The position numbers and the translations under genes are program-made. Positions 1-64,000 of a stretch of 64,000 bases of DNA are shown here, one piece after another. This stretch comes from Marinobacterium sp. (GTDB lineage Bacteria; Pseudomonadota; Gammaproteobacteria; Pseudomonadales; Balneatricaceae), in NCBI GenBank assembly GCA_030602245.1, contig JAUWAC010000005.1, forward strand, positions 1 to 64,000. The letters run 5' to 3'. Numbering within the stretch: the first letter of the stretch is position 1; every line of letters starts with the position of its first letter. Under the pieces are notes generated by a model. The model was not told where the DNA came from, did no database searches, and was given only the letters and a program-made list of their open reading frames with translations.

Positions 1-66
1 CTGGTTGTACGGTGGTAACAGCTTGGCCACTACGGCCTGACGTCGCTCATCGGAGTAACGAGGCAT
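1..66 (-). CDS. IS3-family transposase OrfA, N-terminal fragment cut by window edge
   Basis: Twenty-two codons are readable on the minus strand from ATG at 66 to the window edge, beginning MPRYSDERRQAVVAKLLPPY. This pattern (MxRYSxERxxAVxxKLLPP) is the characteristic start of the OrfA helix-turn-helix protein in a group of IS3-family transposases. A GGGAG ribosome-binding site lies 7 bases upstream of the ATG, which supports the start. OrfA binds the element ends and is normally fused to OrfB by programmed frameshifting. The rest of the gene lies to the left of the window. The family assignment is by recognition of this short stretch only. Confidence 0.65.
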   Translation of the reverse strand, partial: MPRYSDERRQAVVAKLLPPYNQ

Positions 67-132
67 ACAGATCTCCCAACGCCCCTGAATGATTAAGAGA
101 GTTTAACAAAGAGCGCGTCAATTATCCTGACA
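1..132 (-). mobile_element. Terminus of an IS3-family insertion sequence
   Basis: The first 132 bases look like the left end of an insertion sequence that continues off the window. The minus strand opens with a short transposase-like reading frame at 66-1. The inferred tip is at 132, where the minus strand reads TGTCAGGATAATTGACGC. A TG...CA tip is usual for IS3-family elements. Immediately beyond it, at 133, the LivH reading frame resumes. The other end and the target duplication are outside the window, so the family call rests on the transposase N-terminus and the TG tip only. Confidence 0.65.
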
Positions 133-876
133 GAGGGGGCCTATTACCTGCTGGGGTCCTACCTCTGTTTTACGCTGGTCTCTCTGACCGGGAATTTTTG
201 GCTGGCGTTGGTCGTGGCGCCGGTTGCCGTAGCAATGCTGGCTTGGGTAACGGAAAAGACATTGATCCGCCGAGCCTACCACCTGCCGCACACCTTTCAT
301 ATTCTGATTACGCTCGGAATCGCACTGATCATTCAGGAGCTTAGCATCGCTGTATGGGGGCCCATTGGTAAAACTGTGGCCGTGCCCGAAGCGTTGAGCG
401 GTGTGTTCCGCATGGGTGACTTCTTTTATCCCAAGTACCGTCTGTTCGTGATTCTGTTTACCGCGATGATTGCGGTGGGTCTCTGGCTATTACTCGAGCG
501 CACCCGCTTCGGTGCTTTGGTGCGTGCCGGTAGTGAAGACGCAGAAACCGTGTCTCTGCTTGGTACTCATATCCATAAGCTCTTTGCGCTGACCTTTGCG
601 CTGGGTGTTGGCCTTGCCGGTCTGGCCGGTGTGCTGGCGGCACCGATTCGCGGTGTGCATCCGTTTATCGGACCTGAAGTGCTTGGTCTTGCCTTCGTTG
701 TTGTGGTGATCGGCGGTATGGGTTCCTTCAGCGGTGCACTGGTGGGCGGTCTGCTGGTGGGGCTGGTGCAGAGCATGATGACCACCATCTGGCCCCAGGG
801 CGCGAGCCTGATGATCTATGGCGCGATGGCGGTGGTGATTCTGCTTAGACCTTACGGTCTGTTCGGGAGGACATAA
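133..876 (+). pseudogene. livH: Branched-chain amino acid type ABC permease LivH, 5' end removed by IS
   Basis: The frame encodes a LivH-type inner-membrane permease from the conserved segment EGAYYLLGSYL to the C-terminal LLRPYGLFGRT. It retains several hydrophobic membrane segments and the loop VLGLAFVVVVIGGMGSF typical of the family. LivH proteins are about 290 residues and begin some 40 residues before the GAYYLLG region. Here that N-terminus is missing and the insertion-sequence end abuts at 132/133. The frame stays open back to 97 but has no ATG or GTG there; the first usable start is TTG at 208, which would lose further membrane segments. The permease is probably non-functional. Its TAA stop overlaps the livM start (TAATG). 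Confidence 0.75.
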
Positions 877-1898
877 TGGATACTTCCAAGAAACAAGCTT
901 CCATCTTTGGTGGCGTTACCCTGGCGGCCCTCGCAGCCGTAGTACTGATGCCGCTGCTGCTGCCATCAGCGACGCTGGCGACAGAAATCCTGATCTTCGC
1001 CCTGGCGGCACTCGGCTGTAACCTGCTGCTGGGTTACACCGGCCTGTTGTCCTTCGGTCAGGCGATCTTCTTCGGTGGTGGTGCCTATGTGGCCTCGCTG
1101 ACAATGATCCATCTGGGCTTCGGCCTGCTCGGTGCACTGTTAGCGTCGATGATTGCAGGTGCCGCGCTAGCGGCACTGGTAGGTCTGCTGGCTATCCGTC
1201 GTACCGGTATTTACTTCGTCATGCTGACGCTGGCGTTTACGCAGATGGCGTACTTCCTGGCCTATACGCTGAGTGACTGGACCGGCGGCGATAACGGTCT
1301 GCTCGATGTGCCGCGCCCGCCGCTGACGCTGTTCGGCTTTGAAATATCTGACTTGACCTCAAGCTACGCCTTCTACACCTTCGTGGCCGTCATGTTCATG
1401 CTGATCTTCGTGTTTGCACGCCGGGTGATCCATTCACCGTTTGGCACCACGCTGGTGGCTATCCGTGAGAACGAAGGGCGTGCCTCGGCTGTGGGTTTCT
1501 CCACCAATCACTTCAAGCTGCTCGCCTTCGTAATTTCGGGCGGTATAACCGGTATTGCTGGTGCGCTCTACGCCATGCTGCTTAACTTTGCGCCGCTCTC
1601 CAACATCGAGCTGCTGATGTCCGAGAACATCCTGATCATGACGATCATCGGTGGCACCGGTTCGCTGCTGGGTTCTCTGCTGGGTGCAGGTTCCATCGTC
1701 ATGCTCGGCGACCTGCTCTCTTCGGTGTGGCCGCGCTGGATGATTATCTTGGGTATTGCTCTGATCGCCGTAGTGCTGTTCATGCCGTCCGGTCTCTGGG
1801 GTGGCGTTGAGTCTCTGATTAAGCGCTGGAAAGAAGACCAAAGCGGTGATGGCGCAGTCTCTTGTAAAGATTCCAGCAAGGAAGCGGAGGCCAAGTGA
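876..1898 (+). CDS. livM: Branched-chain amino acid type ABC permease LivM
   Basis: This is the second inner-membrane permease of a LivHMGF-type (HAAT family) ABC importer, 340 residues. It has about eight to ten hydrophobic segments and the family motif NLLLGYTGLLSFGQAIFFGG near residues 48-67. The start ATG overlaps the livH stop and follows a GGGAGG ribosome-binding site at 865-870. The C-terminal 25 residues are hydrophilic and lysine/glutamate-rich, a tail that is variable in the family. Transport normally needs LivH as partner plus a periplasmic binding protein. LivH is truncated and no binding protein is visible in the window. The substrate cannot be read from the permease alone. Confidence 0.88.
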   Translation: MDTSKKQASIFGGVTLAALAAVVLMPLLLPSATLATEILIFALAALGCNLLLGYTGLLSFGQAIFFGGGAYVASLTMIHLGFGLLGALLASMIAGAALAALVGLLAIRRTGIYFVMLTLAFTQMAYFLAYTLSDWTGGDNGLLDVPRPPLTLFGFEISDLTSSYAFYTFVAVMFMLIFVFARRVIHSPFGTTLVAIRENEGRASAVGFSTNHFKLLAFVISGGITGIAGALYAMLLNFAPLSNIELLMSENILIMTIIGGTGSLLGSLLGAGSIVMLGDLLSSVWPRWMIILGIALIAVVLFMPSGLWGGVESLIKRWKEDQSGDGAVSCKDSSKEAEAK

Positions 1899-2653
1899 TG
1901 AGCGATTATATTCTCGAAACTGAACAGCTCGGCTTGCGTTATGGAGCTTTCGCGGCGCTTGGCAGCGTGGATCTTAGGATTCGTCGCGGCACCATCCATA
2001 CCGTGATTGGACCCAACGGTGCGGGCAAGACAACCTTGTTTCACTGCCTCACCGGTGAGCGTCGTCCCTCCTGTGGCAAGATCCGTTTTGATGGCAAGGA
2101 CCTGACGCGCCAGCCAGCGCACAAGCGTGTCTCCTCCGGCATGTCACGTTCGTTCCAGATCACCAGCTTGTTCCAGAACCTGAGTGTGCGCGAGAACCTG
2201 CGTCTTGCTGCCCAAGGGCGTGATGGACTGGGAGCGCTGGCGTTTTGGTACTCCGACACGCACAGGTCCAAGCACCTGGAGAAAGCCGATGAGGTACTGG
2301 AGCGGATCAAGCTGACACACCTGGCGAATACCGATGCGGGGGATCTCTCGCACGGTCAGCAGCGCGTGCTCGAAGTCGGCATGTCGCTGTGCAGCGATCC
2401 TGAGCTGCTGCTGCTCGACGAGCCGACCTCCGGCATGGGGGTGGACGATATTCCGGTGATGACGCAGCTGATCTCGGAGCTCGGCAAGGATCACACCGTT
2501 ATGTTGATCGAGCACAACATGAAGCTGGTGATGTCGATCTCCGACCGGATCACCGTCATGCACCAGGGCAATATCCTGATAGAGGGTGAGCCGGAAGAGG
2601 TGCGCGGCGATGAGCGGGTCAAGAAAGCGTATCTGGGGGAGAGCGGATCATGA
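1898..2653 (+). CDS. livG: ABC transporter ATP-binding protein LivG
   Basis: One of the two cytoplasmic ATPases of the Liv-type importer, 251 residues from ATG 1898. Walker A is GPNGAGKT (residues 38-45), the signature is LSHGQQRVLE and Walker B is LLLLDEPTSGMG, so the protein should hydrolyse ATP. The ABC signature has LSHGQ rather than LSGGQ, which is common in LivG. A GTG at 1895 is an alternative start. I prefer the ATG because it overlaps the livM TGA (TGATG) and follows GGAAGCGGAGG. The stop overlaps livF by four bases (ATGA), indicating translational coupling. Confidence 0.9.
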   Translation: MSDYILETEQLGLRYGAFAALGSVDLRIRRGTIHTVIGPNGAGKTTLFHCLTGERRPSCGKIRFDGKDLTRQPAHKRVSSGMSRSFQITSLFQNLSVRENLRLAAQGRDGLGALAFWYSDTHRSKHLEKADEVLERIKLTHLANTDAGDLSHGQQRVLEVGMSLCSDPELLLLDEPTSGMGVDDIPVMTQLISELGKDHTVMLIEHNMKLVMSISDRITVMHQGNILIEGEPEEVRGDERVKKAYLGESGS

Positions 2654-3342
2654 AGCTCGAGGTCAACAGGATTCATTCCTACTACGGCAAAAGCCATGTG
2701 CTTGAAGGAATCTCCCTCGAGGTTAACCCGGGGGAGTTGGTCACGCTGCTGGGGCGTAACGGCGCCGGCAAGACCACCACGCTGCGCAGTATCGCCGGCA
2801 TCGTGCGCCCGGCTGAGGGCTCCATCGTTTTTGATGGCGAAGAGCTGATCGGCAAGGAGGTGTTCGAGATCGCCCGCCGTGGCGTGTCGCTGGTGCCCGA
2901 GCATCGCGGCATCTTCGGCCTGCTCAGCGTCGAGGAGAACCTCGCTATCGCCGTGCGTGCTAGCAGCCGCTGGAGCCTCAGTGATGTGTACGAAATGTTC
3001 CCGCGCCTTTATGAGCGCCGCAAAAACGGCGGCAACGCGCTGTCCGGTGGTGAACAGCAGATGCTGGCCATCGCCCGGGCACTGGTGAACGATCCGAAAC
3101 TGCTGCTGCTGGATGAGCCTACCGAGGGGCTGGCACCGGTAATCGTCGACGAGATCGTGCGCATTCTCGGCAAGATCCGTGAGGCCGGCGTATCGGTACT
3201 GCTGGTGGAACAGAACCTGGCGGTGTGTGAAAAGCTGGCCGATCGGCATTACGTCATCGAGCAGGGCCAAGTGGTTTATAGCGGCACCGGCGAGCAATTC
3301 CGCCAGGAACAGGCGGTTAAAGATCGCTATCTCGCCGTTTAA
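2650..3342 (+). CDS. livF: ABC transporter ATP-binding protein LivF
   Basis: Second ATPase of the Liv-type importer, 230 residues, with Walker A GRNGAGKT (residues 35-42), signature LSGGEQQMLAIARAL and Walker B LLLLDEPTEGLAP. The EGLAP stretch after Walker B is typical of LivF as opposed to LivG. The ATG overlaps the livG stop. The gap of 21 bases to the next gene contains an AGGA ribosome-binding site, so the hydrolase gene that follows is very likely in the same transcript. That links the importer to amide or ureido substrates rather than simply leucine, isoleucine and valine. Confidence 0.9.
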   Translation: MKLEVNRIHSYYGKSHVLEGISLEVNPGELVTLLGRNGAGKTTTLRSIAGIVRPAEGSIVFDGEELIGKEVFEIARRGVSLVPEHRGIFGLLSVEENLAIAVRASSRWSLSDVYEMFPRLYERRKNGGNALSGGEQQMLAIARALVNDPKLLLLDEPTEGLAPVIVDEIVRILGKIREAGVSVLLVEQNLAVCEKLADRHYVIEQGQVVYSGTGEQFRQEQAVKDRYLAV

Positions 3343-3363
3343 CGCGACAAACAGGACAAGATA

Positions 3364-4638
3364 ATGGATATGAACACTCAAGGGATGCCGCTGGAAGGGC
3401 TCCTGACCGTAGATCGCGATCGCCTCTGGAACACCTTGATGGAACAGGGAAAGATCGGCGAAACCGACAAGGGCGGGCTCAATCGCCAGGCATTGACCGA
3501 CCTGGACCGCCAGGCACGTGAGCTCTTTATCAGCTGGGGCAAGGAGGCCGGTTGCGAGGTTTCCATCGACCAGATCGGCAATATTTTTGTGCGCCGCCCG
3601 GGGGGGGATAACTCGCTGCCGCCGGTGATGACCGGCAGCCATATCGATACACAGCCCACCGGCGGCAAGTTTGATGGCTGCTTCGGCGTGATGGCTGGCC
3701 TCGAGTCGATCCGCCGCATGAACGATCTCGGCATCAAAACCAGGGCACCGGTAGAAGTGGTCGCCTGGACCAACGAGGAGGGCTGCCGTTTCCCGCCCTG
3801 CATGATGGGCTCTGGGGTATTCACCGGTGAATTTGAACTAGAACATACCTTGGCGATCAGAGATGCTGACGGCATCTCCGTCGGTGAAGCGCTCTCTAAG
3901 ATCGGCTTCGCCGGTGAAAAGCCTGTTCCCGGCCACCCGGTAGGGGCTTATTTTGAAGCTCATATCGAACAGGGGCCGATACTGGAAGATGCCGAGAAAA
4001 CTATCGGTGTGGTGATTGGCGCCCTCGGCCAGAAGTGGTTCGATCTCAGTATCCAGGGTGTTGAATCCCACGCAGGGCCCACGCCTATGTCACTGCGCCA
4101 CGATGCGGGCCTGGTGGCGGCTGAGTTGATCACCTTCGTGAACCGCACTGCTCTGGAACATGCGCCTCATGGCCGCGGCACTGTGGGCTGTCTGGATCTG
4201 TTCCCCGGCTCACGTAACGTGATTCCCGGCCAGGTCAACATGACCGTCGACTTCCGCCATCTGGAAGAGCAGGCGCTGGATGCCATGGTGAATGGGCTGA
4301 AAGCGAAAATCGTAGAGCTTGAAGAGTTGCATGGCGTTCAGGTCAGTCTAACACCCACGGCCGATTTTGCGCCGCTCTATTTCGCCGATAACTGCGTTTC
4401 CTACGTACGTGATGCGGCAGCAGCGCTGGGCTACGGGCATATGGATATCGTCAGCGGCGCCGGTCATGATGCCATATTCCTGGCGGAGAAAGCGCCCGCC
4501 GGTATGATCTTCGTGCCCTGCGAGGGAGGCATCAGCCATAACGAGATGGAACGTGCGGACGCCGATGATCTAGCGGCTGGTGCATCGGTGCTGCTGAATG
4601 CGCTGGTGAATGCGGCAGGAATTGAGGGGGGCAAATGA
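3364..4638 (+). CDS. Zn-dependent amidohydrolase of the M20 carbamoylase/ureidohydrolase family
   Basis: A 424-residue enzyme of the M20/M28-type family that includes N-carbamoyl-L-amino-acid hydrolase (HyuC), allantoate amidohydrolase (AllC), ureidoglycolate amidohydrolase and beta-ureidopropionase. The di-zinc ligand motifs are all visible in order: GSHIDTQP, GGKFDGCFGV, WTNEEGCRF, EAHIEQGP and the C-terminal GISHNE. The dimerisation (lid) domain is the middle portion with the VESHAGPTPMSLR motif, whose His and Arg contact substrate in relatives. These enzymes split C-N bonds of ureido or amide groups in the cytoplasm. The exact substrate cannot be decided from sequence. Neighbouring Liv transport genes and an amidase suggest catabolism of an imported ureido/amide nitrogen compound. 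Confidence 0.85.
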   Translation: MDMNTQGMPLEGLLTVDRDRLWNTLMEQGKIGETDKGGLNRQALTDLDRQARELFISWGKEAGCEVSIDQIGNIFVRRPGGDNSLPPVMTGSHIDTQPTGGKFDGCFGVMAGLESIRRMNDLGIKTRAPVEVVAWTNEEGCRFPPCMMGSGVFTGEFELEHTLAIRDADGISVGEALSKIGFAGEKPVPGHPVGAYFEAHIEQGPILEDAEKTIGVVIGALGQKWFDLSIQGVESHAGPTPMSLRHDAGLVAAELITFVNRTALEHAPHGRGTVGCLDLFPGSRNVIPGQVNMTVDFRHLEEQALDAMVNGLKAKIVELEELHGVQVSLTPTADFAPLYFADNCVSYVRDAAAALGYGHMDIVSGAGHDAIFLAEKAPAGMIFVPCEGGISHNEMERADADDLAAGASVLLNALVNAAGIEGGK

Positions 4639-6053
4639 GCAACAACCGATACGAAGAGATCGCCGATCTGACAGCCATGGAGCTGGGGCGTCTCTATCGT
4701 CTTGGCGAACTCTCTCCGCTGGACGCCACCCGCGCGGCGCTGGCACGGATCGAAGCCTGCAACACCGAGGTTAACGCCTACTGCCATGTGGCTGAGGAAT
4801 CAGCGCTGGAAAGCGCCAAAGCCTCGGAACAGCGCTGGCTCAAGGGCGAAGCGTTGGGGCCTATCGATGGTGTGCCCTGTTCGATCAAGGACCTGACCAA
4901 AGTCGCCGGTATGCCGATCCGCAGCGGCTCGCTGACCAGCACCGATGAGCTGGCTACAGAAGATGCACCGTTCAGTGCCCGCATGCGTGAGGCCGGCGCC
5001 GTGATCCTGGGTAAAACCACCACACCGGAGTTTGGCTGGAAGGGCGTCACCGACAGTCGTGCCACCGGTGTGACCCGCAACCCTTGGGATACCGGCAAAA
5101 CTGCTGGTGGTTCCTCCGGCGGCGCGGCGGCAGCGGCGGCGTTGAACATGGGTGTGCTGCACCAAGGCAGCGATGCCGGTGGCTCTATCCGTATACCCGG
5201 CGGCTTCTGCGGCGTGTTCGGTATCAAGCCAACCTTCGGTTATATCCCGCAGTGGCCGGCCAGCGCCATGACGACTCTGTCTCACCTCGGGCCCATGACT
5301 CGCACCGTTGAAGACAGCCTGTTGATGATGGATGCAGTAGCACAGCCGGATCACCGAGACTGGTACTCCGACCGCAAGTTTGATGGTTACTGGATCGATA
5401 TCCTCGACCGTCCGCTCGAAGGGCTGAAGATCGCTTACAGTCCAACCTTGGGCTACGTGGATGTGGATCCCGGCGTGCGTGCCTGTGTCGACCGAGCGGT
5501 AGCCACACTGATTGAGCTGGGTGCCGAGGTGGAAGAGGTGGATCCCGGTTTCAGCGATCCGCTGGAGATGTTCTCCACACTTTGGTTTGCCGGTGCGGGC
5601 AAGGTGGTCAGCAGTATGACCGAAGCGCAGCGGGGCCTTCTTGATCCGGGCTTTCGTGCCATTGGAGAGCAGGGCATGAAGATCGATATCATCGATTATA
5701 TGAAGGCGGTCGATGCGCGAGCTGCCCTAGGGATAAAAATGGACGAGTTCCATCAGCAGTACGATCTGCTGGTGACCCCGACTCTGCCAATCAAGGCCTT
5801 CGAAGCGGGTCGCGATACCACCGACGACAGTCAGAAATATTGGATGGAGTGGACGCCGTTCTCCTACCCCTTCAACCTGACGCAGCAACCTGCATCGACC
5901 TCACCCTGTGGCTTGGTGGATGGTTTGCCGGTTGGCCTGCAGATCGTTGGCGCCAAAGGCGCAGATGCGCTGGTGCTGAATGCCTGTCGTCGTTTTGAAA
6001 GAGCGCTGCCAATGCAGTGGCTGAGTCGACCAAAAGCTAGTGCCAAAGGCTGA
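4635..6053 (+). CDS. Amidase-signature family hydrolase
   Basis: A 472-residue member of the amidase signature family (GatA, AtzF and fatty-acid amide hydrolase relatives). The Ser-cisSer-Lys triad is recognisable: Lys in PCSIKDLTK, cis-Ser in the glycine/serine stretch GGSSGGAAAAAA, and the nucleophile Ser in SDAGGSIRIPGG. It hydrolyses a carboxamide to acid and ammonia. The ATG overlaps the stop of the preceding hydrolase by four bases and follows a GAGGGGGG tract, so the two enzymes are translationally coupled. They may act sequentially, for example a ureido bond cleavage followed by deamidation, but this is inference. GatA is unlikely because no gatC or gatB is adjacent. Confidence 0.87.
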   Translation: MSNNRYEEIADLTAMELGRLYRLGELSPLDATRAALARIEACNTEVNAYCHVAEESALESAKASEQRWLKGEALGPIDGVPCSIKDLTKVAGMPIRSGSLTSTDELATEDAPFSARMREAGAVILGKTTTPEFGWKGVTDSRATGVTRNPWDTGKTAGGSSGGAAAAAALNMGVLHQGSDAGGSIRIPGGFCGVFGIKPTFGYIPQWPASAMTTLSHLGPMTRTVEDSLLMMDAVAQPDHRDWYSDRKFDGYWIDILDRPLEGLKIAYSPTLGYVDVDPGVRACVDRAVATLIELGAEVEEVDPGFSDPLEMFSTLWFAGAGKVVSSMTEAQRGLLDPGFRAIGEQGMKIDIIDYMKAVDARAALGIKMDEFHQQYDLLVTPTLPIKAFEAGRDTTDDSQKYWMEWTPFSYPFNLTQQPASTSPCGLVDGLPVGLQIVGAKGADALVLNACRRFERALPMQWLSRPKASAKG

Positions 6054-6057
6054 TTCA

Positions 6058-6972
6058 ATGACTAAAAAGCTGCTTGGGCAGATCAGCGATATCGATCTGC
6101 GTCTGCTGAAAGTGTTTCGCACCGTGGTGGAGGCAGGTGGATTTGCCCAGGCGGAGGCGGAGCTCAACGTCAGCAGCTCGGCGATCAGTGCCAGCATGGC
6201 GGACTTGGAAAAGCGGCTCGGGCTTAGACTGTGTCAGCGCGGTCGCGCCGGCTTTGCCCTCACCGATGAGGGCCGGCAGGCGTACCGGGCGCTGCTGCAG
6301 CTGCATACCGCGCTGGACGGCTTCCGCACCGAGATAAACTCTATTCATCAACAGCTCAAGGGGGAACTGGTTATCGGTATTACCGATAACTTGGTGACTC
6401 TGCCGCATATGTCGGTGACACGGGCTCTGGCGGCGCTGAAGGCGCAGGGCCCTGATGTCAGTATCGACATCCGTATGCTGTCGCCTGGTATCGTCGAACG
6501 TGGAGTTGTCGATGGTCAGCTACATCTGGGGGTTGTGCCTCAGGTTCAGAAAGTTTCGGGGCTGGCGTATAACCCGCTATACAGCGAAACCTCGAACCTT
6601 TATTGCAGCTCCGGTCACCCGTTGTTTGCACACAGAGATGAGGCTATCAGCATCGAACTATTGGCCGAGCAGGAAGCGGTGGGGCAGAGCTTCGCGCTTT
6701 GCCCCGCTATGAAAAAGATGCTGGCGCAACTGAACGTTACGGCCAGGGCATCTGACCGGGAGGGAATAGCATTCATGATACTGACCGGGCTATATATTGG
6801 GTTTCTTCCAGATCATTACGCTGAACGCTGGGTGCGGTCGGGGCAGATGCGCTCTCTTTGCACTGAAAAAATGAGTTATGAAATTAAATATGCGGCAGTT
6901 ACTCGCAGGGGAATGAGGCCAAACATGGTCCTGGACACGTTCCTTCAGTCACTGGCGTTCAGCAAAGGTTAG
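6058..6972 (+). CDS. LysR-family transcriptional regulator
   Basis: A 304-residue regulator with an N-terminal winged helix-turn-helix (LLKVFRTVVEAGGFAQAEAE, then SSSAISASMADLEKRLGLRL) and a C-terminal periplasmic-binding-like effector domain starting near residue 95. An in-frame GTG at 6040 exists, but the ATG at 6058 has an AAAGG ribosome-binding site 8 bases upstream and lies 4 bases after the amidase stop, so I choose it. It lies in the same orientation as the enzymes, not divergent as most LysR genes are, so it may be a terminal gene of the operon it controls. Its inducer is unknown. Confidence 0.85.
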   Translation: MTKKLLGQISDIDLRLLKVFRTVVEAGGFAQAEAELNVSSSAISASMADLEKRLGLRLCQRGRAGFALTDEGRQAYRALLQLHTALDGFRTEINSIHQQLKGELVIGITDNLVTLPHMSVTRALAALKAQGPDVSIDIRMLSPGIVERGVVDGQLHLGVVPQVQKVSGLAYNPLYSETSNLYCSSGHPLFAHRDEAISIELLAEQEAVGQSFALCPAMKKMLAQLNVTARASDREGIAFMILTGLYIGFLPDHYAERWVRSGQMRSLCTEKMSYEIKYAAVTRRGMRPNMVLDTFLQSLAFSKG

Positions 6973-6988
6973 AAGTGATCTGTCTGCT

Positions 6989-7519
6989 CTAGCGCCTGAC
7001 CGGGCGCTTCTGCAGCTTGCGTTGCAGCGTGCGGCGGTGCATTCCGAGTGCGCGGGCGGTGGCCGAGATGTTGCCGTCGTGTTCCGACAGGACCTTCTGG
7101 ATATGTTCCCACTCGAGGCGATCGACCGACATCGGGTCGGCGCTGATCGGCTGTGCCGGGTCGGCGCTGTCCTGTGACAGCGCGGCCAGAATCTGGTCGG
7201 CGTCGGCCGGTTTGGGCAGGTAGTTCACGGCGCCGAGCTTGATCGCATCGACGGCGGTGGCGATGCTCGCGTAGCCGGTCAGAATCAGAATTCTCACTTC
7301 GGGGCTGATCGCCTTCAGGGCTTCAATCAGCTCCAGCCCCGACGGGCCCTCCATCTTCAGATCGACGCTCGCCAGCTGAGGCGGCTGCTGGCGCGCCTGC
7401 TCGATCGCTTCACCGACATTGCGCGCGACACTGACGTCATAGCCACGCCGCGTCAGGGCCCGGGACAGAACGCGGGTAAAGGTCGGGTCATCATCAACGA
7501 TCAGAAAGGGCGTGCTCAT
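6989..7519 (-). CDS. regA: Redox response regulator RegA/PrrA/RoxR
   Basis: A 176-residue two-domain response regulator. The receiver domain has the acidic pocket VDDDP (residues 8-12), phospho-acceptor Asp53 in SVDLKM, the TGYAS switch and LPKPA lysine. A short acidic/proline linker leads to a Fis-type helix-turn-helix (GNISATARALGMHRRTLQRK), close to the RegA/ActR/PrrA/RoxR signature. The family activates or represses genes for respiration, cytochrome oxidases and carbon or nitrogen metabolism according to redox state. The start overlaps the upstream regB stop by four bases, so the two are one operon. It is convergent with the LysR gene, with only 16 bases between stops. Confidence 0.9.
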   Translation of the reverse strand: MSTPFLIVDDDPTFTRVLSRALTRRGYDVSVARNVGEAIEQARQQPPQLASVDLKMEGPSGLELIEALKAISPEVRILILTGYASIATAVDAIKLGAVNYLPKPADADQILAALSQDSADPAQPISADPMSVDRLEWEHIQKVLSEHDGNISATARALGMHRRTLQRKLQKRPVRR

Positions 7520-8775
7520 GGCGTTGACTCCCTGTGGGCGGATGTGAGCGGCAGGCGGACTTCGGTCAGCGTACCGCCTGCGGGGTGGTTATACAGACGG
7601 ACGTCGCCATCCTGCTGCGCAAGGGTGGTGGCGGTCAGGAACAGGCCGATGCCCAGCCCCCGACCCTTGGTGGTCACGAACGGATGGCCCAGCGACTCCG
7701 AACGCTCCAGTGGCAGCCCCGGCCCGGTGTCACGGATCCGCAGCCACACCTGGGTTGCATCCCAATCCAGCTCGATGCTGATTTCATCGTTGCTGGCATC
7801 GACGGCATTGTTGAGCAGGTTGGTCAGCGCCTGTCGCAGCTGGGGCGTTGCATCGAGTACCGGAGCGGAACCGGCGCCGACCACATTGAGCCGGTAGCGC
7901 GCCTGCGGGCGCATCAGCTGCCACTGGTCGAGCAGCTGGTCCAGCATGTCGGTGACCGGCATCGGCTCGGCGCGGCCGGCTTCGCGGGCGCTGCGTGTCA
8001 TCGCCTGCAGCCGCTGCGCGCAGGCGTCGACCTGCTGGCGCAGCAGCGCGATATCCTCGGCCAGCTCCGGTTCGCGGTGCTCCGCCGCCATCTCGTTGAG
8101 CAGGATGCTCATCGTCGAAAGGGGGGTGCCCAGCTCATGGGCGGTGCCGGCGGCGAAACTGGCCAGCGAGACCAGTTGCTGGTCCTGCAGCCGGCGCTCA
8201 CGTTCGCGAATCAGACGGCCTTCCTGACGGCGCATGATCTGCTGCATGCGCACGATAAACCAGGTAATCAGCAGCACCGTGAACAGGAAGTTGAGCCACA
8301 TGCCGGTGATATGCAGGTCGAACAGTGCGTTCAGGCTGTGGCTGTGGGCGGTCGTGGGCGGCAGGACCGGCAGGTAATAGTGCAGCAGCGAGCTGTACAG
8401 CAGGATAACCAGCAGGGCCATGAGCCAGGTGTAGCGCCATGGCAGGGTCGCCGCCGAGATCAGCAGCGGCATCAGCAGCAGGAAAATGAACGGGTTGGTG
8501 GCGCCGCCGGTCTGGTAGATCAGCGCACCGTAGAGCACGGCATCGGCGCAGAGCTGGCTGAACAGCTCTGGTTCGGTCACCGGCCAGCGTGAATGCAGGC
8601 GGGCGTAGGTAAACAGGTTGACCAGTGCGATAACCGCCAGCGTTGCCGCCATCGGCCAGACCGCGACCGACGCCGCGAACACATAGATCGCCGTCAGCAG
8701 CATGGCGCAGATGCCGAACAGCGTCGCAACCCGGATATAGGTCAGCTGCAGCAGGGTCTCGTGATAGCCGGGCAT
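7516..8775 (-). CDS. regB: Redox sensor histidine kinase RegB/PrrB/RoxS
   Basis: A 419-residue membrane kinase counted from ATG 8775, which has GAGGA upstream. The longer frame to 8982 adds about 70 residues that lack family character and overlap the prfC leader. Six hydrophobic segments fill the N-terminal half. They include GGATNPF at residues 90-96, matching the GGxxNPF quinone-binding heptapeptide of RegB. The H-box is GTAHELGTPLST with phospho-His213. Cys252, in RQQVDACAQRL, lies 39 residues later, where RegB has its redox-active cysteine. N-box (NLLNNAVDAS) and G-boxes (DTGPGLP, GRGLGIGL) complete the ATPase domain. It should phosphorylate the RegA encoded immediately downstream. Confidence 0.9.
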   Translation of the reverse strand: MPGYHETLLQLTYIRVATLFGICAMLLTAIYVFAASVAVWPMAATLAVIALVNLFTYARLHSRWPVTEPELFSQLCADAVLYGALIYQTGGATNPFIFLLLMPLLISAATLPWRYTWLMALLVILLYSSLLHYYLPVLPPTTAHSHSLNALFDLHITGMWLNFLFTVLLITWFIVRMQQIMRRQEGRLIRERERRLQDQQLVSLASFAAGTAHELGTPLSTMSILLNEMAAEHREPELAEDIALLRQQVDACAQRLQAMTRSAREAGRAEPMPVTDMLDQLLDQWQLMRPQARYRLNVVGAGSAPVLDATPQLRQALTNLLNNAVDASNDEISIELDWDATQVWLRIRDTGPGLPLERSESLGHPFVTTKGRGLGIGLFLTATTLAQQDGDVRLYNHPAGGTLTEVRLPLTSAHRESTP

Positions 8776-8986
8776 CGGGAATAGGGTCCTCGTGTCGAAC
8801 GACACGCCATTATAGCCCCCGACCGGGCGCTCGGCATGAGACACTTGGTCGCACCCCGGGGCTGCTGTCGGCGCTGCAATTGTTCCGCGCGCGCGGATCG
8901 GCGAGAATAGCACCCTTTTGAATCGATCACTTTCCGACCGGCTGTGTGCGGGTCGGGCGAGTTGCCAATCTGGAAGCACCAAAGCG

Positions 8987-10570
8987 ATGTCACACGCCGT
9001 TCAGCAGGAAGTCGCCAAGCGACGCACCTTCGCCATCATCTCCCACCCCGACGCCGGTAAGACGACGATCACCGAAAAGCTGTTGCTGATCGGTCAGCTG
9101 ATCCAGGTCGCGGGTACCGTGAAAGGGCGCGGCAGCGATCGTCACGCCACGTCGGACTGGATGAGCATGGAACAGGAGCGCGGGATCTCCATCACGTCAT
9201 CGGTGATGCAGTTTCCCTACAAGGAGCGCATCGTCAACCTGCTCGATACGCCCGGGCACGAAGACTTCTCCGAGGATACCTATCGCACGCTGACCGCGGT
9301 GGACTCGGCGCTGATGGTGGTCGACGGTGCCAAGGGTGTCGAGGAGCGAACCATCAAGCTGATGGAAGTCTGCCGCCTGCGCGACACGCCGATTTTCTCG
9401 TTCGTCAACAAGCTGGACCGCGATATCCGTGACCCGATCGAGCTGCTGGATGAGATCGAGGAGGTGCTGAAGATCGAGGCCGCGCCGATCAACTGGCCGA
9501 TCGGTTCGGGCAAGCGCTTCAAGGGGGTCTATAACCTCTATACCGACACGTTGCACCTGTTCACACCGGGGCAGGGACACACGCTGGCGGAGCCGAAGCT
9601 GATTCAGGGGCTGGACTCCGATGCCGCCCGTGAACTGCTGGAAGATGACTACGACGACTTCGTTGACGAGATCGAGCTGGTACGCGGTGCGACCCACCCC
9701 TGGGATCAGGACGCCTATCTGGCGGGCAAGCTGACGCCGGTGTATTTCGGTACTGCGCTGGGCAATTTCGGCGTGCGTGAGATGCTCGACGATTTCGTCG
9801 AGTGGGCACCGGCACCGCCGGCCCGTGCCACCGAAACCCGCGCGGTGGAATCCAGCGAAGAGACGTTCAGCGGTTTTGTCTTCAAGATCCAGGCGAACAT
9901 GGACCCGAAGCATCGTGACCGTATCGCGTTCATGCGTATCTGCTCCGGCAGCTACACCCGCGGCATGAAGATGCGCCACGTCCGCATCGGCAAGGATGTG
10001 AAGATCGCGGACGCCGTGACCTTCCTTGCCGGTGACCGTGAAAACGTGGAAACCGCCTGGTCCGGCGACATCATCGGCCTGCACAACCACGGTACGATCC
10101 AGATCGGTGACACCTTCACCGAGGGCGAGTCGCTCAAGTTCACCGGTATTCCGCACTTTGCGCCCGAGATGTTCCGGCGCGTGCGCCCGACCGACCCGCT
10201 GAAGATGAAGCAGCTGCAGAAAGGTCTGCAGCAGCTGTCGGAAGAGGGCGCGGTGCAGCTGTTCCAGCCGCTGAAAAACAATGATCTGATTCTGGGTGCC
10301 GTCGGTCAGCTGCAGTTTGAGGTGGTGGTGTTCCGGCTCAAGGACGAATACAAGGTCGAGTGCGTCTACGAGGGCATCAGCGTGGCGACGGCGCGCTGGG
10401 TCGAGTGCAAGGACAACAAGATGCTGGCCGAGTTTGAGCGTAAGGCGTATGACAACCTGGCCTATGACGGTGCCGGCCTGCTGACCTATCTGGCGCCGAC
10501 CCGGGTCAACCTGTCGCTGACCGAAGAGCGCTGGCCCGATATCGCGTTCCGCGCAACGCGCGAGCACTGA
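8987..10570 (+). CDS. prfC: Peptide chain release factor 3
   Basis: RF3 is the translational GTPase that recycles RF1 and RF2 from the ribosome after peptide release. The protein is 527 residues from ATG 8987 (E. coli RF3 is 529). The G-domain motifs are visible: G1 [10 protein letters not shown]3 DTPGHEDF and G4 NKLDRD. The frame extends upstream to 8918, but the [20 protein letters not shown] start matches RF3 N-termini. It is divergent from regB; the 211 bases between the two starts must carry both promoters. Confidence 0.95.
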
Positions 10571-10593
10571 GGTCCGGCCTGTCCGGCCTGTCC

Positions 10594-10625
10594 GGGCTGG
10601 CGTGCCGCTGACGCCGCGCCAGCCC
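10594..10625 (+). terminator. Stem-loop after prfC, no U-tract
   Basis: GGGCTGGCG at 10594-10602 pairs perfectly with CGCCAGCCC at 10617-10625 around a 14-base loop. It lies 23 bases after the prfC stop. No T-run follows, so it is either a weak or factor-assisted terminator or an RNA 3'-end stabiliser. Just before it lies a short repeated GTCCGGCCT motif. Confidence 0.4.
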
Positions 10626-10728
10626 CCGCCGTACCCTGCACCGGTACCCGCTGTGGTGTCGGGATACGCCGCCGGTTGCTGCCCGATCGCGCATTCGGCG
10701 TGCGCGCGCTTTGTGCCATACTCCTGCC

Positions 10729-11505
10729 ATGCTGATTGATACCCACTGTCATCTTGATTTCCCCGCCTTTGATGGCTGGCGTGACGCGGCGATCGCCCGT
10801 GCCCGCGCGCTTGGCGTCACGGCGATTGTCGTGCCCGGTGTCAGCGCCGAGCATTGGGAGGCTGTGTTGCGGCTGTGTCAGCACGGGGATGGTGTTCAAC
10901 TCTATCCGGCGCTGGGGCTGCACCCCTGCTTCATGGCTCAGCATCGGCCGGAGCACCTGCAACGCCTGCAGCATGCGGTCGAGGCGCAGCGTGAGCGACT
11001 GGTGGCGATCGGCGAGATCGGGCTCGATTTTCAGATTGATGCTGCCGATCGACAGGCACAGATCGAGCTGCTGTCAGCGCAGCTGAAGATCGCAAAAAAC
11101 GCTGATCTGCCGGTACTGCTGCATGTGCGCAAGGCGCACGATCAGGTGCTCAGTCTGCTGCGACGGCTGGCGCTGCCGCGTGGCGGTATCGTCCACGCGT
11201 TCTCCGGCAGTGAGCAGCAGGCACGGCAGTATGCGCAGCTCGGTTTCAGGCTCGGCTTCGGGGGGGCGATCAGCTATGCGCGGGCCACCCGGCTGCGGCG
11301 GTTGGCAGCGGAGTTGCCGCTGGAGTGGCTGGTGCTGGAGACCGATGCGCCGGATATGCCGTTGAGCGGCTGGCGCGACGAACCCAACCGTCCGCAGCGG
11401 GTGGCCGAGGTCGCTAATATTATCGCCGACCTGCGCGGGATATCGGCACAGGAGGTGGGGCAGACAACGAGCGCCACGGCCCGTCGTCTGCTGGCACTTC
11501 ATTGA
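10729..11505 (+). CDS. TatD-family metal-dependent hydrolase (YjjV-like)
   Basis: A 258-residue TIM-barrel metallohydrolase of the TatD DNase family. Metal-ligand motifs are in order: THCHLDF (residues 5-11), GEIGLDF, LLHVRKAH, VHAFSGS and ETDAPDMP. TatD proteins are 3'-5' exonucleases/DNases acting in the cytoplasm. The start at ATG 10729 begins the protein at the HxH strand as in relatives; an upstream in-frame TTG at 10711 is possible but adds nothing recognisable. The 3' end overlaps the convergent lipoprotein gene by seven bases. Confidence 0.88.
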   Translation: MLIDTHCHLDFPAFDGWRDAAIARARALGVTAIVVPGVSAEHWEAVLRLCQHGDGVQLYPALGLHPCFMAQHRPEHLQRLQHAVEAQRERLVAIGEIGLDFQIDAADRQAQIELLSAQLKIAKNADLPVLLHVRKAHDQVLSLLRRLALPRGGIVHAFSGSEQQARQYAQLGFRLGFGGAISYARATRLRRLAAELPLEWLVLETDAPDMPLSGWRDEPNRPQRVAEVANIIADLRGISAQEVGQTTSATARRLLALH

Positions 11506-11903
11506 GTGTTGTAGATGCTCTCGAAGGCGTTGCTCAGGGCCTGCCAGGCGGCGTCGGTCTGGCGGTTGACCGGCAGGCGGTAGTAACGGCCGCTGTCGCC
11601 GATCGGCTCCGCCTCATATTCGCCGCCCGGCGGTGTGATCAGCGTGCGGGCCAGCTGCAACGGGTAGTTGGGGCCGCTGATGCGGCTGCCGTAGGCGTTC
11701 TCCACCGGCGTCAGGAAACGGCGCTCGGATACGATCACGCTGAGGCGGTGGCACTGGTTGCTCTGGCCCTGGCACAGAATCAGCCGTTCGCTGTCGAGGG
11801 TGTAGTATTCGCCGACGCCCGGCGCAGTCTGCAGCAGATTGCCGGTATCGATACAGCCGCCGAGTGCAAGTGCAAACAGCGGTGTCAGCAGCGTCTTTTT
11901 CAT
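11499..11903 (-). CDS. Small lipoprotein of unknown function
   Basis: A 134-residue predicted lipoprotein. A basic N-terminus (MKKT), hydrophobic stretch and lipobox LALGGC place the lipidated cysteine near residue 17. The mature part contains the pair CQGQSNQC, a possible disulfide, and no domain I recognise. It lies 40 bases downstream of fabY on the same strand and is probably cotranscribed. AGGGAG precedes the ATG. The 3' end overlaps the convergent TatD gene. The signal peptide is clear; the function is unknown. Confidence 0.75.
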   Translation of the reverse strand: MKKTLLTPLFALALGGCIDTGNLLQTAPGVGEYYTLDSERLILCQGQSNQCHRLSVIVSERRFLTPVENAYGSRISGPNYPLQLARTLITPPGGEYEAEPIGDSGRYYRLPVNRQTDAAWQALSNAFESIYNTQ

Positions 11904-11943
11904 CAGGTCTCCCTCTGAATGCCGTTCGGTGCCGGAGTTGTCC

Positions 11944-13854
11944 TCAGCACATGTCCTCGTACGGGTTGGTCAGGCTCAGGCTGACCGGGTTGCTGTAGCC
12001 GGGCAGACGAATCTCGCGATCGCTGATCGACAGGTCCTCACCGTTGAGGACATTATGATCGTACCGGTAGGTCGGGCGGGCGAGGCCGCGGGTCGCTTCG
12101 GTATCGTATGTGCACGCGGCGTCTCGGACCTGTTCGCGGCGTTCACGCCACTGTGCCAGCGCCTGCTTGCCGTGGCGGCGCTCGAGCATCTGCTCGGCGA
12201 TATGCGGCGCCATGATGCAGGCGGTGGCGTTGTTGCCGCCAAAGCCCTTGGCGTTGACGAGCACCGAATCCATCTGCTCGGTGCCGACTTCAAGGTGGGC
12301 CAGCGGCAGATTCAGGTGGCTGCGGTGAACGTCGTCGGCGATGGACGGTGTTGTGGTCAGGCCGGGAATCACACCATAGCGCCAGAGCCCGAGCGACGCC
12401 ATGATCTGGTCGCCGCCGGCGGTGCCCTGTGAGTGGCCGAGGTAGGCCTTGACCGCGGACACCGTCCAGCCGTCGATCGCGAAGGCGCGGGCGATCTCGT
12501 TGATGACATGCGATTCGGTGACCCGGTTCTGCGGCGTGCTGGTGCCGTGTGCCTGCACGTAGCTGCGTTGGCGCAGCGACACCTCGCCCAGCATGCTGCG
12601 CACCAGTGCGGCCGATTTGCCGAGGGTCAGGTAGTTGCCGACACCGGGGGCCGAAATCGATTTTTTGTGGCCGTCGGCGTGGACGAAAACGTCGGGCACG
12701 CAGCCATGAATATCGGCACCGAGCTGCAGTGCCAGATCATCGCTCATCAGCACCAGGAACTGGCTCGATTCGCCGATGGTAAAGCCGCAGTTATCACCGA
12801 ACGGGCGGCAGGCGCGGCGGTAGTCGTCGTCGCTGAGGGCGTCGAGACCGTCCAGTGCAGCCAGCTGCTTGTCTTCGGCCAGCGCGCCCATGGCACGGAA
12901 ACCTTCGATCACCTCCGGGGTGACCGGAGCGTCGGAACCGCCCACCATGACCAGTCGCGCCTTGCCGCTGCGAATCGCATCGACACCGCTCTTGAGGTTG
13001 TAGAGGAAGGTGGCACAGGCGCCGAGTGCGCCGCCGGTGGTACCGACGTTGCCCAGCAGATAGGCGTTGATGAAGTCCGCCGGCATCTGTGCATAACCCA
13101 GCGGCATCTGCTTGGAGGTGGTGCGCTTGCCCAGGGCCGGGAACTTGGTCAGGCCGCCAAAGCCGTAATCGTCGAGTTGACCGATCGAGTTGCTGGCAAA
13201 GACGGCAATCTGATCCGGGCTCAGGTGCTGCATGATCGTGGCGTAGTCGATGCCCACCGAATTCAGCGCATCGGATGCCGCATACACGGCCATCTGCAGG
13301 CCGCGCGGATGGTTGCGTGACTGATACAGGCGCCCGGGTTCGAAACCGGTCGGCAGCATGCCGGCGCTCTGAACCAGCGCTTCGCGGCTGTCCGGGAAGA
13401 TCAGATCGCAGCTGCCGGTGACGCAGACCTCGACCTGGCCAGTGCCCAGTTCGGTGACCTGCCAGTTGTTCGGCAGTTGTGCCGGCAGCTGGCGTGCACG
13501 CAGGCGAAAACGCAGCAGATCTTCATCACCACGGATGCTGGCGGGGCGGTTGAAGGTCACCGCGTGGACATCGAACCAGTCCGGGTGAATACGGCGGATC
13601 AGCGTGTTGTTGCGTACGGCCGGCTCGAGCGCGGCGGCCAGTTCTGCGGCGTCGATGCGCTCGCCGCTGGCATTGAGGTAGCTGCCGTCGCTGAATGTGG
13701 CCAGACCCATCAGCGTGCCGAGGCCGAGAACGGTCTCCTGCCGGCTTTCACGGTCGAGCTGGTCCAGAATCAGGCGGCGGTAGCCATGATGAAAGGATGC
13801 TCTGCCGGCCGGGCTGATGCCGCCAAAGCCGACGATGACGGGAAGCTGGGACAA
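11944..13854 (-). CDS. fabY: FabY-type beta-ketoacyl-ACP synthase (fatty-acid initiation)
   Basis: A 636-residue thiolase-fold condensing enzyme. The catalytic triad is Cys280 (GALGACATFLY), His436 (VQAHGTST) and His474 (YLGHSQGTAGG), a Cys-His-His set as in FabB/FabF. The length and an N-terminal extension match FabY of Pseudomonas aeruginosa (PA5174), which condenses acetyl-CoA with malonyl-ACP to start fatty-acid synthesis in place of FabH. I set the start at TTG 13854 because GAGGAG lies 7 bases upstream and the protein then begins MSQLPVIVGFGG. The longer frame from 13914 adds 20 non-family residues. Whether fabH is absent from the genome cannot be seen here. Confidence 0.82.
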   Translation of the reverse strand: MSQLPVIVGFGGISPAGRASFHHGYRRLILDQLDRESRQETVLGLGTLMGLATFSDGSYLNASGERIDAAELAAALEPAVRNNTLIRRIHPDWFDVHAVTFNRPASIRGDEDLLRFRLRARQLPAQLPNNWQVTELGTGQVEVCVTGSCDLIFPDSREALVQSAGMLPTGFEPGRLYQSRNHPRGLQMAVYAASDALNSVGIDYATIMQHLSPDQIAVFASNSIGQLDDYGFGGLTKFPALGKRTTSKQMPLGYAQMPADFINAYLLGNVGTTGGALGACATFLYNLKSGVDAIRSGKARLVMVGGSDAPVTPEVIEGFRAMGALAEDKQLAALDGLDALSDDDYRRACRPFGDNCGFTIGESSQFLVLMSDDLALQLGADIHGCVPDVFVHADGHKKSISAPGVGNYLTLGKSAALVRSMLGEVSLRQRSYVQAHGTSTPQNRVTESHVINEIARAFAIDGWTVSAVKAYLGHSQGTAGGDQIMASLGLWRYGVIPGLTTTPSIADDVHRSHLNLPLAHLEVGTEQMDSVLVNAKGFGGNNATACIMAPHIAEQMLERRHGKQALAQWRERREQVRDAACTYDTEATRGLARPTYRYDHNVLNGEDLSISDREIRLPGYSNPVSLSLTNPYEDMC

Positions 13855-14076
13855 GGGATAACTCCTCGAACTGGTAACGCGCGCGGATGAATGAATTATG
13901 AAACGGCCGGTCATATTTTATCGGCTGTTACCGGCACTGGCCAGCGTGTCGGGAACCCGGCGCGATTCGCGCGGTCTTCATGCGCTATTCAGCTATGCTG
14001 AATTACAACGCGTGTCAGGCGCGCAGCCTTCGGGCGCGGCTGCGGCACACCCTCTTTTCAGCAGAAGGAGATCTTC

Positions 14077-14736
14077 ATGTACAAAGTTGCAGTTGCAACA
14101 GCACTTTCCGTGGCGCTGCTGTCCGGATGTACGACACTTGACCCCTATACACAGGAGCAGAAGACGTCGCAGGCCACGAAAGGGGCCGGTATCGGTGCAC
14201 TCAGCGGCGCGATTCTCGGTGCCGCGGTGGCCGGCAAGGGCGACCGCAATGAAGGGGCGCTGGCCGGGGCGCTGATCGGTGGCGCCGTCGGTGGCGGCAT
14301 CGGCTACTATCAGGACCAGCAGGAGATGCGTCTGCGTCAGGAGCTGGAAGGCACCGGCGTGCGCGTAGAACGGATCGGCGATGATATCCGCCTGATCATG
14401 CCCGGTAACATCACCTTTGCGACCGACAGCACGCGGATCGACACCGGCTTCTATCCGGTACTGGATTCGGTGGCCAAGGTACTGATCAAGTTCGATCGCA
14501 CCATGGTCGACGTGGAAGGGTATACCGACTCGACCGGCTCCTTCGAGTACAACCAGGAACTGTCGGAATATCGCGCGCAGGCCGTGGCGAACTATCTGGC
14601 CTCGGTCGGCGTTGATCGCTTGCGCCTCAACACCCGGGGGTATGGCGAGCGCAATCCGATCGCCAGCAATGACAGTGCGGCCGGGCGTGCGATGAACCGT
14701 CGCGTCGAGGTGCGCATCCGCGGTACGCAGCGCTGA
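14077..14736 (+). CDS. OmpA-domain lipoprotein (YiaD-like)
   Basis: A 219-residue outer-membrane lipoprotein. It has a signal peptide with lipobox LLSGC (Cys near residue 18), then a glycine-zipper segment (about residues 35-75, GAGIGALSGAILGAAVAG and GALIGGAVGGGIG). The C-terminal OmpA domain (about 110-215) carries the peptidoglycan-binding pattern EGYTDSTGSFEYNQELSEYRA and NRRVEVRI. It probably tethers the outer membrane to peptidoglycan. AAGGAG lies 7 bases before the ATG. It is divergent from fabY and followed by a GC-rich hairpin. Confidence 0.88.
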   Translation: MYKVAVATALSVALLSGCTTLDPYTQEQKTSQATKGAGIGALSGAILGAAVAGKGDRNEGALAGALIGGAVGGGIGYYQDQQEMRLRQELEGTGVRVERIGDDIRLIMPGNITFATDSTRIDTGFYPVLDSVAKVLIKFDRTMVDVEGYTDSTGSFEYNQELSEYRAQAVANYLASVGVDRLRLNTRGYGERNPIASNDSAAGRAMNRRVEVRIRGTQR

Positions 14737-14767
14737 TCAGTCGACGCGGACTGCGCCGAGCATGAAC

Positions 14768-14790
14768 GGGGCCGACACTGGATCGGCCCC
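14768..14790 (+). terminator. GC-rich hairpin between convergent genes
   Basis: GGGGCCGA (14768-14775) pairs perfectly with TCGGCCCC (14783-14790) around a 7-base loop. It lies between the OmpA-like gene and the convergent coiled-coil gene. No clear T-run follows on either strand, so termination may be inefficient or factor-assisted. Confidence 0.45.
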
Positions 14791-14837
14791 GCTGGCGTGA
14801 CGCCGGCGAGTGGCCGTCGCGTCAAACGGCTGGCGCG

Positions 14838-15032
14838 TCAAAGTCCCGCGCTTTCGTCCAGACGGGCGAACTTGCCGAGCAGCTGCTGCAGGCGTGCTTC
14901 GGTCTCGGCCTGCTCGCGCTGCAGCCCGTCGCGGACCGCCTTGAGTTCGCTGATCTCCAGACGCAGTGTTTCCACCTCCTCGATCAGACTGTCCAGTTTC
15001 TGTTCCAGTTCGGCAAAGATTTCGCTTGGCAT
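14838..15032 (-). CDS. Small coiled-coil protein, ZapB-like
   Basis: A 64-residue, almost wholly coiled-coil protein: FAELEQKLDSLIEEVETLRL, ISELKAVRDGL, then RLQQLLGKFARLDE. The opening FxxLExKL...EEVETLRLEISELK and closing RLQxLLGKF resemble E. coli ZapB, which stabilises the FtsZ ring with ZapA, but it is shorter than the 79-81 residues usual for ZapB. It could also be the related TIGR02449-type small protein of pseudomonads. A GGGAG ribosome-binding site lies 5 bases before the ATG. The assignment is by pattern only; SlyX was considered and fits less well. Confidence 0.6.
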   Translation of the reverse strand: MPSEIFAELEQKLDSLIEEVETLRLEISELKAVRDGLQREQAETEARLQQLLGKFARLDESAGL

Positions 15033-15148
15033 AGGGCTCCCTTGATACAGGCAATAGTCGGCAGGCGGGGAAGCCTAAGAGCGCCCCTGTACGCTGTCAA
15101 TGGATCGCGGGTGGCGGGTTGTAAAACGGTGCTGCACGGGCGGCGTTT

Positions 15149-16372
15149 TCAGCGTGTCTGCCGGGCGATGACGAGATCGTTACGCTGGATATTGTGGCTC
15201 TGGCTGTCGCCCTGAATGCGCCCGCGGGCCATATCCGGCTGCACGCGTTCAAGGCGCAGCTCGACTCGGGTGTCGATCAGTTCCGAGTAGGCGCGCATCT
15301 GCTCGTCATAATGCGTCAGGCGGCGGTAGATGGTGAGCCTGTCGCCCTCCTTGAGGCCCTGCAGGCTGCCGGCATCGATCCAGACCTCGTCGGCACGGGT
15401 GCGGGTGATGCGTGCCATGAACGGCTTGCAGCTCAGGCTGTCGCGCAGATCCTGCCGGATAGTCTCGATCAGCGCCTGTACTTTCTGGCCGTAGTCCTGC
15501 TGCCAGAATACCGAGGTACCGAATCCGGTTCGCTCTTCGTGGGGGCGGGTCCAGCGTCCGGCGGTTTCGTAGCGACGCTGTTCGAGCAGCTCGCCACTGA
15601 AGCCGTCATAGATGAACAGGTCGAGTACGAGGCGGCGCAGATGGCGTTTGCTGGCGTAATCGGCCCGATTGTACCAATCGGCCAGGATATTCGGCTCACG
15701 CGGGCCAACCGGCATCCGCATGCTCATGTCGCGGATCACACCGGACACGATGAACTGGGCCTTGAGTTGTGTGCTGCCGCTGAGTGCGTTGCTCAGTGCG
15801 CCTTCGGGCAGCAGATGGGTCGGGGCGCTGTCGGGACGTGTGACCAGATTGTGGCGCGACAGGTTGTACGGCTCGATGCCGGCGGCACCGTTCAGTGACT
15901 GTGCGATCAGTGCCGGCAGCTGCCATTGAATCTCGCCAAGTGCGCCCGTGTTGGCCTCAGTCGGTGCCTGCAGCGGGAACAGGGTCAGCGCGACCGACTT
16001 GCGCAGGTCGGCCAGGCCCGGGTTGCCGTTACAGCTGTCATCGACAGCGACGTCGGCGCGAATGCGGACATGGAACATCTGGCCTTCCCGCCACTCGTCG
16101 ATCACCTCGATATTGCGCACTTCGCCGAGGCTGCGAATCGCCATGTTATCCAGCGACAGCACGCCGTCGCTGATCTCCTGCGTCGTGCTGATGTACGCGC
16201 CCGCCTGCATCGATGCAGCCTGAGCGGCATCCTGAATCGCACTCTTGCGCGCGCTGTGCAGATCGCCGTTGATGATGGCCGCACGCCCCTCTGCTTCGAC
16301 CGGGATGGCCAGCACAGGCAGTGCAGTGAAGGCGGCGATCAGCACCAGCAGCAGGCGAAGAGTACTCAACAT
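15149..16372 (-). CDS. flgT: Flagellar assembly protein FlgT (H-ring)
   Basis: A 407-residue periplasmic protein counted from ATG 16372, where a signal peptide (LRLLLVLIAAFTALPVLA) begins. The frame extends upstream to 16669, but that extension is not signal-like. The N-terminal part (VEAEGRAAI, SARKSAIQDAAQAASMQAGA) and C-terminal part (ADEVWIDAGSLQGLKEGDRL) fit the three-domain FlgT of Vibrio, which forms the H-ring around the LP ring of the flagellar motor. The divergent neighbours flgO and flgP confirm the context, since Vibrio has the same arrangement. A possible sigma-54 promoter lies about 60 bases upstream. Confidence 0.85.
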   Translation of the reverse strand: MLSTLRLLLVLIAAFTALPVLAIPVEAEGRAAIINGDLHSARKSAIQDAAQAASMQAGAYISTTQEISDGVLSLDNMAIRSLGEVRNIEVIDEWREGQMFHVRIRADVAVDDSCNGNPGLADLRKSVALTLFPLQAPTEANTGALGEIQWQLPALIAQSLNGAAGIEPYNLSRHNLVTRPDSAPTHLLPEGALSNALSGSTQLKAQFIVSGVIRDMSMRMPVGPREPNILADWYNRADYASKRHLRRLVLDLFIYDGFSGELLEQRRYETAGRWTRPHEERTGFGTSVFWQQDYGQKVQALIETIRQDLRDSLSCKPFMARITRTRADEVWIDAGSLQGLKEGDRLTIYRRLTHYDEQMRAYSELIDTRVELRLERVQPDMARGRIQGDSQSHNIQRNDLVIARQTR

Positions 16373-16432
16373 AAGGCGTCTGTGACCGATACAGTAGGTT
16401 GGGGCGTCAAGAGCCTGTAGCATACAGTTCTT

Positions 16433-16449
16433 TGCCGTGGTAATGCCAA
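16433..16449 (-). promoter_or_regulatory. Candidate sigma-54 promoter for flgT
   Basis: On the minus strand TTGGCATTACCACGGCA has the GG-N10-GC spacing of -24/-12 promoters. The -24 half (TTGGCA) is good and the -12 half is weaker (CGGCA against TTGCA). A start site about 12 bases downstream would leave a leader of about 50 bases before flgT. Vibrio flagellar H-ring genes belong to the sigma-54 flagellar hierarchy, which makes this plausible, but it is a single visual match. Confidence 0.35.
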
Positions 16450-16518
16450 CGTGGCGCTGCGGCTGGCGGTAGGGCGCCGCGCAAGGCTGTGGTAGATTGG
16501 CATAAAGGAAAAAGGGGT

Positions 16519-17253
16519 ATGCCATTGATGAGCAAGGTGCTGATGGTTGCGGGCATGCTGGCTGTGCTGAGCGGTTGTGCGATGAACACGCGTGACGAGC
16601 CGGCATCGGTGCAGATCGACCGTCTCGGGCCCGAAGCGATGCAGCAGATGGAACAGTTGGTTGCGCCACGGCAGGAAAAGGCCGTACGCCGTGGCGAGGC
16701 GATGGGTTACCCGGCGCCGCTGCAAGCAGTTGTGTCGAGTGCGCAGGGGTATGATCCGGTCAGTGAGGCCGTGCATCAGATGGCGCAGCAGCTGGCGCGA
16801 GGGCTGGATGAAAATCGGGTACGCCGATTGCCGCTGGCCGTGCTGAGATTCCATGATCTGATGCAGCGCGAGCACGCCGGTCCGCTGGGGGAGCGCCTCG
16901 GTGACAGTTTTATCGTTCAGCTCGAGCATCTGGGTTACAACCTGGTCGATTACCGTGCCGTGAGCCTGACGACAACGCAGAAGCAGGAACCGGATCCGTC
17001 GAGTCTGTCACTGCTGCGCAGTCGCAATCGCATCTACTTCGTGCTGACCGGTACCTATGCGCAGCATCCGGATGGTGTGGTGATCAACGCGCGGGTGCTG
17101 GATACGACGACGCGTCAGGTGCTGGCCTCGGCGCAGACCCATATACCGACCGCCCGTCTGGAAGGTGCCTGGCCCGGCTATGATCCGCTCAAGGCCGCTG
17201 CCGACGGGATGATCATCGAAAACCGCCATGGTCCTGCCGGGATGAATCCGTGA
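16519..17253 (+). CDS. flgO: Outer-membrane flagellar lipoprotein FlgO
   Basis: A 244-residue FlgO-family lipoprotein. A hydrophobic signal and lipobox VLSGC are near residues 16-20. The FlgO domain follows (about residues 80-240), including ARGLDENRVRRLPLAVLRFH and GERLGDSFIVQLEHLGY. FlgO and FlgP are outer-membrane components needed for a stable flagellum and motility in Vibrio. ATG 16519 has AAAGGAA 8 bases upstream; ATG 16528 is also possible and keeps the same signal. The stop overlaps flgP (TGATG), and the pair is divergent from flgT. Confidence 0.85.
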   Translation: MPLMSKVLMVAGMLAVLSGCAMNTRDEPASVQIDRLGPEAMQQMEQLVAPRQEKAVRRGEAMGYPAPLQAVVSSAQGYDPVSEAVHQMAQQLARGLDENRVRRLPLAVLRFHDLMQREHAGPLGERLGDSFIVQLEHLGYNLVDYRAVSLTTTQKQEPDPSSLSLLRSRNRIYFVLTGTYAQHPDGVVINARVLDTTTRQVLASAQTHIPTARLEGAWPGYDPLKAAADGMIIENRHGPAGMNP

Positions 17254-17732
17254 TGAGAAATGACGCCAAGATCCGCCGCGTTCTGTTGCCGTTGCTGGCG
17301 GCGCTGCTGCTGAGTGGGTGTGAAACCGTGGCGCACACCTTTACCGCGACCGTCGAGGCGCTGCCCGATGTCCCCAGCCGGCCGCGTGAGCAGGCGCCGG
17401 CGGAGCCGAACTGGGTCACGGCGACCGGCTATGCGCCGATCAGCCTGCAGCCGGGCGAGACGCCGCAGCAGAAAATGCTGATGGCGATGCGGGCGTCCAA
17501 ACTGCGCGCCTATCAGGAACTGGCCGGTATCATCCATGGCCAGTACCTGTACGGCACCGCTCAGGTGGAGGACATGGTGGTGCAGAATGATCGTTTCCGC
17601 ACCGCAGTGGCCGGTATCGTGCGCGGTGCGCGGGTGGTCAAGAGCTACCCGGTACAGGACGATACCTATGCCACCGTGCTTGAGGTGGATCTGAATCAGG
17701 TGCAGCGCGCCTGGGTGCTGAGTCAGCAGTAG
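17253..17732 (+). CDS. flgP: Flagellar lipoprotein FlgP (LPP20 family)
   Basis: A 159-residue lipoprotein with lipobox LLLSGC (Cys near residue 23) and an LPP20/FlgP domain in the second half: MRASKLRAYQELAGIIHGQY followed by VVQNDRFRTAVAGIVRGARV. FlgP forms the basal disk or H-ring associated part of the flagellar motor in Vibrio and Campylobacter. ATG 17253 overlaps the flgO stop, so the two are translationally coupled. It is convergent with the DUF1244 gene 17 bases away, with no visible terminator between. Confidence 0.85.
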   Translation: MRNDAKIRRVLLPLLAALLLSGCETVAHTFTATVEALPDVPSRPREQAPAEPNWVTATGYAPISLQPGETPQQKMLMAMRASKLRAYQELAGIIHGQYLYGTAQVEDMVVQNDRFRTAVAGIVRGARVVKSYPVQDDTYATVLEVDLNQVQRAWVLSQQ

Positions 17733-17749
17733 CGCGCGGCCAAGCCTGT

Positions 17750-18046
17750 TTACTCGGCGGGGCGATTGCGCTCGAATGCGGCCAGCTGCTCTGCCGAGGC
17801 TTCCGTCTGATATTTCGCCTTCCACTGCGCGTAGGGCTCGCCGTAGATGATTTCGCGCGCGGCCTCGTAATCGATCTCCTCGCCGCGGGCCTGTGCTTCC
17901 GCGGCATACCATTTCGACAGGCAGTTGCGGCAGAAGCCGGCCAGATTCATCAGGTCGATATTCTGCACATCCTTGCGTGCGTCCAGATGCTCAAGCAGGC
18001 GGCGCAGAACGGCGGCTTCGATTTCAGTGCGGGTTTGCGTATCCAT
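17750..18046 (-). CDS. DUF1244 family protein
   Basis: A 98-residue cytoplasmic protein of the DUF1244 family, recognised by VQNIDLMNLAGFCRNCLSKW in the middle. The conserved CRNC cysteine pair could bind metal or be redox-active, but no function is established that I can support. It lies 24 bases after glnD on the same strand with GGAG 6 bases before its ATG. It is therefore the last gene of a map-glnD-DUF1244 operon. Confidence 0.8.
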   Translation of the reverse strand: MDTQTRTEIEAAVLRRLLEHLDARKDVQNIDLMNLAGFCRNCLSKWYAAEAQARGEEIDYEAAREIIYGEPYAQWKAKYQTEASAEQLAAFERNRPAE

Positions 18047-18070
18047 GCCGGTCTCCGGTGGTTGTCGGTT

Positions 18071-20770
18071 TTAGTGGTTGTGCTGCTGGATGTGCTCGTC
18101 GAGCTGGCGGCAGATCGCCTCCTGCAGACGCTGGCAGAAATCCGGGTCGCTGATCGGCTCGTCGTTGCGGTCGGTGATGAAGAAGAAGTCCTCGACGCGC
18201 TCGCCGACGTTGGCGATCTTTGCCTTGCGCAGCGTGATGCCGAACTCGACGAAGATGTGGCCGATGCGGGCCAGCAGTCCGGGGCGGTCGGCTGTAATCA
18301 CCTCGAGCACCGTCTGCTGCAGGTTCGGGTCGTTGCTGATCAGTACCTTGGTCTTGGTGGCGAATGCCTTGAGCTGGCGCGGCACGCGGCGCTGGACAAT
18401 GTCGGGGTAGTCCTCCGGATCGTCGAGCTCCTCGATCAGGCGCTGGCGGATGTTTTCCAGATAGTCCGGATTATCCGACAGCGGCAGGTTGTCCTCGGTC
18501 AGCACCGTGTAGTTGTTCAAGGCATAGCCGTTGTCGCTAACGATGATGCGTGCATCCTGCACGCTGAGGTGGAGCTGGTCGAGCGTGGATACGGTGGCCG
18601 CGAACAGGTTGGGGGCATCCTTGGTGTAGATGAAGATCTCGGTGGCGCCCTCGTGGCTGCGGTAGGAGGTCTTCTCCAGTGTGATCAGCGGGATCTGCGG
18701 ATTCTGATGCTCCAGAATCGCCTGTGTGTGATGGGCGATCGCACGCGGGTCTTCGCGCAGGAAGTATTCATCACCGAGGCGCGACCACAGCGAGCGGGCG
18801 GCGTCGGCGGCAACCCCCATGCGCGACAGTGCCTGCAGCGCTTCGTGTTGCACCTGCTCGATGCGCTCGGTCTTGTTGACCGGGTTTTCGAGCCCGCGGC
18901 GCAGCGCGCGTTTGGTTTCCATGTAGAGCTGGCGCAGCAGGCTGGCGCGCCAGCTGTTCCAGAGCGTGTGGTTGGTGGCGTTGATATCTGCCACGGTCAG
19001 CACGTACAGGTAATCCAGGTGAATGACATCGCGTACCTGCTCGGCAAAGGCGTGAATGACGGCCGGGTCGGAGATGTCGCGGCGCTGCGCGGTCATCGAC
19101 ATCTTCAGGTGGTTGCGCACCAGCCAGGCGACCAGCTGCGTATCCCATTTGCCGATGTGGTGGCGCTGGCAGAAGGCGATGACGTCGTCGGCGCCGAGTT
19201 CGGAGTGGTCGCCGCCGCGGCCCTTGGCGATGTCATGGTAGAGGCCGGCGATGTAGAGCAGCTCGATCTTGGGCAGGTGGTTCACCACCCGGTGGGCGAC
19301 CGGAAAACTGTCGCGGTGATCGCGATGGCGGAACTGGCGCATCTTCTGGATCACCTTCAGCGTATGCGCGTCGACGGTGTAAATGTGGAACAGGTCGTGC
19401 TGCATCTGGCCGACGATGCGGCCGAACTCGGGCAGGTAGCGGCCGAGGATGCCGTAGCGGTTCATCCGCTTGAGTTCGGTGGAAACGCCATCCGGCGAGC
19501 GCAGCAGCTCCATGAACAGGGAGGTGTTGCGGATATCGTTGCGGAAGCTGTCGTCGACCAGGTGGCGGTGATCGCGGATCAGGCGGATCGTGGAGGCACG
19601 CACGCCCTTGATGTACTGGTTCTGCGCCATCAGCACGAACAGTTCCATCAGCGCGAACGGGTGGTATTCGAACACCTTATCGTAGGTCACTTCCAGATAA
19701 TCGTTATGGACCTGAAAGCGGCTGTTCAGCGGTTTGATGTGCTGCTCTTCCTCGGCGCGCAGGATCACCTCGTCGAAATACTGCAGTAGCATGTCGTTGA
19801 ACTCCGACATCGCCTTGGCGACGCGGTAGTACTTGCTCATGAACTGCTCGACCGCCAGTGCGCCCTCGCGATCCTCATACTGGAAGAACTCCGCCAGTGC
19901 GCGCTGGTGATCGAACAGCAGCCGGTCTTCCCGCCGGTTGCTGATCATGTGCAGTGCATAGCGCACGGTCCAGAGATAGAGTTCGCCGCTGTTGAGGGTG
20001 TCGAGCTCGGACTCGGTCAGGAAGCCGTGATCGACCAGGTCGCGAATATAGGTGGCGCCGAAATGGCGCTTGGCGACCCAGCCGATCGTCTGCAGGTCGC
20101 GCAGCCCTCCGGGTGAGTTTTTCAGGTTCGGCTCGAGGTTGTATTCGGTGTTGTTGGTTTTCTGGTGCCGTTCGAGCTGTTCGGCGTATTTGGCGCGGAA
20201 GAACTCCTTGTCGGTCCAGGCACCTTCCGAGGTGACACGCTCGTACATCTTCTCCTGCAGCTCAGGGTTGCCGACCAGCGTGCGTGACTCGATCAGGTTG
20301 GTGGCGATGGTGATGTCGTTGCGCGCCTCGTCGTAACAGTCATCGATGGTGCGCACGCTGGAGCCGACCTCCAGACCGATATCCCACAGCAGGGTCAGAA
20401 AACCGCTGATGCTGTCTTCGCAGCAGTGTGCGTCGATGCCGTCCACCAGCAGCAGTATGTCGACGTCGGAGTACGGGTGCAGCTCGCCGCGACCGTAGCC
20501 GCCGACGGCGACCAGTGCGATACGATCCGGGTCAGGCCAGTCGAAGCGTTGCCACGCCAGTGTCAGGATCTGATCCAGCACCCAGGCCCGGCCATAGACC
20601 AGATTGCGAATGTCCTCGCCGTTGCGAAATGCGCTGTGCATCGCCTCCTGGGACTCGCGCAGCGCGACCTTCAGCGTCTTGATGGCCGACTCCTGTTCGA
20701 GTGCCTTGCGCAGTTCGTCGACATTCAGATAGCGAGCGAACTGGTCGGTCGTCGGCAGGCTGGTACTCAT
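18071..20770 (-). CDS. glnD: Bifunctional PII uridylyltransferase/uridylyl-removing enzyme
   Basis: GlnD senses glutamine and adds or removes UMP on PII proteins, controlling glutamine synthetase and nitrogen gene expression. The protein is 899 residues, the usual length. The nucleotidyltransferase motif GGYGRGELHPYSDVD is near residues 90-104. An HD phosphohydrolase domain lies mid-protein (LYHDIAKGRGGDHSELG). Two C-terminal ACT domains bind glutamine (NLFAATVSTLDQLHLSVQDA and DRPGLLARIGHIFVEFGI). It is 35 bases downstream of map on the same strand, as in pseudomonads and enterics. Confidence 0.96.
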   Translation of the reverse strand: MSTSLPTTDQFARYLNVDELRKALEQESAIKTLKVALRESQEAMHSAFRNGEDIRNLVYGRAWVLDQILTLAWQRFDWPDPDRIALVAVGGYGRGELHPYSDVDILLLVDGIDAHCCEDSISGFLTLLWDIGLEVGSSVRTIDDCYDEARNDITIATNLIESRTLVGNPELQEKMYERVTSEGAWTDKEFFRAKYAEQLERHQKTNNTEYNLEPNLKNSPGGLRDLQTIGWVAKRHFGATYIRDLVDHGFLTESELDTLNSGELYLWTVRYALHMISNRREDRLLFDHQRALAEFFQYEDREGALAVEQFMSKYYRVAKAMSEFNDMLLQYFDEVILRAEEEQHIKPLNSRFQVHNDYLEVTYDKVFEYHPFALMELFVLMAQNQYIKGVRASTIRLIRDHRHLVDDSFRNDIRNTSLFMELLRSPDGVSTELKRMNRYGILGRYLPEFGRIVGQMQHDLFHIYTVDAHTLKVIQKMRQFRHRDHRDSFPVAHRVVNHLPKIELLYIAGLYHDIAKGRGGDHSELGADDVIAFCQRHHIGKWDTQLVAWLVRNHLKMSMTAQRRDISDPAVIHAFAEQVRDVIHLDYLYVLTVADINATNHTLWNSWRASLLRQLYMETKRALRRGLENPVNKTERIEQVQHEALQALSRMGVAADAARSLWSRLGDEYFLREDPRAIAHHTQAILEHQNPQIPLITLEKTSYRSHEGATEIFIYTKDAPNLFAATVSTLDQLHLSVQDARIIVSDNGYALNNYTVLTEDNLPLSDNPDYLENIRQRLIEELDDPEDYPDIVQRRVPRQLKAFATKTKVLISNDPNLQQTVLEVITADRPGLLARIGHIFVEFGITLRKAKIANVGERVEDFFFITDRNDEPISDPDFCQRLQEAICRQLDEHIQQHNH

Positions 20771-20805
20771 GGCTCGGGGTGTCCTTGGGTTGTGTGAGCG
20801 GGTGT

Positions 20806-21576
20806 TCAGATCTGCTCGTCGCTGCGCAGTGTGAGGATCTCGTAGCCGTCGGCGGTGACCAGAACGGTGTGCTCATACTGTGCGGACAGGCGGCGATCAG
20901 CCGTTTCAACGGTCCAGCCGTCGTGTTTGTTCAGTTTTACGTGACGCTTGCCGGCATTGATCATCGGCTCGATGGTAAAGCACATGCCTTCCCTGAGCAC
21001 TTCACCGGTACCAGCCTTGCCGTAGTGCAGCACCTGCGGATCCTCGTGAAACTCACGGCCGATACCATGGCCGCAGTATTCGCGCACAACCGAGTAGTGG
21101 TGCGATTCGGCGTGGGCCTGGATCACCGCTCCGATATCGCCAAGACGGGCGCCGGGGCGTACCAGCTCGATGCCCTTGTACATGCACTCCTGTGTAATCT
21201 TGCACAGACGCTCGGCATGGGGCGCGACTTTACCGACGAAAAACATCTGGCTGGTATCGCCGTGGTAGCCGTCCTTGATGACAGTGATATCGATATTGAT
21301 GATGTCGCCCTGCTTGAGCTTCTTCGGTCCCGGGATGCCGTGGCAGACAACCTGATTGACCGATGTGCAGATCGATTTGGGGAAGCCGTGGTAGTTCAGC
21401 GGTGCCGGAATCGCCTTCTGCACGTTCACAATATAGTCGTGACAGATTCGGTCCAGTTCGTCGGTCGTGACCCCCGGGACGACGTGCGGCGCAATCATCT
21501 CCAGCACCTCCGCCGCCAGGCGGCCGGCGACGCGCATTTTTTCGATTTCTTCCGGGGTCTTGATGGTGATGCTCAT
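20806..21576 (-). CDS. map: Methionine aminopeptidase, type I
   Basis: A 256-residue cytosolic enzyme that removes the initiator methionine from nascent proteins. Metal ligands of the pita-bread fold are in NIDITVIKDGYHGDTS (two Asp), GHGIGREFHEDP (His), FTIEPM (Glu) and YEHTVLVT (Glu region). GGAG lies 5 bases before the ATG. It is divergent from rpsB, the normal arrangement in gammaproteobacteria, and leads the map-glnD-DUF1244 operon. Confidence 0.96.
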   Translation of the reverse strand: MSITIKTPEEIEKMRVAGRLAAEVLEMIAPHVVPGVTTDELDRICHDYIVNVQKAIPAPLNYHGFPKSICTSVNQVVCHGIPGPKKLKQGDIINIDITVIKDGYHGDTSQMFFVGKVAPHAERLCKITQECMYKGIELVRPGARLGDIGAVIQAHAESHHYSVVREYCGHGIGREFHEDPQVLHYGKAGTGEVLREGMCFTIEPMINAGKRHVKLNKHDGWTVETADRRLSAQYEHTVLVTADGYEILTLRSDEQI

Positions 21577-21738
21577 AGGGCTCCGCTGGAATAGTTGGTT
21601 CGCAAGGCACTCGCGCGGGCGGGTGCTCGGTCAGGTCGGGTCCGGATGCCGGTCGCCGGATGTCGGTCGTATTCGTCGACAGCATCGGCGGGCAGGTGAG
21701 AATTGTAGCGAAAAACGCTTCCTCAGCGAAAGGCGGCT

Positions 21739-21767
21739 TCAAACGTCGGGGGCTTTGTGGTATAAAG
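21739..21767 (+). promoter_or_regulatory. Candidate sigma-70 promoter for rpsB-tsf
   Basis: TATAAA at 21762-21767 with TTCAAA at 21739-21744, spacer 17. A G/C-rich discriminator (GGCGCTC) follows, as expected for a growth-rate controlled ribosomal promoter. It lies inside the 326-base map/rpsB intergenic region and would give an rpsB leader of about 130 bases. Confidence 0.55.
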
Positions 21768-21773
21768 GCGCTC

Positions 21774-21902
21774 CCAAAATCCGTGCCCCCGGGCACACAA
21801 TCAAAACACACACGTGTCGACACGCCGCTCCTGGGTGCTGCTCCGTGCAGTTGGACGGTGGGATACGTGGAGGTTTTAACCCGTTCAGAGGATAGTGTCA
21901 GA
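21774..21902 (+). promoter_or_regulatory. rpsB 5' leader, probable S2 autoregulatory region
   Basis: The stretch between the candidate promoter and the rpsB ATG is non-coding. It is GC-rich and contains local complementarity (GTGCCCCCGGGCAC; CGTGTCGACACG). Gammaproteobacterial rpsB genes are autoregulated by S2 through a structured leader of about this size. I cannot fold it or compare it with the known motif here. The remainder of the map/rpsB gap (21577-21738) shows nothing else I can name apart from the map ribosome-binding site. Confidence 0.4.
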
Positions 21903-22643
21903 ATGGCTAAAGTAAGCATGCGTGACCTGCTCAAGGCAGGTGTTCATTTCGGTCACCAGACCCGTTACTGGAACCCGAAAATGTCTCAGTACATCTTCGG
22001 TGCGCGCAACAAGATCCACATCATCAACCTGGAGCACACTCTGCCGGCGCTGAATGACGCCCTGGCTGTGGTCCAGAACATGGCAGCGAACAAGAACAAG
22101 ATCCTGTTCGTTGGTACCAAGCGTGCTGCTTCCAAAGTCATCAAGGAAGAAGCGATCCGCGCCGGTATGCCGTACGTCAACCACCGCTGGCTCGGCGGTA
22201 TGCTGACCAACTACAAGACCATCCGTCAGTCCATCCGTCGTCTGCGTGAGCTCGAAGCCCAGTCTCAGGACGGTACCTTCGACAAGCTGACCAAGAAGGA
22301 AGCGCTGATGCGCACCCGTGAAATGGAGAAGCTGGAGCTGTCCATTGGCGGTATCAAGGACATGGGCGGTCTGCCGGACGCGCTGTTCGTGATCGACGTT
22401 GATCACGAGCGTATCGCGGTCAACGAAGCCAACAAGCTGGGTATTCCGGTTATCGGCGTGGTTGATACCAATAGCAACCCGGATGGCATCGATTACGTCA
22501 TCCCGGGTAACGACGACGCGCTGCGTGCCATCCAGATCTACGCTCAGTCCGTAGCGGATGCTTGCGTTGAAGGTGCCGGTCAGAACGCTGGCGAGCAGAG
22601 CGAATTCGTCGAAGTACAGGAAGAGCAGAACGCAGCCGAGTAA
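21903..22643 (+). CDS. rpsB: 30S ribosomal protein S2
   Basis: A 246-residue ribosomal protein S2 starting [20 protein letters not shown], with the family segments HLEHT-like [33 protein letters not shown] and [20 protein letters not shown]. It is the last-assembling small-subunit protein and docks S1. The frame is open upstream to 21660, but ATG 21903 matches all S2 proteins. It is the first gene of rpsB-tsf, separated from tsf by a terminator/attenuator. Confidence 0.97.
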
Positions 22644-22682
22644 TCGGGCTGTCAACTGCTGTTGTTAAGCTGAACGATTCGC

Positions 22683-22708
22683 AAAGGGGAGCCTGGCTCC
22701 CCTTTTTT
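22683..22708 (+). terminator. Intrinsic terminator/attenuator between rpsB and tsf
   Basis: GGGGAGC (22686-22692) pairs with GCTCCCC (22696-22702) around a 3-base loop and is followed by six T residues (22703-22708). AAA before the stem extends the pairing into the T-run. A partial terminator between rpsB and tsf is typical for this operon. Confidence 0.85.
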
Positions 22709-22749
22709 GGATTCCGATTTAACGCGATTATTTTTGAGGGGTAACCGAC

Positions 22750-23610
22750 ATGGCGAACATCTCTGCAGCGATGGTCAAAGAGCTGCGTGAACGTACTGGC
22801 CTCGGCATGATGGAGTGCAAGAAGGCGCTGGTCGAAGCGGAAGGTGATATCGATCGCGCGATCGATGATCTGCGCAAGTCTTCCGGTATGAAGGCTGCGA
22901 AGAAGGCAAGCCGTGTGGCGGCCGATGGTGTGGTCGCGGTCAAGGTGGCTGACGACAACAGCTACGCGGTCGTGGTTGAAGTCAACTCTGAAACCGACTT
23001 CGTTGCGCGTGATGACAACTTCCTGAACTTCGTTGCCAAGGTGCTGGACAAGGCGTTCGCTGACAAGCAGGGCGATGTTGCCGCGCTGATGGCGGGCGAG
23101 CTGGAATCCGACCGTGAAGGTTTGGTGCAGAAGATCGGTGAGAACATCACCGTCCGTCGCGTTGAAGTTGTTGAAGGCGCTCTCGTTGACGGTTACGTCC
23201 ACAGCAACAACCGTATCGCCTCTCTGGTTGTTCTGAGCGGCGGTGAAGCCGAGCTGGCGCGCGACATCGCCATGCACGTTGCGGCGGTAAACCCGCGCGT
23301 TGCCAAGCCGGAAGACATGCCGCAGGAAGAGCTCGAGCGTGAGAAAGAGATCATCATGGCTCAGCCGGACATGGAAGGTAAGCCGCAGGAGATCAAGGAA
23401 AAGATGGCCGGTGGTCGTCTGAAGAAGTTCCTGTCCGAGAACAGCCTGGTCGAGCAGCCGTTCGTCAAGAACCCGGAGCAGACCGTTGGTCAGCTGGTCA
23501 AGGCTGCCGGTGCTGAGCTGGTGTCCTTCGTCCGCGTTGAGGTGGGTGAAGGTATCGAAGTCGAGCAGAAAGACTTCGCTGCCGAAGTGGCTGAGCAGCT
23601 CAAGGGCTGA
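22750..23610 (+). CDS. tsf: Elongation factor Ts
   Basis: EF-Ts is the nucleotide exchange factor for EF-Tu. It is 286 residues, starting [20 protein letters not shown] with the hallmark [19 protein letters not shown], and an [13 protein letters not shown] motif in the core domain. GAGGGG lies upstream of the ATG. It is conserved downstream of rpsB and followed by its own terminator-like hairpin. Confidence 0.97.
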
Positions 23611-23621
23611 TCACCGCTCAA

Positions 23622-23656
23622 ACGGGCCGTGCCTCGCGCGGCCCGTGCTGTTGTTT
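23622..23656 (+). terminator. Terminator-like hairpin after tsf
   Basis: ACGGGCCG (23622-23629) pairs with CGGCCCGT (23639-23646) around a 9-base loop. A T-rich tail follows (GCTGTTGTTTT). It is 11 bases after the tsf stop and 38 bases before pyrH, so it may only partly separate the two genes. Confidence 0.65.
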
Positions 23657-23693
23657 TAGACTCTGTCCCGTCCCCCTCTCTGGAGATTCATCC

Positions 23694-24440
23694 ATGCCTC
23701 CTACCGACAAGCACGCCAAATACAAACGTATACTGCTGAAACTGAGCGGCGAAGCGCTGATGGGCGAAGAGAACTTTGGTATCGATCCCAAGGTGCTCAA
23801 TCGCGTCGCGCTGGAGATTGGCCAGCTCGTGGGCATCGGAGTTCAGGTCGGGATGGTGATCGGCGGTGGCAACCTGTTCCGCGGTGCGGCGCTGAGTGCG
23901 GCCGGGCTGGATCGGGTCACCGGGGATCACATGGGAATGCTGGCGACGGTAATGAACGCCCTGGCGATGCGTGAAGCGCTGGAGCGTTGCAACATTGCAA
24001 CCCGCATCATGTCCGCGATTCCGATGAGCGGGGTGGTGGATCACTACGACCGCCGCAACGCCATGCGCTACCTGAATCAGGGAGATGTGGTAATCTTTGC
24101 CGCCGGCACCGGCAACCCGTTCTTCACGACCGACTCGGCGGCCTGTCTGCGCGGCATCGAAGTGGAAGCCGACGTGGTGCTGAAGGCCACCAAGGTCGAC
24201 GGCGTGTTTACCGCCGATCCGATGAAGGACCCGAACGCGAAGCGTTATACTCACCTCAGCTTTGACGAGGTGCTGGAGAAGCAGCTCGGGGTGATGGATA
24301 TGACCGCCATCTGCCTGACCCGCGACCACAACATGCCGGTACGTGTTTTCAACATGAACAAGCATGGGGCGCTCGTGAACCTCGTGGTCGGAGGTGACGA
24401 GGGTACCCTGATTGACTGCGGTCCTGCCGCTGGAGAATAA
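23694..24440 (+). CDS. pyrH: UMP kinase
   Basis: A 248-residue amino-acid-kinase-fold enzyme that makes UDP from UMP. Motifs are [14 protein letters not shown] at the phosphate-binding start, [10 protein letters not shown] and the [13 protein letters not shown] nucleotide site. GGAGA lies 7 bases before the ATG at 23694. It lies just upstream of frr, separated by one base, as in nearly all gammaproteobacteria. Confidence 0.97.
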
Positions 24441-24441
24441 G

Positions 24442-24999
24442 ATGATCAGTGAGATAGTGTCCGACGCCGAAGCGCGCATGAAGAAAAGTATCGAGTCGTT
24501 GACCGAGCACTTCAAGAAGATCCGCACGGGACGTGCATCTCCGGCAATCCTGGATTCGGTGCAGGTGTCCTACTACGGCTCGATGATGCCGATTCAGCAG
24601 GTGGCCAACGTCAGCGTCGAAGATGCGCGCACGCTGATGATCAACCCCTGGGAAAAGAAAATGGTGCCGGAGATCGAGAAAGCGATCATGAAGTCCGATC
24701 TCGGTCTGAATCCGACCACCAGCGGTGACGTGATTCGCGTTCCGATGCCGGCGCTGACCGAGGAAACCCGCAAGGGCTATATCCGTCAGGCGCGTCTGGA
24801 AGCTGAAAACGCCCGCGTTGCGATTCGCAATATCCGTCGTGATGCCAACGGTGATTTCAAGGATCTGCTCAAGGAGAAGGAGATCACCGAGGACGAAAGC
24901 CGTCGCGGCGAGGATCAGATCCAGAAAATCACCGACAAGTACGTGGGTGAAGTCGACGCGCTGCTGGCGCAGAAAGAAACCGATCTGATGGAAATCTGA
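24442..24999 (+). CDS. frr: Ribosome recycling factor
   Basis: RRF splits post-termination ribosomes with EF-G. From ATG 24442 it is 185 residues, exactly the E. coli length, with [20 protein letters not shown] and the C-terminal [20 protein letters not shown]. The frame opens earlier at 24412 inside pyrH, but TGGAGAATAAG precedes the chosen ATG at normal spacing. The gene is followed by a terminator. Confidence 0.97.
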
Positions 25000-25005
25000 C
25001 AAACG

Positions 25006-25038
25006 CCGGAGCGGCACGGGGTGTCGCTCCGGTGTTTT
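25006..25038 (+). terminator. Intrinsic terminator after frr
   Basis: CCGGAGCG (25006-25013) pairs with CGCTCCGG (25025-25032), loop of 11 bases, then TGTTTT. It is 6 bases after the frr stop and ends just before uppS, so uppS expression needs read-through or a promoter nearby. Confidence 0.7.
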
Positions 25039-25049
25039 CATGCCTGCCC

Positions 25050-25814
25050 ATGTCCGAATCCCGCATCCCGAAGCCTTCCACCGGAGGGCAGCCGCCGCGT
25101 CATGTCGCGATCATCATGGACGGCAACAACCGCTGGGCCAAGCAGCGCCATCTGCCGGCGCTCGCCGGTCACAAGGCCGGTGTCGACAGTCTGCGCGGTG
25201 TCATTGAAGGCTGCATCGAAGCCGGTGTTGAAGTGTTGACCGTGTTTGCCTTCTCCAGCGAAAACTGGCGTCGTCCGGCGCTTGAAGTGCGTGGCCTGAT
25301 GGAGCTGTTTCGTCTGGCGCTGGATCGCGAGGCGGCCAAGCTGCTCAAAAACGATATCCGTCTGCGCGTGATCGGCGATCGCTCCCGTTTCAGCGAAGAT
25401 CTGCAACGCCGTATCGAAAAAGCCGAAGCGCTGACCCGCGACTGTTCCCGTCTGCAATTGAACGTGGCCGCCAACTACGGTGGTCAGTGGGATATTGCGC
25501 AGGCGGCGCGGCGCCTCGCACAGCGCTGTGTCGACGGCGAGCTGACGCCGGATCAGATCGACGCCGACTGCGTCGATGCCGAGATCTGCCTGGCCGAGCT
25601 GCCGCGGCCCGATCTCTGTATCCGTACCGGTGGCGAGAAGCGCATCAGTAACTTCCTGATCTGGCAGTTCGCCTATACGGAGCTCTATTTCTCCGATCTC
25701 TACTGGCCCGATTTCGGGCGCGACGCGATGCGCGAGGCGATTGCCGACTTCTGTCGCCGCGAACGCCGTTTCGGCAAAACCAGCGAACAGATCGAGGCGC
25801 AGAAGGGTGATTAA
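25050..25814 (+). CDS. uppS: Undecaprenyl diphosphate synthase
   Basis: A 254-residue cis-prenyltransferase that extends farnesyl diphosphate to the C55 carrier lipid for peptidoglycan, O-antigen and capsule. Family motifs are HVAIIMDGNNRWAKQR (catalytic Asp), FAFSSENWRRP, PDLCIRTGGEKRISNF and the final FGKTSEQIE. The start at ATG 25050 lacks a strong ribosome-binding site, so the exact start is less certain. The stop overlaps the cdsA GTG start by eight bases. It consumes isoprenoid precursors, which matters because the MEP genes usually found in this block are missing. Confidence 0.95.
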   Translation: MSESRIPKPSTGGQPPRHVAIIMDGNNRWAKQRHLPALAGHKAGVDSLRGVIEGCIEAGVEVLTVFAFSSENWRRPALEVRGLMELFRLALDREAAKLLKNDIRLRVIGDRSRFSEDLQRRIEKAEALTRDCSRLQLNVAANYGGQWDIAQAARRLAQRCVDGELTPDQIDADCVDAEICLAELPRPDLCIRTGGEKRISNFLIWQFAYTELYFSDLYWPDFGRDAMREAIADFCRRERRFGKTSEQIEAQKGD

Positions 25815-26616
25815 ACAGCGTATTCTGACCGGTGTGGTACTGGCGGTTGCGGTGCTGTCGGCGGTGTTCCTGCTGTCGGCGGATCTGTTTGCGCTGGGAG
25901 CCGGTGCCGTGGTTGTCATGGGCGCTCGGGAGTGGGCGAATCTGTCGGCGCTTGCGGGCGTTGCGCAGTGGCTCTATGCCGCACTCGTCGCGGCGCTGCT
26001 GCTGGGGCTGCACTTCGTCGCCGGCGCACAGGCATTGCCCTGGGTGCTGGGAGCGGCGTTTGTGTTCTGGCTCTGGGCCTGCGTTCTGATTCTGCGCTAC
26101 CCCGGCGGCAGCGGGTTTCACAGCCGTGTCGCACGCCTGCTGATCGGGCTGGCCGTGCTGGTGCCGAGCTGGCTGGCGCTGGTGGGGCTGAAGACGCATG
26201 CCGCTGCGCCGCTGGCGCTGGTGATGCTGCTGTTGCTGGTCTGGGGGGCGGATACCGGCGCCTTCTGTGCCGGCAAACTGTTGGGGCGGCGCAAGATGAT
26301 TCCCTCGGTAAGTCCCGGTAAAACCGTGGAAGGCTTGTACGGCGGTCTGGCCACCTGCGTGCTGCTCGGGCTGGGGATTGGTCTGTGGCGCGAACTTCCC
26401 ACAGAGGGGTTGGTCTATCTGGTGGTGCTGTCGCTGCTGACCGGTCTTGCCGCCGTGTTTGGTGATCTGTTCGAGAGTCTGTTCAAGCGCGAACGCGGTA
26501 TCAAGGACAGCGGTGCACTGCTGCCGGGGCACGGCGGTATTCTCGACCGCATCGACAGCCTGACGGCGGCCGCGCCCGTCTTCATGCTTGGTTTGTACTG
26601 GTTGCCGGCGCTTTAG
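25807..26616 (+). CDS. cdsA: Phosphatidate cytidylyltransferase
   Basis: A 269-residue inner-membrane enzyme making CDP-diacylglycerol. It has about eight membrane segments and the signature SVSPGKTVEGLYGG followed near the C-terminus by DSGALLPGHGGILDRIDS. The start is set at GTG 25807 because GAGG lies 9 bases upstream and the protein then begins MIKQRILTGVV. The longer frame to 25741 lies entirely in uppS. Only 17 bases separate the cdsA stop from rseP; in most gammaproteobacteria dxr sits between them. Confidence 0.93.
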   Translation: MIKQRILTGVVLAVAVLSAVFLLSADLFALGAGAVVVMGAREWANLSALAGVAQWLYAALVAALLLGLHFVAGAQALPWVLGAAFVFWLWACVLILRYPGGSGFHSRVARLLIGLAVLVPSWLALVGLKTHAAAPLALVMLLLLVWGADTGAFCAGKLLGRRKMIPSVSPGKTVEGLYGGLATCVLLGLGIGLWRELPTEGLVYLVVLSLLTGLAAVFGDLFESLFKRERGIKDSGALLPGHGGILDRIDSLTAAAPVFMLGLYWLPAL

Positions 26617-26633
26617 GCCGGCTCGGGGAGTCA

Positions 26634-27989
26634 ATGGGTATTCTTCAGACGCTGATCGCGACCATCGTCACACTGGGGCTGCTGGTGACGATCCACGAGT
26701 GGGGCCACTTCTGGGTGGCCCGCCGCTGTGGCGTCAAGGTGCTGCGCTTCTCCGTCGGCTTCGGTAAGCCGATCTGGATGCGTAAGGGGCGCGATGGCAC
26801 CGAGTATGCCGTCGCCATGATTCCGCTCGGTGGCTATGTGCGCATGCTCGATGAGCGTGAGGGCGAGGTGCCGGCTGCGTTGCGGCATCAGGCGTTCAAC
26901 AACAAGCCGGTGCTGCAGCGAATGGCAATTGTGGCCGCGGGGCCGGTGGTCAACCTGCTGTTTGCTGTGCTGGCGTACTGGTTCCTGTTTGTCTGGGGCG
27001 TCACGGCCGTGGTGCCGGTGATCGGCGATGTGCGTGAGCAGTCGCTGGCTGCGCAGGCGGGCGTGCCGGCGGGGGTCGAGCTGCTGGAAATCGACGGTCA
27101 CAAGGTGCAATCCTGGGATGAGGTCAATCTGCGTCTGGCGGCCCGTGTCGGCGAGAGCGGCATGCTCGAGCTGCTGGCCGGGGAACCGGCGCGCGGTACA
27201 GCGCGGCGCTACGAGATCCGGCTGCAGGACTGGGGTGTCGATCTGGAGCGTGAGAGCCCGATCAGCGCGCTGGGGCTGATTCCCTATCGTCCGCAGCTGC
27301 CGCCGGTCATCGGTGCGCTGTCGGAAGAGGGCGCGGCGCTGCGCGACGGTCTGCGCAGCGGCGATCGGGTGCTGTCGGTGGATGGCGCGCCGATCGATGA
27401 GTGGCTGGAGCTGGTCGAGCACATTCGTGCTGCGCCCGGCCAGCCGTTGGTGCTTGAAGTCGAACGCGATCAGCAGGTGTTCGAAATGACCCTGACGCCG
27501 GCCCGCCGTGTCGACGATCAGGGCCAGGTCTACGGCTTCGTGGGCGCCGGCGTCGAAATGGTCGAGTGGCCGCCGGAAATGCTGCGTGACGTGCGTCACG
27601 GACCGATCGAGTCGCTCTGGATCAGTGTCGAAAAAACCGCGCAGATGATCGGCTTGACGCTTGAATCCATTGGCAAAATGATCGCCGGTGCGATCTCGGT
27701 AAAAAACTTGAGTGGCCCGATAACGATTGCTAAAGTGGCGGGGGCTTCGGCGGCCTCTGGGCTCGAGTCTTTTGTCAGCTTCCTTGCCTACCTGAGTATC
27801 AGTCTCGGTGTTCTCAATCTGTTGCCGATTCCGATGCTTGATGGCGGGCATCTGATGTATCAGCTCGTGGAACTGGTGCGCGGACGACCGGTCAGCGAGA
27901 AGGTGCAGATGATGGGGTTGCGGATCGGCATGGCGATGCTGTTCAGCTTGATGGCGCTGGCCGTCATCAACGACATCGCCCGCCTGTGA
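26634..27989 (+). CDS. rseP: Site-2 protease RseP
   Basis: A 451-residue inner-membrane zinc metalloprotease that cleaves the anti-sigma factor RseA and signal-peptide remnants. The active site HEWGH is at residues 21-25. Two periplasmic PDZ domains follow (about 115-190 and 215-300). The third zinc ligand lies in LLPIPMLDGGH. GGGGAG precedes the ATG. It lies between cdsA and bamA in the envelope-biogenesis run, with dxr absent on its left. Confidence 0.96.
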   Translation: MGILQTLIATIVTLGLLVTIHEWGHFWVARRCGVKVLRFSVGFGKPIWMRKGRDGTEYAVAMIPLGGYVRMLDEREGEVPAALRHQAFNNKPVLQRMAIVAAGPVVNLLFAVLAYWFLFVWGVTAVVPVIGDVREQSLAAQAGVPAGVELLEIDGHKVQSWDEVNLRLAARVGESGMLELLAGEPARGTARRYEIRLQDWGVDLERESPISALGLIPYRPQLPPVIGALSEEGAALRDGLRSGDRVLSVDGAPIDEWLELVEHIRAAPGQPLVLEVERDQQVFEMTLTPARRVDDQGQVYGFVGAGVEMVEWPPEMLRDVRHGPIESLWISVEKTAQMIGLTLESIGKMIAGAISVKNLSGPITIAKVAGASAASGLESFVSFLAYLSISLGVLNLLPIPMLDGGHLMYQLVELVRGRPVSEKVQMMGLRIGMAMLFSLMALAVINDIARL

Positions 27990-28034
27990 TCGCCCCCAAC
28001 CAGAATTCACTATACGGAAATTAAGACCTGCAGC

Positions 28035-30350
28035 ATGAAACGTAAGCTGGGATTGTTACTGGTATCGATGGTATGGGCGGTTCAGGCATACGCAGCTGAA
28101 TTTCCGTTTGTGGTCAGTGATATACGCCTCGAAGGGCTGCAGCGGGTCGAGCCCGGTCTGGTGTTTCGCTACTTCCCCGTCAATGTCGGCGACCGACTGA
28201 CGCAGCAGCGCCTCGGGGAAGCCACCCGTGAGCTGTTCGCCTCCGGTTACTTCGATGATGTGGATATCCTGCGTGAAGACGATCAGCTGATCCTGCGTCT
28301 GCACGAGCGGCCGTCGCTGGCACTGATCCGCATCGAGGGCAACGACGTCATCAAGGAAGAGGATCTGCGCAAGGGGCTGGAGCAGTCCGGGGTGCAGGAG
28401 GGGGATGTGTTCCGCCGCGCGGCGGTCGACCAGATCCGTCTTGACCTGCTGCGGGTCTACGTCAGTCAGGGGCGCTACGGCGCGGCCATCGACACCGAGG
28501 TGGAAGAGCTCTCCGGCAACCGGGTCGCGCTGAACGTCAATATTACCGAGGGGCAGGAAGCGACGATTCAGCATATCAATATTGTCGGTAACAAGGTGTT
28601 CAGCGATGAAGAGCTGAAAGAGCTGTTCTCGCTGAAGCTGCCCAACTTCTGGACGTTCTACACCAAGAGCGATCGCTATTCGCGCGAAAAAATGTCGGGC
28701 GATCTCGAGCGCCTGCGCTCCTATTACATGGACCGCGGTTTTATCAACTTCGAGATCGAGTCGGCGCAGGTCTCGATTACGCCGGACAAGAAACACGTCT
28801 ACATCACCGTCAACGTCAACGAGGGCGAGCGCTACAGTGTGCGCGATGTGTCCGTGGCCGGTGAGCTGGTGGTGCCGCGTGAGGAACTCGAGGCGCTGTT
28901 CCGGCTGGAGCCGGGCGAGATCTTCTCGCGCAAGGCGATGACGCAGACGCAGGACAATCTGGTGCGCCGCCTGGGCGATGAAGGCTTCATGTTTGCCAAC
29001 GTCAGCCCGGTGCCGGAGCTGCATGATGACGGTACCGTGTCGGTGCGCTATTTCGTCGAACCGGGCAAACGCACCTACGTGCGCCGTATCAATATCCGTG
29101 GCAATACGCTGACCGCCGATGCCGTGCTGCGCCGTGAAATGGAGCAGATGGAAGCGGGTATCGCCACCACGGAAGCGATCGAGCGCTCCAAGACCCGGCT
29201 GGAAAAAACCGGCTACTTCAAATCGGTCAACGTCGAAACCCGGCCGGTGCCCGGTACCGACGATCAGGTCGATCTTGAGTACGTGGTGGAAGAGCAGCAG
29301 TCCGGCCAGTTCACCGCCAGTGTCGGCTTCTCCGACAGTGAAGGGATCATCTTCCAGCTTGGTGTTGAACAGGACAACTTCCTTGGTACCGGTCGTCGCG
29401 TGGGCTTCAATCTGTCCAACAGCGATACACTGACCGAGTACAGCTTCAACTACACCAACCCCTATTACACCGTTGACGGTGTCAGCCGCGGCTTCAGTCT
29501 GTATTACCGCGAACGTGATTACGACGAAGACGATGTCAGCTCCTACACCACCAACGAATTCGGTGGCGGCGTCAATTTCGGCTATCCGATCAACGACTAT
29601 CAGCGCCTGAGCTTCGGGTTCGATATCGATTGGACCGAGATCAATACTTATGACGATACCGCGGAGATCATCGAGGCCTTCATCCGCGATGAAGGCGGCG
29701 ACTATCTGACCTATCGCTTCACCGCCGGCTGGAGTGACAACCACCTGAACCGCGGTTTCTTCCCCAGCAAGGGTTACGCACAGGGGGCCAGTCTCGAGAT
29801 CGCGCTGCCGGGCAGTGACCTGACCTACTACCGCGCCAACTACAACGCCAAGTGGTATCACCCGCTGGACGATAACGAAGTCTGGATTGCGAGCCTGCGC
29901 GGTCGCGCCGGCTACGGCGATACGCTGGGCGACAACCGCTATCCGTTCTTCCGCCACTTCTACGCCGGTGGTCTGCGCAGCGTGCGCGGCTACACCAACA
30001 ACTCGCTCGGCCCCACCGACGGTGGCGAGGATCAGGATCCGTTCGGCGGTAACATTCTGCTCACCGGCAGTGCCGAGTTCATCTTCCCGATGCCGTTCGT
30101 CGGCGACAAGAGCGCCTGGCGCTCGCTGGTGTTCATGGATGCAGGTAACGTGTTCTCGACCGACTGTCAGGCGTCGCAGAACAACTGCACCGACAGTCTC
30201 GATCTCGGTGAGCTGCGTTACTCCGTGGGCCTCGGTATCAGCTGGCTGACGCCGGTCGGTCCGCTGTCCGTGGCGCTGGCCATGCCGCTGAACGACGGCG
30301 CCGATGACGACACCGAGGCGTTCCAGTTTGCCCTCGGCCAAACCTTCTAA
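28035..30350 (+). CDS. bamA: Outer membrane protein assembly factor BamA
   Basis: A 771-residue Omp85 protein with a signal peptide cleaved after AYAA (about residue 22). Five POTRA domains span about residues 24-420, and a 16-strand barrel ends in a C-terminal phenylalanine (FALGQTF). The lid-lock motif is present as RSVRGYTNNSLGP. It inserts beta-barrel proteins into the outer membrane. It is followed 9 bases later by skp, its periplasmic chaperone partner. Confidence 0.97.
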   Translation: MKRKLGLLLVSMVWAVQAYAAEFPFVVSDIRLEGLQRVEPGLVFRYFPVNVGDRLTQQRLGEATRELFASGYFDDVDILREDDQLILRLHERPSLALIRIEGNDVIKEEDLRKGLEQSGVQEGDVFRRAAVDQIRLDLLRVYVSQGRYGAAIDTEVEELSGNRVALNVNITEGQEATIQHINIVGNKVFSDEELKELFSLKLPNFWTFYTKSDRYSREKMSGDLERLRSYYMDRGFINFEIESAQVSITPDKKHVYITVNVNEGERYSVRDVSVAGELVVPREELEALFRLEPGEIFSRKAMTQTQDNLVRRLGDEGFMFANVSPVPELHDDGTVSVRYFVEPGKRTYVRRINIRGNTLTADAVLRREMEQMEAGIATTEAIERSKTRLEKTGYFKSVNVETRPVPGTDDQVDLEYVVEEQQSGQFTASVGFSDSEGIIFQLGVEQDNFLGTGRRVGFNLSNSDTLTEYSFNYTNPYYTVDGVSRGFSLYYRERDYDEDDVSSYTTNEFGGGVNFGYPINDYQRLSFGFDIDWTEINTYDDTAEIIEAFIRDEGGDYLTYRFTAGWSDNHLNRGFFPSKGYAQGASLEIALPGSDLTYYRANYNAKWYHPLDDNEVWIASLRGRAGYGDTLGDNRYPFFRHFYAGGLRSVRGYTNNSLGPTDGGEDQDPFGGNILLTGSAEFIFPMPFVGDKSAWRSLVFMDAGNVFSTDCQASQNNCTDSLDLGELRYSVGLGISWLTPVGPLSVALAMPLNDGADDDTEAFQFALGQTF

Positions 30351-30359
30351 GGAGTCTGC

Positions 30360-30863
30360 ATGAAACGACTGATGACCCTCTTTGCCGCCGCCACATTGCT
30401 GCTGACCGCTCAGGTACAGGCAGCCAGCGGGCGGCTGGCGGTACTCGACGTGCAGCAGGCCCTGCTCAGCTCTGATGCCGCTGCCAGCTTCCGTCAGGAG
30501 TTGCAGCAGGAGTTTGCGGACGAACAGCAGCAGCTGGTCGATCTTGAAAAGCAGGCCCGCGCACTGCGGGAAAAGATGCAGAAGAATGCCGGGCTGAGCT
30601 CCGAAGAGGAGATGCAGCAGCTGCGGATGCAGTTCCAGAAAGCGTTCGGCGAATTTCAGCGCCGCGGTCAGGAGCTGCAGCAGCAGCGCGCGCAGCGTGA
30701 ACAGGCCTTCCTGAACGAGATGCGTCCGCGCCTGGATGAGATCATCCGTAACCTGATCAAACAGCAGGAAATCGACCTGGTGCTGAACAAGCAGGCGGCG
30801 ATCTATGCCAATCCGGAGCTTGATATCACCGGCCGTGTGGTCGAACTTCTGAACCAGCAGTAA
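30360..30863 (+). CDS. skp: Periplasmic chaperone Skp/OmpH
   Basis: A 167-residue periplasmic chaperone for unfolded outer-membrane proteins. A signal peptide is followed by the small association domain (SGRLAVLDVQQALLSSDAA), then long glutamine-rich helical arms from about residue 50 to 125, and a return to the core (DLVLNKQAAIYANPELDIT). GGAG precedes the ATG. It is placed between bamA and lpxD as usual. Confidence 0.94.
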   Translation: MKRLMTLFAAATLLLTAQVQAASGRLAVLDVQQALLSSDAAASFRQELQQEFADEQQQLVDLEKQARALREKMQKNAGLSSEEEMQQLRMQFQKAFGEFQRRGQELQQQRAQREQAFLNEMRPRLDEIIRNLIKQQEIDLVLNKQAAIYANPELDITGRVVELLNQQ

Positions 30864-30867
30864 ACGG

Positions 30868-31935
30868 ATGACAGAAACCAAGGGTCACGTATTGTCGTCG
30901 CTGGCTGCCCGTGTGGGTGGCCGGGTCTCAGGCGACCCCACGGTGGTGATCCACTCGTTGGCAACACTGCAGACAGCTGGCTCCGGTCAGCTGTCATTTT
31001 TTGCGAACAGCCGTTATCTGGCGCAGCTCAAAAGCAGCCGCGCCGAGGCGGTGCTGGTGAATGAGGCCCACCTCGCCGATGTGCCGGGGCACGCCATTGT
31101 CGTGGCTGATCCCTATCTCGCCTTTGCGCGGCTCAGTGCTCTGTTCGACTGGCGTGAGCCGGTCGTGCCCGGTATCGCCGCCGGCGCAACGGTGGCGCCA
31201 ACGGCGCAGATTGATCCGAGTGCCCGTGTCGAAGCCGGAGCCGTCATCGGCGAGGATGTACGGATCGGTGCGCAGGTCTGTATCGGCGCCAACGTCGTGG
31301 TCGGTGCGCGCTGCGAGATCGGCGAAGGCTGTCGCCTTGAAGCGAATGTGACACTGTACCCGGATGTGACGCTCGGCAAACGCGTGCTGGTGCACAGCGG
31401 TGCCGTGCTGGGTGCGGATGGTTTCGGGTTTGCCCACGATGGCGGCAGCGGTGAGTGGGTGAAAATCTGCCAGCTCGGTGGGGTCGTCATCGAGGATGAT
31501 GTCGAGATCGGTGCCGGTACCACCGTCGATCGTGGTGCGCTGGAGCCGACCCGCATCGAGCGGGGCGTCAAACTCGATAATCAGATTCAGGTGGCCCATA
31601 ACGTGCGCATCGGCGCACACAGTGCAATTGCAGGCTGTACCGCCATTGCCGGAAGCACTAAAATTGGCCGCCATTGCACGATCGCCGGCATGAGCGGTAT
31701 CACCGGGCATCTCGAGATCGCCGATGGTACCCATATTACGGCCATGTCACTTGTCAGCCGTTCCATTTCCCGCCCCGGAGCCTACTCCTCCGGCACCGGG
31801 CTCGAACCTCACCAGCAGTGGAAGCGCAATGTCGTGCGTTTCCGGCAGCTGGATGAGCTGGCCCGGCGCGTGCGCAAACTCGAACAGACACTCGAGCATA
31901 TCTCTACTGAAGGTCAAGATGATGATGGATGTTAA
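30868..31935 (+). CDS. lpxD: UDP-3-O-acylglucosamine N-acyltransferase
   Basis: A 355-residue enzyme adding the second primary acyl chain in lipid A synthesis. An N-terminal uridine-binding domain ([20 protein letters not shown]) precedes a left-handed parallel beta-helix of hexapeptide repeats. The catalytic His is in [12 protein letters not shown], and a C-terminal helix follows. The 3' end overlaps fabZ by 17 bases. It acts in the cytoplasm with LpxA and LpxB encoded just downstream. Confidence 0.96.
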
Positions 31936-32359
31936 GGAAATCCGGGAATATCTGCCCCACCGCTACCCGTTTCTGCTGGTGGATCGGGTGGTGGAACTGA
32001 ACCCGGGCGAGTCGATCGTGGCGTACAAGAACGTCACCGTGAACGAACCCTTCTTCAACGGCCACTTTCCTGAGCATCCTGTCATGCCCGGCGTGCTGAT
32101 CGTCGAAGCGATGGCGCAGGCCGCCGGTATCCTCGGTTTTAAAACCATGGACAAGCGCCCCCAGGACGGCTCGATCTACTATTTTGTAGGAGCGGACAAT
32201 CTGCGCTTCAAGCGTCCGGTGGTACCGGGCGACAAGCTGCAGCTGGAAGCCAAGGTCATCTCCGAGCGTCGCGGCATCTGGAAGTTCGATGTCCGTGCCA
32301 GTGTTGACGGCGATACGGTCAGTTCAGCAACCATTCTCTGTGCAGACAGGAAGGTGTAA
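31919..32359 (+). CDS. fabZ: 3-hydroxyacyl-ACP dehydratase FabZ
   Basis: A 146-residue hotdog-fold dehydratase of fatty-acid elongation. Catalytic His49 is in [12 protein letters not shown] and Glu63 in VEAMAQAAG. Three consecutive ATG codons (31919, 31922, 31925) lie 5-11 bases after GAAGG. The middle one has the best spacing and matches the MMD start seen in pseudomonads, so the true start may be 3 bases later than given. It overlaps lpxD and is directly followed by lpxA, balancing 3-hydroxyacyl-ACP between phospholipid and lipid A. Confidence 0.96.
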
Positions 32360-33130
32360 GTGATACATCCACAGGCGATCGTCGAGCCCGGTGCGAAGCT
32401 GGCTGACGATGTCGAAATTGGTCCCTGGAGTTATATCGGTGCCGACGTGGAGATCGGTGCCGGCACCCGCATTGGCCCGCATGTCGTAATCAAGGGGCCG
32501 ACCCGTATCGGTGCCGGTAACCGGATTTTCCAGTTTGCGAGCGTCGGTGAAGAGTGTCAGGACAAGAAATACCGTGGCGAACCCACGGAACTGGTGATCG
32601 GTGATCGTAATGTCATCCGTGAGGGCTGCACGATCCACCGCGGCACCGTGCAGGATGCCGGCATCACCCGGATCGGCAGCGACAACCTGCTGATGGCCTA
32701 CGTCCATGTCGCTCACGACTGCATCGTCGGCGATCACTGTATTCTGGCCAACAGCACGGCACTGGCGGGTCACGTCAAGCTGGGTGATTACGCGATACTC
32801 GGTGGTTTCACGGCGGTTCATCAGTTCTGTCAGATCGGGCCCCACGTCATGTGCGGTGCCGGTACCGTGGTGCTGAAGGATATCCCGGCCTATGTCATGG
32901 CGAACGGCAATACCGCAGAGCCGCACGGCATCAATGTCGAGGGTTTGAAGCGCCGCGGTTTCGCGCCTGAAACCCTGCGTACGCTGCGCCAGGCCTACAA
33001 GATCATCTATCGGCAGAACCTCACGGTGGCCGAGGCGCTGGTGCAGCTGCAACAGCTGGCGCAGCGCGAGCCGGCCGTGCTGCCGTTGATCGACTCGCTG
33101 AGCGGTTCCACCCGCGGCATTATCCGCTGA
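32360..33130 (+). CDS. lpxA: UDP-N-acetylglucosamine acyltransferase
   Basis: First enzyme of lipid A synthesis, 256 residues, a beta-helix of hexapeptide repeats. The active-site segment [15 protein letters not shown] has the catalytic His, and a helical C-terminus carries [13 protein letters not shown] 32360 immediately follows the fabZ stop and is preceded by AGGAAGG, making GTG the start. The first residues [14 protein letters not shown] match the family. Confidence 0.96.
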
Positions 33131-33137
33131 GGCCGGC

Positions 33138-34292
33138 ATGCAGAAACTGCGTGTCGCCATACTCGCTGGCGAAGCATCCGGGGATATCCTCGGGGCCGGT
33201 TTGCTCAAGGCGCTGCGCGCGCGGGTCGATCAGCTCGATATCGTCGGTGTCGGTGGCGAACTGATGCAGGCGCAGGGACTCGAGAGCCGTTTCCCGATGG
33301 AGCGGCTCTCGGTGATGGGACTGGTCGAGGTACTGGGCCGGCTGCCGGAGCTGCTGAAGCGGCGCCGTCGCCTCGCCGATGAGCTGATCGCCTCACCGCC
33401 GGATGTCTTTGTCGGTATCGATGCCCCTGACTTCAATATCGGCCTTGAAGGGCGGCTGCGCCGCGCCGGTATCCCCACTGTGCACTATGTCAGTCCGTCC
33501 GTCTGGGCCTGGCGTCGCAAGCGCATCTTCAAGATCAGAAAAACCACCGACCTGATGCTGACGCTGCTGCCGTTTGAGGCGCGCTTCTATGAGGAGCACG
33601 GCGTACCGGTGCGGTTTGTCGGTCACCCGCTGGCAAACGAGATTCCGCTGGAATCTGATCCGGCCGCGGCGCGCGCAGAACTGGGTCTGCCGCGCGACGG
33701 CGCGCTGGTGGCCCTGTTGCCCGGCAGTCGCGGCGGTGAAGTCGAACAGCTGGCGCGGCCGTTTCTGGATACGGCGCGCTGGCTCGCGCAGCAGCGGCCG
33801 GGCGTGCGATTCGTCCTGCCGGCGGCGAATGCGCGCCGTGAACAGCAGCTGTCGACGCTGATCGATGCCGAGTATGGCGATCTTGAGCTGACGCTGGTCA
33901 GTGGTCGTTCACGCACGGTCATGGCCGCGGCCGATGCGATTCTGATCGCGTCGGGGACGGCGACGCTGGAAGCGATGCTGCTGAAAAAGCCGATGGTGGT
34001 GGCCTACCGCATGGCACCGCTGACCTATCGTATCCTCTCGCGGTTGATCAAAAGTCGATACATTTCGTTGCCGAACCTGCTGGCGGATCGGGAGATGGTG
34101 CCGGAGGTGCTGCAGGATGATGTCCGGGTCGACGTGCTCGGGCCGCTGTTGTTAAAGGCGCTGGACGATGATGCGCAACGTCGGGTGTTGGCGGAAACCT
34201 TTGCCGATATCCACCAGCAGCTGCGTCAGGATGCGGACGCGCAAGCGGCCGATGCGGTGCTTGCGCTGGTCGAGTCGAGGCGCACGCGCTGA
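33138..34292 (+). CDS. lpxB: Lipid A disaccharide synthase
   Basis: A 384-residue GT19 glycosyltransferase that joins UDP-2,3-diacylglucosamine and lipid X. Family segments are [16 protein letters not shown] at the start, [17 protein letters not shown] in the middle, [13 protein letters not shown] and [18 protein letters not shown]. Its TGA overlaps the rnhB start (TGATG). It is a peripheral inner-membrane enzyme. Confidence 0.96.
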
Positions 34293-34909
34293 TGGAAACG
34301 CTGGGGTTTGATTTCGTCCCCGCCGGGCGTGTGGCCGGGGTCGATGAGGTGGGTCGTGGGCCGCTGGTCGGTAACGTGGTGGCGGCTGCGGTGATTCTGG
34401 ATCCGGCACGGCCGATTACCGGGCTGGCCGATTCAAAGAAACTGAGCGAGAAAAAGCGCGCTCAGCTCTATGACGAGATCCGCGAGCGTGCGCTGGCCTG
34501 GGCGGTCGCCAGTGCCAGCCCGGCCGAAATCGATCAGCTGAATATCCTGCATGCGAGCATGCTGGCGATGCAGCGCGCCGTTCTGGCGCTGGACCCGGCG
34601 CCCGATTACGCCCTGATCGACGGCAACCGCTGTCCGTCGTTGCCGTGCCCGGCGGAGCCGGTGGTCAAGGGCGATGCACGGGTTGCCGCGATCAGCGCCG
34701 CCTCGATTCTGGCCAAGGTGCACCGTGACCGGGAGATGCAGGCACTGCATGAGCGCCATCCGGAGTACGGGTTCGACAGCCACAAAGGGTATCCGACCAA
34801 GGCGCATCTGGCGGCGCTGGCGCAACACGGCCCGCTGCCGGAATACCGGCGCAGTTTCGCCCCGGTGCGGCGGGTACTCGAGGCCGGCAATACAGTGAAC
34901 GCGGAGTAA
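34292..34909 (+). CDS. rnhB: Ribonuclease HII
   Basis: A 205-residue RNase HII that removes ribonucleotides from DNA. The DEDD metal centre starts with Asp18-Glu19 in [19 protein letters not shown] and [20 protein letters not shown] complete the core. The ATG overlaps the lpxB stop. It is followed three bases later by dnaE, the usual order. Confidence 0.95.
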
Positions 34910-34912
34910 ACG

Positions 34913-37900
34913 ATGTCTGCAGCCAACTTTGTCCACCTGCGGGTGCATACCGAATATTCCCTGTTCGATGGTCTTGTTCGGATCAAGGAGCTGGTCAAGG
35001 CGGCGGCCGAGAACGGTATGCCCGCGGTGGGTGTGACCGATCAGACTAACCTGTTTGCGCTGGTCAAATTCTACAAGGCGGCGCTTGGCGCCGGTGTCAA
35101 ACCGGTCTGTGGCGTCGATCTCTGGGTACAAAATGAGTTGGATCCGGAGGGTGAGCCGTTCCGCCTGACTCTGCTCGTACGCAACGGTCAGGGCTATCGC
35201 AATCTGATGGAGCTGGTCTCGCGTGCCTACTCGGAGGGGCAGGGGATCGACCCGGAGCGGGCGCTGGTCAAGCGTGACTGGATCAAGGAGAAGGCCGAGG
35301 GCCTGATCGCGCTGTCCGGCGCGCGTCTGGGCGAGGTCGGTCGTGCGCTGCTGGCCGAAAGCGGTCAGGCGCGGGCGATTCTCGACGAGTGGATGGCGGT
35401 GTTCCCGGGCAGCTTCTATCTGGAGATCCAGCGCACCGGGCGCAGCGGGGACGAAAGTCTTGTGCACGCCAGCGTGGCACTGTCCCGCGAATCGGGCTGC
35501 CCGCTGGTGGCGACCAACGAGGTCATGTTCATCAAGGCGGACGACTTCGAGGCGCATGAGGCGCGTGTCTGCATCAACATGAGCCGCACCCTCGACGATC
35601 CGACCCGTCCGCGCAACTACTCCGATCAACAGTACTTCCGCAATGCCGCGGAGATGGGCGAGCTGTTTGCCGACATCCCCAGCGCACTGGCCAACTCGGT
35701 GGAGATCGCCCGTCGCTGTAACATCGAGATTGAACTCGGTACCTATTACCTGCCGCGCTTCCCGATCCCGGAAGGGATCCTGATGGATGACTATTTCCGC
35801 TACGTGTCCCGTCAGGGGCTGAACGAGCGGCTCGAGTTTCTGTACGACAGCAGTGCGCCGGACTTCGCCGAGATTCGCAAGCCCTATGACGAGCGCCTGG
35901 ACTTCGAGCTCGACATCATCATTCAGATGGGCTTCCCGGGCTACTTCCTGATCGTGATGGACTTCATCAAGTGGGCGAAGGAGAACGGTATCCCGGTGGG
36001 GCCGGGGCGTGGTTCCGGTGCCGGCTCGCTGGTCGCCTACGCGCTGAAGATCACCGATCTGGACCCGCTCGAATATGACCTGCTGTTCGAACGCTTCCTG
36101 AACCCGGAGCGTGTCTCCATGCCGGACTTCGATATCGACTTCTGCATGGATAACCGGGATCAGGTGATCGACTACGTGGCGCAGAAATACGGCCGCGATG
36201 CGGTGTCGCAGATCATCACCTACGGCACCATGGCGGCGAAGGCGGTGGTGCGTGACGTGGCGCGTGTGCAGGGTAAACCGTTCGGTCTGGCCGATCGTCT
36301 CTCCAAACTGATTCCGTTCGAGGTCGGCATGACGCTGGCCAAGGCCTGGGAGCAGGAGGAACAACTGCGTGAATTCGTTGAAAGCAGCGAAGAGGCGCAG
36401 GAGATCATGGAGATGGCGTACAAGCTTGAAGGCGTGACCCGTAACGTCGGCAAGCACGCCGGCGGTGTCGTGATTGCACCGACCAAGCTGACCGACTTCG
36501 CGGCGACCTACTGCGACGAGGAGGGCCACGGCCTCGTTACCCAGTTCGACAAGAACGATGTCGAAGAAGCGGGGCTGGTGAAGTTCGACTTCCTCGGGCT
36601 GCGTACGCTGACCATCATCGACTGGGCGCTGGATACGATCAACCGGCTGCGGCGTCGCAACGGCGAGGATGAGCTGCAGATCGAGGCGATCGATCTCGAG
36701 GATCCCGACACCTTCAAGCTGTTGCAAAGCGCCCAGACCACGGCGGTGTTCCAGCTTGAATCCAGCGGCATGAAGGATCTGATCCGCCGTCTGCAGCCGT
36801 CCCGTTTCGAGGATATCGTCGCACTGGTGGCCCTGTTCCGCCCGGGGCCGCTGCAGTCGGGTATGGTGGACGACTTCATCAACCGCAAGCATGGCCGTGC
36901 GCCGCTGGCGTGGCCGCACCCGGACTATCAGCTCGATTCTCTGCAGCCGGTGCTGGAGCCGACCTACGGCATCATCCTGTATCAGGAGCAGGTGATGCAG
37001 ATCGCGCAGGTGATGGCCGGCTATACCCTCGGCGGTGCCGATATGCTGCGCCGTGCCATGGGCAAGAAAAAACCGGAAGAGATGGCGAAGCAGCGCGCGA
37101 TCTTCCTCGAAGGCTGCGCCAACAATGGCATCGATAAGGATCTGGCCGGCAATATCTTCGATCTGGTGGAGAAGTTTGCGGGCTACGGCTTCAACAAGTC
37201 GCACTCGGCGGCCTATGCGCTGGTGTCTTACCAGACCGCCTGGCTCAAGGCGCATTACCCGGCACCGTTCATGGCGGCGGTCATGTCCTCGGATATGCAG
37301 AACACCGACAAGGTGGTGATCTTCATCGAGGAGTGTCGCCAGATGGGGCTGACCGTCTGTCTGCCCAACGTCAACACCGGCGAGTACATGTTCACCGTCA
37401 ACGATGCCAATGAGGTCGTCTACGGGCTGGGGGCGATCAAGGGTGTTGGTGAGGGGCCGGTCGAGGCGATCGTGCAGGCACGGCGCGAGGGCGGGCCATT
37501 CACCGACCTGTTCGACTTCTGTAAACGCGTCGGCACCAAACGGCTGAACAAGCGTGTGCTCGAAGCATTGGTACGCTGCGGCGCACTCGACAGTCTGGGG
37601 GCTCACCGTGCCGTGCTCTGGGAAGCGATTCCAGCTGCCCTGAAGGCCGCCGATCAGGAGGCGCAGAATCAGGATGCGGGCATGTTCGATCTGTTCGGCG
37701 AGATGGAAGCGCTGGAGCCGAGCGATCCGTACGAAAACTACCGCAATGCCCGCGAATGGAGCGACAAAGAACGCCTGCAGGGGGAGAAGGAGACCCTCGG
37801 TCTCTATGTGACCGGGCATCCGATCGACGAGTATGAAGCCGAGCTGCGCCACTTTGTGCGCAAGAAACTGGTGGAAGTGCAGCCGGCGCGGGGACAGTCA

Positions 37901-38413
37901 CAGAAGCTGGCCGGGCTGGTGGTGGACCTGCGCATGAAGAAAACCAAAAAAGGCGACCCGCTCTGTTTCCTGACCCTGGATGATCGCAGTGCGCGCATGG
38001 AGGTCACGCTGTTCGGTGAAGCCTACGATGCCGCACGAAGTCTGATCAGCAAGGATGCGGTGCTGGTCGTCGAAGGCGAAGTCGCGCAGGACGACTACAA
38101 TGGCGGACTGAAGGTGCGCGGTAATCGGGTCTACAGTATTGCCGAGGCGCGCGCGCTCTATGCCAGTCATGTCGAGGTGTGCTGTCAGAGCAGCCAGATC
38201 CGCCCGCGCGTATTGAAGACGCTGGCGGATACGCTGGCCGGTGAAAAAGACACGGACAGCGGGCTGCCGGTGGTGTTGCGCTACCGGCGTGAGGATGCGG
38301 AAGGGCCGCTGCGTTTCGGTGATCATTGGCGGGTGCGCGCCAGTGACGAGTTGCTGATCGCGTTGAAAGAGCAGTTTGGCAACGACAGCGTGCGGTTGTG
38401 TTTCGACGCCTGA
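34913..38413 (+). CDS. dnaE: DNA polymerase III alpha subunit
   Basis: The replicative polymerase subunit, 1166 residues (E. coli 1160). It has an N-terminal PHP domain ([15 protein letters not shown]). The palm has catalytic Asp residues in [12 protein letters not shown] and [13 protein letters not shown], and a fingers region carries [19 protein letters not shown] helix-hairpin-helix region comes next, and an OB-fold lies near residues 1000-1080 ([17 protein letters not shown]). It lies between rnhB and accA. No beta-clamp motif was assigned by eye. Confidence 0.97.
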
Positions 38414-38529
38414 GCGCCAATCGGTGCAGGGTGGAGTCCGGCCCGCGCACCCGGTAGAATTGACCCTATTTTTGGCAGGCCGCCGCGCCTGCCCCAATCC
38501 ATTTTCACAAAGAGCAGAAGCAGACGCGC

Positions 38530-39489
38530 ATGAATCCTAACTATCTGGATTTCGAACAGCCGATCGCCGAGCTGGAAGCCAAAATCAACGAACTGCGCCT
38601 TGTCGGCGAAGACAACGCAGACCTGAACCTGTCCGACGAGATCGCTCGTCTGCAGGAGAAGAGCCGCAGTCTGACTCAGAGCATCTTTTCTGACCTGTCG
38701 GCGTGGCAGATCTCGCAGCTGGCCCGTCATCCGAAGCGTCCCTATACGCTCGATTACGTGCGCCATGCCTTCGAGGAGTTCGAAGAGATCCACGGTGACC
38801 GGCACTTCGCTGATGATCAGGCGCTGATCGGCGGTATCGCCCGTCTCGACGGCAAGCCGGTGATGATCGTCGGCCACCAGAAGGGGCGCGAGGTCAAGGA
38901 GAAGGTGAAGCGCAACTTCGGCATGCCGCGCCCGGAAGGGTATCGCAAGGCGCTGCGCATCATGGAGATGGCCGAGCGCTTCAAACTGCCGGTGCTGACC
39001 TTTATCGATACCCCGGGGGCCTACCCGGGCATCGATGCCGAGGAGCGTGGTCAGTCGGAAGCGATCGCCTACAACCTGGCCAAGATGTCGCAGCTGCGTA
39101 CACCGATCATCTCCACCGTCATCGGTGAGGGTGGTTCCGGTGGTGCACTGGCGATCGGTGTCTGTGATGAGCTGCTGATGCTGCAGTACAGCACCTACTC
39201 GGTGATCTCGCCGGAAGGGTGTGCATCGATCCTGTGGAAAAGCGCCGAGCGTGCTGCCGATGCCGCCAAGGCGATGGGGATCACCTCCGATCGCCTGCAC
39301 GAGCTGGGGCTGGTGGATCAGGTGATTCCGGAGCCGCTGGGCGGTGCACACCGTGATCCGGCTCTGATGGCGGCGAGTCTGCAACAGAAACTGATCGAAA
39401 CGCTCGATCGCCTTGAGCAGATGTCGATCGACGAACTGCTCGAGCGTCGCTATGCCCGCCTGATGGACTATGGCCGCTTCAGTGACTGA
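38530..39489 (+). CDS. accA: Acetyl-CoA carboxylase carboxyltransferase alpha subunit
   Basis: A 319-residue alpha subunit of the carboxyltransferase that transfers CO2 from biotin to acetyl-CoA. Motifs are [37 protein letters not shown] and [17 protein letters not shown], the last being the oxyanion-hole glycine stretch. The 116-base gap from dnaE contains a GC-rich hairpin (GGCAGG/CCTGCC, 38474-38493) and a possible TAGAAT -10 at 38455, neither firm. Confidence 0.96.
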
Positions 39490-39506
39490 CCGCTGCCAGC
39501 GTCGCC

Positions 39507-40817
39507 ATGGCTGACCTGCCACGGCTGCTGGCCGAACGGCTCAACCGCCTTCCCGATATCCGCCGCTGGGTGATCGCATTCAGCGGCGGTGTTGATTCCA
39601 GAGTGCTGCTTGAACTCTGCGCCCGTGGCCTGCCGCGGGATGCGTTGCTGGCCGTGCACGTCAATCACGCCCTGCAGCCGGACGCCGATACCTGGGCCGG
39701 GCAGTGTCAGGCGCAGTGCCGGTCGCTGGGCATCGCCTGTCGGGTACTCAAGGTCGATCCGGGCTCCGGTTCGGAGGCGGATCTGCGCCGTGCCCGCTAT
39801 GGCGCATTTCGTACCCTGCTTGAGCCCGGTGATTGTCTGCTGCTGGCGCATCATGCCGATGATCAGATTGAAACCTTCTTGCTGCGACTGATGCGCGGCG
39901 CGGGGCTGCGCGGTCTGGCTGGCATGCCGTCGCAGCGGGCGATCGGGCCGGCGCTGCTGTTCCGCCCGCTGCTGGATCGTACCCGGGAAGAGCTGGAGCA
40001 GTGGGCGCGACGCGAAGGGCTGGAGTGGATCGAAGATCCCAGCAATGCCGAGGCGCGCTATGAGCGTAACTGGTTACGCCACCGTATTATCGTGCCGCTG
40101 CGCGAACGCTGGCCGCAGCTGTCGCGGCGCCTGACCCGCACCACCGCGCAGCTGGCTGAGTCGGTGGCGTTGCTGGACGAGATTGCGCACAGTGATCTGG
40201 ATGCCTGTCAGCGCTGGCCGGAGCGACTGCCGCTGGCGGCACTGACAGCGATGTCGCCGCCGCGACAGCGTAATCTGCTGCGTTGCTGGGTGCAGCGCGA
40301 GAGCGGTCACTGGCTCGAGGCGGATGAGCTGGCGCGGCTTGAGCGGGAAGTGATCGGCGCCCGCGATGATGCAGTGCCGGCGTTGAGGGTGGGCGAGCGC
40401 TGGTTGCGCCGCTACCGTGGTGAACTCTACCTCGTGCCGGCGTCTCCGGTGCCGGGTGTCGGCGGCACGCTGGAGGTGGTCGAGGGTGTCGTGACGCTGG
40501 CGCAGGGGACGCTGACAATGCGGGCGGGCACTGAACCCGGGCTGGTGCCGGGACAACGACTGCAGCTGAAATACCGCCGCGGCGGCGAGCGGTTGCGCCC
40601 GCTCGGGCGAGGCGGTTCGGTGACACTCAAACAGCTGATGCAGGAGGCCGGTATACCCCCCTGGTGGCGCGCCGGATGGCCGCTGCTGTTCGACGGCGAT
40701 CGGCTGGTGGCCGTGCCCGGTATCTGCCTCTGCGAAGGGGCGGTCGAAGCGGGTGGAATCAGGCCGTTATGGCAGCCATTTGGTTTGTCTGAACCCCGGG
40801 GCTTTGGTAGACTGTAG
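39507..40817 (+). CDS. tilS: tRNA(Ile)-lysidine synthase
   Basis: A 436-residue enzyme converting C34 of tRNA-Ile(CAU) to lysidine so that it reads AUA. The PP-loop SGGVDS is at residues 26-31, followed by LAHHADDQIETFLLRLMRG. The substrate-recognition domain comes next, and the C-terminal TilS domain has LKYRRGGERLRPLGRGG. It is 17 bases after accA and probably cotranscribed. Confidence 0.95.
   Translation: MADLPRLLAERLNRLPDIRRWVIAFSGGVDSRVLLELCARGLPRDALLAVHVNHALQPDADTWAGQCQAQCRSLGIACRVLKVDPGSGSEADLRRARYGAFRTLLEPGDCLLLAHHADDQIETFLLRLMRGAGLRGLAGMPSQRAIGPALLFRPLLDRTREELEQWARREGLEWIEDPSNAEARYERNWLRHRIIVPLRERWPQLSRRLTRTTAQLAESVALLDEIAHSDLDACQRWPERLPLAALTAMSPPRQRNLLRCWVQRESGHWLEADELARLEREVIGARDDAVPALRVGERWLRRYRGELYLVPASPVPGVGGTLEVVEGVVTLAQGTLTMRAGTEPGLVPGQRLQLKYRRGGERLRPLGRGGSVTLKQLMQEAGIPPWWRAGWPLLFDGDRLVAVPGICLCEGAVEAGGIRPLWQPFGLSEPRGFGRL
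40785..40813 (+). promoter_or_regulatory. Candidate sigma-70 promoter for pyrG-eno
   Basis: TTGTCT (40785-40790) and TAGACT (40808-40813) with a 17-base spacer, each 4 of 6 to consensus, overlapping the end of tilS. Transcription would begin just before the 51-base tilS/pyrG gap. Confidence 0.45.
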
Positions 40818-42506
<1,689 letters not shown>

Positions 42507-42517
42507 GTATCTGATAA

Positions 42518-43828
<1,311 letters not shown>

Positions 43829-43843
43829 CAGCTCATGGCAATG

Positions 43844-43868
43844 AAAGGGGCCTGAGCGCCCCTTTTTT
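43844..43868 (+). terminator. Intrinsic terminator after eno
   Basis: AAAGGGGC (43844-43851) pairs with GCCCCTTT (43858-43865) around a 6-base loop and runs into six T residues (43863-43868). It is 15 bases after the eno stop. Confidence 0.9.
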
Positions 43869-43875
43869 ATGTACA

Positions 43876-43936
43876 GGACGTACGGTATCCCGCGAGCGCA
43901 TGGATGCGCAGGAGCGGGACATGCCCGGGACGTACG
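43876..43936. repeat. Compound inverted repeat between eno and ftsB
   Basis: A 61-base nested palindrome lies between the eno terminator and ftsB. The core GCGCAT (43896) pairs with ATGCGC (43904), the next layer TCCCGC (43888) with GCGGGA (43914). The outer arms both contain GGACGTACG (43876 and 43928), whose CGTACG is self-complementary. Asymmetric bulges separate the layers. It could be an RNA structure in the ftsB leader, a protein-binding palindrome or a dispersed repeat unit. No T-run follows, so it is not an ordinary terminator. Confidence 0.6.
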
Positions 43937-43959
43937 CCATCTGAATTGATGAGGCTTTT

Positions 43960-44256
43960 GTGTATCGCTGGTTGCTGCTGACACTGCTGCTGATGCTGGC
44001 CGGACTCCAGTACCGCCTCTGGTTCGGAGAGGCCAACCTACGCGAGGTCTGGCTGCTTGAAGAGCAGATTGAGCAGCAGCGGATCGAAAACGCACGCCTG
44101 ATCGAACGCAATAAGCGGCTCGAAGCGGAGGTGCGCGATCTGAAACAGGGCCTCGCTGCCCTTGAAGAACGCGCGCGCAGCGAGATGGGCATGGTGCAGG
44201 AGGGCGAAACCTTCTTCCAGCTGATCGAGCCTGAACAGGAGACACGACAGCGTTGA
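43960..44256 (+). CDS. ftsB: Cell division protein FtsB
   Basis: A 98-residue bitopic divisome protein. It has a short cytoplasmic start, one membrane segment (WLLLTLLLMLAGLQYRLWFG), then a periplasmic coiled coil (about residues 30-72) and the conserved ARSEMGMVQEGETFFQ tail. FtsB forms the FtsQBL complex. GTG 43960 follows GAGG at suitable spacing. The TGA overlaps truD, so ispD and ispF, usually next, are missing. Confidence 0.93.
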   Translation: MYRWLLLTLLLMLAGLQYRLWFGEANLREVWLLEEQIEQQRIENARLIERNKRLEAEVRDLKQGLAALEERARSEMGMVQEGETFFQLIEPEQETRQR

Positions 44257-45308
44257 GCAACCTTGTCCATGAGCCAGTCTGGCTGCACGGCAAACCTTCG
44301 GTCGAAGCCCTGCTGAGGGCGGAGCCGGAGGATTTTCGCGTTACCGAAAATCTCGGCTTTGAGCCCGACGGGGAGGGCGAACACCAGTTTCTCTATATCC
44401 GTAAGCGCGGCGAAAACACCGACTGGGTGGCACGTCAGCTGGCCCACTTCTGTCAGGTCAGCCCGCGCGATGTGAGTTATGCCGGCAAGAAGGATCGCCA
44501 CGCCGTCACCGAGCAGTGGTTCAGCGTGCATCTGCCGGGCCACCGACGCAATCTCAACTGGCAGCTGTTCGGCGGTGATAGCATCGAGGTGCTGCGCGCC
44601 GAGCGGCACTCACGCAAGCTGCGTCTGGGCGCTCTCGCGGGCAACCGTTTTGAGCTGCGCCTGAAACAGGTCAGCGACGGCGCAGAGCTGCAGGCCCGCT
44701 TTGCGCGACTCGCTGCCGGCGTGCCGAATTACTTTGGCGAGCAGCGTTTTGGCCATCATTTTGGCAATATCGAGAAAGGGATCGCCCTGCTTGAAGGGCG
44801 CCTGAAAGAGCGCCAGCGGCACAAGAAAGGGCTCTACATCTCCGCCGTGCGCTCGTGGCTGTTCAACGAGCTGCTGTCGCGCCGGATCGAGAGCGGGTAC
44901 TGGGATCGCCTGCTCGAAGGTGACGTGTTGATGATCAATGGTCGTCAGAGCTGTTTCCGCTATGATGGCGATCCGACCGTGGCGCAGCGGCTGGCAGCCG
45001 GTGAGCTGAATCTGACCGGCCCGCTTTGGGGCAGTGGCGAGCTGATGACCGACGCGCAGGCGCAGGCGTTTGAACGGGATGCGCTCGCGCCCCATCAGGC
45101 GGTGTGCCAGCGTCTGGAGGCGATCGGGCTGAAGCAGGAGCGTCGCGCGTTGCGGCTGATACCCGGAGCGCTTGCGATCGAACGAGAGAGTGACCGACAA
45201 TGGCGGCTGATGTTTGATCTGCCGGCCGGTGCATTTGCCACCAGTGTGTTGCGCGAGCTGTGTTGCTGGCGCCTGCCCGCTGCCGACGGTCGACCGGAAC
45301 AAGAGTAA
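44253..45308 (+). CDS. truD: tRNA pseudouridine(13) synthase TruD
   Basis: A 351-residue pseudouridine synthase acting on U13 of tRNA-Glu. The catalytic Asp is in [14 protein letters not shown] near residue 80. Other family motifs are [17 protein letters not shown] and the TRUD insertion domain in the middle (residues about 155-300). The frame begins at TTG 44253, overlapping the ftsB stop (TTGA). No strong ribosome-binding site is visible, so coupling to ftsB translation is likely. Confidence 0.93.
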
Positions 45309-45378
45309 AGGGGCGCAGAATCAGGATGCTGCCGGCCCCATGAGGCCAACAGGGCCTCGACGGAGTTTGTCCCACCCG

Positions 45379-46137
45379 ATGAATATACTGATTTCAAACG
45401 ATGACGGCGTGTTCGCGCCGGGGCTTGCGGCAGTGGCTGGCGCGCTGGCACAGGACGCGCGCTCGGTGTGCGTCGTGGCGCCGGATCGTAACCGCAGTGG
45501 CGCGAGCAACTCCCTGACCCTCGATCGCCCGCTTGAGGCGTACACCCATGAATCGGGGTTCATCAGTCTCAACGGCACGCCGACCGACTGCGTCCACCTG
45601 GGCGTATCGGGGCTGTTCAGTGACAATGTTCAGCCGGATCTGGTCGTTTCCGGTATCAATGCCGGCGCCAACCTTGGCTGCGACGTGCTCTACTCGGGAA
45701 CGGTCGCAGCGGCGATGGAGGGGCGGAACTGCCGTCTGCCGCCGATCGCGGTGTCGCTGTGCAGTTTCCATCCGCAGCATTACGACACCGCTGCGGAGAT
45801 CGTCAGGGTGCTGGTGAGTCGACTCGAGTCGCTGGTGGTCGCGCCGCGCACGGTCCTTAACGTCAATGTGCCGGACCTGCCGCTGGAGCAGATCAAGGGC
45901 ATCCACGTGACACGCCTTGGGCACCGGCTGGCGGGTGAGCCGCCGGTCGAGGTGCAGGACCCGCGAGGTCGCACACGTTACTGGATCGCCGGCACCGGCG
46001 ATGCCGCCGACGCCGATCCGGGAACCGACTTTTACGCCGTGGAGGCGGGCTATGTATCGATTACGCCGTTGCAGATCGACATGACCCACTACACCGGCAT
46101 GGATAATCTGGGGCTCTGGCTGGAGGAGCTGAATTGA
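45379..46137 (+). CDS. surE: 5'/3'-nucleotidase SurE
   Basis: A 252-residue survival protein with nucleoside monophosphate phosphatase activity. It starts [16 protein letters not shown] with the metal-binding NDDG, and [15 protein letters not shown] and [20 protein letters not shown] complete the site. The frame runs back to 45214 inside truD, but ATG 45379 is the family start. Its stop overlaps the pcm TTG start. Confidence 0.96.
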
Positions 46138-46802
46138 TAGACGTACAGTTTCAGGGCATCGGCATGACGTCCAGGCGCACGCGGGATCGTCTCGTCACCC
46201 GCCTGCGTGAACAGGGGATCAGCAACGAGAAGGTGCTTGCTGCCCTGCGTGATACCCCCCGCCATATTTTTATCGACGAAGCACTGTCCCATCGCGCCTA
46301 TGAGGACTCGTCGCTGCCGATCGGATTCAATCAAACCATCTCGCAACCCTACATCGTTGCGCGCATGACCGAGCTGCTGCTGGAAGACGGGCCGCGTGAG
46401 AATGTGCTCGAAATCGGGACCGGCTCCGGCTATCAGACCGCCATTCTGGCCCAGCTGGTGGGGCAGGTATTCAGCGTCGAGCGGATCCGCAACCTGCAGG
46501 AGAAGGCGCGCAAGCGGCTGCAGCAGCTGAAGCTGCGCAACGTCATGTTCCGCCACACCGATGGCGGGATGGGATGGCCCGACAAGGGGCCGTTCGATGG
46601 CATCATGGTCACAGCCGCGCCCGAACAGGTGCCGGAGGAGCTGCTGGCCCAGCTGGCGATTGGTGGTGTGATGGTGATCCCGGTCGGGGATGGCGGGCAT
46701 CAGGTGCTGCAGCGTATCCGTCGCCTGAGCGAGGACGAGTACCAGACCGAAACACTGGATCCGGTGCGTTTCGTGCCGCTGTTGCCGGGGACTGTTCGTT
46801 GA
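46134..46802 (+). CDS. pcm: Protein-L-isoaspartate O-methyltransferase
   Basis: A 222-residue SAM-dependent repair enzyme for isoaspartyl residues. The SAM motif is [16 protein letters not shown], with an N-terminal [20 protein letters not shown] substrate region. TTG 46134 overlaps the surE stop (TTGA) and has GGAGGAG 5 bases upstream, so it is preferred; ATG 46164 is a shorter alternative. It acts on aged cytosolic proteins, fitting its place next to surE and rpoS in the stationary-phase cluster. Confidence 0.94.
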
Positions 46803-46819
46803 GCCGGGAGTTGAACAGG

Positions 46820-47740
46820 GTGCGAAACCTGAAGGAAAACCTGCTGCTGGCCGGCAAGGGCATGATGATGGGCGCCGCCGATGCGGTGCCCGGTGTGTCC
46901 GGCGGGACCATCGCCTTTATCACCGGCATCTATGAAGAGCTGATCGAGACACTGCGCCGTTTTGATATCAGGGCGCTACGGCTGCTGTTCAGCGAGGGAC
47001 CGCGGGCCTGCTGGCAGTACGTCAACGGCAGCTTTCTGCTGGTACTGCTGGCCGGCATCGGCCTGAGCCTCGTCACCGTCGCGCACGCGGTACTCTACCT
47101 GCTGGAGCATCAGCCGGTATTGTTGTGGTCGTTTTTCTTCGGCCTGATCCTGGCATCGGTCTGGAGTCTGGTGCGTCACGTCAAGGGCTGGGATCTGGGG
47201 ACATCGCTGGTGTTTTTTGCCGGCGCGTTGCTGGCCTACATGATCACGTCGATGGTACCGGGTGCCGTGACCGCCACGCCGCTGACCGTGTTCGGGGCCG
47301 GCATGGTCGCGATCTGCGCGATGATCCTGCCCGGTATATCCGGCAGCTTCATCCTGCTGCTGATGGGGCTGTACGCACCGATTCTGAACGCGATCAAACA
47401 GTTCGAGTTCGTTACGCTGGGCGTGTTCGGTGCCGGTTGCGCGATCGGGCTGATCAGTTTCTCACACCTGCTGAGCTGGGCGTTTCATCACCAGCGCAGG
47501 GTCATACTGGCACTGCTGGGCGGTTTTCTGCTGGGCTCGCTGAACAAGGTGTGGCCATGGAAGTACACGCTCTCCTACACGCTGGACCGGCATGGCGACG
47601 CTGTGCCGCTGGTGCAGCGCAACGTGCTGCCGGATGTTTTTGTCGAGCTGACCGGTCAGTCGGCTTGGCTCACCCCGTCACTGGCGTTGATGGCGGTCGG
47701 TATGGTACTGGTTCTGGTACTGGACCGACATAACCGCTAG
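46820..47740 (+). CDS. popT: DUF368 undecaprenyl-phosphate translocase (PopT family)
   Basis: A 306-residue polytopic inner-membrane protein with about eight to nine hydrophobic segments and two DUF368 repeats marked by MMGAADAVPGVSGGTIAFIT and CAMILPGISGSFILLLMG. DUF368 proteins (PopT) are one of two conserved families shown to recycle undecaprenyl phosphate across the membrane. In Vibrio cholerae this matters most at alkaline pH with sodium. I take GTG 46820 as start because GGGAG lies 9 bases upstream; in-frame TTG codons at 46799 and 46811 are alternatives. It lies between pcm and nlpD, which are adjacent in many relatives. Confidence 0.87.
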   Translation: MRNLKENLLLAGKGMMMGAADAVPGVSGGTIAFITGIYEELIETLRRFDIRALRLLFSEGPRACWQYVNGSFLLVLLAGIGLSLVTVAHAVLYLLEHQPVLLWSFFFGLILASVWSLVRHVKGWDLGTSLVFFAGALLAYMITSMVPGAVTATPLTVFGAGMVAICAMILPGISGSFILLLMGLYAPILNAIKQFEFVTLGVFGAGCAIGLISFSHLLSWAFHHQRRVILALLGGFLLGSLNKVWPWKYTLSYTLDRHGDAVPLVQRNVLPDVFVELTGQSAWLTPSLALMAVGMVLVLVLDRHNR

Positions 47741-47758
47741 GGGTAAGGAGTGCACGGC

Positions 47759-48529
47759 TTGAGGAGCAGACTGCGCAGGTTGGCTGTCATACTCGTGGCG
47801 TGCACTCTGGCGGCCTGCTCGGGAGGCTATGCCCCGGTCAGCGAACAGTCGCTGGGCGGGCGTGCCGAGGGACCGGTGCCCGCGACCTACAAGGTGCGCC
47901 GTGGCGACACGCTGTATTCCATCGCCTGGCGCTACGGCATGGACTTTCGAACCCTTGCCCGGCTCAACGGTATCGACAGCCGCTATCTTATCTATCCCGG
48001 TCAGACGCTGCGCCTCAAAGGCTCCCCCCGGACGGTCACGACAGCGAGCACCGGAACCAAATCCGCGACTTCCTCTCCAACCAAACATGAGCGCGCTTCA
48101 ACAACGCGAAGCGAACGCTCGGCCTCAGCCTCGTCTGAGGTGGCCCCGTCCGGGCCGATAAAGTGGTCGTGGCCGGCCTCAGGGCCGCTGATTGGCCGCT
48201 TTTCGGGCGGCAGTAACCCGAACAAGGGGATCGATCTGGCGGGCCAGGTCGGTGATCCGGTGTTCGCGGCCGCGTCCGGGCGAGTGGTCTATGCAGGCAG
48301 CGGTCTTCTCGGTTACGGTAATCTCGTGATTGTTAACCACAACCGACAATACTTGAGCGCATATGCGCATAACAGTCGCATCTTCGTGAAGGAAAGTGAT
48401 AGTGTGAAAGCCGGCGACAAAATCGCCGAGATCGGAAGTACTGGGGCCAGCCGTCCGATGCTGCATTTTGAAATCAGACGTGATGGCAAGCCCGTCGATC
48501 CGCTGAAGTATTTACCCAAAAAACAATAA
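47759..48529 (+). CDS. nlpD: Murein hydrolase activator lipoprotein NlpD
   Basis: A 256-residue outer-membrane lipoprotein with lipobox TLAAC. A LysM domain (YKVRRGDTLYSIAWRYGMDF, about 40-85) is followed by a serine/threonine-rich linker and a C-terminal LytM/M23 domain. The catalytic zinc site is degenerate: NKGIDLAG has Asn in place of the usual His, and the HxH becomes YAHN, while LHFE is kept. NlpD proteins therefore activate amidases rather than cut peptidoglycan. TTG 47759 is chosen because AAGGAG at 47745-47750 is 8 bases away; GTG 47750 overlaps that site. The rpoS promoter may lie inside this gene. Confidence 0.92.
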   Translation: MRSRLRRLAVILVACTLAACSGGYAPVSEQSLGGRAEGPVPATYKVRRGDTLYSIAWRYGMDFRTLARLNGIDSRYLIYPGQTLRLKGSPRTVTTASTGTKSATSSPTKHERASTTRSERSASASSEVAPSGPIKWSWPASGPLIGRFSGGSNPNKGIDLAGQVGDPVFAAASGRVVYAGSGLLGYGNLVIVNHNRQYLSAYAHNSRIFVKESDSVKAGDKIAEIGSTGASRPMLHFEIRRDGKPVDPLKYLPKKQ

Positions 48530-48569
48530 AAACCAGAGAGCGTAAGCAAGCACGCATGGGGGTAAGCAG

Positions 48570-49595
48570 ATGGAAACCGTTGGCAACAAGGGCTATGAGA
48601 CGATGAATCCGGGGCGGGAGAGCGAAGACGAGGAAATGGAGCTCGATGCCGCTGAGGAATCCGACAAGGATGACTCCGATGATACGGGCGAGGAACTGCC
48701 GGAATTCATCAACAGCGGTCGCGGACGTGGCAGCATGGCCCACAAGGATCTGGTCAATGCCAAAACGCTGGATGCGACTCAGCTTTATCTCAACGAAATC
48801 GGCTTCTCGCCGCTGCTGACGGCGGAGGAAGAGGTCTATTTCTCGCGGCTGGCGCTGAAGGGCGATGAGGCGGCGCGCAAGCGGATGATCGAGAGCAACC
48901 TGCGCCTGGTGGTCAAGATCGCACGCCGCTACATCAATCGGGGGCTGTCGCTGCTGGATCTGATCGAGGAGGGTAACCTGGGTCTGATTCGGGCGGTCGA
49001 GAAGTTCGACCCCGAGCGTGGTTTCCGCTTTTCCACCTATGCCACCTGGTGGATTCGTCAGACCATCGAGCGTGCGATCATGAACCAGACGCGCACGATC
49101 CGCCTGCCGATCCATGTCGTCAAGGAACTCAACGTCTACCTGCGTGCCTCGCGGGAGCTGGCACAGAAGCTGGATCACGAACCCTCGGCGGAGGAGATCG
49201 CTCAGGTGGTCGACAAGCCGGTGGAAGACGTGGAACGGATGCTCGGTCTCAACGAGCGCATCGGCTCTGTGGATATGCCGGTGGGCGGCGGTAATGACAA
49301 GTCACTGCTCGATACCATCGCCGATCAGGATACGGTGGACCCCGAAACGCTGCTGCAGAACACCAACATCAGCGGTAACCTGAACAAGTGGCTCGACATG
49401 CTGCCGGAGAAACACGCCGATGTGCTGTCGCGCCGCTTTGGTCTGCGTGGGCATGAGATGTCGACGCTGGAGCAGGTGGGCAAGGAGATCGGTCTGACCC
49501 GCGAGCGCGTGCGTCAGATTCAGGTCGAGGCACTGCGCAAGCTGCGTGAGATCGTCGAGAAGAACGGTCTCAGTGGCGAAGACCTGCTGCAGTGA
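48570..49595 (+). CDS. rpoS: RNA polymerase sigma factor RpoS
   Basis: The stationary-phase and general-stress sigma factor, 341 residues. An acidic N-terminal region 1.1 (residues about 10-55) is followed by [20 protein letters not shown] (region 1.2), [20 protein letters not shown] and [20 protein letters not shown] (region 2), region 3 ([20 protein letters not shown]) and the region 4 helix-turn-helix ([20 protein letters not shown]). The start at ATG 48570 is the earliest; a second ATG at 48603 is possible. nlpD lies 40 bases upstream as in most gammaproteobacteria. Confidence 0.96.
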
Positions 49596-49610
49596 GCGGG
49601 CAGCCGATGT

Positions 49611-49638
49611 GAAAACGGGGCCTTCGGGCCCCGTTTTC
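49611..49638. terminator. Bidirectional intrinsic terminator between rpoS and fdxA
   Basis: GAAAACGGGGCC (49611-49622) pairs perfectly with GGCCCCGTTTTC (49627-49638) around a TTCG tetraloop. The A-run and T-run flanks let it work for rpoS on the plus strand and fdxA on the minus strand. Confidence 0.92.
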
Positions 49639-49666
49639 GTGTGGTGGTGCGGCAGCAGTTGCCGGG

Positions 49667-49990
49667 TCAGCGCTCGAGGTATTTGATCTTGCCCTCGACA
49701 CCGTTCCACTCCTCCGCATCCGGCAGCGGCGCCTTGCGCGCGCTGATATTGGGCCAGACTTCAGCGAGCTCCGCGTTGAGCTCGACAAACGGCTGGTCTT
49801 CGTCCTTCAGATCATCCTCTGACAGAATCGCCTCGGCGGGACACTCCGGCTCGCACAGACCGCAATCGATGCACTCGTCCGGATGGATGACGAGAAAGTT
49901 CGGTCCTTCGTAGAAACAGTCCACCGGGCAGACATCGACACAGTCGGTGTACTTGCAGCGGATGCAGTTCTCGGTCACCACATAGGTCAT
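49667..49990 (-). CDS. fdxA: 7Fe ferredoxin FdxA
   Basis: A 107-residue ferredoxin with [3Fe-4S] and [4Fe-4S] ligands: [19 protein letters not shown] near residues 8-25 and [14 protein letters not shown] at about 38-51. An acidic C-terminal tail follows. It is a cytosolic electron carrier with no partner visible here. It lies between rpoS (convergent) and mutS (upstream, same strand), as in pseudomonads. Confidence 0.95.
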
Positions 49991-50064
49991 CGCTCAGGCT
50001 CCCCGTTACCTCGGATTCGAGGGCAGTATAGTCAGGGATTCGTGCACTGCGCTAACGCGACGCA

Positions 50065-52665
50065 CTAACGCGACAGCCGCTTCAGTTCGTACAGCAGCTC
50101 CAGTGCCGCGCGCGGCGACAGCTCGTCCGGGTCGATCTCCGCCAGACGCTGCTCGGCCTCGGACGGCACCGGTGCGATGAACAGGTCGTTCTGTATCGGC
50201 CCCGCGCTCGGTTGCGGCTCACGATTGGGTGCCGGGCGCAGGTCGGCGGCACGGGTGTCCTGTTCCAGCTGGATCAGCTTCTGACGGGCGCTGGCGATTA
50301 CGTGGGGCGGTACGCCAGCCAGTTGGGCGACCTGCAGGCCGTAACTCTGGCTGGCCGGGCCCTGCTGTACCTCGTGCATAAAGACGATGTGATCGTTGTG
50401 TTCGACCGCGGTGAGGTGCACGTTGGCAACACCGGCGCACTGCTCCGGCAGGGTGGTCAGCTCGAAGTAGTGGGTCGCGAACAGCGTGAAGGCGCGGACC
50501 TCCCGGGCCAGATATTCGGCACAGGACCAGGCCAGTGACAGACCGTCGAAGGTGCTGGTACCGCGTCCGACTTCGTCCATCAGCACCAGGCTGCGATCGG
50601 TCGCGTTGTGCAGAATGTTGGCGGTTTCGGTCATCTCGACCATGAAGGTCGAGCGCCCGCCGGCGAGATCGTCGGACGAGCCCATGCGGGTAAAGATGCG
50701 ATCGACGATACCGATGGTCGCCGCGGCAGCCGGCACATAGCTGCCGATATGGGCCAGCAGCGTAATCAGCGCGGCCTGGCGCATATAGGTGGACTTGCCG
50801 CCCATGTTGGGGCCGGTAATGACCAGCATCCGCTGCTGCGGGTCAAGCTTCAGGCTGTTGGCCACGAACGGTGTGTCGAGGACCGCCTCGACGACCGGAT
50901 GACGCCCGTCGGTGATGTCGATGCAGGGCTCCTCGACCAGCGTGGGCGCGGTGTAATCCAGCGTTTCGGCGCGTTCGGCCAGATTCTGCAGCACGTCGAG
51001 TTCCGCCAGTGCGCCGGCGCAGTCCTGCAGTGGGGCCAGCTCGGCTGCCAGTGTCTCGAGCAGCGCATCGTAGAGCTGCTTCTCGCGTGCCAGCGCGCGT
51101 CCCTTGGCGCTCAGTGCCTTGTCTTCAAAGGTTTTCAGCTCCGGCGTGATATAGCGCTCGGCGTTTTTCAGCGTCTGCCGGCGCTGATACTCCGCCGGCA
51201 TGTCGATCGCCTGCGCTTTGCTGACCTCGATGTAGTAACCGTGCACGCGGTTGTAGCCGACTTTCAGTGTGCTGATTCCGGTGCGTTTGCGCTCACGGGC
51301 TTCGAGTTCGAGCAGGTAGTCGCCGGCGTTCTCACTGATCGAGCGCAGCTCGTCGAGTTCGTCATCATAGCCTTCGGCAATGACGCCGCCGTCGCGGATC
51401 AGCATCGGTGGTGATTCGATGATCGCCCGCTGCAGCAGGTCGGCAAGGGTCGGGAAGGTGCCGATCATGGCGGCCAGCTCGCGGATGCGCGGTGCATCGT
51501 CGGCGTTCAGTTGCTGCTGCAGCAGCGGCAGTTGTACCAGGGCGGACTTCAGGCGCTCAAGATCGCGCGGGCGCGCCGAGCGCAGCGCGACACGGGCGAG
51601 GATACGCTCCATGTCGCCGACCGGGCGCAGGGTCTCGCTGATGGCTTCAAAGCGGAACTGTTCGCGCAGCCAGCCGATGGCGCGCTGGCGTGCCAGCAGG
51701 GTGTCGCGGTCGCGCAGCGGCCGGTGCAGCCAGCGCCGCAACAGGCGTCCGCCCATCGCGGTGCGGGTCTTGTCCAGTACCGCCGCCAGCGTGTTGTCGC
51801 TGCCGCCGGACAGGTTCTGGTCCAGCTCCAGGTTACGACGCGTTGCGGCATCCAGCAGTACCGCCTCGGAGCGCTGCTCGATCTGGATGCGCCGGATATG
51901 CGGCAGCTGCGAACGTTGGGTGTCGCGGGCGTACTGCAGCAGGCAGCCGGCAGCCCCGATCGCCAGTGTCAGGTGGGCACAGCCGAACCCGCTCAGATCC
52001 TGAGTATTGAACTGCTGGCACAGCAGGCGCTCGGCAGTATCGCGCTCGAAGTGCCAGGGCGCCTGCGGGCGCAGGCCGCGACGTCCACCGAGCAGGTCGC
52101 CCAGCGATGAGTGTTCGGGGTAGAGCAGCTCGGCCGGGCGCAGGCGCTCGAGTTCCGCAAACATCGCCTCTTCCGACTCCACCTCGAGCAGACTGAAGCG
52201 GCCGGCGCTGATATCGACCAGCGCCATGCCGAAACGGCCGTTGTCACTGTCGATCGCAGTGAGCAGATTGTCGCGGGTTTCGTCGAGCAACGCCTCGTCG
52301 CTGAGCGTACCCGGGGTGACGATGCGCACGACCTGGCGCTCGACCGGCCCCTTGCTGGTCGCCGGATCACCGACCTGCTCGCAGATCACGACGGATTCGC
52401 CGGCGCGCACGATCTTGGCGATGTAGCCCTCGGCCGAATGGTAAGGGATCCCCGCCATCGGGATCGGCTCACCGGCCGACTTGCCGCGGGCGGTCAGCGA
52501 AATGTCGAGCAGGCGGGCGGCACGTTTGGCATCGTCGTAGAACAGCTCGTAAAAATCGCCCATCCTGTAGAACAGCAGCTGGTCCGGATGCTCGGCCTTG
52601 ATTTTCAGGTACTGCTGCATCATCGGCGTGTGGCGGCTGGTATCGGTCTGCGCTTTTGCTGTCAT
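50065..52665 (-). CDS. mutS: DNA mismatch repair protein MutS
   Basis: A mismatch-recognition ATPase of 866 residues from ATG 52665. The frame extends to 52743, but the extra 26 residues precede the region where family homology begins ([20 protein letters not shown]). The mismatch-reading Phe-X-Glu is in MGDFYELF. The ATPase has Walker [11 protein letters not shown], signature region [12 protein letters not shown] and Walker [15 protein letters not shown]. It is followed by fdxA. No strong ribosome-binding site precedes the chosen ATG. Confidence 0.96.
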
Positions 52666-52832
52666 GGTGTCGCTGTCGTCTGGCTGAGAGTTGCTTGCCG
52701 GGAGTCGAATCGGGAACATGAGGCGGTGCGCGGGGAATAACAAGATAAGGGCGCGATCCGCAACCTGTGTAATGGGGCGCTAGTCTACGCGATTACGCGG
52801 GCGCTGCGTAGTTGTGATCAACGGAGGTGGGG

Positions 52833-53309
52833 ATGAACGCATTGGCAGAAAAGGTGGGGCAGGCGCTTGGTGCACGCGGCCTGCGTGCAGCGACGGCGGA
52901 GTCCTGTACCGGGGGCTGGGTGGCGCAGGCGATCACGGCAGTGCCGGGCAGCTCACAGTGGTTTGTCGGTGGTTTTGTCAGTTACTCGAATGCTGCGAAA
53001 CAGCAGATGCTGGGGGTGAAGGCGCGGACGCTGGAGGCCCACGGTGCCGTCAGTGAACAGACGGTGACGGAGATGGCCGAGGGCGGGCTTGCGCGCACTG
53101 GCGCCGATATCTGCGTGGCGATCAGCGGGGTGGCGGGGCCGGACGGTGGCTCGAAAGAGAAGCCGGTGGGCACGGTCTGGCTGGCCTGGGCGGTGCGTAA
53201 CCGGCCCACGGTCAGCTGCTTGAGTTTTTTTCAAGGTGATCGCACTGCTGTGCGCGAGCAGGCGGTGGAGCAGGCGCTGGAGGGTATTCTGGCCTATCTG
53301 CCGCCGTGA
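52833..53309 (+). CDS. pncC: Nicotinamide-nucleotide amidohydrolase (CinA C-terminal type)
   Basis: A 158-residue stand-alone CinA C-terminal domain, which deamidates NMN to nicotinate mononucleotide in pyridine nucleotide salvage. Motifs are AATAESCTGGWVAQAIT, QWFVGGFVSYSNAAKQQ and CVAISGVAGPDGGSKEKPVG. GGAGG at 52823-52827 lies 5 bases before ATG 52833, which therefore wins over GTG 52827. Its place just upstream of recA is conserved in pseudomonads. It is divergent from mutS, with about 167 bases between the starts. Confidence 0.92.
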   Translation: MNALAEKVGQALGARGLRAATAESCTGGWVAQAITAVPGSSQWFVGGFVSYSNAAKQQMLGVKARTLEAHGAVSEQTVTEMAEGGLARTGADICVAISGVAGPDGGSKEKPVGTVWLAWAVRNRPTVSCLSFFQGDRTAVREQAVEQALEGILAYLPP

Positions 53310-53368
53310 GCCGAGGCTGTCTTTACGTGCGTGAAATGAGGTTGCAAATTGACCGCGTTCTGGAATAA

Positions 53369-53388
53369 TACTGTTCAAGCATACAGTA
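53369..53388 (+). promoter_or_regulatory. LexA (SOS) box upstream of recA
   Basis: TACTGT-N8-ACAGTA with N8 TCAAGCAT, a full match to the gammaproteobacterial CTGT-N8-ACAG operator, 60 bases before the recA start. TTGCAA (53342) or TTGACC (53349) could serve as the -35 of a promoter overlapping the box. recA should be repressed by LexA and induced by DNA damage. Confidence 0.9.
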
Positions 53389-53448
53389 TTTGTGTCCGGT
53401 CCGGCGTCGCGGCGCCCCGGCAGGTCGAATCCAGCGAAAGGTTGAGAG

Positions 53449-54498
53449 ATGGACGATAACAGAAAGAAAGCGCTCGATGCGGCGCTGTCGCAGATTGAAC
53501 GTCAGTTCGGTAAAGGTGCAGTCATGCGCATGGGGGATCAGCCCCGTGAAGCGATTCCGGCGGTGTCCACCGGTTCTCTCGGCCTGGATATTGCGCTGGG
53601 TATCGGTGGCCTGCCCTACGGTCGAGTGGTCGAGATCTATGGCCCTGAATCATCCGGTAAGACCACGCTGACGCTGCAGGTGATCGCCGAGGCGCAGAAA
53701 CAGGGCAAGACCTGTGCCTTCGTTGATGCCGAACACGCGCTGGATCCGGTCTATGCCGAAAAGCTTGGCGTCGATGTGGATTCGCTGCTGGTGTCGCAGC
53801 CGGATACCGGTGAGCAGGCGCTCGAGATCACCGACATGCTGACCCGCTCCGGTGCGGTCGATGTCATCATCGTCGACTCCGTGGCCGCGCTGGTGCCGAA
53901 GGCCGAGATCGAAGGTGAAATGGGCGACTCTCACGTTGGTCTGCAGGCGCGCCTGATGTCGCAGGCGTTGCGCAAGCTGACCGGCAGTGTCAAGCAGTCC
54001 AACTGTCTGCTGGTGTTCATCAACCAGATTCGTATGAAGATCGGGGTCATGTTCGGCAACCCCGAGACGACCACCGGTGGTAACGCGCTCAAATTCTACG
54101 CCTCCGTGCGTCTCGACATCCGCCGCACCGGTGCGGTCAAGCAGGGTGACGAGGTGATCGGCAACGAAACCCGCGTCAAGGTGGTCAAGAACAAGGTATC
54201 ACCGCCGTTCCGTCAGGCCGAGTTCCAAATCCTGTACGGTGCCGGTATCTACCACATGGGTGAAGTGATCGATCTGGGCGTGCAGCAGAAACTGATCGAC
54301 AAATCCGGCGCCTGGTACGCCTACAAGGGCGACAAGATCGGCCAGGGTAAGGCGAATGCCGCCAAGTATCTCGAGGAGCATCCCGAGATCGCCGAAGAGA
54401 TCGAAGCGCAAATCCGCGCCGAACTGCTCAACGTGCCCAAGCCGAAGGCACCCGAGCAGGGCGAAAAGCCGGAGAAAAATGCCGAGCTGGAGTTCTGA
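53449..54498 (+). CDS. recA: Recombinase RecA
   Basis: A 349-residue recombinase and co-protease for LexA. Walker A is [10 protein letters not shown] near residue 66, Walker [22 protein letters not shown]1/L2 loops are [20 protein letters not shown] and [20 protein letters not shown], and an acidic C-terminal tail ends [24 protein letters not shown] precedes the ATG. It is controlled by the LexA box upstream and followed by a terminator, then recX. Confidence 0.98.
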
Positions 54499-54523
54499 CG
54501 CACGTCGACTCAGGATGGATACC

Positions 54524-54547
54524 GAAAAGGCCCTCAGGGGCCTTTTC
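54524..54547 (+). terminator. Terminator/attenuator between recA and recX
   Basis: AAAAGGCCC (54525-54533) pairs with GGGCCTTTT (54538-54546) around a TCAG loop. It lies 26 bases after recA and 19 bases before the recX start, so recX is probably made by read-through, keeping RecX well below RecA. Confidence 0.88.
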
Positions 54548-54565
54548 TCGTTTGCGGGAGGCAGG

Positions 54566-55054
54566 ATGTTTGGGCGTCGAGGATCGGGCAAGGCCAGTTG
54601 TGCGCTGGAAAGCGAAAGCGCCGTCATGGAGGCGATGATTCAGCTGCTGGCACGGCGTGAGTACAGTCAGCATGAGCTGCGCCAGCGGGTCGCGCCGCGT
54701 GTGGCAGATGAGGTCATGCTGGAGACTGTGCTGGCGCGGCTGCAGCAGCAGGGCTACCAGAGCGATCGCCGTTGCGCAGGTATGCTGGCGCGCCAACGTG
54801 CCGGGCAGGGATATGGAGAGCGCCGCATTCGGCATGACCTGCGTGAGCGCGGTATTGAAAACACCCTGATTGACGAGGCGCTGGCTGAGCTGGATGTGGA
54901 CTGGTTCGATCTGGCCCGGCAGCAGGCGGTACGACGCTATGGCGATGGCCCCCCTGCCGATGCGCGGGAACGTGCCCGACGGATGCGCCATCTGCTCGGT
55001 CGCGGGTTTGGCTATGATGAAGTGAACCACGCCCTGTCGGCGCCTGACGACTGA
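54566..55054 (+). CDS. recX: Regulatory protein RecX
   Basis: A 162-residue inhibitor of RecA filament growth, with tandem three-helix repeats: [40 protein letters not shown], then [14 protein letters not shown] and [19 protein letters not shown] 54566 follows GGGAGG by 4 bases. An earlier in-frame ATG at 54514 would place the recA terminator hairpin inside the gene and is disfavoured. Confidence 0.92.
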
Positions 55055-55108
55055 GCGCTGAAACGGCCGCGAAGTGCCCGTTTTGCGCGCGTTTGGCGCC
55101 TAAAAATG

Positions 55109-55138
55109 TTCGAACAAAATTTACACACGTTATATACT
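55109..55138 (+). promoter_or_regulatory. Candidate promoter for alaS
   Basis: TATACT at 55133-55138 with TTCGAA at 55109-55114, spacer 18, in a locally AT-rich stretch of the 230-base recX/alaS gap. A leader of about 140 bases would precede alaS; I see no recognisable riboswitch or T-box in it. Confidence 0.4.
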
Positions 55139-55284
55139 GTCCCGCCATTTTTTACGGCCGGCGTACGCGTGCGTGGGCGGCGGTCGCTGCGGGCATCGCT
55201 CGATGTCGGCGGCAAGCGTTTGAAAGCAGGGCCAGGCAGACCGGATCTGCGGTAACAGCAACACGAGGACAACGGTTTATTCAG

Positions 55285-57888
55285 ATGAAATACATGACGA
55301 GTGCCGAAATTCGCCAGGCTTTTCTGGACTATTTCAAATCCCAGGGGCACGAGATTGTCCCCTCCAGTCCGCTCGTGCCCGGTAACGATGCGACCCTGCT
55401 GTTTACCAACGCCGGTATGGTGCAGTTCAAGGATGTGTTCCTCGGCACCGACAAGCGTAGCTACAGCCGTGCCACGACCGCTCAGCGCTGCGTGCGTGCC
55501 GGCGGCAAGCATAACGACCTGGAGAACGTCGGCTATACCGCGCGTCATCACACGTTCTTCGAGATGCTGGGTAACTTCAGCTTCGGCGACTATTTCAAGC
55601 GCGACGCGATCCGCTTTGCCTGGACCTTTCTGACCGAAGTGCTGGGCCTGCCGCAGGAGAAACTCTGGGTCACCGTTCATCACAGCGATGATGAAGCGGA
55701 AAAGATCTGGAAAGAGGAGATCGGGGTTGATCCGCAGCGCTTCTCGAAGCTGGACGAGGACAACTTCTGGGCGATGGGCGATACCGGCCCCTGCGGCCCC
55801 TGTTCCGAGATTTTCTTTGACCACGGCCCCGATGTGGCGGGCGGTCCTCCGGGCAGCCCGGACGAAGATGGTGATCGCTATATCGAGATCTGGAATATCG
55901 TCTTCATGCAGTACAACCGCTCTGCCGATGGCAAGATGACGCCGCTGGAAGCGCCGTCCATCGATACCGGCATGGGCCTTGAGCGTATAGCGGCCGTGAT
56001 GCAGAACGTGCACAGCAACTACGAGATCGACCTGTTCCAGAACCTGCTCAAGGCGACCGCCGAGGTCGTCGGTACCACCGATCTCACCGCCAAGTCGCTG
56101 CGCGTCATCGCTGATCACATCCGCTCCTGTGCATTCCTGATCGTCGATGGCGTACTGCCCTCCAACGAGGGGCGCGGCTACGTGCTGCGCCGTATCCTGC
56201 GCCGCGCGATTCGCCACGGTAACAAGCTGGGTGCCAAAGAGCCGTTTTTCCACAAGCTGGTTGCACCGCTGTTGCGCGAAATGGGCACGGCCTATCCGGA
56301 ACTGGCTGAACAGCAGGCTCAGGTCGAGCGCGTGCTGCTGAAAGAAGAGCAGCAGTTTGCCCGTACCCTTGATAACGGCATGGCACTGCTCGAGCAGGCG
56401 ATCGCCGATCTCGACGGCAAGGTGCTGTCCGGCGAGACCGTGTTCAAGCTCTACGACACCTACGGTTTCCCTGTCGACCTGACGGCGGACGTGGCGCGTG
56501 AACATGAGCTCAGCCTCGATATGGACGGCTTCGAGCAGGAGATGGAAAAGCAGCGTGAGCGTGCGCGTGCTTCCGGCCAGTTCGCGGTTGATTACAACGA
56601 TCGCATCAAGGTCGATGGTGAAACCCGATTCACCGGCTACGACGCATTTGAAGACCACGCCGAGGTTGTGGCGCTGTTCCGCGACGGCGAACCGGTACAG
56701 CAGCTGGCAGCAGGCGACAGCGGTGTTGTGGTGCTGGAGCGTACGGCCTTCTACGCCGAATCCGGTGGTCAGGTCGGCGATAGCGGCGTGATCCGCTGGG
56801 ATCGCGGCCAGTTCGGTGTCAGCGACTGTAAGAAAGAGGGGCGTGTTCACCTGCACCACGGCCAGGTTGACGAGGGCGTGCTGAAGGTTGGCGATCAGGT
56901 TACGACCGAAGTGGACGTAGATCGGCGCCGGGCGACCGCGCTGAACCACTCTGCCACCCACCTGCTGCACGCGGCGCTGCGAGAGGTGCTCGGCAGCCAT
57001 GTACAGCAGAAAGGCTCGCTGGTGGATGCCGATCGTCTGCGCTTCGATTTCTCGCACTTTGAAGCGGTCACTGATGCGCAGCTCAAGCAGATCGAAGATA
57101 TCGTCAACGCCCAGATTCGCGCCAACAGCCCGGTCGAAACCGAGATCATGCCGATCGACGAAGCCAAGGCGAAGGGGGCGGCGGCGCTGTTCGGCGAGAA
57201 GTACGACGAGGTGGTGCGCGTACTGACCATGGGGCATGGCTTCTCGATCGAACTTTGCGGCGGTACGCACGTCACTCGTACCGGTGACATCGGTCTGATG
57301 AAAATCGTATCCGAGAGCGGTATCGCGTCCGGTGTGCGCCGTATTGAGGCGGTGACCGGGCAGGCGGCGCTGCGCTGGTTCCGCGACAGTGAAGCGGTGA
57401 TCGGTGATCTTGCGGCCATGGTCAAGGGCACGCGTGACTCGGTCGTGGACAAGGTGCGTCAGCTCAATGAGCGCAGCCGTCAGCTCGAGAAAGAGATCGA
57501 GCGTCTGACTGCGAAGCTCGCGTCGGCGCGCAGCGATGATCTGCTCAATCAGGTCGTCGAGGTCAACGGCATCAAGGTGCTGGCCGCGCAGCTGGAAGGG
57601 GTGGAAGCCAAGTCTCTGCGCGATTCCATCGACCAGCTCAAGAACAAGCTCGGCAGCGGTGTGGTGATCCTGATGACGGCGCAGGGCGACAAGGTCAGCG
57701 TTGCGGCCGGGGTCACCAAGGATCTCACCGACCGCATCAAGGCGGGTGATCTGGTACGTGAGCTGGCAGCCCAGCTCGGGGGCAAGGGTGGCGGTCGTCC
57801 GGATATGGCTCAGGGCGGCGGCAGCGATGTGCAGGCAATGCCGGCCGCGCTGAAGTCGGTACCTGATCTGGTGGCGCAGGCGCTCTAA
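55285..57888 (+). CDS. alaS: Alanyl-tRNA synthetase
   Basis: An 867-residue class II synthetase. The aminoacylation domain has [20 protein letters not shown] and [15 protein letters not shown]. The editing domain carries the zinc ligands [12 protein letters not shown] and [12 protein letters not shown] coiled coil precedes the C-Ala domain ([15 protein letters not shown]). ATG 55285 and ATG 55294 are both possible starts; the difference is three residues. The long open frame upstream to 55093 is non-family. It is followed by lysC. Confidence 0.97.
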
Positions 57889-57930
57889 CAGTTTTCAGCG
57901 GCGCAGTGCCGCGGTTAAGGAACAACGAAA

Positions 57931-59166
57931 ATGGCGTTATACGTTCAGAAGTATGGGGGCACCTCGGTTGGCTCGGTTGAGCGTATCGAGGCGGTGGCGG
58001 AGAAGGTCAAGAGCTTTCGCGACCGTGGCGACGATATCGTCGTCGTCGTGTCGGCCATGAGCGGGGAGACCAACCGCCTGATCGGTCTGGCACATGCGAT
58101 TCAGGAACAGCCGGATCGGCGTGAGATGGATGTTCTGGTGTCCACCGGTGAGCAGGTCACCATCGCGCTGCTGGCGATGGCATTGAAAAAGCGCGGTGTT
58201 GATGCGCGCTCGTACACCGGCGGTCAGGTACGTATTCTGACCGACAGTGCCCATACCAAGGCCCGCATTCAGGATATCGAAACCAGCGCCATGCGCGCAG
58301 ATCTGGAAGCGGGGCGCGTGGTCATCGTGGCCGGTTTCCAGGGCGTCGACGAGCGCGGCAACATCACGACGCTGGGGCGTGGCGGCTCCGATACCACCGG
58401 CGTGGCACTGGCGGCGGCACTGAAAGCCGACGAATGTCAGATCTACACCGATGTGGATGGCGTATACACAACGGATCCGCGTGTCGTGGCCGGTGCTCAG
58501 CGCCTGGATCGAATCACGTTTGAAGAGATGCTCGAAATGGCGAGTCTGGGCTCCAAGGTGCTGCAGATTCGTTCGGTGGAGTTCGCCGGCAAGTACAAAG
58601 TGCCGCTGCGTGTGCTGTCCAGCTTTCAGGATGGCCCCGGTACCCTGATCACGATAGAGGATGAAGAAACTGTGGAAAAGCCCGTTATCTCCGGCATAGC
58701 GTTCAACCGCGATGAAGCCAAACTGACGGTCGTGGGCGTGCCCGATATTCCGGGCGTGGCATCGCGGATTCTGGGGCCGATCAGTCGCGAGAACATCGAA
58801 GTCGACATGATCGTGCAGAATGTGGGCGCCGATCAGACCACCGACTTTACGTTTACCGTGCACCGTAACGATTACGATCGTGCCCGCGCGATTCTGGAAA
58901 AGGTCGTCGCTGAACTGGGCGCCCGTGAGTGCAGTGGTGACAGCAAGATTGCCAAGGTCTCCATCGTCGGTGTGGGCATGCGCTCTCACGCCGGTGTGGC
59001 AAGCAAGATGTTCGATGCGCTGGCCGCAGAGAACATCAATATCCAGATGATCTCCACTTCCGAGATCAAGGTTTCCGTGGTGATTGCGGAGAAGTACATG
59101 GAACTTGCGGTGCGCGCACTGCACGCCGCATTCAATCTCGACAAGGCCGACACCGTCTGCGAATAA
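57931..59166 (+). CDS. lysC: Aspartate kinase
   Basis: A 411-residue monofunctional aspartokinase, first step of the lysine, threonine and methionine pathway. The kinase domain starts ALYVQKYGGTSVGSVERIEA with FQGVDERGNITTLGRGGSDT. Two C-terminal ACT domains (from about residue 265: VVGVPDIPGVASRILGPIS and SIVGVGMRSHAGVASKMFDA) confer feedback control. Position between alaS and csrA matches pseudomonads. It is followed by a perfect stem-loop. Confidence 0.96.
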   Translation: MALYVQKYGGTSVGSVERIEAVAEKVKSFRDRGDDIVVVVSAMSGETNRLIGLAHAIQEQPDRREMDVLVSTGEQVTIALLAMALKKRGVDARSYTGGQVRILTDSAHTKARIQDIETSAMRADLEAGRVVIVAGFQGVDERGNITTLGRGGSDTTGVALAAALKADECQIYTDVDGVYTTDPRVVAGAQRLDRITFEEMLEMASLGSKVLQIRSVEFAGKYKVPLRVLSSFQDGPGTLITIEDEETVEKPVISGIAFNRDEAKLTVVGVPDIPGVASRILGPISRENIEVDMIVQNVGADQTTDFTFTVHRNDYDRARAILEKVVAELGARECSGDSKIAKVSIVGVGMRSHAGVASKMFDALAAENINIQMISTSEIKVSVVIAEKYMELAVRALHAAFNLDKADTVCE

Positions 59167-59173
59167 CGCAGTG

Positions 59174-59203
59174 CCGGCCTTTGGGCTATAGTGCAAAGGC
59201 CGG
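59174..59203 (+). terminator. Perfect 10-bp stem-loop after lysC
   Basis: CCGGCCTTTG (59174-59183) pairs perfectly with CAAAGGCCGG (59194-59203), loop 10 bases, 7 bases after the lysC stop. No T-run follows, so termination strength is uncertain. Confidence 0.55.
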
Positions 59204-59217
59204 ACCTGTGGTGCCGT

Positions 59218-59325
59218 GGATGGCTGTGGCAGAGCCTGCAGTGTCCACGGACGCCAGGATCGAGTGTCGATAGGATGTAGCAAAGAGGTCAGCACCCCTC
59301 GAAGGACGTAATAAGGAGATCCAAT
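59218..59325 (+). promoter_or_regulatory. csrA leader with six GGA motifs
   Basis: GGA triplets occur at 59218, 59249, 59257, 59273, 59304 and 59315, the last inside the AAGGAG ribosome-binding site. CsrA/RsmA binds GGA motifs and is known to repress its own translation in relatives. The density and the overlap with the ribosome-binding site suggest autoregulation here. No clear -35/-10 pair was seen. Confidence 0.5.
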
Positions 59326-59514
59326 ATGCTGATTCTTACCCGCCGTGTAGGCGAAACTCTGATGGTCGGTGACGATGTCACCGTGACAGTGCTGGGTGTG
59401 AAAGGTAATCAGGTCCGCATCGGCGTGAATGCCCCGAAGGATGTTTCTGTCCATCGTGAAGAGATCTATCAGCGTATTCAGCGTGAAAAGAGCGGCCAGG
59501 AGAGCGAAGACTGA
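59326..59514 (+). CDS. csrA: Carbon storage regulator CsrA/RsmA
   Basis: A 62-residue dimeric RNA-binding protein starting [20 protein letters not shown], with [20 protein letters not shown] completing the conserved core. It regulates translation and stability of many mRNAs (central carbon flow, motility, biofilm). AAGGAG lies 8 bases before the ATG. The lysC-csrA-tRNA-Ser order is that of pseudomonads and relatives. Confidence 0.97.
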
Positions 59515-59577
59515 GCGGGAGGCGAAGCGATCCATCCCGTGTGAGGCATCTGACGGTGGTGGTTCGGTTCGCATTTC

Positions 59578-59641
59578 CGGATTTTTCGAATTAGTGCTTT
59601 TATTTTGAAAATCAGTCTTGTAGTATACGCGCCGTTGTCGA
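59578..59641 (+). promoter_or_regulatory. AT-rich promoter region of the tRNA-Ser/tRNA-Arg cluster
   Basis: A sharply AT-rich stretch in a GC-rich background ends with TAGTATAC (59621-59628) followed by a GCGCCG discriminator, typical of stringently controlled stable-RNA promoters. The exact -35 is not clear (TTTTAT and TTGAAA are candidates). Confidence 0.45.
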
Positions 59642-59730
59642 GGTGAGATGGCCGAGTGGCTGAAGGCGCACCCCTGCTAAGGGTGTATACCTCCTGGGTA
59701 TCGAGGGTTCGAATCCCTCTCTCACCGCCA
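59642..59730 (+). tRNA. tRNA-Ser (anticodon GCU)
   Basis: An 89-base class II tRNA. Acceptor GGTGAGA pairs with TCTCACC before discriminator G and encoded CCA. Anticodon stem CACCC/GGGTG encloses loop CTGCTAA with GCT at 59676-59678. A long variable arm (TATACCTCCTGGGTATC region) and TTCGAATCC T-loop follow. It reads AGC and AGU codons. Confidence 0.97.
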
Positions 59731-59734
59731 TTTA

Positions 59735-59811
59735 GCGCCCGTAGCTCAGCTGGATAGAGTACCTGGCTACGAACCAGGCGGTCAGAGGTTCGAATCCTCT
59801 CGGGCGCGCCA
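59735..59811 (+). tRNA. tRNA-Arg (anticodon ACG), copy 1
   Basis: A 77-base tRNA. Acceptor GCGCCCG pairs with CGGGCGC, then G and CCA. Anticodon stem CCTGG/CCAGG encloses loop CTACGAA with ACG at 59769-59771. A34 should be deaminated to inosine, so it reads CGU, CGC and CGA. It lies 4 bases after tRNA-Ser. Confidence 0.97.
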
Positions 59812-59842
59812 ACGACGACAACAGCGGTAAAATCGTAAGTGT

Positions 59843-59919
59843 GCGCCCGTAGCTCAGCTGGATAGAGTACCTGGCTACGAACCAGGCGGTCAGAGGTTCG
59901 AATCCTCTCGGGCGCGCCA
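59843..59919 (+). tRNA. tRNA-Arg (anticodon ACG), copy 2
   Basis: Identical over 77 bases to copy 1, with ACG at 59877-59879. A 31-base unrelated spacer separates it from copy 1. Confidence 0.97.
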
Positions 59920-59946
59920 CCCTCTGATTTTTCCGTTTCAGGTCAC

Positions 59947-60023
59947 GCGCCCGTAGCTCAGCTGGATAGAGTACCTGGCTACGAACCAGGCGGTCAGAGG
60001 TTCGAATCCTCTCGGGCGCGCCA
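59947..60023 (+). tRNA. tRNA-Arg (anticodon ACG), copy 3
   Basis: Identical over 77 bases to copies 1 and 2, with ACG at 59981-59983. It is 27 bases after copy 2 and 50 bases before thiI, a tRNA-modification gene. Confidence 0.97.
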
Positions 60024-60073
60024 CTGAATCTCCCGTCAAACGGGCGCTTGCCCCTCTCGATCCCAGACCGATC

Positions 60074-61549
60074 ATGAAATTCATCATCAAGCTGTTTCCC
60101 GAGATCACGATCAAGAGTCGTCCGGTTCGTAAGCGACTGATTGCGCGCCTGCAAAACAATGTCCAGATCCTGCTGGGTCGGATAGACGACGGCATCAAGG
60201 TCAGTGGCTTTTGGGACAAGCTCGAGGTGGATCTGTCGGCTGCTCAACAGCAGGATCTCGGAGTGTTGCGTGACGACGTGGTCGACGCGCTGGCGAGAAT
60301 TCCCGGCATTCAGACATTTCTGGAGGTGGAGCAGTACCCGCTGGGTGACTTCCACAACGTGTTTGAGCTGACGCGGCAAGCCTATGCCGAGCGTCTGAAA
60401 GGCAAGACGTTCAAGGTCCGGGTACGCCGTTCCGGCAAACATGAATTTACCTCGGTCGAGCTCGAGCGCTACGTGGGTGGCGGTCTGCGACAGCATACCG
60501 AAGCGGCCGGTGTGGATGTGCACAAGCCGCAGGTCTGGGTCGACCTTGAGGTACGCAACGACAAGCTGTTTATCGTGACGCAGATCCATCAGGGCATGGG
60601 CGGCTATCCGCTCGGTACGCAGGAGCCGGTGCTGTCGTTGATTTCGGGTGGCTTCGACTCCATTCTGGCGTCCTGGATGACGATGCGCCGCGGCTGCAAG
60701 ACACACTTCCTGTTTTTCAATCTGGGTGGCCATGCCCACGAGATCGGCGTCAAGCAGGTGTCTCTCTATCTGTGGAAGCGCTATGGCGCCTCCGCGCGTG
60801 TCAAATTCATCACCGTCCCGTTTGAGGAGGTGGTGGGGGAGATTCTGCAAAGTGTTGACCGCTCCCATATGGGCGTCGTGCTGAAGCGGATGATGATGCG
60901 GGCGGCCGACAAGGTCGCCGAGCGGATGAAAATCCCCGCGTTGGTCACCGGTGAGAGTATCGCTCAGGTGTCCAGCCAGACACTGCCTAACCTGAGTCTG
61001 ATCGATGCGGTTGCCGAGCATCTGGTGATTCGGCCACTGATTACGATGGACAAGCCTGACATCATCGAGCAGGTACGTGCCATCGGTGCCTTCGAGTTCG
61101 CCAGCGCGATGCCCGAGTTCTGTGGCGTCATTTCGGACAAGCCGACCACTGCGGCGCGACGCGAACGGCTCGAACAGGAAGAGGCTGCATTCGACTTCGA
61201 CGTGCTTGAGCGTGCCATCGAATCCGTCGAGGTCATTTCCATCGATGAGATTGTGGAAAATCGTAATATCAATTCTGAAATAGAGGCCCTGACCCGCGTT
61301 GGCGACAATCAGGTAATCGTCGACATTCGGGCCCCGCAGGAAGAGGAGCGCAAGCCGCTGAACCTGCCGGGCTGCGAGATTCTGAAGGTGCCGTTCTATC
61401 GCCTTGAAGAAGCCGTCGAGCGCTTCGAGCCCGGGCGTGAATATCTGCTCTACTGTGAAAAGGGCGTGATGAGCCAGATGCACGCGCAACACCTGACAGA
61501 AAAGGGCTTCAGCAATATCCGGGTATACCGACCAGCCGCTCCGAAATGA
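60074..61549 (+). CDS. thiI: tRNA 4-thiouridine synthase ThiI with rhodanese domain
   Basis: A 491-residue sulfurtransferase making s4U8 in tRNA and supplying sulfur for thiamine thiazole. It has an N-terminal ferredoxin-like and THUMP region (about 1-165). The PP-loop adenylation motif SLISGGFDSILASW is near residue 190. A C-terminal rhodanese domain (about 405-491) carries the persulfide Cys in YLLYCEKGVMSQ, as in the long enterobacterial form. The stop lies in the loop of its own terminator. Confidence 0.95.
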   Translation: MKFIIKLFPEITIKSRPVRKRLIARLQNNVQILLGRIDDGIKVSGFWDKLEVDLSAAQQQDLGVLRDDVVDALARIPGIQTFLEVEQYPLGDFHNVFELTRQAYAERLKGKTFKVRVRRSGKHEFTSVELERYVGGGLRQHTEAAGVDVHKPQVWVDLEVRNDKLFIVTQIHQGMGGYPLGTQEPVLSLISGGFDSILASWMTMRRGCKTHFLFFNLGGHAHEIGVKQVSLYLWKRYGASARVKFITVPFEEVVGEILQSVDRSHMGVVLKRMMMRAADKVAERMKIPALVTGESIAQVSSQTLPNLSLIDAVAEHLVIRPLITMDKPDIIEQVRAIGAFEFASAMPEFCGVISDKPTTAARRERLEQEEAAFDFDVLERAIESVEVISIDEIVENRNINSEIEALTRVGDNQVIVDIRAPQEEERKPLNLPGCEILKVPFYRLEEAVERFEPGREYLLYCEKGVMSQMHAQHLTEKGFSNIRVYRPAAPK

Positions 61550-61560
61550 GCGGCTTTTTT
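61534..61560 (+). terminator. Intrinsic terminator overlapping the thiI stop
   Basis: AGCCGCTC (61534-61541) pairs with GAGCGGCT (61548-61555) around CGAAAT, with T residues to 61560. The thiI TGA (61547-61549) begins in the loop. Confidence 0.9.
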
Positions 61561-61842
61561 GTGCCCGAACGCGCGCCGTTACTGGCACTGAGCGCTGCCT
61601 GCCGGAGCTCGATTGCACTGCCGAGTGCGTGACGCTTGCGTGGCTCAGCCGGGTCTGAAGCGGCTGTAAGTCGGTTACACCCGCCGCCCCGCCGGCGTTT
61701 CCTTTGTCCATCCACGTCACGGTTACGGATTAGCACTGGAAACAGCCGTGCTGCATGGGATATGGTGCGAAACTGAGCAGTGCCCGGATATGGCGGCGAA
61801 TGTCGCTGATTTTTGTAAAAAAATTACAGAATGTCGACAATC

Positions 61843-61873
61843 TTGCTTTTACCCGGGTGCTGTGCGATAGAAT
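61843..61873 (+). promoter_or_regulatory. Candidate promoter for oadGA
   Basis: TAGAAT at 61868-61873 with TTGCTT at 61843-61848, spacer 19, following an AT-rich patch. Spacing is longer than ideal. It would give an oadG leader of about 150 bases. Confidence 0.4.
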
Positions 61874-61916
61874 AGCTCGCTCGGTTACGTTTGTTTACTT
61901 GCCTTTGGTCGCAAGG

Positions 61917-61955
61917 GGGCAATCAGCCGATTCATCTGCCTATCATTGATTGCCC
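61917..61955 (+). repeat. Inverted repeat in the oadG leader
   Basis: GGGCAATCA (61917-61925) and TGATTGCCC (61947-61955) are perfect 9-base inverted copies separated by 21 bases, downstream of the candidate promoter. It could form an RNA hairpin in the leader or be an operator pair. Confidence 0.6.
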
Positions 61956-62028
61956 ACCATTGTGCAGTCGACGCGGTCACAAGCTGCGGATGGGCGAAGG
62001 GTTAAGAACTGAACAGGAGCACCCATAG

Positions 62029-62277
62029 ATGGATAATCTGCTATCAGAAGGCCTCAACCTGATGGTCTTCGGTATGGGTTTCGTCTTTGTCTTTCTGACG
62101 CTGTTGGTGATCAGCACCGCCGTCATGTCCAAGCTGGCGACGAAATATGCGCCGGCGCCCGCCGTGAAGCCCGTCAAGGCGCGTCCGACTGCGGCTGCTC
62201 AGAGCGCGTCGGCGGCTACCAAGAACGACGAACTGATCGCCGTCATGACTGCCGCCGTTCATAAATACCGTTCATGA
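62029..62277 (+). CDS. oadG: Oxaloacetate decarboxylase gamma subunit
   Basis: An 82-residue small membrane subunit. One membrane helix (LMVFGMGFVFVFLTLLVIST, about residues 11-30) is followed by an Ala/Pro-rich linker and a C-terminal NDELIAVMTAAVHKYRS. OadG holds the alpha and beta subunits together and binds zinc in the sodium-pumping oxaloacetate decarboxylase. oadA follows 47 bases later. Confidence 0.9.
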   Translation: MDNLLSEGLNLMVFGMGFVFVFLTLLVISTAVMSKLATKYAPAPAVKPVKARPTAAAQSASAATKNDELIAVMTAAVHKYRS

Positions 62278-62324
62278 CAGCCGAACCAATAAACAATAAA
62301 CGAGATTGAGATAAGGCCAATCCC

Positions 62325-64000
62325 ATGTCCGACGCAAAGAAAGCACTAGGCATTACCGACGTCGTACTGCGAGATGCGCATCAGTCGCTGTTTGCCACTC
62401 GCCTGCGACTCGACGATATGCTGCCGATCGCGGAGAAACTCGACAAGGTCGGTTACTGGTCCCTGGAGAGCTGGGGCGGTGCGACCTTCGATTCCTGCAT
62501 CCGCTATCTGGGTGAGGATCCCTGGACGCGTATCCGCGAACTCAAGGCAGCCATGCCGAACACGCGTCAGCAGATGCTGCTGCGCGGCCAGAACCTGCTC
62601 GGCTATCGTCACTACGCCGACGATGTTGTGGAAAAGTTTGTCGAGCGGGCCGCGGTCAGCGGTGTCGATGTGTTCCGTATTTTCGACGCGATGAACGATC
62701 CGCGTAACCTGGAAACCGCCATCAAGGCGGTCAAGGCGACCGGCAAGCACGCACAGGGCACGATCTCCTACACCACGAGCCCCGTGCATACCGTGGAAAT
62801 GTGGGTCGAATACGCCAAGACGCTCGAAGACATGGGGGCGGACTCCATTGCGATCAAGGACATGTCCGGCATCCTGACGCCGTACAGTGCGTTTGATCTG
62901 ATCTCGCGTCTGAAGGCGCAGACCGGTCTGGAAGTTCAGTTCCACGCCCACGCTACCGCAGGTCTGTCGGACATGACCATTCTGAAAGCGGTCGAAGCCG
63001 GTGTGGATCGTGTCGATACCGCAATCTCGTCGATGTCGATGACCTATGGCCACACCGCAACCGAATCGGTTGTGGCAGCGCTGCAGGGCACTGATCGGGA
63101 TACCGGGCTGGATCTGATTCAGCTGGAAGAGATCGCGGCCTACTTCCGGGAAGTTCGGAAAAAGTACGCCCGGTTCGAGGGCTCCCTGCGCGGTACCGAT
63201 TCGCGCATCCTGGTGGCACAGGTGCCGGGTGGCATGCTGACCAACATGGAAAACCAGCTCAAGGAGCAGGGCGCTGCCGACAAGTTCGATGAGGTGCTCG
63301 CCGAGATCCCGCGTGTTCGCGAAGACCTGGGCTATATCCCGCTGGTAACACCGACGTCGCAGATCGTCGGTACTCAGGCGGTGATCAACGTGTTGATGGG
63401 AGAGCGTTACAAGACCATCTCCAAGGAAGTTCAGGCGCTGCTGAAAGGTGAATACGGTGCGGCGCCCGCGCCGTTCAATCAGGAGCTGCGTGATCGTGTG
63501 CTTGCCGGCGATGAGCCGGTGACCTGCCGTCCGGCCGACCTGCTCGAGCCGGAAATGGACAAGCTGACCGGTGAGCTCCGTGAGCTGTCCAAGGAGAAAG
63601 GGTTCAAGCTGGAGTCGGGCGATCGCGAGGTCGACGATGTCCTGACCTATGCTCTGTTCCCGCAGATCGGTCTCAAATTCCTGCAAAACCGCGGCAACCC
63701 CGACGCCTTTGAACCCGCACCTACGCTTGAGGACGCTAAAGCCATGTCAGCACCGAAAAAATCCGGACCGGAAGTCTACACCATCACTGTCAACGGCCAG
63801 AATTACGTGGTCCAGGTCACCGAAGGTGGCGATATTTCCAGCGTAGCAGCGGCCGCGCCGGCCCAGCCGGCTCAGTCTGCGCCCGCTCCGGCTGTCGGTT
63901 CCGGCGAAGAGGTTCCGGCGCCGCTGGCCGGCAACATCTGGAAGGTTCTGGTCAGCCAGGGCCAGTTGGTTCAGGAGGGTGATGTGCTGGTTATCCTCGA
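62325..64000 (+). CDS. oadA: Oxaloacetate decarboxylase alpha subunit, 3' end beyond window
   Basis: 558 codons are visible from ATG 62325. The carboxyltransferase barrel begins [20 protein letters not shown]. Its metal and catalytic motifs include [25 protein letters not shown] and [14 protein letters not shown] second helical domain follows to about residue 470. An Ala/Pro linker ([16 protein letters not shown]) leads into the biotin-carrier domain ([16 protein letters not shown]), and the window ends at GDVLVILE, just before the expected biotinyl-lysine MKM. With OadG and a beta subunit (expected downstream), it decarboxylates oxaloacetate and exports sodium. Pyruvate carboxylase subunit B is a less likely alternative because oadG is adjacent. 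Confidence 0.93.

Follow-up and report, generated by a model that had tools for sequence, protein, structure and literature searches.

The bacterial family of Balneatrix, Marinobacterium and Nitrincola-type organisms has most likely exchanged the MEP pathway of isoprenoid synthesis for the mevalonate pathway. According to our preferred reading, to which we assign a probability of about 0.85, an ancestor took up a mevalonate operon, the genes serving the MEP pathway only were then lost, and dxs was kept for vitamin synthesis, its product having a shortened loop.

The window, i.e., the whole stretch of 64,000 nucleotides that was analysed, belongs to a draft genome (the source genome, G000; 2.39 Mb, 26 contigs, 90.67% complete), whose relatives include Balneatrix and Marinobacterium. 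The pertinent features are listed below; the last two lie outside the window.

24412..24999, + strand: frr (ribosome-recycling factor), left neighbour; bounds from the open reading frame, named by its position in the block
25032..25814, + strand: uppS, undecaprenyl diphosphate synthase; open reading frame, and a tblastn match of E. coli UppS in the rseP surroundings
25807..26616, + strand: cdsA, phosphatidate cytidylyltransferase; 199.7 bits against the E. coli-type model NF008635 of NCBIfam, below its cut-off of 385, and found with E. coli CdsA by tblastn
26617..26633, + strand: junction of 17 bases, the site of dxr in other families of the order; from the sequence
26634..27989, + strand: rseP, site-2 protease; NCBIfam score above cut-off
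43960..44256, + strand: ftsB, left flank of the ispD-ispF deletion; NCBIfam score above cut-off
44253..45308, + strand: truD, right flank of the ispD-ispF deletion; NCBIfam TIGR00094 score above cut-off
6010-7803 of locus L181 (contig C11), - strand: dxs; NCBIfam dxs model
4636-10839 of locus L009 (contig C26): mevalonate operon of six genes, HMGR-IDI2-HMGS-MVK-PMK-MVD

The initial annotation had stated that dxr is missing between cdsA and rseP, and both the sequence and a profile search bear this out. The stop codon of cdsA (TAG) and the start of rseP (ATG at 26634) leave a gap of 17 bases, in which inspection revealed no remnant of dxr, and the DXR profile PF02670 found no match in the source genome. 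The order uppS-cdsA-dxr-rseP, which had been taken as the usual one, is valid for the order to which the source genome belongs: in its other families dxr lies immediately 5' of rseP in 7/7 genomes (G043 shows no more than a fragment). It is not valid for E. coli K-12, where dxr is found between frr and uppS instead of between cdsA and rseP. In the window this position is likewise free of dxr, since just 32 bases separate the frr stop from the uppS reading frame. The product of uppS is a continuing consumer of isoprenoids. Upstream of rseP, dxr was seen in none of the 19 genomes of two dxr-less families, which include all 15 of the Marinobacterium-type family.

The loss is not restricted to dxr. 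The missing ispD and ispF, also claimed initially, are confirmed: in the window the ends of ftsB and truD share 4 bases and neither ispD nor ispF separates them, and ispD, ispF, ispG and ispH were found in 0/15 family genomes, as against 7/7 genomes of other families. For ispE the count is 0/13 family genomes searched. A draft gap does not explain the missing MEP genes, since two of the family genomes, G009 and G012, are single contigs. That dxr had merely escaped the draft assembly or moved elsewhere might be suspected from the fragmented and incomplete source genome, but is hardly conceivable and was rejected, barring a dxr too divergent for PF02670: this profile is also without match in the five family genomes drawn in the survey of the order (three listed at 100% completeness, G012 a single contig), the site 5' of rseP is empty throughout the family, and five further MEP genes are missing from the same genomes.

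An unrelated reductoisomerase, DRL or type II DXR, occurs in Brucella. With such an enzyme the MEP pathway could still run, the mevalonate operon being an addition, and the presence of dxs would be in line with this. DRL alone, however, could not complete a pathway that lacks IspD, IspE, IspF, IspG and IspH, and we have rejected this possibility, too, as extremely improbable.

The initial annotation had proposed to look for mevalonate and MEP genes in the entire genome. This search yielded one mevalonate operon and dxs, and no match to any of DXR, IspD, IspE, IspF, IspG and IspH. The operon, together with the absence of dxr and ispD to ispH, supports the earlier suggestion that a mevalonate route replaced the MEP pathway. 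The presumed systematic deletion of MEP genes needs to be qualified: it applies to the isoprenoid-only genes dxr and ispD to ispH, but the branch-point gene dxs is still present.

Within the operon, HMG-CoA synthase (519.1 bits), type 2 IPP isomerase (355.6 bits) and diphosphomevalonate decarboxylase (310.4 bits) each exceed their NCBIfam cut-offs. HMG-CoA reductase reaches 284.2 bits with TIGR00533 over residues 8-345, below the cut-off of 441.8; it shares 64% identity with HMGR from the Paracoccus zeaxanthinifaciens cluster. The two GHMP kinases have mevalonate kinase as best match (139.4 and 155.7 bits, cut-off 163.05). Because both stay below the cut-off and both resemble mevalonate kinase most, their putative roles as MVK and PMK are assigned from their places in the operon and from the comparison with P. 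zeaxanthinifaciens. The order mvaA-idi-hcs-mvk-pmk-mvd is kept in 15/15 family genomes, with about 5 kb inserted ahead of MVD in G003 and G004. In the MVD tree (FastTree) the family falls into a clade with Hydrogenovibrio/Thiomicrospira types with a support of 0.90, the next split having 0.06. In the corresponding HMGR tree the family is not monophyletic: a Lentisphaeria MAG is the partner of Motiliproteus, and next to Balneatrix and G011 stand Streptomyces and a Corynebacterium MAG. The deep nodes of both trees are weak. A single transfer is therefore not proven, and no donor of the operon can be named.

In the order, dxr was detected in 133 of 145 genomes surveyed. MVD exceeded the cut-off in exactly 9 of the 145, all of them without dxr. 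Four of these nine represent a second family (f39) with a different cluster, and the HMG-CoA synthase of the Marinobacterium-type family, used as query, found no match within the f39 stretches. The order presents a clean family-wide pathway swap with both states side by side, which reveals the genes that are lost and those that are kept.

The retained DXS of the source genome scores 748 bits against the general dxs model (cut-off 465.95). DXS is present in 14/15 family genomes (G005 is without) and is encoded in an xseB-ispA-dxs operon in 14/14. DXP is the precursor of pyridoxal phosphate (via PdxJ) and of thiamin thiazole (via ThiG). With PdxJ in 15/15 and ThiG in 13/15 family genomes, the likely role of the retained dxs is to provide DXP for the synthesis of vitamins B6 and B1. 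A different purpose, e.g., a family-specific product made from DXP, could be imagined for G008 and G010, which have DXS without a ThiG match; it appears improbable, as DXP-requiring PdxJ is never missing and dxs resides in its ordinary operon, not in a new cluster. PdxJ alone, on the other hand, does not force the retention of DXS, since all four f39 genomes have PdxJ and none has a real DXS.

The family-type DXS, a set of 21 made up of 14 from family genomes, 6 named ones and MAG5, has a conserved core. The enzyme of the source genome differs at only 5 of 179 sites that are near-invariant in the comparison set (n=19), and the residues at E. coli positions 49, 80, 152, 181, 299, 370, 398, 427, 431 and 478 are unchanged in 21/21; H49, H299, D427 and H431 are among the DXS residues named in PMC12633525. 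In a tree from which loop columns and gappy columns had been removed, the 21 separate from all others with a bootstrap of 100. The Porticoccaceae DXS of G160, to which E. coli DXS aligns only up to residue 360 and which contains an X, was used for loop lengths and loop sites (n=20) but neither for the tree nor for the conservation count. The DXS of a Shimia MAG and the second copy of G110 belong to neither set.

What the family-type DXS lacks is most of the loop at E. coli positions 198-240: its loop measures 10-32 residues versus 46-52 in the 20 comparison enzymes. The genomes of 41 of 80 loci were chosen for DXS and dxr searches, and 40 of them were searched. Among Lactobacillales, Lactococcus lactis served as a control and gave a DXS match. 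The loop is also lost in P. zeaxanthinifaciens and in a Nevskia MAG (completeness not stated) that has apparently switched to mevalonate, further in an extra DXS copy of G110, a genome that carries dxr and a full-length DXS besides, and on two Paraburkholderia replicons, presumably in extra copies, too. A counter-example is the Shimia MAG (completeness not stated), which has mevalonate genes, no dxr match and a DXS loop of full length.

The meaning of this loss can be seen in two ways. The loop may have eroded neutrally, being dispensable anywhere, so that its absence would tell nothing about the MEP pathway. We give this an even chance. Loop-deleted DXS of P. aeruginosa showed comparable kinetics in vitro (PMC10504544), that of E. 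coli a 1.5-fold lower kcat (PMC13082120), and PMC10504544 describes the loop as poorly conserved. The spread of loop lengths in the family is what drift would give, NCBIfam contains a short DXS model (NF008968) to which the source enzyme aligns in a single stretch, and the Shimia MAG retains its loop without a dxr match. Against mere erosion stand the conserved sites in the loop of the 20 comparison enzymes (K/R228 in 20/20, E231 and G235 in 19/20 each), its retention in 129/129 readable dxr-bearing genomes of the order, and its repeated loss in separate lineages while the core stayed conserved. Alternatively, and with somewhat less confidence, the loop (about 198-245 in E. coli) might be a MEP-specific element, e.g., one that mediates IDP/DMADP feedback or the docking of a downstream partner, dispensable for making DXP and lost once DXS was uncoupled from isoprenoid synthesis, be it in mevalonate-switched lineages or in extra copies. 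If so, the orphan DXS would be a naturally deregulated enzyme.

The history that we prefer would begin with horizontal acquisition of a complete operon of the mvaA-idi-hcs-mvk-pmk-mvd type by the ancestor of the family. Once expressed, it would have produced DMAPP and all of the IPP, starting from acetoacetyl-CoA. The MEP-only genes dxr, ispD, ispE, ispF, ispG and ispH would then have disappeared, leaving the tight cdsA-rseP and ftsB-truD junctions behind. The dxs gene would have been kept because its product also feeds the PdxJ and ThiG branches, and DXS, freed from isoprenoid supply, may for this reason have lost most of its surface loop while keeping the catalytic core. Gene presence and absence, gene orders, loop shortening and core conservation are the observed part of this explanation.

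MEP flux is described as being controlled chiefly by DXS, which is subject to feedback inhibition (PMC13001223); the enzyme is also regarded as a drug target (PMC13082120). With the retained dxs, the role of DXS in vitamin synthesis can be viewed apart from its role in isoprenoid synthesis, and the natural short-loop enzymes offer material for asking what the loop does. Fosmidomycin-type DXR inhibitors should have no effect on the family. In the open-licence literature we found nothing on the mevalonate pathway in Nitrincolaceae or on mevalonate versus MEP routes in Oceanospirillales, nor any report of natural loop loss in an orphan DXS; the mevalonate cluster of Marinobacterium, in contrast, is already known.

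This cluster has been published for M. jannaschii, M. litorale and M. stanieri, and also for Ca. Liberibacter (PMC5291501), and the source genome is related to that genus. As far as it was consulted, that account describes the cluster without treating the loss of MEP genes, the retained dxs or the DXS loop. The closest parallel is P. zeaxanthinifaciens, whose cluster serves as a working mevalonate module (PMC6742980). Its operon comprises these six genes in an unchanged order, the proteins being 42-64% identical (tblastn). As in the family, dxr gave no match there and the DXS has a short loop. It differs in being an alphaproteobacterium with a DXS of alphaproteobacterial descent, which implies that the loop was lost there separately. 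Loci of Hydrogenovibrio, Thiomicrorhabdus, Dichelobacter and Salinisphaera share with the family the mevalonate decarboxylase and, in those searched, the lack of a dxr match; where DXS was searched for, no match came up at E <= 1e-15, unlike in the family. The short DXS subfamily NF008968 (PRK12315; 582 positions) matches the source DXS with 444.6 bits, which fails its cut-off of 510, and the general model scores higher. For crystallography, residues 207-245 of the P. aeruginosa or 198-240 of the E. coli enzyme were removed (PMC13082120). The natural gap of the family DXS is at the same place as in the loop-deleted constructs 8a29 and 8a8y; the source enzyme aligns to 8a29 in a single stretch (835 bits), to native E. 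coli 2o1s in two. These constructs are engineered, whereas the loss in the family is natural and affects a DXS without its downstream pathway.

The frr-uppS-cdsA-rseP-bamA block is present in the window, as judged from its list of open reading frames, and dxr is indeed missing from it, as the initial annotation had claimed: the 17 bases that separate cdsA from rseP hold no remnant of the gene, and no match to PF02670 (DXR) was found anywhere in the genome of this Marinobacterium sp. (G000). The companion claim, absence of ispD and ispF, stands as well; neither is present at the ftsB-truD junction.

Genes bordering the two junctions in the window
..-26616, cdsA (end)
26634-.., rseP (begin)
43960-44256, ftsB, running straight into truD
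44253-.., truD (begin), overlapped by the end of ftsB

The gene arrangement taken as the norm is not that of E. coli, which has frr-dxr-ispU-cdsA-rseP. It does apply to the taxonomic order of G000 in placing dxr directly upstream of rseP, as seen in 7/7 genomes of other families, with G043 showing just a fragment of the gene. Elsewhere in the window (59735-60023), three tRNA-Arg(ACG) genes follow a tRNA-Ser in tandem.

The proposal that a mevalonate route has replaced the MEP genes is supported for the Balneatrix/Marinobacterium/Nitrincola-type family. A mevalonate operon is found in 15/15 of its genomes, and the MEP genes are absent, with one exception: the genome-wide search yielded mevalonate genes and neither dxr nor ispD-H, yet dxs is still there. 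A search for GHMP kinases revealed three adjacent genes on contig 26 of G000. The search gave three matches per genome throughout the 13 family genomes covered (G000-G012), against one in five of the six genomes from other families and two in the sixth, G017.

Mevalonate operon of G000 (contig 26, stretch L009)
4636-5673, HMGR, NCBIfam match with a score under cut-off
5670-6713, IDI, type 2, NCBIfam cut-off passed
6729-7895, HMGS, NCBIfam cut-off passed
7895-8905, MVK, NCBIfam match under cut-off
8877-9812, second GHMP kinase, NCBIfam match under cut-off
9844-10839, MVD, NCBIfam cut-off passed

The gene order is identical in all 15 genomes; in two (G003, G004) about 5 kb intervenes ahead of MVD. 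A putative family-B DNA polymerase gene (L009 10844-13171) lies downstream of the operon in 13/15.

The nearest named MVD is that of Marinobacterium alkalitolerans (70%); the next named matches, from Nitrincola, Motiliproteus, Neptuniibacter and Neptunomonas, are placed among the family genomes in the MVD tree. NCBI taxonomy assigns Balneatrix to Balneatrichaceae and lists the checked species of Marinobacterium and Nitrincola under Oceanospirillaceae; Nitrincolaceae is presumably the GTDB name. The MVD on a contig of a Porticoccaceae MAG (L107) also nests inside the family; that genome has dxr and a full-length DXS, and the contig is probably misbinned. With 2.39 Mb, G000 is smaller than the seven congeners listed (G001-G007; 3.5-5.6 Mb), a shortfall exceeding what its completeness of 90.67% explains.

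Across the order, 12/145 genomes gave no DXR match: the five family genomes drawn, four of a second family (f39), and G043, G125 and G130. G043 has a DXR fragment 5' of rseP; the listed completeness of the other two is 83% and 74%, respectively. MVD exceeded the cut-off in exactly nine of the 145, which are the two dxr-less families; weaker matches under cut-off occurred in five further genomes. In a set of 26 (15 of the family, four f39, seven others), IspD, IspF, IspG and IspH are absent in 19/19 of the two families and present in 7/7 others; IspE is absent in the 13/13 family genomes (G000-G012) covered by the GHMP-kinase search.

In f39 the equipment is different. The cluster of G143 (L042 7613-12567) encodes MVD and a PMK-like kinase, together with a 753-aa protein in which a class II HMGR is fused to mevalonate kinase, and an IDI of type 1. 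Genomes G050, G087 and G116 share the kinase and decarboxylase genes, which are arranged differently in G116 (L042-L045). In the MVD tree, f39 stands far from the family and groups with types from Wenzhouxiangella, Lysobacterales, Nevskia and Salinisphaera, so replacement most likely took place twice, separately, within the order. A real DXS is missing in 4/4 f39 genomes, two of which show weak matches only; PdxJ is found in 4/4 and ThiG in 1/4.

Both the observation of the missing dxr and its reading as a mevalonate replacement hold. Pathway swaps of this kind are known, and the present one has partly been published: PMC5291501 describes a mevalonate cluster in three Marinobacterium species. 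What is new is the retained DXS with its short loop.

DXS (PF13292) was detected in 14/15 family genomes, always within xseB-ispA-dxs, and that of G000 scores over the dxs cut-off; G005 (87% complete) gave no PF13292 match. PdxJ is present in 15/15 and ThiG in 13/15 (no match in G008 and G010); in view of the known pathways, supply of DXP for vitamins B6 and B1 is therefore the likely reason for keeping DXS.

The PF13292 alignment of the family DXS has a break that runs from roughly position 191 to 230 of the profile. The loop segment (E. coli 198-245) comprises 10-32 residues in 21 family-type DXS (14 family genomes, six named organisms and MAG5) versus 46-52 in 20 comparison sequences. The latter are E. 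coli DXS, the main copy of G110, ten sequences from dxr-bearing genomes (in G043 the gene is fragmentary) and, taken irrespective of dxr, plasmid copies from P. aeruginosa, Mycetohabitans and six alphaproteobacteria. In the order survey, 138/145 genomes had DXS at E <= 1e-20, the seven without such a match being the four f39 genomes, G075, G103 and G152. All five family genomes drawn have a short DXS; in 132 genomes it spans the loop segment, and all of these except G043, G125 and G130 gave a DXR match (129 genomes). In G034 a contig edge cuts DXS ahead of the segment. The dxr-bearing G110 has, beside its full-length DXS, a second, short and divergent copy (L217 8901-10676), at 33% to the E. 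coli enzyme and with a loop segment of 15 residues.

Ten catalytic and cofactor positions are unchanged in 21/21 family-type DXS; judged by sequence, the core is conserved and the loop gone. These enzymes deviate at 5-21 each of 179 near-invariant sites (defined on 19 comparison sequences), those of G000 and P. zeaxanthinifaciens at five. Identity to E. coli DXS outside the loop is 51-58% versus 58-63% in 11 gammaproteobacterial comparison sequences, which points to a modestly accelerated core evolution. The loop may simply have been free to erode. It is, however, not well described as merely variable, since K/R228 (20/20), E231 (19/20) and G235 (19/20) are conserved in the comparison set. A function in feedback by IDP/DMADP (feedback on DXS is stated in PMC13001223) or in partner docking is conceivable, at somewhat less than even odds.

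The survey headed INDEPENDENCE covered 40 genomes reached via mevalonate decarboxylase loci; 13 had DXS (E <= 1e-15) and 37 no dxr match (E <= 1e-8). Among these 37, DXS is short in nine (six of family type, MAG5, P. zeaxanthinifaciens, a Nevskia MAG), full-length in one (a Shimia MAG) and missing in 27; the three dxr-bearing genomes all have full-length DXS. In a DXS tree built without the loop columns, the 21 family-type sequences split from all others (bootstrap 100), P. zeaxanthinifaciens joins Shimia (99) within the sampled Rhodobacterales (97), and the Nevskia MAG falls elsewhere, with E. coli (68). These separate positions argue for at least three losses of the loop in mevalonate lineages, the Nevskia case being a single MAG. 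The Shimia MAG is either a counter-example or an incomplete genome.

Short DXS is also present on two Paraburkholderia replicons (L210 6902-14454, L211 6734-15848), flanked by acetolactate synthase large subunit and 2-oxoglutarate dehydrogenase E1 (neighbours scanned in L210 only); as a guess, these three consecutive thiamin-diphosphate enzymes could form a back-up set of targets that protects from an inhibitor of this enzyme class. The plasmid dxs of Mycetohabitans endofungorum (L224 1-3384) adjoins phosphonopyruvate decarboxylase and 2-aminoethylphosphonate aminotransferase genes, and its product retains a loop of 46 residues. In three Rhodobacterales (L212, L213, L226) a plasmid dxs lies immediately 3' of the puf photosynthesis genes.

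What evolution removed here, crystallographers remove by design: the same segment is deleted from E. coli (198-240) and P. aeruginosa DXS (207-245), which changes the kinetics little, according to PMC13082120 and PMC10504544. The DXS of G000 aligns with the shortened P. aeruginosa chain 8a29 in a single stretch (835 bits), whereas with native E. coli DXS (2o1s) it aligns in two.
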